Below, one piece after another: positions 1 to 32,950 of a stretch of DNA of 32,950 bases (the stretch's first letter is position 1; the number at the start of each line of letters is the position of its first letter). Made by a program: the position numbers and the translations under genes. The DNA comes from a virus, in the IMG/VR virus record IMGVR_UViG_3300030085_004903, positions 1 to 32,950 of that record. The stretch is one strand, 5' to 3'. A model generated the notes under the pieces. It made no database searches. It was not told the origin of the DNA and worked only from the letters and a program-made list of their open reading frames with translations.

Positions 1-420
1 CATGGTGTTACAGTAGAGAATACTTTGTATCAAGACGGTGAACAAGCAAACACTTTCAAAGCATTTGATTCGACTCAAGAGGAAGAGACGTACTCTATGG
101 TTACAGCTAACCGTTTCTGGTCTCAGATCTTCGGAATCGCTTTTAGCAATAAACGCTGGCTACATTTCTTTATGCTGTTTGTCCCTGTTATGGGGCTCTG
201 GACTTCTTCTATTGGCATCATTGGTCTCGCACTTAATCTTCGTGCTTACGATTTTGTTTCACAAGAAATCCGTGCGGCGGAAGATCCAGAGTTTGAAACC
301 TTCTACACCAAGAACATTCTCTTGAATGAAGGTCTTCGTAACTGGATGGCAACTGTAGACCAACCACATGAAAACTTTGTGTTCCCAGAAGAAGTTCTTC
401 CTAGAGGTAATGCACTGTGA
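1..420 (+). CDS. psbD: Photosystem II reaction centre protein D2, C-terminal part (5' end outside window)
   Basis: The frame is open from base 1, and the start codon lies upstream of the window. The 139 visible residues are the C-terminal part of D2. They begin HGVTVENT, pass through [18 protein letters not shown], which holds the conserved histidine that ligates the non-haem iron and the plastoquinone QA pocket, and end with the classic D2 terminus [12 protein letters not shown]2 pairs with D1 in the thylakoid PSII core. Cyanophages carry psbD to maintain electron transport during infection (established knowledge). Transmembrane helix residues ([13 protein letters not shown] onwards) are intact and no frameshift is seen. 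The stop overlaps the next gene. Identity is very secure; only the 5' part is missing. Confidence 0.98.
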
Positions 421-635
421 TATTCCTTAGTCTTATGGCTGCTGTTGTTGGATTTCCAGCATATCCCACTTGCCATCCAGCAACTGCTGCTTGGGACTAT
501 GCACAGTTACAACGTCTTGGTGCTAGTGATGAAGTAGCATGGCAGTTAGGAGTTGTTCCATATCATGATGGCACTCCAGAGTGTCAAAAGAGAGTGGAGT
601 ACAGCATTGACTTCAATAAGAGGACATGGCGATGA
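417..635 (+). CDS. Small hypothetical protein, probably exported or membrane-anchored
   Basis: This 72-residue ORF starts with GTG overlapping the psbD stop; an in-frame ATG at 435 is an alternative start. The first 15 residues are hydrophobic ([15 protein letters not shown]), suggesting a signal peptide or anchor. The rest is polar with two cysteines (in YPTCHP and TPECQK) that could form a disulfide. Its tight overlap with psbD and with the next gene suggests translational coupling in a psbD operon. I do not recognise a family. It could accompany PSII expression, but that is only inferred from position. Confidence 0.7.
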
Positions 636-847
636 ATGGATTTGAAGTATTCTTTTACTTCGTTTGCTTTGCTATTATTGCAGGTGCTGCATTTGCGATG
701 ATGTGGTCTAACATTCAATCCATTAATGTGGAGATGAATAAACCCAAACCACGTCATCCAGAAGCTCCTGCCCCTGGTGATGAAGTAATGTATGTCGATC
801 TTTCTAGAGAAAAACTAGAAGATCTTTACAAACAAAACGAAGAATGA
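632..847 (+). CDS. Small single-span membrane protein downstream of psbD
   Basis: The protein has 71 residues with one strong membrane segment at the N-terminus (VFFYFVCFAIIAGAAFAMMW, about residues 5-24), followed by a proline-rich linker (KPKPRHPEAPAPGD) and a charged tail. I chose ATG 632 over ATG 626. The AAGAGG at 618-623 is about 8 nt from 632 but only 2 nt from 626, and 632 forms an ATGA overlap with the preceding stop. The topology suggests an N-terminal anchor with a cytoplasmic C-terminus. The function is unknown, and the position in the psbD transcript hints at a membrane or photosynthesis-related role. Confidence 0.8.
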   Translation: MNGFEVFFYFVCFAIIAGAAFAMMWSNIQSINVEMNKPKPRHPEAPAPGDEVMYVDLSREKLEDLYKQNEE

Positions 848-853
848 TACACT

Positions 854-878
854 GAGGATCATAAGATCCTCTTTTTTT
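854..878 (+). terminator. Rho-independent terminator of the psbD operon
   Basis: A perfect 7-bp stem GAGGATC / GATCCTC with loop ATAA is followed directly by seven T residues. It lies 6 nt after the stop of the small membrane gene and ends immediately before the ATG at 879. Confidence 0.88.
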
Positions 879-1364
879 ATGTCTACTAATTACTATCAAT
901 ACTGGAAGGATATTTGGTTGTCACAGAGTCCAGAAGTTCTGGATGCTACAGCACTTATCCGTGTCATTGAATGCACTAATGGTTGCGTTCAGTATGCATT
1001 CCGAGATGGTGATGAAAGAGCTCTCTCTACAGAACAGACTAGAGAGTGTATGAAACTTTCTATGGGGACAATCAAGAACAAAGTATTACCATTACCAGAT
1101 GGAACAGAGGTCGTTCTTCCAGAAGAGTGTCATCCGATAATGAACGAGGCAAGAGACCTTTATGTTCGTGGATTTAAGCAGAACGATAATGATGCCATGG
1201 AGGAGTTTCTGGCACTCTCTAAGGCACACTTCAAAGTTCTTGGGAGAACCGTCATTGATGAAAAATTTAGATTTGTTGATGAACACTTTGTAGATTTATT
1301 CACACCTTATTGGTTAATGATGGGTCGGGCATACATCTATTCGATGGGTGAATTCACTGTATAA
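879..1364 (+). CDS. Hypothetical protein, 161 aa
   Basis: The soluble, acidic 161-residue product has no membrane segment. The start ATG directly abuts the T-run of the preceding terminator, so there is no room for a Shine-Dalgarno sequence or leader. Either read-through transcripts are used, or translation begins at an internal ATG such as Met58 or Met62. No family is recognised. The 3' half is rich in aromatic residues (FRFVDEHFVDLFTPYWLMM). No other plus-strand frame stays open here, which supports a real gene, but the true start is uncertain. Confidence 0.65.
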   Translation: MSTNYYQYWKDIWLSQSPEVLDATALIRVIECTNGCVQYAFRDGDERALSTEQTRECMKLSMGTIKNKVLPLPDGTEVVLPEECHPIMNEARDLYVRGFKQNDNDAMEEFLALSKAHFKVLGRTVIDEKFRFVDEHFVDLFTPYWLMMGRAYIYSMGEFTV

Positions 1365-1367
1365 GTG

Positions 1368-1395
1368 TTGCAATGACCGTACAATATGGTATAAT
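1368..1395 (+). promoter_or_regulatory. Sigma70-like promoter (TTGCAA-N16-TATAAT)
   Basis: A -35-like TTGCAA at 1368-1373 and a consensus TATAAT at 1390-1395 are separated by 16 bp. They lie in the gap between the 161-aa gene and the ORF at 1443. The predicted transcript start is near 1402. Confidence 0.5.
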
Positions 1396-1442
1396 TTTCT
1401 TAGCATATATAATTATGCCATTATTAACTATTGATTATAAAG

Positions 1443-1670
1443 ATGGAAGAAAAGTACTCGAAAGATTTTTTGATCGCAGAATTCACTGGTCAAATCAAAA
1501 CCACCGAAGAAAATCTTGTAAAACTCAGAGAGGAAGTTGCAAGACAGTCTCAACAACTCGTAAGACTTAATGGTGCTCTTGAGGCACTCAATATGATTGA
1601 AGACGCTCAGACTGATCCAGAAGGATTGGAAGTATTGGAAGATACAGAGGAAGTGGTCGAAGAAGGTTGA
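1443..1670 (+). CDS. Small coiled-coil hypothetical protein
   Basis: This 75-residue protein starts at ATG 1443; an in-frame TTG at 1431 is less likely. Residues about 15-50 form a predicted amphipathic coiled coil with heptad-like leucines (IKTTEENLVKLREEVARQSQ and onward). The C-terminus is very acidic (EVLEDTEEVVEEG). It lies downstream of a sigma70-like promoter and before the HNH gene. No family is recognised. It could be a small scaffold or regulator that oligomerises, but this is inference from composition only. Confidence 0.7.
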   Translation: MEEKYSKDFLIAEFTGQIKTTEENLVKLREEVARQSQQLVRLNGALEALNMIEDAQTDPEGLEVLEDTEEVVEEG

Positions 1671-1673
1671 TCT

Positions 1674-1691
1674 AACTAAATACTTTTAGTT
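1674..1691 (+). promoter_or_regulatory. ACTAAATA late-like motif inside a perfect inverted repeat
   Basis: AACTAAA (1674-1680) and TTTAGTT (1685-1691) form a perfect 7-bp inverted repeat with loop TACT. It contains ACTAAATA (1675-1682), resembling the T4-type late promoter TATAAATA. It lies 12-29 nt upstream of the HNH gene start. Confidence 0.45.
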
Positions 1692-1702
1692 CATACACGC
1701 TT

Positions 1703-2074
1703 ATGGATCTTTATGCCTCTCCTAGACACTATCTCTTCAACCTTAAGACATCACAATCGGCAGAAGCGAGAAGACTATGGAGGCAGTCAATAAAGAATAA
1801 ATGGGAATATAAGTGTGCTTATTGCGGATCAGAACAAAAGATTACAATCGATCATGTCACTCCTCAATGTAAAGGAGGAAGTGACTTTATAACCAATGTG
1901 GTAGCCTGTTGTGAATCATGCAACAGGTCTAAAAGTCATCACAATTGGTTAGAATGGTATTCTCAGCAAGAATTTTTTGATGAGGATAGAAAAGAAGCAA
2001 TCATTAAATGGATTGGATTTGAAACAAAACAAAAACTTTTCTCATATGGGAGAAGAAAAAACACGGTTTATTGA
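1703..2074 (+). CDS. HNH endonuclease
   Basis: The 123-residue protein has a complete HNH module: C38-x2-C41 (CAYC), D50-H51 (TIDHVTP), KGGSD, N65 and C70-x2-C73-N (CESCN). These residues fit a zinc-stabilised beta-beta-alpha-metal fold that nicks or cuts DNA. Similar stand-alone HNH proteins in T4-like phages are often homing endonucleases or general nucleases (established knowledge), and no intron is seen next to it. The stop overlaps the alternative TTG start of the glutaredoxin gene, so the two are probably co-transcribed. The family call is secure; the biological target is unknown. Confidence 0.88.
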   Translation: MDLYASPRHYLFNLKTSQSAEARRLWRQSIKNKWEYKCAYCGSEQKITIDHVTPQCKGGSDFITNVVACCESCNRSKSHHNWLEWYSQQEFFDEDRKEAIIKWIGFETKQKLFSYGRRKNTVY

Positions 2075-2076
2075 AA

Positions 2077-2313
2077 ATGGCTTTTATTGTATATTCAAAG
2101 GACGGTTGTCCTTATTGCACTAAGATTAAAAGAGTGCTAGAGTTATCTGAACAACAACATGTTGTATATAAACTGGAAAGAGACTTCACCAAAGAAGAAT
2201 TTTATTCACACTTTGGTGAAGGATCTACATTTCCTCAGGTCACATTAGAAGACAAAAAACTTGGAGGTTGCATGGAAACCGTGAAATATCTAAGAGAAAA
2301 TAATGTGATCTAG
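2077..2313 (+). CDS. grx: Glutaredoxin
   Basis: The 78-residue protein has the glutaredoxin fold signature. It has the active-site CPYC at residues 11-14, a cis-proline loop TFPQV and a GG turn (LGGC), and its length is normal for a phage glutaredoxin. It should reduce disulfides using glutathione, for example supplying electrons to ribonucleotide reductase. I chose ATG 2077; the TTG at 2071 adds only two residues. It sits just after the HNH gene. A degenerate relative lacking the first active cysteine occurs at 4889-5122. Confidence 0.93.
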   Translation: MAFIVYSKDGCPYCTKIKRVLELSEQQHVVYKLERDFTKEEFYSHFGEGSTFPQVTLEDKKLGGCMETVKYLRENNVI

Positions 2314-2315
2314 TA

Positions 2316-2504
2316 ATGTATGAAAACAATCTAAATAAAGCAGAACTTCAAGTTAATAGAGGTTTCGAGCTTTTATTAAGAAAAAGGAGGCCTAAAAGAG
2401 AAAAACCAAAGACTTTCCATCTTATATTTGGTAAAGTTATTTCTCTTTTCAAACGAGAGATACACTTTCACTTTGAAATAGGACTAGACATTAGAAAGAG
2501 TTAA
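2316..2504 (+). CDS. Small basic hypothetical protein
   Basis: This 62-residue, strongly basic protein has a central RKRRPKREKPK stretch. Its C-terminal part alternates hydrophobic and charged residues (HFHFEIGLDIRKS). It begins 2 nt after the glutaredoxin stop and ends before a clear GGAGG-type site serving the next gene. No family is recognised. The basic character could suit nucleic-acid or membrane-surface binding. It is probably real given the dense gene packing, but the evidence is limited. Confidence 0.6.
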   Translation: MYENNLNKAELQVNRGFELLLRKRRPKREKPKTFHLIFGKVISLFKREIHFHFEIGLDIRKS

Positions 2505-2522
2505 TCTCAGGAGGAGAAAATC

Positions 2523-2753
2523 ATGCTTGCAATCACTCTGACCTTTTCGGCTTTGTTTTCTATAATGTTTCTCCTGGTAGGCGGACTTGTTGGTTGGGTA
2601 GCAAAACAACAAGTATACGAAACCACAAACCTTGCATACACACATCCCGAAATGTTCGATGAAAATGGAAACATTTTTCCGGACGAAATTTTAGCAGTAC
2701 GCTTTGAAAATGACTATGACATCAACACCGCAGAAGAAGACGACGAAGACTAG
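2523..2753 (+). CDS. Small single-span membrane protein
   Basis: The 76-residue protein is preceded by a good Shine-Dalgarno (AGGAGGAG, about 7 nt before ATG). Residues about 3-27 form one transmembrane helix (FSALFSIMFLLVGGLVGWVA), followed by HPEMFDENGNIFPDEIL and an acidic tail ending EEDDED. Its 3' end overlaps the next gene by about 44 nt in another frame. The N-in anchor plus acidic domain layout is common among small cyanophage proteins of unknown role. No enzymatic motif is seen. Confidence 0.82.
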   Translation: MLAITLTFSALFSIMFLLVGGLVGWVAKQQVYETTNLAYTHPEMFDENGNIFPDEILAVRFENDYDINTAEEDDED

Positions 2754-3225
2754 AGCGAAAAGAAAAACTACTTCTCCTCAGAAATTACCTCCAAATCCAT
2801 TTATTTTTGAAATTCTTAACCTTGCATCTAAGCAGCGTTCTAAGGCTAAGAAAGCAGAAATCTTGAAGGAGTATGAAACAGATTCTCTGAAGAGTCTCTT
2901 CATTTGGAACTTTGATGAAAGTGTGATCTCCATGCTTCCAGAAGGTATTGTTCCATATAAAAAGAATGAAGTTCCAGTCGGAACTGATCACACTTCTTTG
3001 AGGAGAGAGTATAAACAACTCTATAACTTTGTCAAAGGTGGTAACGATAGTCTTTCTTCTCTTCGTAGAGAGACTATGTTTATTCAAATTCTAGAGGTTC
3101 TCCATCCAGAAGAAGCAGACATCCTTTGCCTTTGTAAAGACAAAAAGTTACAAACTAAATACAACATCAGTTTCGATGTTGTTAAACAAGCATATCCAGA
3201 TATCCAATGGGGAGGTCGTTCATGA
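2710..3225 (+). CDS. Conserved cyanophage protein, DUF6433-like
   Basis: This 171-residue soluble protein starts at ATG 2710, or ATG 2716. It has a basic, lysine- and threonine-rich N-terminus and a body containing LEGIVPYK-like and EILKEY motifs. I associate these with a family of cyanophage proteins of unknown function annotated as DUF6433; this recall was not checked against a database. It overlaps the upstream membrane gene by 44 nt and its stop overlaps the next start as ATGA, so coupled translation is likely. The N-terminal tail may be disordered and nucleic-acid binding, which is speculative. Confidence 0.8.
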   Translation: MTMTSTPQKKTTKTRAKRKTTSPQKLPPNPFIFEILNLASKQRSKAKKAEILKEYETDSLKSLFIWNFDESVISMLPEGIVPYKKNEVPVGTDHTSLRREYKQLYNFVKGGNDSLSSLRRETMFIQILEVLHPEEADILCLCKDKKLQTKYNISFDVVKQAYPDIQWGGRS

Positions 3226-3560
3226 CTGTTGCTGTAGAACAAGAGAAAGAAATGGCAGAGTTCGGATCAGAAATCAATAGTGTAAATCCATCTGATTATA
3301 GTTGCCAGATTCTTCTTGAGAAGACTACTCTTGAAGCAGCTAATGATAAAACTTTTCCAAATGATGCTAGACTGGTTTGGTATGTTGTCGGCGGGACAGA
3401 GTACATTGACTTGACTCGCTGCACAAAAACCTCTAAACTATTTGACATGTACTATGACAAATATGGTCCAGGAGCAGTTCAAAAAATTGATTTTGGATAC
3501 GGTACAGTCAACCCAAAACTTTGGGGAATCAAACCAAAGAAAGAAAAGAAGAGAAAATGA
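3222..3560 (+). CDS. Hypothetical protein, 112 aa
   Basis: The ATG at 3222 was chosen because GGAGG at 3210-3214 sits at ideal spacing and the start overlaps the previous stop (ATGA). An upstream in-frame ATG at 3207 precedes that site. The protein is soluble, with a central YVVGGTEYIDLTRCTKTSK and a conserved-looking YDKYGPGAVQKIDFGYG segment. The C-terminus is highly basic (KPKKEKKRK). No family is recognised. Its neighbours are also small conserved unknowns in a tight operon leading to speD. Confidence 0.82.
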   Translation: MTVAVEQEKEMAEFGSEINSVNPSDYSCQILLEKTTLEAANDKTFPNDARLVWYVVGGTEYIDLTRCTKTSKLFDMYYDKYGPGAVQKIDFGYGTVNPKLWGIKPKKEKKRK

Positions 3561-3838
3561 ATGACGAAGATCTTAGAAAACAAATAGAATCTCTCATCAG
3601 AGATGAAATTCAAGAGACAATCAATGATTATGTGGATTCAAAAGAAGAGTCAAAAGAAAGTGGAGTTGGATTTGTCCCTACTGAGGAGGAAAAAAATCTA
3701 AAGGTCCGAGTTTTAAAAAAAGAAATAGACAATATAATTAAAAATTATAAGAAGCAGAAAAAATCTGAAAGGTCAAATCTGTCCCATATCAAAAAACTGG
3801 GCCTAGTCGATAAGAATGGGAGACCCTTAAATGGGTAA
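3557..3838 (+). CDS. Charged helical hypothetical protein
   Basis: The 93-residue protein starts at ATG 3557, overlapping the previous stop (ATGA); the ATG at 3521 is upstream and poorly placed. It is almost entirely charged and helical, with an acidic first half and a lysine-rich second half (KNYKKQKKSERSN). It ends with GLVDKNGRPLNG. Its stop overlaps the speD start by 8 nt. No enzymatic motif or family is recognised. It could be a small adaptor or nucleic-acid-associated protein. Confidence 0.75.
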   Translation: MNDEDLRKQIESLIRDEIQETINDYVDSKEESKESGVGFVPTEEEKNLKVRVLKKEIDNIIKNYKKQKKSERSNLSHIKKLGLVDKNGRPLNG

Positions 3839-4157
3839 ACATTATTTGCTCAACCTTTATGGATGTAATTTTGATCGATTAAATAGCGAACATTATCTTC
3901 GTGATTTAATTGAGAGTGCTGCTGAGTGTAGCGGAGCAACAATAGTAGAAACCATTTCAAAAAAGTTTGATCCTCAGGGTGTGACTGCCGTGTGTCTTCT
4001 ATCAGAGAGTCACATTAGCATTCATACCTGGCCAGAGAAGGGAGAAGCAGCAGTAGATATTTTTACATGCGGTCAATGTAATCCAAAAATAGGTTGTGAT
4101 GTCATCATTCACCAACTTAAGGCAAACAATCATACCTTGAGTTATATTGAACGTTAA
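3831..4157 (+). CDS. speD: S-adenosylmethionine decarboxylase proenzyme
   Basis: This 108-residue prokaryotic-type AdoMetDC makes decarboxylated SAM for spermidine synthesis. The processing site is E59-S60 in LLSESHISIHTWPE. Ser60 becomes the pyruvoyl cofactor, with His65 and Cys80 as the processing and proton-donor residues. The 5- and 15-residue spacing matches the bacterial family. The length is normal, so self-cleavage into alpha and beta chains should be possible. Polyamines may help package DNA or stabilise host physiology during infection. It overlaps the preceding gene and is followed by late and sigma70-like promoters, so it ends a transcription unit. Confidence 0.95.
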   Translation: MGKHYLLNLYGCNFDRLNSEHYLRDLIESAAECSGATIVETISKKFDPQGVTAVCLLSESHISIHTWPEKGEAAVDIFTCGQCNPKIGCDVIIHQLKANNHTLSYIER

Positions 4158-4165
4158 AATAAATA
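4158..4165 (+). promoter_or_regulatory. T4-type late promoter motif AATAAATA
   Basis: AATAAATA differs from the T4 late consensus TATAAATA by one base. It lies at the speD stop, 59 bp upstream of the next start, and just ahead of a sigma70-like promoter, giving the next unit possible early and late transcription. Confidence 0.5.
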
Positions 4166-4171
4166 AACTTG

Positions 4172-4200
4172 TTGACTAGTGAAAGAAATTTTGCTATAGT
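4172..4200 (+). promoter_or_regulatory. Sigma70-like promoter (TTGACT-N17-TATAGT)
   Basis: The -35 TTGACT (4172-4177) and -10 TATAGT (4195-4200) have an optimal 17-bp spacer. The predicted transcription start is about 4206-4208, which coincides with the first in-frame ATG (4207) of the next gene. Confidence 0.75.
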
Positions 4201-4224
4201 CACCACATGGACCACGCTATTATT

Positions 4225-4422
4225 ATGATTTACAAACCATACTCACCAGAGTGGCATCGCAAAAGATTCTTAAAAGAATCATTAGATCTATACTTTGACA
4301 ATTATGTTGAAGTTGATGTGATTTATGCAGATCTCATGGATATTATTCATGAGAGATCTGAAGATGCTCATGCTGAATTTCAAAAAGCAACAGACTTAGA
4401 ATCTAAACTTAGAAAGAAGTAA
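4225..4422 (+). CDS. Conserved small cyanophage-type protein, 65 aa
   Basis: The N-terminus MIYKPYSPEWHRKRFLKES looks like a natural start, so I favour ATG 4225. ATG 4207 adds six residues but would sit exactly at the predicted transcript start and be leaderless. The protein is soluble and helical, with paired acidic residues. No catalytic motif is seen. It is the first gene after the promoter at 4172-4200 and is followed at once by the 104-aa gene. The family is not named, and confidence in it being coding is high. Confidence 0.8.
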   Translation: MIYKPYSPEWHRKRFLKESLDLYFDNYVEVDVIYADLMDIIHERSEDAHAEFQKATDLESKLRKK

Positions 4423-4423
4423 C

Positions 4424-4738
4424 ATGCTCTCTACTCAATACAGACTTAGGCTAGAGTCCATTTGTAGATGTATTGCTAATAAAGAAGAAGTTCCTTTAGA
4501 AGATATGATTTGGGCAGAGAAACTTGCCAAGGCACATACTCTTGCAAGGGACTGGTTGAATAAAGCAAGACGCCAGGCTGCTCAAGATATTCAAGAAGGT
4601 AGTATGGATGATTTTATGAATAGGATGGGACTAGGAGACCCCGACCCATCCAATTATAAAACGGGGTTTGATGGTGCAGATGAAATTGTAGATTGGTTCA
4701 AACAAGATAAACCAGATGACTGGAGGCAACGTGACTGA
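4424..4738 (+). CDS. Hypothetical helical protein, 104 aa
   Basis: The N-terminal 60 residues are helical and arginine-rich (YRLRLESICRCIANKEE, then ARDWLNKARRQAAQ). The C-terminal part is acidic and polar, with MGLGDPDPSNYKTGFDG. It starts 1 nt after the preceding stop and overlaps the next gene by 8 nt, so it belongs to one operon. No known family is recognised. There is no membrane segment and no cysteine motif. Confidence 0.8.
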   Translation: MLSTQYRLRLESICRCIANKEEVPLEDMIWAEKLAKAHTLARDWLNKARRQAAQDIQEGSMDDFMNRMGLGDPDPSNYKTGFDGADEIVDWFKQDKPDDWRQRD

Positions 4739-4901
4739 AGAGTGGAGAAAAGTAACAAACAAATCTATTGCCGATAATCTTGTTCAGAGTATTGCAGAAC
4801 TTTTAGATGGTAAAGCAACATATCATATTTGCTGTGACAGGACAACTTCCCATAAAAAAATTGTAATCGAATACGATCACGAAGAAAAATGCAAGCACTA
4901 A
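4731..4901 (+). CDS. Small hypothetical protein with GTG start
   Basis: GTG 4731 is favoured over ATG 4716 because the Shine-Dalgarno GGAGG (4722-4725 region) lies at ideal distance and the start overlaps the previous stop. The product has 56 residues, a helical first half (KSIADNLVQSIAELLDG) and a beta-like second half with an adjacent cysteine pair (HICCDRTT). The last bases overlap the glutaredoxin-like gene by 13 nt. No family is recognised. Confidence 0.72.
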   Translation: MTEEWRKVTNKSIADNLVQSIAELLDGKATYHICCDRTTSHKKIVIEYDHEEKCKH

Positions 4902-5122
4902 TTTACAGCAACGGAAGTCAAGAGTGCGAAAGAGCTAAGATGCTCTTGAATAGTATTAATGAAGATACCAAAGAGTTTCTTCTTGGAGTTGATTTTAGTG
5001 ATAGACAATTCCGAGCAGAGTTTGGATCAGAAGCAGAGTATCCACAGATTGCGATTGGACTCAAGCATCGTGGGACATTGAAAGAGACTCTTCACTACCT
5101 TCAAACAAAAGAAGTTTTGTGA
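4889..5122 (+). CDS. Glutaredoxin-like protein lacking the nucleophilic cysteine
   Basis: The 77-residue protein aligns end to end with the glutaredoxin fold. It has the first strand ALIYSNGS, SQEC where CPYC would stand (residues 10-13), a cis-proline loop EYPQIAIG, and a final helix TLKETLHYLQ. Ser10 replaces the first active cysteine; only Cys13 remains. Normal dithiol chemistry is therefore unlikely; binding, regulation or a modified redox role is possible. It contrasts with the intact glutaredoxin at 2077-2313. It is the last gene before the inverted-repeat-rich promoter region. Confidence 0.83.
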   Translation: MQALIYSNGSQECERAKMLLNSINEDTKEFLLGVDFSDRQFRAEFGSEAEYPQIAIGLKHRGTLKETLHYLQTKEVL

Positions 5123-5123
5123 T

Positions 5124-5182
5124 TTTTGTATCACATGTTACAAAACAACTTGACTAAATAAGTCAAAGGCCATATAATGGCC
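5124..5182. repeat. Three consecutive inverted repeats spanning a promoter
   Basis: TTTTGTA (5124-5130) pairs with TACAAAA (5139-5145). TTGACT (5150-5155) pairs with AGTCAA (5161-5166). GGCCAT (5168-5173) pairs with ATGGCC (5177-5182). All stems are perfect. The second includes the -35 box and the third encloses the -10 box, suggesting operator sites or structured DNA. Confidence 0.8.
5150..5178 (+). promoter_or_regulatory. Sigma70-like promoter with embedded ACTAAATA late-like motif
   Basis: TTGACT (5150-5155) and TATAAT (5173-5178) are separated by exactly 17 bp, one of the best promoters in the window. ACTAAATA (5153-5160) overlaps the -35 box, so an early and a late-type signal share the same bases. 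The transcript start is predicted near 5185, giving a leader of about 11 nt. Confidence 0.82.
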
Positions 5183-5195
5183 ATACGTTCATCCA

Positions 5196-5396
5196 ATGTT
5201 AACACTTCTGTTGGCATTCACCCTTGCCCATCATTCGGACGGCTCACCTTACGGTTGGCATATGTCGTGTGAAAGGTTCTTACAAAGACGAGTCGAGATC
5301 CAAGCAGATCCAAACCTTGACCTTAGGTCAAAGTTGAATCTGATAGGATATTTAAAGTCAAAAGTAGAAGGTGAATGTGGCGGAGTGTATACATAG
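5196..5396 (+). CDS. Small exported hypothetical protein
   Basis: The 66-residue product has a short hydrophobic N-terminus (MLTLLLAFTLAHH) that may be a signal peptide. It is followed by a polar domain with two cysteines (HMSCERF and GECGGVYT) that could form a disulfide. The ATG lies about 11 nt after the predicted transcript start and has no Shine-Dalgarno; its context CGTTCATCCAATG is almost repeated before the gene at 5432. It is the first gene of a cluster of five tiny genes. No family is recognised. Confidence 0.78.
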   Translation: MLTLLLAFTLAHHSDGSPYGWHMSCERFLQRRVEIQADPNLDLRSKLNLIGYLKSKVEGECGGVYT

Positions 5397-5426
5397 GACG
5401 CAAGTAAGTCGCGGAACGGAGCGTTC
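5396..5426 (+). other. Repeated RNA-like element, copy 1 (GGACGCAA-N9-GGAACGG)
   Basis: GGACGCAA (5396-5403) and GGAACGG (5413-5419) are separated by 9 nt, exactly as in copy 2 at 5587-5610. In this copy GAACG (5414-5418) can pair with CGTTC (5422-5426) around a GAG loop, a small hairpin 5 nt before the ATG at 5432. Confidence 0.6.
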
Positions 5427-5431
5427 ATCCC

Positions 5432-5602
5432 ATGTTTGATTTGCTACTCTATTCGAGCATGATGTGTTCTGATGCTGATGCATTAATCTTCAGGATCCAA
5501 AAGAACAGATCAGAACTATCACCTAAAGTGGTAGTGGAGTTGGTAGAGACCGTAAAGGAATCTGTACCAGAATGTAGATACTATTGGGACGCAAACGACT
5601 GA
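5432..5602 (+). CDS. Small hypothetical protein, 56 aa
   Basis: The ORF starts at ATG 5432 (MFDLLLYSSMMCSDADALIF) and ends YYWDAND. It fills the gap between its neighbours, and its helical, evenly mixed composition supports real coding. It has no Shine-Dalgarno; the start context CATCCCATG matches that of two other genes in the window. Its last codons lie within copy 2 of the GGACGCAA element. The family is unknown. It is probably soluble, with a hydrophobic N-terminal helix. Confidence 0.75.
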   Translation: MFDLLLYSSMMCSDADALIFRIQKNRSELSPKVVVELVETVKESVPECRYYWDAND

Positions 5603-5610
5603 AGGAACGG
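5587..5610 (+). other. Repeated RNA-like element, copy 2 (GGACGCAA-N9-GGAACGG)
   Basis: GGACGCAA (5587-5594) and GGAACGG (5604-5610) carry the same blocks and spacing as copy 1. This copy spans the stop codon of the 56-aa gene and lies 35 nt before the next ATG. The intervening 9 nt differ from copy 1, though AGTCG in copy 1 and CGACT here are reverse complements. Confidence 0.6.
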
Positions 5611-5644
5611 GGCTAAAAATCCCTAGTATTTCAGGAGACTACAA

Positions 5645-5812
5645 ATGAACACGCTTAACATCATCAAAACCCAAATCCAGAAAGCAGCAGCTCTTCATGA
5701 TGCACAAATTGCTATGACTACCTATCGTGGTGTCAAGTTTGAGTGCAAGCAAGGAGCTACTGATGAGGTTCACGGAACCTTCTGCTATCGCGGTCACACC
5801 TATAACAAGTGA
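5645..5812 (+). CDS. DUF4278-type small protein
   Basis: The 55-residue protein has the YRG motif twice: TYRGVKFECKQG near residue 28 and FCYRGHTYNK at the C-terminus. This is the pattern of DUF4278, a cyanobacterial and cyanophage family of unknown function. GGAG at 5633-5636 is a suitable Shine-Dalgarno. Two cysteines lie near the motifs. It precedes a 31-aa membrane gene and a second DUF4278-like gene at 5923. The function is unknown, and family membership is judged from the motif only. Confidence 0.82.
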   Translation: MNTLNIIKTQIQKAAALHDAQIAMTTYRGVKFECKQGATDEVHGTFCYRGHTYNK

Positions 5813-5817
5813 TCGCC

Positions 5818-5913
5818 ATGGAAGCACTACAAATGGTTGGACTTATGTCCCTAGGTTGTGCGGCATTTATTGGATTACTTTACGGCGAGATCGTCCTCCT
5901 CAGTAAAGTTTGA
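5818..5913 (+). CDS. Tiny single-span membrane protein, 31 aa
   Basis: This 31-residue ORF encodes one transmembrane helix (GLMSLGCAAFIGLLYGEIVL). Its ATG lies 5 nt after the DUF4278 stop and its stop overlaps the Shine-Dalgarno GAGGTGG of the next gene. The size resembles small photosystem or cytochrome b6f subunits, but the sequence does not match PetN, PetG or PsbM that I can recall. It is supported by tight packing and by its hydrophobic pattern. Confidence 0.55.
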   Translation: MEALQMVGLMSLGCAAFIGLLYGEIVLLSKV

Positions 5914-5922
5914 GGTGGAAAA

Positions 5923-6081
5923 ATGCTGAAGATCAGATTTGAATATGATCTTCCAGAATATGACTCAGACATACACGATCCAGAAAAAACTTTTGCGTTT
6001 TTAACTTATCGTGGTGTGAATTACGCCAAATGGGTTTTATTAAAATCCAGAGGCACAAAAAACTGGAAAGTAAAAAACTAG
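5923..6081 (+). CDS. DUF4278-like small protein
   Basis: The 52-residue protein contains FLTYRGVNYAKWVLL, the YRG signature shared with the gene at 5645. It has an acidic N-terminal half and a basic C-terminus (KSRGTKNWKVKN). The Shine-Dalgarno GAGGTGG lies about 5 nt before ATG 5923. It is the last gene before a terminator whose stem begins at the stop codon. The two DUF4278 genes flank the 31-aa membrane gene, suggesting a functional trio or duplication. The function is unknown. Confidence 0.78.
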   Translation: MLKIRFEYDLPEYDSDIHDPEKTFAFLTYRGVNYAKWVLLKSRGTKNWKVKN

Positions 6082-6102
6082 GACCTTGACAGGTCCTTTT
6101 TT
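6081..6102 (+). terminator. Rho-independent terminator
   Basis: A perfect 6-bp stem GGACCT / AGGTCC with loop TGAC is followed by six T residues. It begins at the last base of the DUF4278-like stop codon and ends the cluster of five tiny genes. Confidence 0.9.
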
Positions 6103-6131
6103 AATGTTTATAATTATATTTGAAATCCTTT

Positions 6132-6137
6132 TATAAT
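6132..6137 (+). promoter_or_regulatory. Possible -10 box (TATAAT)
   Basis: A consensus TATAAT lies 12 nt upstream of the ATG at 6149 and after the terminator. No convincing -35 box is seen 17 bp upstream; the region is simply AT-rich. This could be an extended or activator-dependent middle promoter. Confidence 0.35.
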
Positions 6138-6148
6138 GGATACTTCAC

Positions 6149-6622
6149 ATGGATTTTTGCATCGGTCCAGCTACAATCCTTGGCACAATCTCAACAGTAG
6201 TATTGGGAGTTGCCACACCAGATAAAATTGAAACTTATGTTGGTATCAATTACAGTCCTTGGGACAATGAACAAATTACCCTAACAGAACCAATTGGATC
6301 TCTCGGTGTTCAATATGATATCAGTAAAAGTATCAGATTATTTGCAGAACACATATCATCACCAAGACAGTGCAATGATAACCCAGGAATTAATCATGCG
6401 GGTGTAAAATTTCTTGCACCATTGGGATATGATACGACACTTTACAGTGGACTATCACTTAATAGTCCTAGTTTTGATAATTCCAATGATTTTAGCGGAC
6501 CTCTTGTTTCCTTTGGTGTGGAACATGGAGGTAATATTAAAGTATTTGCAGAATATCTAACAAGTACTGGTAATTTTGACGGGGGCCGAGTAGGAGCAGG
6601 AATTAAATTACTTTTTAAATAA
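6149..6622 (+). CDS. Predicted outer-membrane beta-barrel-like protein
   Basis: The 157-residue protein has a hydrophobic N-terminus (TILGTISTVVLGVA) that may be a signal peptide. It is followed by alternating strands with aromatic ends: VGINYSPW, LGVQYDISKSIRLFAEH, VKFLAPLG, LYSGLSL, VSFGVEHGGNIKVFAEYL and VGAGIKLLFK. The repeated pattern of strand, RLFAEH or KVFAEY, and terminal aromatic residue resembles small bacterial outer-membrane barrels. It may alter host surface properties or be a virion component. No specific family is recognised. Confidence 0.72.
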   Translation: MDFCIGPATILGTISTVVLGVATPDKIETYVGINYSPWDNEQITLTEPIGSLGVQYDISKSIRLFAEHISSPRQCNDNPGINHAGVKFLAPLGYDTTLYSGLSLNSPSFDNSNDFSGPLVSFGVEHGGNIKVFAEYLTSTGNFDGGRVGAGIKLLFK

Positions 6623-6799
6623 ATGGATAAAGAGAAACTTAAATTGATTATTAGAAATCTAGAATCTCTGGTAGAATGTCTGAAGTCAGAAGTTTATTCT
6701 GATGTTGATGCATACAAAACACCAGAGTATGAGGATATTCCGTATCCAGTTGGTGATTATGATGAGGTTTTTAATGACGATGATGGCTACCCAGATTAA
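6623..6799 (+). CDS. Small acidic hypothetical protein, 58 aa
   Basis: The ATG follows the barrel gene's stop directly. The first 28 residues form a helix (KLKLIIRNLESLVECLKSEV). The tail is very acidic and aromatic (PEYEDIPYPVGDYDEVF, ending NDDDGYPD). No family is recognised. It is supported by continuous coding character and by close packing to the next gene. Confidence 0.75.
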   Translation: MDKEKLKLIIRNLESLVECLKSEVYSDVDAYKTPEYEDIPYPVGDYDEVFNDDDGYPD

Positions 6800-6807
6800 G
6801 AGGTATT

Positions 6808-6987
6808 ATGTACGAAGAATTGGATACATTTGAAAGAGCACTTCAGCATTTTGGCACCAGAGTAGAAGTTATCGCTGCAATGGAAATGGGTGGTAGAATA
6901 ACTGCTGAAGATGCTTATCAGATGATTAAAGAAGAAATCAAAGACTTAAAAAAAGTAAGAAAGGAGTGGAAGAACAAGAATGAATGA
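6808..6987 (+). CDS. Small hypothetical helical protein, 59 aa
   Basis: AGAGG at 6799-6803 gives a plausible ribosome site for ATG 6808. The product is helical throughout (YEELDTFERALQHFG, then AEDAYQMIKEEIKDL), with a lysine-rich C-terminus. It overlaps the thyX start by 8 nt, so thyX is probably translationally coupled to it. No family is recognised. Confidence 0.78.
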   Translation: MYEELDTFERALQHFGTRVEVIAAMEMGGRITAEDAYQMIKEEIKDLKKVRKEWKNKNE

Positions 6988-7621
6988 TTGCAAACTGATT
7001 TCTGTGACACCTGATGCAGAGAAGCACATGGCCTATTGTGCTCGTGTCAGTAATCCTGCCAACCAAGAGAATGAGAAGTTCTCTGGTCTGCTCAAGTATT
7101 GTGTCAAGCATCAGCACTGGAGCATTTTCGAGCAGGCATACATGACTTTGGAGTTAAATACTACGAGAGGGATCGCGGCCCAAGTGCTGAGGCACCGTTC
7201 GTTCACATATCAAGAGTTTTCCCAACGCTATGCTGATTCTTCCCTACTCTCGGAGACGATCCCTCTACCTGAACTACGGCGTCAAGACACCAAGAATCGC
7301 CAGAATTCTATTGATGATATTGACCCGTTTGTCCGTCAAGAGTTCCAGATCAAAATGCAAAAGCACTTTGCTGAAGGAATGAAATTATATCAAGAGATGC
7401 TTGATGCATCGATTGCAAAGGAGTGTGCTCGTTTTGTGCTTCCCCTCGCTGTACCCACCAAAATCTACATGACTGGTTCTGTGAGGTCTTGGATCCATTA
7501 TATCGATTTGCGCTCGGCCAATGGCACACAGAAGGAGCACATGGATATCGCACTAGATGCCAAGAGAATCTTCTGCGAACAATTCCCTGCCGTTGCCGAG
7601 GCAATGGACTGGACTAAATAA
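6980..7621 (+). CDS. thyX: Flavin-dependent thymidylate synthase
   Basis: The 213-residue ThyX methylates dUMP to dTMP using methylenetetrahydrofolate and FAD. The signature RHR-x7-S is present at residues 71-81 (RHRSFTYQEFS), followed by the conserved R83. C-terminal HYIDLRSANGTQKE supplies nucleotide-binding residues. The length is normal for the family. It supplies thymidylate for phage DNA synthesis without relying on host ThyA or ThyX. Its last codons contain an ACTAAATA late-like motif for the next gene. The base composition looks slightly richer in G and C than its small neighbours. Confidence 0.97.
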   Translation: MNDCKLISVTPDAEKHMAYCARVSNPANQENEKFSGLLKYCVKHQHWSIFEQAYMTLELNTTRGIAAQVLRHRSFTYQEFSQRYADSSLLSETIPLPELRRQDTKNRQNSIDDIDPFVRQEFQIKMQKHFAEGMKLYQEMLDASIAKECARFVLPLAVPTKIYMTGSVRSWIHYIDLRSANGTQKEHMDIALDAKRIFCEQFPAVAEAMDWTK

Positions 7622-7633
7622 AAAATATTGAGT
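7613..7633 (+). promoter_or_regulatory. ACTAAATA late-like motif in an imperfect inverted repeat
   Basis: ACTAAATA (7613-7620) overlaps the thyX stop and can pair with TATTGAGT (7626-7633) at 7 of 8 positions around a 5-A loop. It lies 22 nt upstream of the ATG at 7642, suitable for a T4-type late promoter. Confidence 0.45.
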
Positions 7634-7641
7634 AGATACGA

Positions 7642-7890
7642 ATGCCTACATATCCTGTTATTCACAAAGAAACTGGTGAACAAAAAGATGTAAAATTAAG
7701 TGTTCATGAGTGGGATCAATGGAAAGAAGACAATCCTGACTGGCAAAGAGATTGGTCTGATCCCTCTACTTGCCCTCAACCTGGAGAGGTTGGAGACTGG
7801 CAGAATAAACTCATTCAAAAAAATCCTGGATGGAATGATGTTCTGCGGAAAGCAGGACAAGCACCAGGATCTGTAGTAAAAACTCTCTAA
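7642..7890 (+). CDS. Conserved small cyanophage protein, FmdB-like N-terminus
   Basis: This 82-residue protein begins MPTYPVIHKETGEQK, resembling FmdB-type zinc-ribbon starts but without their cysteines. It is followed by a tryptophan-rich core (EWDQWKEDNPDWQRDW) and GEVGDWQNKLIQKNPGW. Only one cysteine occurs, in STCPQP. It starts just after a late-like motif and lies 1 nt before phoH, so the two are co-transcribed. The function is unknown. Confidence 0.85.
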   Translation: MPTYPVIHKETGEQKDVKLSVHEWDQWKEDNPDWQRDWSDPSTCPQPGEVGDWQNKLIQKNPGWNDVLRKAGQAPGSVVKTL

Positions 7891-7891
7891 T

Positions 7892-8647
7892 ATGGCTAGA
7901 AGAAAAAGAACGAATGACCAACCAATTGGTGTTGGTATGACTGCTAAGCAGATGAAGAGAAAAAAACCAATTAATGCTGATTTTCTTCTTGACATTGAAC
8001 CACTTACAGATAATCAAAAGAAACTTTTTGATGCTTATGCTGAGGGTAAGAATGTAGTTGCATATGGAGCTGCAGGAACTGGTAAGACATTCATTACTCT
8101 CTTTAATGCATTGATGGATGTCTTTAATCCTGAATCACCTTATGAGAAAATTTACATCGTAAGATCTCTTGTTTCTACGAGAGAAATTGGATTTCTTCCT
8201 GGAGACCATGAGGATAAGTCTTCCTTGTATCAGATTCCATACAAGAACATGGTTAAGTACATGTTCCAGATGCCATCAGATTCTGATTTTGAGATGCTCT
8301 ATGGAAACTTGAAGAGTCAGGAAACTATTTCTTTCTGGTCCACCTCTTTTATTCGTGGTACAACTTTTGATAATGCAATTATTATCATCGATGAGTATCA
8401 AAACTTGAACTTTCATGAGCTTGATAGTATAATCACAAGAGTCGGTGAAAACTCTAAAATTTGTTTCTGTGGTGATGCAACACAAACAGACTTACAGAAA
8501 TCTAATGAGAGGAATGGTATTCATGACTTCATGAAAATCCTCAGGATCATGCCATCTTTTGAACTAGTAGAGTTTGGACTTGATGATATCGTAAGATCTG
8601 GTATTGTTAAAGAATATCTGGTCGCAAAAATGAATCTTAATTTGTAA
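7892..8647 (+). CDS. phoH: PhoH-like P-loop ATPase
   Basis: The 251-residue PhoH family ATPase has Walker A GAAGTGKT at residues 59-66, Walker B IIIIDE at 163-168, and CGDATQTDL, the conserved segment after Walker B. A short basic N-terminus precedes the core. PhoH is very common in marine phages. It is often linked to phosphate stress but its role in infection is unresolved; an RNA or DNA remodelling role is possible. It is adjacent to a PD-(D/E)XK nuclease and gp33, typical of cyanomyovirus order. The ORF is intact. Confidence 0.95.
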   Translation: MARRKRTNDQPIGVGMTAKQMKRKKPINADFLLDIEPLTDNQKKLFDAYAEGKNVVAYGAAGTGKTFITLFNALMDVFNPESPYEKIYIVRSLVSTREIGFLPGDHEDKSSLYQIPYKNMVKYMFQMPSDSDFEMLYGNLKSQETISFWSTSFIRGTTFDNAIIIIDEYQNLNFHELDSIITRVGENSKICFCGDATQTDLQKSNERNGIHDFMKILRIMPSFELVEFGLDDIVRSGIVKEYLVAKMNLNL

Positions 8648-8652
8648 AATTT

Positions 8653-9330
8653 ATGATCTTTAATCATGTTGACATTGACCTTCCTGCCCTAACAAGAGAA
8701 ACCATTGATGGCGTAAGATATTACGATATTCCTGGTGGAGAAAAGAAGAAATTCGTCTCTATTACCTCTGTTACTAGTTTTCACAATCGAAAGATCTTTG
8801 AAGATTGGAGAAAGCGTGTTGGGGAAAAGGAGGCGAATCGAAAAACCAAAAGAGCCACAAGTCGTGGCACTGATATGCATACTCTTACAGAGTATTACCT
8901 TAAAAACAAAGATCTTCCCACCGTACAACCACTATCCGATGTCCTGTTTAGACTTGCGAAACCAGAATTAAACAAGATAAATAATATATTAGCACTAGAG
9001 AAGTCCCTGTATAGCGAGGTACTAGGGATAGCAGGGACTGTTGACTGTATTGCTGAATATGATGGCGAGTTAGCTGTCATTGACTTTAAAACATCGGAGA
9101 AACCAAAACCAGAAAAGTGGATTGAACATTACTTCGTTCAAGCAATGGCATACGGTTGTATGCTGTACGAACTTACTGGTGTTATGGTTAAAAAACTTGT
9201 AATTATTATGTCCTGCGAAAATGGAGAATGCGTCGTCTATGAACAATATGATAAACAAAAATACATCAATCTCCTTACTGAGTATATTAGAGAGTTCGTC
9301 CAACACAAACTTAATCAGTATGAAAAGTAA
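8653..9330 (+). CDS. PD-(D/E)XK exonuclease
   Basis: The 225-residue protein has a RecB or Cas4-type nuclease core: G-A-G-T-V-D context GIAGTVDCIAEYDG, then AVIDFKTS with the catalytic D and K, then FVQAMAYGCML as motif IV (Q-x3-Y). An upstream GTDMHTLTEYYL supplies the motif I histidine and glutamate. No iron-sulfur cysteine cluster is seen. It is likely to degrade host DNA or process ends during recombination. It overlaps gp33 by 11 nt at the 3' end. The family is confident; substrate polarity is unknown. Confidence 0.88.
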   Translation: MIFNHVDIDLPALTRETIDGVRYYDIPGGEKKKFVSITSVTSFHNRKIFEDWRKRVGEKEANRKTKRATSRGTDMHTLTEYYLKNKDLPTVQPLSDVLFRLAKPELNKINNILALEKSLYSEVLGIAGTVDCIAEYDGELAVIDFKTSEKPKPEKWIEHYFVQAMAYGCMLYELTGVMVKKLVIIMSCENGECVVYEQYDKQKYINLLTEYIREFVQHKLNQYEK

Positions 9331-9577
9331 TGTAGAAAAAGCAATCGAGAATAAATTCTATTGCCCTTCCAAATTCTGTCAAGAAATTGAGAAGATCGTC
9401 CTCGATAACGAGGAGATGAATTATATTGATGCCGTTCTATTCTTTTGCGAAAAGAACAACATTGAGATAGAATCTATTTCAAAACTAATCACGAAACCAC
9501 TCAAAGAGAAGATCAAATGCAATGCAATCGAACTTAACTTCATGAAGAAGAGTTCCAGAGCAAAGCTCCCCATTTGA
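9320..9577 (+). CDS. gp33: Late-promoter transcription accessory protein
   Basis: The start is ATG 9320, giving 85 residues. Sequence EIEKIVLDNEEMNYIDAV and FCEKNNIEIESISKLI matches the T4 gp33 pattern of conserved helix, Y-x-A and E-x-N-x-I. T4 gp33 bridges RNA polymerase (beta flap) and the sliding clamp gp45 to activate late promoters. The C-terminus LNFMKKSSRAKLPI could be the clamp-binding tail. It is followed by gp59 and gp32 as in T4, which supports the call. The late motifs in this window would be its targets. Confidence 0.85.
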   Translation: MKSNVEKAIENKFYCPSKFCQEIEKIVLDNEEMNYIDAVLFFCEKNNIEIESISKLITKPLKEKIKCNAIELNFMKKSSRAKLPI

Positions 9578-9648
9578 AAATCGACTTTTAATTCCAAAAA
9601 AGGCGGGAAAAAAATTCGTGGCCAAAAACGCCCTATTACTTTTTTATA

Positions 9649-10248
9649 ATGATGCCGTTTCAAGCATATACCTCTTATCTGTCGTTGAAAAACCATTTCA
9701 CGAAAGAAAAGTATGACTATCATAAGTACGCTGGCAAAACCAGAGCAACGATTAAAGCATTTTACAATCGTCGTGATAGGTACTTTTTTGAAAAACTGTC
9801 TCGTCAAAAAGACGACAAACAGGTTGTAGAATTTTTTGTATCTAACTTTATCTCTTGCACTGATCCCCAAAGCCTCTGGATTGGAGATATTATCAAGAAT
9901 GGTGAGTCGGTATATACTGATTGGCAAAAAAGAATGCAATCACTCACTTATTTCTTCAAAGAAGAGGTAACAAAACTCTTTGAAGAGAACAAGTTTGATG
10001 ATGTTTTGAAGGTTGAGAGTAATAGGCACCCAATTTTGGTGAAAAAGTATATTCAGAAAGAAGTGTCAATTGAGACACTTGTAATTTTGGATAGAATACT
10101 TCTATATAAGAGAGATTATGACAAAAAACTGAATGATCCAGTTTGGCAACTAATCTCCATGAGAATAGATAAATATTCATCGTTCTTAAATCTCGATATT
10201 TTCAAATATCGTAAAATCTTGAAAGAAATCATCTTAGAAAATAAATGA
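9649..10248 (+). CDS. gp59: Replicative helicase loader
   Basis: The 199-residue protein matches T4 gp59, which loads gp41 helicase at forks coated with gp32. Conserved features include YHKYAGKTRATIKAFYNRRD, RYFFEKLSR and WIGDIIKNG in the N-terminal half, and the helical C-terminal domain ETLVILDRILLYKRD. Length and synteny (gp33-gp59-gp32) fit T4. Tandem ATGs occur at 9649 and 9652, and no clear Shine-Dalgarno is seen after the AT-rich gap. The gene overlaps the next by 4 nt. Confidence 0.88.
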   Translation: MMPFQAYTSYLSLKNHFTKEKYDYHKYAGKTRATIKAFYNRRDRYFFEKLSRQKDDKQVVEFFVSNFISCTDPQSLWIGDIIKNGESVYTDWQKRMQSLTYFFKEEVTKLFEENKFDDVLKVESNRHPILVKKYIQKEVSIETLVILDRILLYKRDYDKKLNDPVWQLISMRIDKYSSFLNLDIFKYRKILKEIILENK

Positions 10249-10577
10249 AGTTTTTTGACTCAGAAATTATCCAACAAGAGATGCAAGAAATTGCAGAACT
10301 ACAAGATACCATCTATGAAAATGTTTTTACTTTTCCTAGTATGGATGATGATGCCAAATTAGATCATTTGAAACTTCTCAAAACTCTGATTGAAAAGCAG
10401 AAAATCCTTTATGCTCGTCTTTCGTTGTCTGATGACCCACAAGCGAAGAAAATGAAGGAAAACATCATGAAATCTGCTATGATGATGGGAATTCCATCGG
10501 ATACAGACTTGAATTTCCTTTTCAGTAAGATGACTGAGATGATCGAACTGATGGAAGAACAACTAGACAGGGCTTGA
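10245..10577 (+). CDS. DUF1825 family protein (cyanobacterial type)
   Basis: The 110-residue protein begins MKFFDSEIIQQEMQEIAELQ and continues LLKTLIEKQKILYARLSLSDD, matching the all-helical cyanobacterial DUF1825 family, which starts with FFDSEIVQEE. Its role is unknown. It lies between gp59 and gp32, which are adjacent in T4, so it appears to be a host-type gene inserted in the replication cluster. It overlaps the gp59 stop by 4 nt, and its last bases provide the -35 box of the gp32 promoter. Confidence 0.83.
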   Translation: MKFFDSEIIQQEMQEIAELQDTIYENVFTFPSMDDDAKLDHLKLLKTLIEKQKILYARLSLSDDPQAKKMKENIMKSAMMMGIPSDTDLNFLFSKMTEMIELMEEQLDRA

Positions 10578-10602
10578 CATCCCTTCTTGCCACGAGTAAG
10601 AT
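10574..10602 (+). promoter_or_regulatory. Sigma70-like promoter of gp32 (TTGACA-N17-TAAGAT)
   Basis: A perfect -35 TTGACA (10574-10579) overlaps the DUF1825 stop codon. TAAGAT (10597-10602) follows after 17 bp. The predicted start near 10609 leaves a leader of about 36 nt before gp32. Confidence 0.8.
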
Positions 10603-10609
10603 AAAGTCG

Positions 10610-10644
10610 TCCACAAACCAAATCCAATCAATCCTAAAAATCCT
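10610..10644 (+). promoter_or_regulatory. G-free gp32 leader with three AATCC repeats
   Basis: Bases 10610-10644 contain no G, so they cannot form stable RNA structure and carry no Shine-Dalgarno. AATCC occurs at 10621, 10630 and 10639, an exact 9-nt period ending just before the ATG. An unstructured leader like this could be the site where gp32 represses its own translation, as known in T4. Confidence 0.6.
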
Positions 10645-11580
10645 ATGTCCTTTTCAAATCTTAAAAAGCAATCCTCTCTCGGTTCTCTCACCAGTAAGTT
10701 GGTGAAGGAAGTAGAAAAGATGAGTTCCGGGGGTAATGACGTTGATGAACGTCTCTGGAAACCAGAACTCGATAAGTCTGGTAATGGATATGCTGTTATT
10801 CGTTTTCTTCCTGCTCCTAATGGGGAAGATCTGCCGTGGGCAAAACTGTATCATCACGCCTTTCAGGACAAAGGTGGCTGGTACATTGAAAACTCTCTGA
10901 CTACCATTGGAGAGAAAGATCCTGTCTCCGAGTACAATCGTGAACTCTGGAACAGCGGTGTTGAGTCTGACAAAGACACCGTTCGTCGCCAAAAGCGTAA
11001 ACTGAACTTCTACTCTAACATCTATGTTGTGAAGGACTCTGCTAATCCTCATAACGAGGGTAAAGTCTTCCTCTATAAGTTCGGTAAGAAGATCTTTGAC
11101 AAGATCATGGAAGCAATGCAACCTGAGTTTGAAGATGAGCAACCTATCAATCCCTTCGATTTCTGGCAGGGTGCTAACTTCAAACTGAAGATCAAGAAAG
11201 TTGCAGGTTACTGGAACTATGATTCTTCTGAGTTCGACCGTGTTGGTCCTCTCCTGGATGATGACGATGCTCTGGAAGCTCTCTGGAACAAGGAGTATTC
11301 TTTGAAGGAGATCGTTGCTCCTGATAAGTTCAAGAGTTATGAGCAACTCTCTAAGCGTCTGAAGACCGTTCTGGGTCAAGGTGCTGCTCGTCCTACCATG
11401 GATGAGGAAGTGCAGGAGGAGGACGATTCTAGGGGGTCCTATACACCTCAGTTTGAGTCTCGTCGTCCAGCACCAGTCAAGGAAGAGTCCTTCAACTCTG
11501 AGGACATCATGCCTAAGTCATCTGCTAGCGATGAAGAAGATGAAACTCTCAGTTACTTCCAACGACTTGCTGACAGTTAA
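10645..11580 (+). CDS. gp32: Single-stranded DNA-binding protein
   Basis: The 311-residue gp32 coats ssDNA at replication forks. The N-terminal basic region (LKKQSSLGSLTSKLVKE) gives cooperativity. The core includes GYAVIRFLPAP, GGWYIENSLTTIGEKDP and FYSNIYVVKD. The C-terminal tail is acidic (EEVQEEDDS, then SASDEEDETL) and recruits gp59 and others. The T4 zinc-ribbon cysteines are absent; the whole protein has no cysteine. It is expressed from its own promoter with a G-free leader. Its stop overlaps the convergent gp53 stop by 4 nt, and its terminator lies inside gp53. Confidence 0.96.
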   Translation: MSFSNLKKQSSLGSLTSKLVKEVEKMSSGGNDVDERLWKPELDKSGNGYAVIRFLPAPNGEDLPWAKLYHHAFQDKGGWYIENSLTTIGEKDPVSEYNRELWNSGVESDKDTVRRQKRKLNFYSNIYVVKDSANPHNEGKVFLYKFGKKIFDKIMEAMQPEFEDEQPINPFDFWQGANFKLKIKKVAGYWNYDSSEFDRVGPLLDDDDALEALWNKEYSLKEIVAPDKFKSYEQLSKRLKTVLGQGAARPTMDEEVQEEDDSRGSYTPQFESRRPAPVKEESFNSEDIMPKSSASDEEDETLSYFQRLADS

Positions 11581-12251
11581 GAGTTAAAAAGTCTAGCATC
11601 GTCTGCTTTCTTCATGGTGGGGCTCACGTACTGAGACCCACCTTTTTTGTACTTAAGTTCAGTTTTAACTTCATCAAGAATTCCTGTGAGGTATTCTGGT
11701 TTCATTAAGAATATAGATCTTTTCTGATCTTGTATTCTTTGCTCATACGCATAGTTTGTAATCTCATCAGTAATAAGAGTCTTTAAAACCTCTGTCTTAA
11801 GACCAGCATCATAGAAGGTAATTGAAAAGTCCTCTGGAACCACTTTTCCTGCTGGAATGATTACCTTTCCTTGAGAATCAGTTACTTCTTCTGTTTCGTA
11901 ATGTTTTACAGCGTAGATATTTTCTGTAGAACCATACTTGTTAAGCAAATAATTTTCAAAGTTTTGATTTGTCAGAGGCCATTCGTCAAATACATTAGAA
12001 ATGTTGTTCATGGTCAGAACTAACCAATCTAATGTTGCATCATTGTAGATTTCATATGCGACATTATCTGGTCTATCATCACCTTTGATTGTGTACTTTG
12101 TGAAGAAGGTTGCATTACTGAATATAAAATCACTAATACTCAGTTTCCTGAATAAGTTTTTAACCTCCACAAAGTCTCCAATTGTGCTTCCGCCAGGAGT
12201 TCTATCGTTGTATTGAAAATTTGGAAATTGCTTGAAATAAGGTGCAGCCAT
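11577..12251 (-). CDS. gp53: Baseplate wedge subunit
   Basis: The 224-residue protein matches T4 gp53, which completes the wedge and joins wedges in the baseplate. It has YTIKGDDRPDNVAYEIYND and LDWLVLTMNNI, corresponding to the T4 region with RPEELANAIY and WVLLMCN. This part has the LysM-like N-terminal character described for gp53. It is the last gene of the minus-strand unit, 1 nt downstream of gp48. Its 3' end overlaps the gp32 stop and contains the gp32 terminator (antisense), so codons for GGSQYVSPT are also hairpin DNA. Confidence 0.88.
   Translation of the reverse strand: MAAPYFKQFPNFQYNDRTPGGSTIGDFVEVKNLFRKLSISDFIFSNATFFTKYTIKGDDRPDNVAYEIYNDATLDWLVLTMNNISNVFDEWPLTNQNFENYLLNKYGSTENIYAVKHYETEEVTDSQGKVIIPAGKVVPEDFSITFYDAGLKTEVLKTLITDEITNYAYEQRIQDQKRSIFLMKPEYLTGILDEVKTELKYKKGGSQYVSPTMKKADDARLFNS
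11616..11648 (+). terminator. gp32 terminator embedded in antisense gp53
   Basis: GGTGGG (11616-11621) pairs with CCCACC (11637-11642), CTC (11623-11625) pairs with GAG (11633-11635), and one G-A mismatch lies between. A 7-nt loop closes the stem and six T residues follow (11643-11648). It lies 36 nt after the gp32 stop, wholly within the gp53 coding region on the other strand. Confidence 0.82.
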
Positions 12252-12252
12252 T

Positions 12253-13491
12253 TTAGAAACCTATGGACTCTGGATTTGTGTAATCTTCGGAATAGATTGG
12301 ATCAATTTCTTGGAACTGTAATCCTATCTTATATTGAGTCATCGTTCCTGCCTGATCATTAAATCTTGAATATGTACCTGCAGGAGTATACTCCACATTG
12401 CAAGCCTGCAATGCACATCTTTTTATTCTATTTAAACCCGCATGATCACTATCTGGAAAATCTCCGTTCACATATCGTATTTTAAATGTTCTTGGTTCTG
12501 CAAGGAATAATTGCCCTGAAGTTTTTTGTATTGCCATGTTGAATTTGAAGAATCTTACGATTTTTCTCACTACCCTTGCTTCTGCTGCACTTCTTGGGGA
12601 TAGGGTGAAGGTAAAAGAAAATGGTCTCAGAGTTGGACCTTTGAAAAGTAGTTGGAGGTTGGGGTTGATGACTGCACCCTTGAATCTTGACAACAGTTCA
12701 TCTTGATCGACACCAACTGCAGCAGCTGCGGTAAAATTAGCTAACATTTTACCAATGGCTGTTTTATCTTTGTCTACGTTCGCCTTTGCAGTTTCAATAC
12801 TCTCCTTAATATCATTACCCTCCACAATATCGGAAATTGCACTTGTAGCAGCTGCTTGTATTGGATTCAATTTGCCACCAGCATAATCAACTGCATTGTT
12901 GTCTGCGATTCCACCTTGAATCGGAAGAGTACACTTCTCAAATTCATTATTGCAACGATCAACAGAGGTGAACATGATGTAGTCTTGGTCGGATCTTCGA
13001 CTTAATGGATAGACAAGACCTGTTCCGCTGGCAGAGGCATCAGTATCACCTTTTCCAGTTACTCCTTTTATTGTACCATCTGGATTGGTAGGAGTATTGC
13101 TTTGATTCTTGTTTTCATTCTGATTATTAACTTCAGTATTTGACAGAGACTTATATTCTTGCTGCTCTTCCAAGTTTTGTTTTATATCTTGCCCTAGATC
13201 TCCTGCAATATCAAGAGTAGATTTTTTTACAAACTGATTAACTTTGGCAAAATTAGCATCACCACCATCTTCTCCTTCAAAAAACTTATTGAAGGCAGTC
13301 GCATTTGATATTATGATTCCACCATCAGCCTCTATCGTATAAATTGGATTACCATTTCCATCTGACACGGTAAAGTTTCCCGTATTTGGATCCGTGCTTA
13401 GTTTAAGTGTGGCACCAGTTTCACCGTTCAGGTAATATGGTGCGTTTACATATTTACCGGATGATTCGTTCCATCCTTGCGGTATTGCCAT
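12253..13491 (-). CDS. gp48: Baseplate tail-tube cap protein
   Basis: The 412-residue protein has a C-terminal domain with LLFKGPTLRPFSFTFTLSPR and AEARVVRKIVRFFKFNM, the tube-fold signature shared by T4 gp48 and gp54. The N-terminal half is extended and low-complexity (an asparagine- and glutamine-rich stretch near residues 115-140). gp48 caps the baseplate and starts tube polymerisation. It starts about 25 nt after an AATAAATA late motif on this strand. gp54 is the alternative name, as the two share the fold; the separate tube-fold gene at 14382 makes gp48 the better choice here. Confidence 0.8.
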   Translation of the reverse strand: MAIPQGWNESSGKYVNAPYYLNGETGATLKLSTDPNTGNFTVSDGNGNPIYTIEADGGIIISNATAFNKFFEGEDGGDANFAKVNQFVKKSTLDIAGDLGQDIKQNLEEQQEYKSLSNTEVNNQNENKNQSNTPTNPDGTIKGVTGKGDTDASASGTGLVYPLSRRSDQDYIMFTSVDRCNNEFEKCTLPIQGGIADNNAVDYAGGKLNPIQAAATSAISDIVEGNDIKESIETAKANVDKDKTAIGKMLANFTAAAAVGVDQDELLSRFKGAVINPNLQLLFKGPTLRPFSFTFTLSPRSAAEARVVRKIVRFFKFNMAIQKTSGQLFLAEPRTFKIRYVNGDFPDSDHAGLNRIKRCALQACNVEYTPAGTYSRFNDQAGTMTQYKIGLQFQEIDPIYSEDYTNPESIGF

Positions 13492-13514
13492 TTATACCAA
13501 CAGTTACAGTATTT

Positions 13515-13898
13515 TTATTTATTAACGAATTTAGCAAAAGGTATTGTCTTTAACACTTCGATTTCTTCTGGGTATACTATGTGCATATATCCAGCGACTT
13601 CATTCCAAGTATAATTCTTAATTTCTCCCCAATGAAAGTTGTATCCACGAAATCCCCACTTCTGAATATCAGTACATACAATTAACGGAAATTCATCGTA
13701 AATAATCTCTGCTGTTTTTGCATTATATACAAAAGTATAAGCTCTACCAACTTCCGGAACTACTTCAGTTTCAGATAGAGTTTCGATAATGATCTCCATT
13801 TTATCATCTGCACCTTGTGCATTGATAATATCTGTGTAAACTTCTTCTATTCTATTTGTTCTTGAGGTATTGTAATTTACTTTGTTGGTCTGTGGCAT
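13515..13898 (-). CDS. Conserved structural-cluster protein of unknown function
   Basis: The 127-residue protein contains EVGRAYTFVYNAKTAEIIYD and EFPLIVCTDIQKWGFRGYNF followed by HWGEIKNYTWNEV, a beta-rich pattern I recall from T4-like marine phages but cannot name. It overlaps the gp4 stop by 1 nt (TAATG) and lies upstream of gp48, so it is probably a late gene. It may assist head completion or baseplate assembly. The late promoter motif of gp48 lies within its last codons. Confidence 0.78.
   Translation of the reverse strand: MPQTNKVNYNTSRTNRIEEVYTDIINAQGADDKMEIIIETLSETEVVPEVGRAYTFVYNAKTAEIIYDEFPLIVCTDIQKWGFRGYNFHWGEIKNYTWNEVAGYMHIVYPEEIEVLKTIPFAKFVNK
13516..13523 (-). promoter_or_regulatory. 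T4-type late promoter motif (AATAAATA, minus strand)
   Basis: The motif on the minus strand lies 25 bp upstream of the gp48 start and inside the 3' end of the preceding gene. Distance and match are right for a T4-like late promoter. Confidence 0.65.
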
Positions 13899-14338
13899 TA
13901 GAATAGTTCTTTTTCTGTGATAATTTTGAATTCCAACATCCTATCTTCACAAAACTCTCTCGCAGCTTTCCATTTTGCATCATTAACCGCATAGGTTTTG
14001 ACTTCACTAATGTAAGTTTGAGATTTTTTATTTTTTGTTTTGGTGGGAGGAATAGTTTGCTTGTATGGTTTAACTTCAATTACATATCTTTTAATCCGAC
14101 CACTGTTTTCTTTTATTTTCATATAGAAGTCGGGAAAATAACGATGAATTCTGTCGTCTAAAGGTGAGCGATATGGAATGAAGAATTCTTCTGATCCCCA
14201 TTCTATCACATTTTCGTTTAGATCGCAGTACTGACAGAATTTTCTCTCCCAATTACTTCTACATATTATGTTATTTGGATTTCCTTTATATTTTTTCGGA
14301 AAAGATGGATAATATCTACTTTTATATGATCCAGCCAT
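13898..14338 (-). CDS. gp4: Head completion protein
   Basis: The 146-residue protein matches T4 gp4 (gp50/65), which closes DNA-filled heads. It has SNWERKFCQYCD, then HRYFPDFYMKIKE and RYVIEVKPYKQT. The E...PD...E-x-K arrangement resembles a TnsA or PD-(D/E)XK-like nuclease fold that may trim DNA at the portal. In T4, gene 4 neighbours gene 53; here two genes lie between them. It is the first gene of the minus-strand unit, 30 nt after a perfect TATAAATA motif. Confidence 0.85.
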   Translation of the reverse strand: MAGSYKSRYYPSFPKKYKGNPNNIICRSNWERKFCQYCDLNENVIEWGSEEFFIPYRSPLDDRIHRYFPDFYMKIKENSGRIKRYVIEVKPYKQTIPPTKTKNKKSQTYISEVKTYAVNDAKWKAAREFCEDRMLEFKIITEKELF

Positions 14339-14367
14339 CTTAACTACATACTATATAACTAACAAAA

Positions 14368-14375
14368 TATTTATA
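14368..14375 (-). promoter_or_regulatory. T4 late promoter (TATAAATA, minus strand)
   Basis: This is an exact T4 late consensus on the minus strand, 30 bp upstream of gp4 and in the 43-bp divergent gap between gp4 and the gp54-like gene. A plus-strand late motif in the same gap is not clear. Confidence 0.75.
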
Positions 14376-14381
14376 CTTAAA

Positions 14382-15149
14382 ATGCCACAGTCCCCTAGAC
14401 CTAGAAATAAGAGGGTATTTGAGTTAAAATCAAAGATCATGAGGCCTGCAACAACTTCAAACTATGAAGTTGCAATGAGTTTAAACTCAACTGTTGGTGA
14501 ATTTTTATCAAGATATAATGCAACTCTTGATTCAGATAAGCAACAATATTTGACTCTTGCATGTAGTGAAGCATCATTGCCAGGATCCACTTTTGCAACT
14601 CATGATGTAACTGATGACTTCACTGGTGTCAGTGAAAAAATGGCATATAGAAAGCAATATGATGGCACGATAGATCTTACATTCTATGTTGATCACGGAC
14701 ATTATATGATAGAATTGTTTGATAGATGGATGAACTATATTGCTGGTGAAGGAGAAAGAGGAAGAGGTGGTGCCACTGCATCGTTGGGAGATGGATTTTT
14801 TACACAAGATAGAAACTATAATTACCGAGTTAATTTTCCAGATCAATATAAAATAGACAGTCTGTTCATATCTAAATTTGAAAAGGATCTGAGAGACGAT
14901 AAACCTCAAAGAACAGTATATCGTTTCGTCCAAGCATTTCCTATTGCATTGAATTCAATGCCTGTGAGTTATGATGCATCACAGTTACTCAAACTGACTG
15001 TATCTTTCTCGTATACCAGATATCTCAGAGCAAGAATAGGAGGGGAGTCTCAGTTCGACTTCTCTGTCTTCGGAAATAACTCTGCGGGAGAAATTGATGA
15101 ATCTCCAAACCCATTCAATAGTCCCATTACTCTTGAGAACTTATTCTAA
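14382..15149 (+). CDS. gp54: Tail-tube-fold baseplate protein, gp54-like
   Basis: The 255-residue protein has a tube-protein fold: NYEVAMSLNSTVGEFLSRYN, YDGTIDLTFYVDHGHYMIEL and RTVYRFVQAFPIALNSMPVS followed by LLKLTVSFSYTRY. gp19, gp48 and gp54 share this fold, and position next to the baseplate genes favours gp54, the tube initiator. A tail tube protein is the main alternative, as both are of related size. It is transcribed divergently from gp4. No signal peptide or membrane span is present. Confidence 0.7.
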   Translation: MPQSPRPRNKRVFELKSKIMRPATTSNYEVAMSLNSTVGEFLSRYNATLDSDKQQYLTLACSEASLPGSTFATHDVTDDFTGVSEKMAYRKQYDGTIDLTFYVDHGHYMIELFDRWMNYIAGEGERGRGGATASLGDGFFTQDRNYNYRVNFPDQYKIDSLFISKFEKDLRDDKPQRTVYRFVQAFPIALNSMPVSYDASQLLKLTVSFSYTRYLRARIGGESQFDFSVFGNNSAGEIDESPNPFNSPITLENLF

Positions 15150-15171
15150 GTAAATAACCTCATTTTACCCA

Positions 15172-15179
15172 TCTAAATA
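15172..15179 (+). promoter_or_regulatory. Late-like promoter motif (TCTAAATA)
   Basis: TCTAAATA lies 25 bp upstream of the gp26 start in an AT-rich 55-bp gap, the same spacing as the clear late promoters in the window. Confidence 0.5.
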
Positions 15180-15204
15180 ATATTACTGATTTGTATAGAA
15201 CATT

Positions 15205-15933
15205 ATGCCTTTACCAAAAATTAGTACTCCATATTACAATCTTGAACTTCCTTCGACTGGCCAAGAAGTAGAATACAGACCTTTTTTGGTTAAAGAAGAG
15301 AAAGTTCTTTTGCTTGCATTGGAGAGTGAAGATACAAAGCAAATTACATCCGCAATTAAAACAGTCATCAAAAACTGTGTGAAGACAAAGGGAATCAAAG
15401 TAGAATCTCTACCGACCTTTGATATTGAATATCTCTTCCTGAACATTCGTGGAAAGTCAGTTGGAGAAGAAGTTGATGTAAATATCATTTGTCCTGATGA
15501 TGGAACCACTCAAGTTCCTACGAAAATTAATATCGACGAGATTGAAGTCAAGAAATCTGATGATCACAACAATAAAATCAAGGTTGATGATCAACTGATG
15601 ATTGAGATGAAGTATCCTTCACTTGATCAATTCATTAAGAACAACTTTGATTTTGCTGGTGCATCAACAAAAGATACAATGGATCAATCATTTACTCTGA
15701 TTGCATCTTGTATTGATAAGATTTACAATCAAGAGGAAGTTTGGGAGTGTGGTGATGTGACCAAGAAAGAAATGACAGAATTTCTTGAGCAGATGAACTC
15801 AACTCAATTTAAGAGCATTGAGGAATTCTTCAATACAATGCCAAAACTTTCTCATACACTTACCGTCAAGAATCCTAACACGAAAGTTGAGAGTGAAGTT
15901 GTTCTGGAAGGACTGTCAAGTTTTTTCGCGTAG
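15205..15933 (+). CDS. gp26: Baseplate hub subunit, tail assembly chaperone-like
   Basis: The 242-residue protein matches the T4 baseplate family of gp26. It opens with PYYNLELPSTGQEVEYRPFL and KEEKVLLLALES, followed by INIRGKS-like and VNIICPDDG segments. It precedes the two giant tape-measure-like genes, the place where other tailed phages carry a tail assembly chaperone with a frameshift extension. A slippery T TTT TTC occurs two codons before its stop and opens into a 61-codon extension. Its role is probably to chaperone tape-measure or hub assembly (inference). Confidence 0.82.
   Translation: MPLPKISTPYYNLELPSTGQEVEYRPFLVKEEKVLLLALESEDTKQITSAIKTVIKNCVKTKGIKVESLPTFDIEYLFLNIRGKSVGEEVDVNIICPDDGTTQVPTKINIDEIEVKKSDDHNNKIKVDDQLMIEMKYPSLDQFIKNNFDFAGASTKDTMDQSFTLIASCIDKIYNQEEVWECGDVTKKEMTEFLEQMNSTQFKSIEEFFNTMPKLSHTLTVKNPNTKVESEVVLEGLSSFFA
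15921..15927 (+). promoter_or_regulatory. Slippery heptamer for -1 frameshift (T TTT TTC)
   Basis: In the gp26 frame the sequence reads agt-ttt-ttc-gcg-tag. T TTT TTC is a canonical X XXY YYZ slippery site. A -1 slip bypasses the stop at 15931-15933 and joins a 61-codon open frame ending at 16112. No strong downstream stem-loop is seen. Confidence 0.65.
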
Positions 15934-16112
15934 CCCTCGCTCACATCGATCTTGAAAGTTACTACAAACTGAATTTTGCTTTGATTCAGTACCATAAATA
16001 TAGTTTGACTGAGATTGAAAACTTGATACCGTGGGAAAGGGATATCTATGTCGCCTTACTTAAGGAACATCTAGAAAACGAAAAGTTAAAAGCACAACAA
16101 AATGCCACCTGA
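15927..16112 (+). CDS. -1 frame extension of gp26 (tail assembly chaperone-type domain)
   Basis: This frame has no good start codon of its own, so it is probably expressed only as a gp26 fusion of about 302 residues. It reads RVALAHIDLESYYKLNFALI, then HKYSLTEIENLIPWERDIYV and LLKEHLENEKLKAQQ. The pattern of a helix, LTEIE, a Pro-Trp and a final LL helix is typical of the short second domain of tail assembly chaperones. It overlaps the next gene by 11 nt. Without it, 15934-16101 would be a coding gap in a densely packed cluster. Confidence 0.72.
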   Translation, partial: RVALAHIDLESYYKLNFALIQYHKYSLTEIENLIPWERDIYVALLKEHLENEKLKAQQNAT

Positions 16113-19100
16113 TCTCGATGACCTAATAAACAGCATAAGGGAAGAGGCAAGCAGAGAATCTGCGTTAGCTGTTTACGAAGGAGCTCGTCAAGACGATTTG
16201 GTGGATGAGGAGATTGATGAAAGAATCCTCAATCTCCTTGGATTGGATGATACTTTTGATATTGATTATAAGACATACATGACTCTCCTCAAGGAGAGAA
16301 TGGCTGCTGCTCGAATGGCAAAGAGTCAGATTCCTACTGAGGAATCAGAAATTATTACAGAAGAATTTAGAAGAGTAAAGAGAAAGACTGGTAGATTTAA
16401 GATAAAGACGAAGAAAATTAGTGTACAAGATTTCCAGAAGAGCGTAGTTAAACCTTCTAAACTCCTGACTGGTTCTGCTTTTAAGACACCTACAGAAGAA
16501 CCTAAAGCAGAAAAAGCACCAAGAAAGAAAAAAGTAGACGATATTGTAAAGATAAGAGAAACTGTTGTTTCAATCAAGAATCTTCTTGAAAAGAGAAACG
16601 ATCAGTTGAAGGATTCTGCTGAGACGGAAAGAAGTAGAGCACAAAAAGCAAGAAGATCAAAAAGAGAAGATGAGTTAGAAGAGAAGAAACCAAATCTTGG
16701 ACTTAAAGTATTAGAAAAAGCCGTTGCTCCTGTCAAGAGTTTATTTGATAGAATTGTCAGTGGTCTTGTCGCCCTGATTGCAGGAAGATTTTTATATAAG
16801 TTCTTAGAATGGTTCTCTGATCCAGATAACAAAGAAAAAGTTGATAGTCTAATTGAATTCTTAACTGATTTTGCTCCTGCAATTTTAGGAGGTTTCTTAC
16901 TATTTGGAACAGGATTTGGTAGAATTATAAGAAAATTGATTGGTGTTGCAGTGAAGATGACTGCAAGACTTCTTAAGTTCGCAGTACCTAAACTCCTTAA
17001 GTTTGTTGCGAAAAATCCGGTAGCTGCTGCAGCTATTGGTGTCGTTGGTGGTGCTGCCATTGGTGGCATCATGCAATCCCAAACACCATCAAATGATCCA
17101 GAAAGAGCAGCAGAAGGAAAGACTCAACTAGATGATACTCAAGACTTTGGTGGAACAACAGGTGCTCCAATTAGTGGAGATATGCTCGGATTTGATAAAG
17201 GTGGAATGATTCCAAACCTTTCTCAACTGACTCCTGCAGGGATGGCACAAGGTGCTCTTTCCCTTGGATCATCAATCAAAGAAAGAGGTCTTGGTAATGT
17301 AGCAATGGATTTTGCTGGTAATGCATTAGGTGGAATTAAAAACTTTATGGATGAAAAGGGCATTAGTGATTTGCTAATGCAACATCCTCTCGCTAAATTA
17401 GGAATAATTAAGGGGGAAGAGTTACTTGGTGGATTTACAAACTTCTTAAATGAAAAAGGTATTAGTGATACCTTCATGAATCTTGGTAAAGGTCCTGCAA
17501 AGGATATTACTGGAAATAGTGGAACTGACATTAAAGGAGCTGGTGTTGATACACAATTAATTTCTGCTAATGCTGGTGATATCGTTATCAATAAAGAGGC
17601 AGCTTCTGCAGTAGGATCAAACTATTTCGATGCAATTAGTCAAAAATCTGGTGAAAAGATATCAGGTGCAGGTCCAGATACGCAAATGATTGCGGTTCGT
17701 CCTGGTGAAATTGTTATCAATAAAGAAACGGTTGATGCAGTTGGTGCTGATCACTTCCTGGGTCTGAATAAATTGTTTGGCGGTGCGGGAGCAAACAAAC
17801 CAAAAACTGCAAAGGTACAAGCAGCATCTGGTGGTGGACTTGTCCTTCCTGCATTCTCCTCAGGTGGTATGGTTGGTGGGTACGAATCTAATCATGACCA
17901 TAGTAAAGAAGGAACTAGTGCTTCCAACAGGGAGAATAAAAAGTTATTGAGACAAAGAAGTAAAGATATAAAAGAGGAGAAAAAAGAGGAAAAAGAGATA
18001 AAGAAAATTTCTTCAGGACAAGTAGTTGGTAGAGAAAATCTCCCTGCTGCCACCCAGAAGGCTTTGACAGAAATGGATGCCAAGAGATCTGGAACTTTAC
18101 CACCAGATATTAAGACTACAAAGAAAGGTGGTGTGCCCGATATGTTGGGTCTTGGTGGGTTGATTCGTGGTATTACTGGTATGGGAACCAACCAGAAAGA
18201 AGAATCTGGTGGTGGATTTGTTGGTGCTGTTAATAAGGTAATGGGTGCTATTGAAAATCCATTATCTATATTTGGAATGCTTGGCGGTGAGAAAAAAATA
18301 GTCGATGGTAACATTGGAAAACCAACAGCACAAGAACAAAAAGATCTTGATAATCTTGCTGATAAGAAAGAAAAGTTAAAGCAGAGCCAACAAAAATTAA
18401 TGGGACTCAAGAGTCCAAAAAAATCAGTTCAGGATGATCCTTTATTTGCAGAGTATCAACAGGCTTTTGATGATCCAAATCATCCTCTACATGAAAAAGT
18501 AGCTGGTGATCTTTTTACTGATAAAGATCCTATCAGATTTGAAGAATTTAAAAAGTTAAAAGAAAAAGAAGGCAAAAAGGAGAAAGTAAAGAGCACATTC
18601 CAACTTGCAGGAAGCAGTGAAGTAATTGATCTTAACAAACCGATGGGTTCTGAGATCAAAAGAGCAGACTTTCCAAATACAAGATCTGGAGCAAAGGCAT
18701 ATCAAAATGCCATGAAGAATATGAAAGCTGGTGCAAAAGCATCTATTGCATCATTACCCAAAGATTATAAGAAAACTGAGCAAGAAGCATTTGCAAAAGC
18801 AGAAGAGCATCAACAGAAAAAAGAATCAATTAATGCAAGACATGCACAGTTGATGAAGTCAACTGATCCTCAGAGAATTGCTGATTATGATGCTAAGCAT
18901 GGAGAAGGTGCTTACGCTAAGAAGTTGCTCGGTAAACTTAAAAATACATATGCAGATGCTAGTGCTGCTGAAGTGAAGAAAGTAGTTGATCCAAAATCTT
19001 CCATAATTCCATCAAAAGCAAAAACCTTTGAAGGTGGTGAAATAAAAGAAGGAAGTGGAGACAATATAAAAGGCGAAACTGCTGATAGACAATTGATCAA

Positions 19101-19425
19101 GGGAGAACCTGGTGAATATGTTTTTCCAAAAGAATCCGTTCAGAAACTTGGTGGTCCGGATCAACTAGATAAGGTGGTTGCAAACACTGATCCAAATTCT
19201 ACTCCTGCTAAAATGGGAGAGAAGAATGTGAAATTAAAACCACCCGAAGCACCACAGAAAAAACCAATGATTACTAATCTTCCACCAACTGTTCAGAGCT
19301 CTGGTGGTGGTGGTACTTCTGGTGGTATGGAAATGGCTGGAAATAATCCTCCAAGTATTCCAATGCTTTCTAATGCCACAAAGGCAAGAAATAAAATGAT
19401 CTACGGAATCAACGAGGGAGGCTGA
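16102..19425 (+). CDS. Giant tape-measure-like tail protein 1
   Basis: This 1107-residue protein directly follows the gp26 frameshift extension, the usual position of a tape-measure gene. Residues about 146-196 form a charged coiled coil. About 200-330 hold hydrophobic spans (SGLVALIAGRFLYKFLEWF, AILGGFLLFGTGFG, AAAAIGVVGGAAIGGIM) typical of tape measures that enter the inner membrane. Three related modules follow, with DTQLISANAGDIVINKEA (about 474), DTQMIAVRPGEIVINKET (about 520) and DRQLIKGEPGEYVFPKES (about 990). EKGISD occurs twice. The coil resembles the N-terminus of the next protein. gp29 equivalence is possible but unproven. Confidence 0.72.
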   Translation: MPPDLDDLINSIREEASRESALAVYEGARQDDLVDEEIDERILNLLGLDDTFDIDYKTYMTLLKERMAAARMAKSQIPTEESEIITEEFRRVKRKTGRFKIKTKKISVQDFQKSVVKPSKLLTGSAFKTPTEEPKAEKAPRKKKVDDIVKIRETVVSIKNLLEKRNDQLKDSAETERSRAQKARRSKREDELEEKKPNLGLKVLEKAVAPVKSLFDRIVSGLVALIAGRFLYKFLEWFSDPDNKEKVDSLIEFLTDFAPAILGGFLLFGTGFGRIIRKLIGVAVKMTARLLKFAVPKLLKFVAKNPVAAAAIGVVGGAAIGGIMQSQTPSNDPERAAEGKTQLDDTQDFGGTTGAPISGDMLGFDKGGMIPNLSQLTPAGMAQGALSLGSSIKERGLGNVAMDFAGNALGGIKNFMDEKGISDLLMQHPLAKLGIIKGEELLGGFTNFLNEKGISDTFMNLGKGPAKDITGNSGTDIKGAGVDTQLISANAGDIVINKEAASAVGSNYFDAISQKSGEKISGAGPDTQMIAVRPGEIVINKETVDAVGADHFLGLNKLFGGAGANKPKTAKVQAASGGGLVLPAFSSGGMVGGYESNHDHSKEGTSASNRENKKLLRQRSKDIKEEKKEEKEIKKISSGQVVGRENLPAATQKALTEMDAKRSGTLPPDIKTTKKGGVPDMLGLGGLIRGITGMGTNQKEESGGGFVGAVNKVMGAIENPLSIFGMLGGEKKIVDGNIGKPTAQEQKDLDNLADKKEKLKQSQQKLMGLKSPKKSVQDDPLFAEYQQAFDDPNHPLHEKVAGDLFTDKDPIRFEEFKKLKEKEGKKEKVKSTFQLAGSSEVIDLNKPMGSEIKRADFPNTRSGAKAYQNAMKNMKAGAKASIASLPKDYKKTEQEAFAKAEEHQQKKESINARHAQLMKSTDPQRIADYDAKHGEGAYAKKLLGKLKNTYADASAAEVKKVVDPKSSIIPSKAKTFEGGEIKEGSGDNIKGETADRQLIKGEPGEYVFPKESVQKLGGPDQLDKVVANTDPNSTPAKMGEKNVKLKPPEAPQKKPMITNLPPTVQSSGGGGTSGGMEMAGNNPPSIPMLSNATKARNKMIYGINEGG

Positions 19426-19428
19426 TAA

Positions 19429-22400
19429 ATGTTAGCACTCTTAGGAAAGGCAACCAAAACTGGAAAGGCAGTTAATATTGGAAGAAAACTTCTTGCCAAA
19501 GGTGGTGAGAAAGAGCAAAAGAAGAAAGATGATCGTAGAAGATATTCCGAACCATCATCTTCTCTTGTTCCAAGAGGATCTGCTGCACCAAAAAATACTT
19601 CAGTTCTTGCTCCAGTTCCTAAACTTGCTGAGGTCAATGAAGATACAGCAAAAGGTGATGATGACATTCTAGTAATTAAGGATACGGTAATCAGTATTCA
19701 TAAGATACTGAAGACCACATTTAAGAATGAATCAATTTTACTGAAGCAAAGAAGAAAGTCTGAAGAGAACCGAAAGAGAGCAGAGCAAGAAGAAGAATTA
19801 GAAGCGAAGAAGGAAGACGATAAGAAAGAGAAGTCTGGTGGTGGGAAGATGAATGTTCCCATGAGTATCATGGATCGAATCAAAGCATTCATTGCTGGAT
19901 TCGTTGCATATCGACTTGTTCCTTTTATTCCACAATTGTTGGAATTAGTCAAATTCATTCCTCCTGTTATTGATTTCTTTGCAAATACGGGTATATTTTT
20001 AATTGATGCATTCTCTTCATTCCTTGTTATCGCAAAGAAACCGATTGATTGGGCTAAGGGTGCAATCGAAAATATAGGCGGAGAGGAAGCACTCGAAAAA
20101 TTTGAAGGATTATTATCTGCATTTACTACATTTGCTAACATTGCCATCATTGCAGGAATGGCATCCATTGGTGGTGGAGGTGGAGATTCTTTTGGTCGTG
20201 GTGGCCGTGGTCCAAAAACTACAGGTATTGGTGGTAAAGGTGTAGGTCAAACCAGAACAACTTCTCCTGCTGCAGCAAGAAGATTTGCAAGTAGATTCGG
20301 TAGAGATGCAGCAGAAAAGAGATTCGGAAAGGATGCTGTAAAGAATCTTGGCGGAAAGTTTGGTAGATCTAGAGCAACAAATGCAATCAGAAAAGGTGCC
20401 ACAACTGTTGCCGATAAAATTGGAGGAAGAGGTGGAGTCAAAGCACTTGCATCATTAGGTAAGATTGGTAAATTTATTAAAGTTCCTGTTATCGGTGGCA
20501 TAATTAGTGCTGTTCTCGCATTAATGAGTGGAGAACCGATTGGGAAGGCATTATTTGCTGGAATTGGAACTACAATTGGTGGTGCTCTTGGAACACTCAT
20601 TCCTATTCCTGTCCTAGGGACGATTCTTGGTGGTTTTATTGGTGATTATGTTGGCAATTTATTAGGAACACTGTTCTTTGGTGGAGGTCTTAAGGAGGCT
20701 GGTGCTCAATTAGGTAAGGATATTTTAGGAATATTCACTGGAGTGGGTAAAGGTGCAAAAGCAATCTTTGACTGGGTGTTTGGTGGGGGATTATTTGATC
20801 TTATCAAAAATATTAGTGGTGGTGTATTTAAATTTGTTACCTATATTTTAAATCCTGGTGGGTTACTCTTTGACTCATTGAAGCAAGGTGGTAAAATTGC
20901 AGAAGCAATATTTAATTTTGCGAAGAGCATTGTTGGAAATGCAGTTGGAGGAGTCGTAGAAGGATCAAAAAGAGCAACTGGTGGATTTTTTGATGCTATC
21001 ACTTTTAATGTATTTGATTTTGATAAGCAAAATGAAGTAGAAAAGAAAGAAGAGGGTGGTCCAGTTGGTGATACTGAAACTAATGTCGAGAAAAAACTAG
21101 AAAGAACTACATTTAAAACCTCCACAAAGAAACCAGATAAGGTAAAGATAGGAAAAGATATTGGTGGACCAGAAAAGTTAGTAAAGGCTGGTTTTAATAA
21201 GAAGACTGTTGGTTATTTGGCAGCGGCATCTGATGAGATGAAGCGTATTCCTCTCATCGGTTCCATCATGGGATCCGCAATTGATCTTCTCTTGGGTCAA
21301 AGGCCAGAGAAGTCGATGCTACAATCATTCTCTACAAACATTGTCGCATTAAACGATTTTGCTACGGTTGATCAGGTAAATCAAGGATCTCTGACGGGTC
21401 TCTTATCTGCCAGTGCGATGCAAACTGGTGGCGAAGTTTTTGGATCTACTTACGGTCCAGGAACAATTGCTGGTGAAAGGGACTCTGCCACAGGTGCTTT
21501 ATTAGCAACTGATCCGGAACAGTATCAGGTTGTTCTTTCTCGTTATCTTGAGACTGCTGTTGATAATAAAGTTCCAAATGTGTTTAATGCAATGAATCTT
21601 GCAGAAACCATGAAGGAAAATGAACCAGGTCCATTTGACAGTATATTGGGTGGATTAAAAGATTTCTTTGGTTTTGGACCTAAAAAGGCAACAGATGGTG
21701 GAGGTGGTGATGATAAAAAGACTAGTAAGAGTTCTGGTGGTATCACCATGGGAAGTGACTTTGAATCTACTCTTGCAAGACTTTTAAAAGATTATGAGGG
21801 ACTCAGAACAGAAGCTTACAAAGATTCCAAGGGTATTCCAACTATTGGAATGGGTGCAACATATTATCCAAAAGGATTCCGTCTTTCTGGTTCTGTTCAA
21901 ATGGGACAAACAATTACCGAAGAAGAAGCGTTATACATTAAACAACAACACATCAAAGAACATAGAGATAGACTTTTAAGAGAAGTTCCAGCTTCTACAT
22001 ACGCTAAGGTTCCTGATAATGTAAAAGCAGCACTTGAATCTAAAGTTTTTAATTATGGAAGTCTTGGTGGTACTTTAGCTGATTTGGTTACAAAAGCAAC
22101 GGAAGATGGTAATTACAAACCAGTTTCTGACTATTTCAGAAATACTCTAGCAAAACATGATGGTGGTCTTAATAGTTGGAGAAGAAACGATGAAGCAGGC
22201 ATCATAGATACTGGAACAAGTAGTAGAGCAAGTCTATCTTTTCCTAAACAATCTGGTGCTGAAGCTACTAAAGTATATGAAGCAGAGGTTGCAAAGGCAT
22301 CGTCTGGGTCTGGATCTCCTGATGTTGATTCATCAGATATGTCTACTGCTGATGTAGGATCTAGAGAGCGAGGAGAAGGATCTAAACTCGCGGGAGAACT

Positions 22401-22947
22401 TGGTCGTTTCTTAGATGCTAAGGGTCTCGGTAATTATGGATCAGGAACTCATCAACATCCAGAACATCCACCTTGGCCAGCAGAGTCTGGTCACTCTGCA
22501 AATTCTTTACACTATGAGTCTCAAGGAGCAAGAGCTCTTGATATTGGAGGATGGGGTCCAAATTTATTCAAGAGAAATGGAGAAAGCGGAACTGATGATC
22601 AAACAAAAATTATTGCAGCGATCAATGAATTTAACTCAAGCAAAGGAGTAAGTCCTGTAGAGTTTTTACACGAAGGTAATGAACCATCTGGTCACTCAGA
22701 TCATGTTCATATTGCATATCAAGGTGGTGGATCTATTGGATCTAGAAAGTCAGATACTGCAAGCATCAGTGATTATGCTCCTTATGAAGATGGTGATTCT
22801 GGACCTCAAATCATTGTTAAAACTATAATTGTAGAGAAGAAAATGCCTGGTGAGTCTGTAATTATGCCACTTCCTCTCGGTGGAGGGGGTAGTTCTGATG
22901 GGGTAAATATAAATGCATATTCTAACTTATCTGCTGGTGCTGGTTAA
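19429..22947 (+). CDS. Giant tape-measure-like tail protein 2 with lysozyme and peptidase domains
   Basis: The 1172-residue protein starts 3 nt after the previous stop. It has an N-terminal coil (about 77-130), a hydrophobic region MDRIKAFIAGFVAYRLVPF (about 147), and further glycine-rich membrane-like spans (about 345-420). A GH24 T4-type lysozyme domain follows: YEGLRTEAYKDSKGIPTIG with E790, D799 and T805, the same spacing as T4 lysozyme E11, D20 and T26. A C-terminal M15-type peptidase domain has H1028 and D1038 in SLHYESQGARALD and H1092-x-H1094 in SDHVHIAY. It probably digests glycan and peptide bonds of peptidoglycan during DNA entry. Its stop overlaps the gp27-like start. Confidence 0.8.
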   Translation: MLALLGKATKTGKAVNIGRKLLAKGGEKEQKKKDDRRRYSEPSSSLVPRGSAAPKNTSVLAPVPKLAEVNEDTAKGDDDILVIKDTVISIHKILKTTFKNESILLKQRRKSEENRKRAEQEEELEAKKEDDKKEKSGGGKMNVPMSIMDRIKAFIAGFVAYRLVPFIPQLLELVKFIPPVIDFFANTGIFLIDAFSSFLVIAKKPIDWAKGAIENIGGEEALEKFEGLLSAFTTFANIAIIAGMASIGGGGGDSFGRGGRGPKTTGIGGKGVGQTRTTSPAAARRFASRFGRDAAEKRFGKDAVKNLGGKFGRSRATNAIRKGATTVADKIGGRGGVKALASLGKIGKFIKVPVIGGIISAVLALMSGEPIGKALFAGIGTTIGGALGTLIPIPVLGTILGGFIGDYVGNLLGTLFFGGGLKEAGAQLGKDILGIFTGVGKGAKAIFDWVFGGGLFDLIKNISGGVFKFVTYILNPGGLLFDSLKQGGKIAEAIFNFAKSIVGNAVGGVVEGSKRATGGFFDAITFNVFDFDKQNEVEKKEEGGPVGDTETNVEKKLERTTFKTSTKKPDKVKIGKDIGGPEKLVKAGFNKKTVGYLAAASDEMKRIPLIGSIMGSAIDLLLGQRPEKSMLQSFSTNIVALNDFATVDQVNQGSLTGLLSASAMQTGGEVFGSTYGPGTIAGERDSATGALLATDPEQYQVVLSRYLETAVDNKVPNVFNAMNLAETMKENEPGPFDSILGGLKDFFGFGPKKATDGGGGDDKKTSKSSGGITMGSDFESTLARLLKDYEGLRTEAYKDSKGIPTIGMGATYYPKGFRLSGSVQMGQTITEEEALYIKQQHIKEHRDRLLREVPASTYAKVPDNVKAALESKVFNYGSLGGTLADLVTKATEDGNYKPVSDYFRNTLAKHDGGLNSWRRNDEAGIIDTGTSSRASLSFPKQSGAEATKVYEAEVAKASSGSGSPDVDSSDMSTADVGSRERGEGSKLAGELGRFLDAKGLGNYGSGTHQHPEHPPWPAESGHSANSLHYESQGARALDIGGWGPNLFKRNGESGTDDQTKIIAAINEFNSSKGVSPVEFLHEGNEPSGHSDHVHIAYQGGGSIGSRKSDTASISDYAPYEDGDSGPQIIVKTIIVEKKMPGESVIMPLPLGGGGSSDGVNINAYSNLSAGAG

Positions 22948-24275
22948 TGAGTTGTCCTAAGCTTCCTACTGACAAAGGTAATATTAAAAAGTTTGAGATA
23001 ACACCAAATGGTGGTGGAGAACCTGTTGATATTTCTGGTTCTATCACACAATATTATTACTATGAAAGTATTTTTGATAACTCAAGACGAGTTGTTGTAA
23101 AAGGACAGGATGCTGGATATCGTGGAGGGCAAAGAGGAGAGGACGGGAGTTTCTTTGGAAAAGAGGGAGATACTTCCAACCTTATGACAGAGTTGAATAC
23201 TGGTGGAGGAGAACAAGTAGAAATAGAAACCGAAGATGCTTTAGAAAATACTCAAGAGATGACAATGTTCATCGATAAAGTAAGTCCAGATGATGAAGGA
23301 ACTCAGACAACTGGATTTACCATGGAGCTAGTCTCTAAAGAAATATTGAATCAAAGACAAGCATCTATCAGAAAGAGATATGACGGAAAAATATCTGATT
23401 CTGTAAACTCAATATTGACTGATCCACTTCCAAATGGACTCGGAACGGATAAACCCATCAATATCAATCCAGATACAGTCAATGAATATAGTTTCTGGGG
23501 AAATGGAAGAACACCATTCTATTGGTGTGTTACCCTGGCTAAGAAAGGAATTGGTTCTAATCCTGGTAAGTCTGCAGGATATTTGTTCTTTGAAAACAAA
23601 GAGGGATTTAATTTTATTGCTATTGACACCTTGTTTGAAGGAGAAGACTATGTGAAAAAGTTAATATATACTGACACATATCAGACACCAGAGGGATACG
23701 ATGGTAAGATAATTTCGTATACGATGAACAAGACAGTTGACGTAGAAAAATCAATGATGATGGGTAACTATAATAATGAGTTACAATCATTCAATCCATT
23801 TGATAACGAATATCAAGAAACACCACTTACATCAGAAGACACTGAAGGAGGATTAAAATTTGCTGGAACAGAGTTTGCTTCAAAACTAGTAAACACTGAG
23901 TTCACACAATATCCATCAAGATTTTTCTCACAAATCCAAGACATCGGAACTTTACCAAAAGGTTCTGATCTCAAAGCACAACTTAAGACTGCAACAGAGG
24001 AGAACCTCAGTTATCAGGATGTGACAGCACAATCATCAATGAGATATGATCAATTGATGAGTATCCAACTTACAATCACGACTGGTGGATTTGTGGATCT
24101 TAAAGTAGGAGATAAATTGTTCTGCGATTTCCCAGATCCATCTGCTGCAGAGGGCACCAAGAGCCCAAGCGAGAAAAATAGTGGGATATATATTATAGCG
24201 GAACTTTGTCATAACCTTACTCCTAAGGCGTCGTATTCAAAATTCATACTAATAAGAGACTCATTCGGAAGGTAA
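22947..24275 (+). CDS. gp27: Baseplate hub protein, gp27-like
   Basis: The 442-residue protein lies just before the gp5-like spike, as expected for a hub protein. It has FEITPNGGGEPVDISGSITQ and YYYYESIFDNSRRVVVKG at the N-terminus and a C-terminal KVGDKLFCDFPDP and SGIYIIAELCHN, resembling tube-like hub domains of gp27 or gpD families. T4 gp27 forms the trimer that holds gp5. It starts at ATG 22947, overlapping the previous stop by 1 nt. Sequence similarity to gp27 is weak, so fold and position are the main support. Confidence 0.7.
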   Translation: MSCPKLPTDKGNIKKFEITPNGGGEPVDISGSITQYYYYESIFDNSRRVVVKGQDAGYRGGQRGEDGSFFGKEGDTSNLMTELNTGGGEQVEIETEDALENTQEMTMFIDKVSPDDEGTQTTGFTMELVSKEILNQRQASIRKRYDGKISDSVNSILTDPLPNGLGTDKPININPDTVNEYSFWGNGRTPFYWCVTLAKKGIGSNPGKSAGYLFFENKEGFNFIAIDTLFEGEDYVKKLIYTDTYQTPEGYDGKIISYTMNKTVDVEKSMMMGNYNNELQSFNPFDNEYQETPLTSEDTEGGLKFAGTEFASKLVNTEFTQYPSRFFSQIQDIGTLPKGSDLKAQLKTATEENLSYQDVTAQSSMRYDQLMSIQLTITTGGFVDLKVGDKLFCDFPDPSAAEGTKSPSEKNSGIYIIAELCHNLTPKASYSKFILIRDSFGR

Positions 24276-24278
24276 AAA

Positions 24279-24494
24279 ATGGAAAAATCAATCGAAGATC
24301 ATATTGAGAAGGATAAGCGTATCCTTGAAGACCCAACAATTTCGCCACAGATGCGTCGGCATACTGCCGATGAACTAGAGCATCTTGAGCGTTATCATAA
24401 AGAACATCCAGAGGATCATCATGATCCCACTTCATTTGAAATGTATTGCGATGAATATCCCGAAGCGGACGAGTGTAGAATTTACGAGGACTGA
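24279..24494 (+). CDS. cp12: CP12-like Calvin-cycle regulator
   Basis: This 71-residue protein ends FEMYCDEYPEADECRIYED, matching the CP12 C-terminus, where two cysteines (C57 and C66, CX8C) form a redox disulfide and the acidic YED or YDD tail binds GAPDH. The N-terminal cysteine pair of plant CP12 is absent, as in some cyanobacterial and phage forms. CP12 blocks GAPDH and phosphoribulokinase, shifting carbon towards the pentose phosphate pathway. Here it lies between the gp27-like and gp5-like baseplate genes, 3 nt after one and 5 nt before the other, so it is probably expressed with the tail. Confidence 0.85.
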   Translation: MEKSIEDHIEKDKRILEDPTISPQMRRHTADELEHLERYHKEHPEDHHDPTSFEMYCDEYPEADECRIYED

Positions 24495-24499
24495 TAGAA

Positions 24500-27400
24500 G
24501 TGAGTTTTGATAGTGGAACTCTTGGCACGAACGGATTCTACTGGTGGTTAGGCCAAGTAGTTGACTCATCAACCTGGCAAGATAACGTCAATCCAGAGTT
24601 ATATAAAGATACCGATGAGGTCGAGGGTTGGGGATACAGATACAAAGTTAGGATTTTTGGTAATCAGACTGAAGACAAAGAACTTCAAGCTGATGAACAA
24701 CTTCCTATGGCGGAAGTTATGTATCCCATCACTGCTGGAAGTGGTCATGCTGGATCACACCAGACTCCAAACATCCAACAGGGAAACTATGTTCTTGGAT
24801 TCTTCAAAGATGGATTTGAGGCACAGCAACCTGTAATTATGGGTGTTCTGGGCAACAATGCTCAGACTGCATTAGAAGGAAAAGATCCTGAGAAAGGATT
24901 TGGAGCAAGAAGCGGATATAAAGGGAAAGCTGCACCTGTAGATATTGCACAGAAAGATCAAACATCATCTCCAAACAGTCTGCCATCAGATGAATCTACT
25001 GATCCTAGGAGGGGATCTATATCTGACTCTATGCAAGCAGATGATGGTGGTGATGTAACTTCTCTAGCAAAACCAAAAGAAGACGATAACACCTCTGAGA
25101 TGCAAGGTGTTCAGGCTGCGATTCAAGGTCTTCTTAGATTCATTAATAGATTGAAAATGAGTCTGCAGCAATACTCAATGGGAGCATCGACAACAACTCC
25201 CAACTTTCTATCTGGACTGCAAAGTGAAGTAGACAAAGTTACTGGTATCATTGCAGGATTCATTAAGTCTATTCTTGCTAGAGTTAGAGGATTTGTCGTT
25301 AATGAAGTTAATTCAAAGGTAAAAGATGTAACTTCTCTCTTAATGCCAAACGAGAGACCACAACTTCAACAAGTACAAGAGAAAGCAACAGATACTTTAG
25401 GTTGTGTTATACAAAAAATTATTGGTCAACTTGGTTCTCTTATCGGTCCTCTTCTCGGTGAATTAGTTGAAGAGTATGTTAATGCTCCAATGTGTGCTGT
25501 CGAGAACTTCATGGGTGCTCTCATGGGTAATATCGTCGGTCAAATTACTTCGGCAATTGGAACTGCCCTAGGAGCGATTCAATCAATATTGAGTGTTGGT
25601 GAAATGGCTACGGCATTCTCACCTCCTACCGCAGCATTAGATATAATTTCTGGTGTTCTTGAGTTCTTTAGTTGTGATGAAAATTCCGAAGAACCTGGTG
25701 TTTTAGCTTGGTCTCCATGGAGCGGTGCTGCTTCTTTAGGATCACCATCTTCAGGACTCGGTGGTCTTCTTGATGGAATTGCTGCTGGATCTGGATTGCC
25801 ACCAGAGGCACCAACTTGCCCCACAGGACCACAGAAATCTGGACCACCAACTATAAAATTCCAGGGCGGCAAAGGACAAGGTGCATCAGGTAACGCTGTG
25901 ATTGATGCCACCGGATCAATTATGGGTGTTGATTTAACATCATACGGATCTGGATATAAGACTCCACCGAAAGTAATTGTTAGTGATCCAAGTTATAAAG
26001 GCAGTGGTGCTAATTTAAAATCAATTATCAATGAAAACGGTCAGGTTATCCAGGTAGTCCCAATTGAACCTGGAAATGGATATCTTTCTGCTCCAGACGG
26101 ATCTACTTATGGTGCTGGAGGAACTCTTAGTAATCCTGGTGATACTGTAGCTAAATTTAAGACTAAAAAATATAGTGGAATTGGAAATACATTTGCAGCA
26201 TTTGTAAATCCAGGATCATCAATACTTTTAAATCCAACAGGACCAGGAGTTCCTGAAGCTGGTATTGGTGTAACTATTGTAATTAATGGTCCAGCAAAAA
26301 ATGTGACAATTCCCGGTGGAACAACAACGATTGATTCTGTCGATCCAAACATAACCATCGATAAGAAGTTGGGAGGTGAGGGTCTAGGTGAAGAGGTTGT
26401 ATTTGGTATATTGGTTGGAGAGACCGATTCACCAAACCCCATATTTGGATTTAATGGTAATGCAGGAGCAAATTCTGGATCTTTTATTGGAGACATTGAT
26501 GCTGGAAGTAATACCATTACCAATGTGACAAGTGTTACTGGAAAAGTGATTCCAGGTCAATTGATTACAATATCGAACGCACCAGCAAATATATCTCTTA
26601 GTGGAATTACAACCATTTCTGATTTTAGTGGAGCAGTTGGAACTGACGCCCAAGTTACAATTAATATTCCAGTTATTGGAGCAGGATCAACACAAGGACA
26701 ACTGTTCTTGACAGATCCCATGGTCGATACAAATAAAACAATTAGTGGTCCAATTGATATTAGTCAGATACCAGGATATACTGCCGTTGCACCAGGAACA
26801 ACATTTGAAGTTGGGCCTGGAGATACTGTTGCACTTCCAGAGGGAACTTTTGCTGATGTTATTCAGAATGGTCAAGTAATGCAAACTATTGCTGGTGCAG
26901 GACCAACAAAACCAGTTCAGATAAACACATTTGGAAGTTTAACATCAACAGTTCCTGTGAAAGGAATTAACTTCATTTCTGGCAGTGAACCTGGATCTGC
27001 TACTGGCCAATATCCTGTAATTATTAGACTGAAAGAGATTTTTATTCAAAATACTGGAATTAACTATGATGTGAATGATCAAATTGTTATTAGTCCAAAC
27101 TATGGTGCAGAACTCAGACCAATATTTGGATCATTTGGAAAAGTTGTTGGTGTTGATGTAATAAGTAAAGGCGAAGGATTCGATACAGTTCCTACAATTT
27201 ATGTCGATTCTGAAGTAGGAACTAATGCAAAACTTATACCAGTATTTGAGTTTGTCAGATTTGGTTCCGATGAGCAAGGTAATATTAACGCACTCACACC
27301 TCCAGAACTTCCAGAAGGTGTATCTGTTATGCAAGTTACTGATTGTGTGGGCCTTGTTCCTGTTGGATTTGTTGATGGTCGTCCATATTTCGGACCATTC

Positions 27401-27760
27401 CACAGTCATAAAGGAAGAAAGATGGTTGGTGCAAGACATACACCAATCTCACACAGTTTCATCTATGATACAAGAGAAGAAAGTTTAAAAAATGCGACTA
27501 GAAGTAATACTTATGTTGCTCCAATCACACCATCAGTAGCTTCATCTCCTAATCCACAGACAAGTGAGGTTATGACAGAGGTTGCAACTACAACTCCAAC
27601 TACAACAACCACCACTCCAACACCAGCACCAAGTCCTGTTCCGTCACCTGCACCTGCACCTGCTCCTTCGCCTGCACCAAGTCCTACTCCATCACCTGCA
27701 CCATCTCCAAGTCCCTCACCATCCCCTGGCGGCGGTGGAGGTGGATATGGTGGATATTAA
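24500..27760 (+). CDS. gp5: Central spike protein, gp5-like with OB domain but no lysozyme
   Basis: This 1086-residue protein starts with GTG after a GAGG site. Residues about 30-130 form the gp5 OB domain: WGYRYKVRIFGNQ, LPMAEVMYPITAGSG and GNYVLGFFKDGFEAQQPVIM followed by GVLGN. A helical hydrophobic region (about 205-390) follows, then beta-repeat modules (GYKTPPKVIVSDP, later GFDTVPTIYVDS). YFGPFHSHKGRKMVGARHT precedes the C-terminal proline-rich tail of PSPAPSPTP repeats and a glycine-tyrosine end. The T4 lysozyme catalytic motif is absent, since that domain lies in the protein at 19429. It probably punctures the host outer membrane. Confidence 0.85.
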   Translation: MSFDSGTLGTNGFYWWLGQVVDSSTWQDNVNPELYKDTDEVEGWGYRYKVRIFGNQTEDKELQADEQLPMAEVMYPITAGSGHAGSHQTPNIQQGNYVLGFFKDGFEAQQPVIMGVLGNNAQTALEGKDPEKGFGARSGYKGKAAPVDIAQKDQTSSPNSLPSDESTDPRRGSISDSMQADDGGDVTSLAKPKEDDNTSEMQGVQAAIQGLLRFINRLKMSLQQYSMGASTTTPNFLSGLQSEVDKVTGIIAGFIKSILARVRGFVVNEVNSKVKDVTSLLMPNERPQLQQVQEKATDTLGCVIQKIIGQLGSLIGPLLGELVEEYVNAPMCAVENFMGALMGNIVGQITSAIGTALGAIQSILSVGEMATAFSPPTAALDIISGVLEFFSCDENSEEPGVLAWSPWSGAASLGSPSSGLGGLLDGIAAGSGLPPEAPTCPTGPQKSGPPTIKFQGGKGQGASGNAVIDATGSIMGVDLTSYGSGYKTPPKVIVSDPSYKGSGANLKSIINENGQVIQVVPIEPGNGYLSAPDGSTYGAGGTLSNPGDTVAKFKTKKYSGIGNTFAAFVNPGSSILLNPTGPGVPEAGIGVTIVINGPAKNVTIPGGTTTIDSVDPNITIDKKLGGEGLGEEVVFGILVGETDSPNPIFGFNGNAGANSGSFIGDIDAGSNTITNVTSVTGKVIPGQLITISNAPANISLSGITTISDFSGAVGTDAQVTINIPVIGAGSTQGQLFLTDPMVDTNKTISGPIDISQIPGYTAVAPGTTFEVGPGDTVALPEGTFADVIQNGQVMQTIAGAGPTKPVQINTFGSLTSTVPVKGINFISGSEPGSATGQYPVIIRLKEIFIQNTGINYDVNDQIVISPNYGAELRPIFGSFGKVVGVDVISKGEGFDTVPTIYVDSEVGTNAKLIPVFEFVRFGSDEQGNINALTPPELPEGVSVMQVTDCVGLVPVGFVDGRPYFGPFHSHKGRKMVGARHTPISHSFIYDTREESLKNATRSNTYVAPITPSVASSPNPQTSEVMTEVATTTPTTTTTTPTPAPSPVPSPAPAPAPSPAPSPTPSPAPSPSPSPSPGGGGGGYGGY
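27619..27727 (+). repeat. Proline-rich coding repeat (PAPSP-type)
   Basis: CCA-, CCT- and TCA-rich tandem codons encode about 36 residues of alternating Pro, Ala, Ser and Thr at the end of the gp5-like protein, before a poly-glycine stretch. Such repeats are prone to length change by slippage. Confidence 0.8.
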
Positions 27761-27763
27761 ATA
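27756..27763 (+). promoter_or_regulatory. Possible late-like promoter motif (ATTAAATA)
   Basis: ATTAAATA spans the gp5-like stop, 18 bp before the ATG at 27781. It differs from the late consensus and its spacing is a little short, so it may be chance. Confidence 0.3.
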
Positions 27764-27780
27764 CTATAAACCATAAGTAA

Positions 27781-28380
27781 ATGTCACAGAAAAAGAATTA
27801 CCATACAGTTGAATACGGTCAGAAGGATGGTGACATTAAATTCGGTCATATCCATTCTGGCAGTGCAGATCTGAAAGGAGATGTGATCTCTGATGTGATG
27901 CTTCAGGCTTCAGATCCTCTCCATTACATATCATTAGATAAAGACGGCACTCGTCCTGGATGGACATCAAGTAGGTGTCCAGCAGTTTATCAGATAAAAT
28001 GTGGCGATAATGTCGCTGGTGATGATATTGCGTACATGCTTGAAGCAAAGAATGGTGATATTGTCATCAAAGCAAGTAATGGCAGAATCAGAATGGAAGC
28101 ATTGGATGTTGACATCATTGCTCAAGGTCCAAATAATGAAAGAGGAACAATTAATATTCGCTCAAATGAGTCAATCAATTTAAATTCAAAGAGTATCGTA
28201 TGTAATGCAAAGAGCTCTGCTAGATTTCTTTCTAGTGGTGTAGGAGAAATTTCTTTTGATACATCAGCAAAATTATATTTTGGGTTGGCAAAGTGTGCCA
28301 CAAATTCATCTGCTAAGAACCCATCTAAATATGGTGGACAGAGTTCTCAGGAACTCGTTGATAATAGATACGCCGCATAA
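27781..28380 (+). CDS. Predicted spike or virion beta-helix protein
   Basis: The 199-residue protein has repeated beta strands: IAYMLEAKNGDIVIKASNGR, IRMEALDVDIIAQGPNNERG and TINIRSNESINLNSKSIV. This resembles the needle repeats of T4 gp5C and related spike tips. The N-terminal half contains GDIKFGHIHSGSADL. It lies directly after the gp5-like gene, so it may form a tip or sheath of the central spike, which is inference from position and pattern. No enzymatic motif is seen. Confidence 0.68.
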   Translation: MSQKKNYHTVEYGQKDGDIKFGHIHSGSADLKGDVISDVMLQASDPLHYISLDKDGTRPGWTSSRCPAVYQIKCGDNVAGDDIAYMLEAKNGDIVIKASNGRIRMEALDVDIIAQGPNNERGTINIRSNESINLNSKSIVCNAKSSARFLSSGVGEISFDTSAKLYFGLAKCATNSSAKNPSKYGGQSSQELVDNRYAA

Positions 28381-28385
28381 AAACT

Positions 28386-29054
28386 ATGTCTATAGAGTTT
28401 GATGATATTGCTGTAGGTAAGAGATTTTTTGTCGGTGATGGAAATCCAGAGATCTTTGGAAGAGGTCCAACAGAGGTTCGTGGTTCTGCGTATGTAGAAG
28501 GTCCAGAAATTGTTGGTGATCCTGGTTCTTTCTCCGCACCGAGTCCTACAGAATTGGGAACAGTCATGGCTGGTCCCACAACAAATTCTGATATGAAACC
28601 AATCCCTTTCTATCAGTTACTTGTAAAAACATATGCTAGAGTTGCAGGATTTTTAAAAGTAGATACTCTTCTCTCTGCTAAACTAGTAAAGGCAAAAGTC
28701 GTATATTGTGAAGTTCTTATGGCAAAGGTGAAGAACTTTGTCATTCCTCACCCAACAAAACCAAACAAAAAACTCTATCACTCCTGTTTAGAGGGTCCAG
28801 AAAACGGTGTCTATTTTAGAGGTAGACTCACTGGTACTAATGTGATATACTTACCAGAGTATTGGACAGGTCTCGTAGAAGAACTGAGCATTACCGTTTC
28901 TCTGACTGCAATTGGAGCACACCAAGACATTATCATTAAGAGAATCGGAGACAATAAAGTATACTTACAAGCAAAAGGTGGTATGCCAATTGATTGCTAC
29001 TATCATATTTTTGCAGAAAGAAAAGACATTGAGAGACTGAAGTTGGAGGGTTGA
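28386..29054 (+). CDS. Fibre-type structural protein with LEGP C-terminal domain (1)
   Basis: The 222-residue protein has an N-terminal low-complexity part rich in GP and a C-terminal domain with KNFVIPHPTKPNKKLYHSCL, then EGPENGVYFRGRL and YWTGLVEELSITVSLTAIG. This matches the conserved pattern HPTK...CLEGPE..VY.RG found in phage tail fibre and structural proteins. The same domain occurs in the next gene, so the two are tandem paralogues. A role in host recognition or spike decoration is likely but not shown. Confidence 0.75.
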   Translation: MSIEFDDIAVGKRFFVGDGNPEIFGRGPTEVRGSAYVEGPEIVGDPGSFSAPSPTELGTVMAGPTTNSDMKPIPFYQLLVKTYARVAGFLKVDTLLSAKLVKAKVVYCEVLMAKVKNFVIPHPTKPNKKLYHSCLEGPENGVYFRGRLTGTNVIYLPEYWTGLVEELSITVSLTAIGAHQDIIIKRIGDNKVYLQAKGGMPIDCYYHIFAERKDIERLKLEG

Positions 29055-29058
29055 CATC

Positions 29059-29853
29059 ATGGCAGATATTTTTGATTTTAAGGATTATGGGACATTTACT
29101 GGTCCCAGTGATGGAAACTTCACTTTTGATGATTCCGAACCTAATTGGCATGAACAATTACCAACCGAAGGGCCATCATTTAACCTCACCGATATTGGTG
29201 TTTTGTTTTTCCAAAGTGCAGGTAATTATAGTTACTTCCATGCTACTGGAAATGATGTTCAGAATATTATTCTTGAGTCCAGTGTAGGGAACCTTGCATC
29301 CCTTACCTGTAATGTCTCTCAGACATTCTTTAACGGTGATATTAATGCTATTGGTAACATTGTTGCAACTGGTTTTATTAATGCACTCGGTAATGTAAGT
29401 TTATCTGGTGTTGGTGATGTTGCATCTGCAATTAATGCTAACAAAGCACTTGCCAGTTCAAAGAAATCATTTGATATCTCTCACCCAACTAAGGAAGGAC
29501 ATAGACTTAGATATATTTGTCTTGAGGGTCCTCGTGCAGATGTATACCATCGTGGTAAGTTAAAGGATTCTAATGTAATTGAAGTTCCAGATTACTGGTC
29601 GGGACTCGTAGATGCTGAAACAATTGATGTTTCTCTCACTCCAATCGGATGCTATCAAGAACTTTTTGTAGAAAAAATTGAGTGGGGCAAGAAAATCATT
29701 GTAAAAAATGCTAGTGGTGGACCAATCAATTGTAGTTTTGTTGTATATGGAGAAAGAAAAGATACAGAAAGAAATATTCCAGAATATCAAGGCTTGACAC
29801 CAGATGACTATCCAGGTGATAATGGAGAATATACGATTAATGGAATTAAGTGA
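29059..29853 (+). CDS. Fibre-type structural protein with LEGP C-terminal domain (2)
   Basis: This 264-residue paralogue of the preceding protein has a C-terminal domain with KSFDISHPTKEGHRLRYICL, EGPRADVYHRGKL and YWSGLVDAETIDVSLTPIG. Its N-terminal half differs, with FNGDINAIGNIVATGFINAL, a repeated beta pattern typical of fibre shafts. It is separated by 4 nt from the first copy and overlaps the 2OG oxygenase start. It probably forms a fibre or adhesin subunit. The different N-termini suggest different attachment points or shafts. Confidence 0.75.
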   Translation: MADIFDFKDYGTFTGPSDGNFTFDDSEPNWHEQLPTEGPSFNLTDIGVLFFQSAGNYSYFHATGNDVQNIILESSVGNLASLTCNVSQTFFNGDINAIGNIVATGFINALGNVSLSGVGDVASAINANKALASSKKSFDISHPTKEGHRLRYICLEGPRADVYHRGKLKDSNVIEVPDYWSGLVDAETIDVSLTPIGCYQELFVEKIEWGKKIIVKNASGGPINCSFVVYGERKDTERNIPEYQGLTPDDYPGDNGEYTINGIK

Positions 29854-30524
29854 ACAAGGTACATGAGGTATTTCCTCTGATTGTCTATCAGGGATCTGTA
29901 GACTCTCACAATTACATGAAAAAGCACATTGATGTTCTCCGTGAATATTGGTTCAATGGATATGAAAATGAGAGTCCAGAATATTCTGGTAGAATCTTTG
30001 CACACGAGAAAGATTATTGTAAACCATTTTTCAAAGATCTGAGAACCAATATTGATAATTACATGAGACACTTAAATGTGAATCATGAATTGTTAGATTA
30101 TTATGTGACAAAATCTTGGGTGGGGTATCATAAAGATGATGAAACTCCCTCTGTACCAGCACATTTTCATAATGAATCTAACATTAGTTTCGTATATTAT
30201 GTGCATACAAATGAATCTTCTGATAAGTTCTGTGTAAGCCAGTCAGAGAATAGAAATGAAATATCTGGTGGTTTATTTGAAACTGCACAAGGAAATAATA
30301 CTTTGTTAGGATTCAATCGTTATAACTGCAATCACTATACAATTACACCACAAGAGGGAACTGTATTACTGTTTCCCAGCAATCTTCTTCATGCAACAAT
30401 GAAGCATGGAAGAAGAACTGAAGAAAGACTTGTAATTGCTGGAGATGTTCGTGTTACCTTGAAACCAGAACATTATAAACACCATCAAGGATCTACACAC
30501 CCCTCACAATGGATGGAATTATGA
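29850..30524 (+). CDS. Putative 2OG-Fe(II) oxygenase
   Basis: The 224-residue protein starts with GTG overlapping the previous stop. It has the pattern VPAHFHNESNISFVYYVHT with H105 and H107 (HxH), then GTVLLFPSNLLHATM with distal H181, followed by an arginine near residue 193. This is the Fe(II) and 2-oxoglutarate site pattern of phage oxygenases of the PF13759 type. Such enzymes may hydroxylate proteins or nucleic acids, and the substrate is unknown. Its place right after two fibre-type genes suggests it might modify virion proteins, but this is speculation. Confidence 0.8.
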   Translation: MNKVHEVFPLIVYQGSVDSHNYMKKHIDVLREYWFNGYENESPEYSGRIFAHEKDYCKPFFKDLRTNIDNYMRHLNVNHELLDYYVTKSWVGYHKDDETPSVPAHFHNESNISFVYYVHTNESSDKFCVSQSENRNEISGGLFETAQGNNTLLGFNRYNCNHYTITPQEGTVLLFPSNLLHATMKHGRRTEERLVIAGDVRVTLKPEHYKHHQGSTHPSQWMEL

Positions 30525-30847
30525 CCTGCTACAAATTTGTTACTGATGATAGAAAACCTGTCATGATCATGCACCAGGATATTTGTTATCCCCCTGCAAA
30601 TCCTGCTAATGTTGATCAAGTAGATACATCTTATCCTGGTATTGTTCTTAAATATGAAAATGGATATCTGTTAGAGGATGGTGTTCATAGAATTGCAAAA
30701 TTGCAGAAACAAGGAATATTTGAATCATTATTTTATGTTGTGACGATCGAAGAATATCAGAGAGGATTAGTTCATATGATGTTTCAGGGAGAACCAATTC
30801 CACTCGGAGAATGGAATCATAATGCACTAGATCCAATGAAGCACTAA
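30521..30847 (+). CDS. Small ParB-like-motif hypothetical protein
   Basis: ATG 30521 overlaps the oxygenase stop (ATGA), so I prefer it to ATG 30509; it gives 108 residues. The motif YLLEDGVHRIAKLQKQGIFE resembles the DG-x-HR-x-A loop of ParB- or sulfiredoxin-like domains. The rest is mixed alpha/beta, with MIMHQDICYPPAN near the start. It is co-transcribed with the oxygenase and might partner it. The relation to ParB is a motif impression only. Confidence 0.68.
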   Translation: MTCYKFVTDDRKPVMIMHQDICYPPANPANVDQVDTSYPGIVLKYENGYLLEDGVHRIAKLQKQGIFESLFYVVTIEEYQRGLVHMMFQGEPIPLGEWNHNALDPMKH

Positions 30848-30853
30848 TAAATA
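30846..30853 (+). promoter_or_regulatory. T4-type late promoter motif (AATAAATA)
   Basis: AATAAATA begins at the stop of the preceding gene and lies 22 bp before the ATG at 30876, matching the spacing of other late motifs here. Confidence 0.6.
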
Positions 30854-30875
30854 ATTAAAAATCGTTGTAATTATA

Positions 30876-31766
30876 ATGGCAAATGCTGATAATCTATTTG
30901 TAAGAGAGACTTTAACAAAAGAGAAAGTTGGTCTTACAACAATTAATCAAAGACTTGAGACTTCAATTGGTATTGGAACCACAAGGCCTCCAACATTTAG
31001 AGAAGCGATTGAGGATATTGATTTATTGATGTTGGATCGTATCATTGCCATCAATGATGATAAGAGAACTATTGGGGCAGCATATACTGACCTTTATAAC
31101 AGTACAAATTGTGGATTGGCCACTAACGCCACTAGATTCACTGCTACCTTGAATTCTGATATCGATGATCACATTTACAGGGGTGGAATAGAGATTGTAA
31201 GTCAAGATCGAGGAGATGGAATAACTACAAACATTGCACGAGCACCTTTATATGCTGATATGCTTCGTGCTTTTCAATTTGATGACCTTGAAGATGGGAA
31301 TAGTATCGGGCAAGATCCAAGAGCAGATACAAGTTATGTAACAATTTCTCCCTCTAATAACCTTGGAGTAGGTGTCACGGCATATCTTGCAGAGAATGGA
31401 AGAATTGTTAATAATAATGGAAATGGAGGTTCCATTCATAACGCTGTAGATGTGAGCGCAGGAAGTGCTCGTATCGGATACATTTATGCGTATGACAACA
31501 CAAATAATACAACATATTATACTGGTGGAGGAACTTGCAATAGTTTTGACAATAATTTTGAATCTCTCACCGATGATATTAATGATGAAAGAAGAGGAGC
31601 TAGCGGAATAACAACTTTTAGTAATGGATCGTCAAATATAAGAGATAAAAGAGTTAAAGAACTGATTTCTATCTGGTCATATCAATGGCAGATGAGAACA
31701 AATGACGATAAAATCGATGAAATTGATGATGCATTAGACGCAATGGATCAACTGCCTCCGTTCTGA
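30876..31766 (+). CDS. Predicted virion structural protein, 296 aa
   Basis: The 296-residue protein is preceded by a late promoter motif and follows the tail cluster, which supports a structural role. It has an N-terminal LFVRETLTKEKVGLTTINQR, a beta-rich middle (YVTISPSNNLGVGVTAYLAE), glycine- and asparagine-rich loops and a helical C-terminus (VKELISIWSYQWQMRTNDDK). There is no membrane segment. I do not recognise the family. Internal loop composition resembles fibre or neck proteins. Confidence 0.72.
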   Translation: MANADNLFVRETLTKEKVGLTTINQRLETSIGIGTTRPPTFREAIEDIDLLMLDRIIAINDDKRTIGAAYTDLYNSTNCGLATNATRFTATLNSDIDDHIYRGGIEIVSQDRGDGITTNIARAPLYADMLRAFQFDDLEDGNSIGQDPRADTSYVTISPSNNLGVGVTAYLAENGRIVNNNGNGGSIHNAVDVSAGSARIGYIYAYDNTNNTTYYTGGGTCNSFDNNFESLTDDINDERRGASGITTFSNGSSNIRDKRVKELISIWSYQWQMRTNDDKIDEIDDALDAMDQLPPF

Positions 31767-31796
31767 TAGACCAGTTCTTGAACTGTCCACCACCTG

Positions 31797-31825
31797 TTGA
31801 CCATCGGATCATTTTGAACTATATT
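31797..31825 (+). promoter_or_regulatory. Sigma70-like promoter (TTGACC-N17-TATATT)
   Basis: TTGACC (31797-31802) and TATATT (31820-31825) are 17 bp apart. The predicted start near 31832 gives a leader of about 17 nt for the next gene. A 14-nt inverted repeat (CAGTTC-TT-GAACTG, 31772-31785) lies just upstream. Confidence 0.68.
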
Positions 31826-31848
31826 AGCCATGTTGAGAAAACCATCCC

Positions 31849-32037
31849 ATGAACGAAGACGACTTCCTGACTCGCTGTGTTGTTGACCCCTCTACTCGGA
31901 GTTTCTATCTGTATTCCAGTGAAGGAGAGACCAAGACCGTAGAATGTGACACGGTAGATCAGTTTATGTCTGTTCTAGAACTCTGTCAGAATGTTCTTAC
32001 TGACGAGATTGCTTTTGCAGACCCAATTACACAATGA
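31849..32037 (+). CDS. Small hypothetical protein, 62 aa
   Basis: The product is acidic and soluble (ending IAFADPITQ), with VDPSTRSFYLYSSEGETKTV forming a probable beta hairpin and a following helix QFMSVLELCQNVL. The start context CATCCCATG matches that of the gene at 5432, and no Shine-Dalgarno is seen. It is the first gene after the promoter at 31797. No family is recognised. Confidence 0.75.
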   Translation: MNEDDFLTRCVVDPSTRSFYLYSSEGETKTVECDTVDQFMSVLELCQNVLTDEIAFADPITQ

Positions 32038-32085
32038 ACATATATTCATCAAATCTTTACAAGGAAATTTTAGAGTGCTACGATT

Positions 32086-32241
32086 ATGAGGCCAGAAACT
32101 CGACAATCTATGGAAATGTTATTCGCAGCGAAATGGAATTTACCCAAAGCAGCGAAGAACTGCAATCTGACCAACAAGGAGATGAAGATCATCTTCAATG
32201 AGTATTGTCGCTTGAATCCTCCGACTTATGAGACTGAATAA
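32086..32241 (+). CDS. Small helical protein, possible DNA-binding
   Basis: The 51-residue ORF MRPETRQSMEMLFAAKWNLP, then KAAKNCNLTNKEMKIIFNEY, is helical and resembles a compact helix-turn-helix. Its 3' end overlaps the next gene by 14 nt. A competing ORF at 32034-32201 in another frame overlaps the previous stop as ATGA, but its later residues look like a shadow of this one. This frame has better protein-like composition. Confidence 0.68.
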   Translation: MRPETRQSMEMLFAAKWNLPKAAKNCNLTNKEMKIIFNEYCRLNPPTYETE

Positions 32242-32530
32242 TCTAAAAATCTATTGCCACACTGAAGAAGATCAATCTAATATGTTTGACTTCTTGTTTG
32301 AAATCTACCGTAATGACATCAAGTATTGCACTTGGGAACCTGACGGTGATGATGAAAATCCAGGCACTTGGGGTATGTTTATTGATGACTTCCCACCTGA
32401 ACTCTTTGATAAAGTCGTAGAGTTTCTTGAGAGTGAAAACTCTTGGGTTCTGGATGAAGAAGTTGAGATGGCATTAGATGATGACGAAGCTAATGTATAC
32501 AGGGAATATTATCCTAATGGATATCCCTGA
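32228..32530 (+). CDS. Acidic hypothetical protein, 100 aa
   Basis: The product is acidic, with a conserved-looking pattern: KIYCHTEEDQSNMFDFLFEI, then WEPDGDDENPGTWGMFIDDF. It probably forms a small alpha/beta domain. It overlaps the preceding gene by 14 nt and its stop lies 6 nt before tRNA-Leu. No enzymatic motif is seen and no family is recognised. The strong negative charge could suit DNA mimicry, which is speculative. Confidence 0.78.
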   Translation: MRLNNLKIYCHTEEDQSNMFDFLFEIYRNDIKYCTWEPDGDDENPGTWGMFIDDFPPELFDKVVEFLESENSWVLDEEVEMALDDDEANVYREYYPNGYP

Positions 32531-32536
32531 TTTCTT

Positions 32537-32621
32537 GCGAGTGTGGCGGAATCGGTAGACGCACCAGACTTAAAATCTGTTGACTGTTAAGGTCGTGGGG
32601 GTTCAAGTCCCCCCACTCGCA
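32537..32621 (+). tRNA. trnL-UAA: tRNA-Leu (anticodon UAA)
   Basis: The acceptor stem GCGAGTG (32537-32543) pairs with CACTCGC (32614-32620), with discriminator A at 32621 and no encoded CCA. The anticodon loop CTTAAAA gives UAA at 32571-32573. A T arm with GGTTCAAGTCC and a long variable arm mark it as class II leucine tRNA. It decodes UUA, a codon favoured by AT-rich phage genes but rarer in marine Synechococcus hosts. Confidence 0.96.
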
Positions 32622-32648
32622 CTATATACATTATCCACTTTTTTAATC

Positions 32649-32950
32649 ATGAAACTCTTTCTTGCTACAATCATTGCTCTCACTCCTACGGCAGCATATG
32701 CTGGTGGACCCAGAACCAGCCAACCAGGATGGTCACACCAAGAAAAATGCTTTAAGACTGTTTATCGTGAAGAATATGTACCAGGGACAATGAAAAATCC
32801 TGGATATGTGAAGTCTTATAAGGAACGAGTAAAAGTTCCCTGTAAGAATAGACCAAGGAGACACGATCATCACCATCATTATGTTCCCCCAGCACCAACA
32901 AGGTCTAATGTTGATGATAACTCTTGTGTTGAGGGTACTGTTGTTGGTGG
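32649..32950 (+). CDS. Secreted His-rich small protein (3' end outside window)
   Basis: The frame is open from ATG 32649 to the window end (100 residues seen). The first 20 residues are a signal peptide (MKLFLATIIALTPTAAYAGG, cleavage likely after AYA). The mature part has C-x-n cysteine pairs (EKCFKTV, VKVPCKN, NSCVEG), a basic stretch KNRPRRHD and HHHHYVPP, which could bind metal. No Shine-Dalgarno is seen. It is probably periplasmic. The function is unknown. Confidence 0.78.
   Translation, partial: MKLFLATIIALTPTAAYAGGPRTSQPGWSHQEKCFKTVYREEYVPGTMKNPGYVKSYKERVKVPCKNRPRRHDHHHHYVPPAPTRSNVDDNSCVEGTVVG

Follow-up and report, generated by a model that had tools for sequence, protein, structure and literature searches.

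In a T4-like marine cyanophage from an uncultivated record, gp26 and a 61-codon frame overlapping its end very probably encode a tail assembly chaperone pair of the lambda G/GT type, with a short form (TAC-N) and a long form (TAC-NC) produced by -1 frameshifting at T_TTT_TTC. The window, meaning the whole stretch of DNA analysed, comprises a 32,950-base record of an uncultivated virus and carries T4-like tail genes. The basis of this reading is comparative sequence and predicted structure: a slip site, a coding extension, the lack of a conserved independent start, an upstream element, homology to T4 gp26 and gp51, and a TAC-like fold. An earlier note on the same DNA had suggested that gp26 of T4-like cyanophages is a frameshifting tape-measure chaperone, and the conserved site, the coding extension, the neighbourhood and the fold predicted for gp26 support that suggestion.

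The gene for gp26, the putative TAC-N, is located at 15205..15933 on the plus strand (242 aa; PF12322 T4_baseplate, phrog_150, AlphaFold model). Its 3' end reads TCA AGT TTT TTC GCG TAG, which is the canonical phase for T_TTT_TTC. The slippery heptamer (in-phase X_XXY_YYZ) occupies 15921..15927 (+), and the zero-frame stop TAG follows one codon past it at 15931..15933 (+). Read from 15927, the -1 frame translates as RVALAHIDLESYYKLNFALIQYHKYSLTEIENLIPWERDIYVALLKEHLENEKLKAQQNAT, with 61 codons and a TGA stop at 16110-16112. This extension (15927..16112, +; 61 aa plus stop) is the candidate TAC-C and is assigned to the C-terminal domain of 'gp51' by phrog_634, pN/pS and a predicted helical domain. 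The next ORF begins with an ATG at 16102 and overlaps the extension by 11 nt. The heptamer near the end of gp26 and the 61-codon open frame running 11 nt into the next gene had both been described in the earlier note, and both descriptions were exact. The predicted frameshift fusion product, TAC-NC, would be encoded by 15205..16112 (+) and contain 302 aa. Its length and junction were computed; the junction peptide of the long form is VESEVVLEGLSSFFR, and its short-form counterpart in the window protein is VESEVVLEGLSSFFA.

The upstream neighbour of gp26 encodes a tail-tube-family protein (14382..15149, +; PF23849 Phage_TTP_2, E=8e-13; phrog_45 tail tube). Downstream lies a tape-measure-like gene of 1107 aa (16102..19425, +), so called from its position, two membrane-like segments and a Gly-rich composition; no homology of this gene to a named tape measure was detectable. 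The claim that the extension sits right before a tape-measure-like gene held as to placement, since the extension adjoins the 1107-aa gene and gp26 is next to the tail-tube-family gene; the tape-measure identity itself is one of position and composition. The two genes past gp26 (window 16102-22947) encode proteins of 1107 aa and, with a lysozyme domain, 1172 aa. Their positional counterparts in P-SSM2 encode 529 and 516 aa, about half the size, and show no clear sequence similarity to them.

A first set of 80 relatives was collected from IMG/VR using the gp26 of the window. TTTTTTC was found one codon before the stop in 80/80 of these, and the -1 frame was open in 80/80 (in two, the extension was cut off by the sequence end). 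The set was then enlarged to 272 usable loci with named distant phages and further single-protein scans, and dereplication yielded 139 loci below 85% protein identity. The alignment proposed in the earlier note found the heptamer and the extension frame kept across cyanomyoviruses and well beyond: T_TTT_TTN was present at the gp26 end in 269 of the 272 loci, and in 136 of the 139 after dereplication. The variants among the 269 loci were TTTTTTC (229), TTTTTTA (26), TTTTTTT (13) and TTTTTTG (1). The TTTTTTA lineage encodes Phe-Leu and not Phe-Phe, which indicates that the bases, not the residues, are conserved. All six T's were invariant across the 136 dereplicated loci. Among the 144 Phe-Phe codon pairs at other places in these genes, only 13 were TTT TTC. 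The T run includes two zero-frame wobbles, each with an information content of 2.0 bits; the other zero-frame wobbles in the 45 nt upstream carried 0.13-1.05 bits.

The three exceptions were K483, VAP7 and Serratia phage Kevin (L091, L092, L095). The TAC-C-like -1 frame is kept in these phages and the T-rich site differs, with CTT TTC, GTT TTT or GTT TTC replacing T_TTT_TTN; in K483 and VAP7 an ATG overlaps the gp26-like stop. These phages may rely on another slip site or on coupled initiation. In one IMG/VR relative (L268:1494-2391) the slip site reads ACATCTTTTTGGTTAGG, as though two bases had been lost, and gp26 and the extension are in one frame. Either frameshifting was naturally lost in this relative, or the T run was misassembled.

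Selection on the extension was estimated family-wide from 1,911 pairs, which are not independent of one another, giving pN/pS values of 0.176 for the -1 frame, against 1.0 and 3.1 for the remaining frames. Judged by these sequence comparisons, purifying selection acts on the extension in its -1 frame and in neither of the others. It matched phrog_634 (baseplate hub assembly catalyst, gp51) with E=4e-27 and the C-terminus of phrog_150 with E=2e-5. A compact helical domain was predicted for it (pLDDT 89), and no meaningful structural match to this model was found.

The alternative that survives best, which we regard as improbable, makes the extension a small gene in its own right (the gp51 of GenBank), whose translation starts independently or by coupling and for which the heptamer is incidental. 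Many records do annotate gp51 separately, an ATG overlaps or lies just past the gp26 stop in some lineages, and the first ATG is at extension codon index 3 in 48 of 133 dereplicated loci. The SD-like element described below is about 25 nt from this commonest ATG, which is too distant to serve it. Against a separate gene, the annotated gp51 start differs from genome to genome, or gp51 is left unannotated, and the internal ATG, where present, varies in position between codon indices 2 and 19. The first 25 extension codons are free of ATG in the window and 10 other dereplicated loci (of 133), and in 4/133 they contain no ATG, GTG or TTG. Upstream of the slip site, no ATG, GTG or TTG was present in the -1 frame in 132/133. 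An independent start, which the earlier note had named as evidence that would count against its reading, was not found conserved among the 133 dereplicated loci. The same note had stated that the extension has no start codon of its own. In the window this was correct for ATG and GTG, which do not occur in frame, and for the region upstream of the slip site, which has no start; it did not hold for TTG, which occurs from extension codon 19 on, within the conserved domain. Cr30, Marzo, phi-pp2 and phiM9 have an extension-frame ATG that overlaps the gp26 stop or is close to it, and coupled initiation could add free TAC-C in such lineages.

The invariant wobble bases of the heptamer also argue against a separate gene, as does T4 gp51, in which the extension domain is fused to a gp26-like domain. 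T4 gp51 (249 aa) consists of PF12322 over residues 1-201 and a phrog_634 C-terminus, and T4 gp26 consists of PF12322 alone; the phrog_634 match is common to the window extension and the C-terminus of T4 gp51. By this domain make-up, T4 gp26 corresponds to the short form and T4 gp51 to the long, fused form, each made from its own gene. The gp26 end carries no slippery heptamer in seven T4-type phages (T4, which has TTC TTT, KPV15, IME341, Kimel, MP1, SW69-9 and Banach). Full-length gp51 was found in 6/6 of these split-gene phages that were read (KPV15, with a broken-up annotation, was left out). For phage Kimel, GenBank already lists both gp26 and gp51 as 'tape measure protein assembly chaperone'. 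In T4, gp51 is needed for assembly, and the finished particle does not contain it (PMC3004832).

About 10 nt before the heptamer the window contains GGAAGGA (15906..15912, +), which is complementary to the anti-SD and, from codon bias and anti-SD energy, is a probable frameshift stimulator. Most loci have GGAGGG, TGAGGG, AGAAGG or similar at -15 to -10 from the heptamer. The Glu codon at this place is GAG in 83 of 119 relatives (70%), compared with 28% elsewhere (20% before G), a bias with p of about 1e-20 to 1e-27 where shared ancestry is ignored. The Leu codon preceding that Glu also favours a G ending (p 1e-5, likewise ignoring shared ancestry). Anti-SD pairing in the family was -7.0 kcal/mol, compared with -5.6 expected from synonymous codons, and -6.0 for GGAAGG in the window. 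Bacterial -1 programmed frameshift signals often, but not always, include an SD-like element and a structure downstream.

The first 45 nt past the heptamer were more structured than synonymous shuffles (mean z of -2.1 to -2.4). Just past the heptamer 55-59% of loci had z below -2, and the signal faded to -0.2 by codon 12. Hairpins, for example GCCCTC...GAGGGC, begin about 5 nt past the heptamer in lineage-specific registers, and because the registers differ among lineages, no consensus hairpin was obtained by RNAalifold in the core set of 115 loci. No clear local hairpin was seen just past the heptamer of the window itself (z of +0.6 and -0.6 in the two nearest segments); its frameshift signal would then rest on the upstream element and the heptamer, or on another structure. 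A perfect 7-bp stem (ACTGAAT/ATTCAGT) is present at 15968-15990 of the window, about 40 nt past the heptamer. It was rejected as a family signal, having z of -3 in the window relative to synonymous shuffles and not being shared family-wide. We consider it possible, without leaning towards it, that T4-like marine phages share an undescribed three-part recoding signal: an anti-SD-binding GGAGG kept at the synonymous level 10 nt upstream, T_TTT_TTN, and a hairpin that re-evolved in differing registers or, as in the window, was lost, the slip site being retained throughout. Of these parts, the upstream element kept by codon choice and the hairpin with its changing register may not have been described before.

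Slippage of RNA polymerase on the T run, which would give mRNAs of altered length and hence both proteins, is less probable still than a separate gene. There is a run of six T's, and of eight in the HTVC008M and Melnitz lineages, but such slippage has no need for a fixed codon phase, nor for synonymous-level elements upstream and downstream, and six T's are short for it. In Pelagibacter and Methylophilales phages (L084, L085, L181, L188) eight T's abut the gp26 stop, a run that could be long enough for a contribution from transcriptional slippage. Chance or assembly error is of negligible probability. In its favour one might cite another heptamer in the window that is also in phase and followed by a long -1 frame; but the gp26 site recurs in named phages and in independent assemblies by the hundred, and its conservation across relatives excludes chance. 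The second heptamer, A_AAA_AAC near 2056, close to the end of an HNH endonuclease gene (window 1703-2313), opens an 83-codon -1 frame and is the sole other canonical in-phase heptamer with a long -1 frame in the window. It was rejected as a frameshift site and looks accidental, because its -1 frame is the glutaredoxin (nrdC) gene with its own ATG; the two genes overlap by chance.

For the preferred reading, a frameshifting chaperone pair, the family and predicted fold of gp26 were also considered. The match of gp26 to PF12322 had E=2e-77 and 260 bits (cut-off 24.5), and no other PF12322 match was seen in the record, itself a fragment of 32,950 bases. AlphaFold2 modelled the window gp26 with a pLDDT of 86. 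The top matches of this model among solved structures were 3FGX (Z 7.8), 2OB9 (Z 7.8) and 3KLU (Z 7.2), followed by a protein of unknown function (Z 5.4) and unrelated entries (Z 2.7). All three top matches are phage tail assembly chaperones (PMC9603447). The Foldseek E of the model to known chaperones was weak (0.6), and a sequence-profile search of solved structures returned nothing credible. On its best match, with a moderate Z, gp26 is predicted to have a TAC-N fold.

The slip itself, its rate and the binding roles are what we infer, as follows. Most ribosomes would halt at the TAG, giving TAC-N. With GGAAGG, some 10 nt upstream, able to pair with the 3' end of 16S rRNA, a minority of ribosomes would slip back one base on T_TTT_TTC, the P-site tRNA-Phe re-pairing on TTT and the A-site tRNA-Phe on TTT, and the stop would be bypassed. 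The small helical TAC-C (the 'gp51' piece) would be added in this way, giving TAC-NC, of 302 aa. On the lambda analogy (PMC5009743), many copies of TAC-N would coat the tape measure protein and a few of TAC-NC would recruit tube subunits. Both forms, by the same analogy, would depart before the virion is finished.

Vladimirov, Gautam and Davidson reportedly identified the T4-like tail assembly chaperone genes (in Virology, 2022), and their abstract is said to state that frameshifting is conserved in several T4-like groups and that T4 uses genes 26 and 51. T4 was still given as the exception to G/GT frameshifting in 2016 (Atkins et al., PMC5009743). Passages in later papers that draw on the 2022 study describe a short gene and a fused long gene in place of frameshifting in some T4-like phages (PRFect, PMC10885494) and poly-T slippery sequences known in TAC-N genes of T4-like phages (phage Adele paper, PMC12846349). 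Going by such passages, a -1 frameshifting chaperone was already known in kind for T4-like phages in 2022, and the present finding is a sound rediscovery. Cyanophage gp51 was described as only about 20% of normal length, in passages that make no mention of frameshifting for it (Sullivan 2010, PMC3037559). The frameshift reading explains these stub-length 'gp51' annotations with differing starts. On this reading gp26 and gp51 in these records would be two halves of one recoded gene, for which a joined CDS annotation is due, and the conserved frameshift site could be measured in Synechococcus and Prochlorococcus.

Four known systems were compared with the pair proposed here. T4 gp26 and gp51 belong to the same PF12322 family and have the same C-terminal piece; T4 differs in having two separate genes with a full-length gp51, whereas the window has one gene and a predicted frameshift. 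HK97 gp13, B. subtilis YqbN and Rbstp2171 (2OB9, 3KLU and 3FGX) align with the N-terminal 90 or so residues of the gp26 model (Z 7.2-7.8), but gp26 has about 150 further residues and the sequence identity is 4-10%. The -1 signal of E. coli dnaX combines an SD-like element some 10 nt ahead of its heptamer with a hairpin beyond it, and the family resembles it in the first and, in most lineages, in the second; dnaX differs in being a host gene with an A-rich heptamer, and the window in having no clear hairpin. Lambda G/GT is alike in its short form, its -1 frameshift near the 3' end, its long form and its adjoining gene, a tape measure in lambda and tape-measure-like here, and differs in the heptamer, which in lambda is GGGAAAG.
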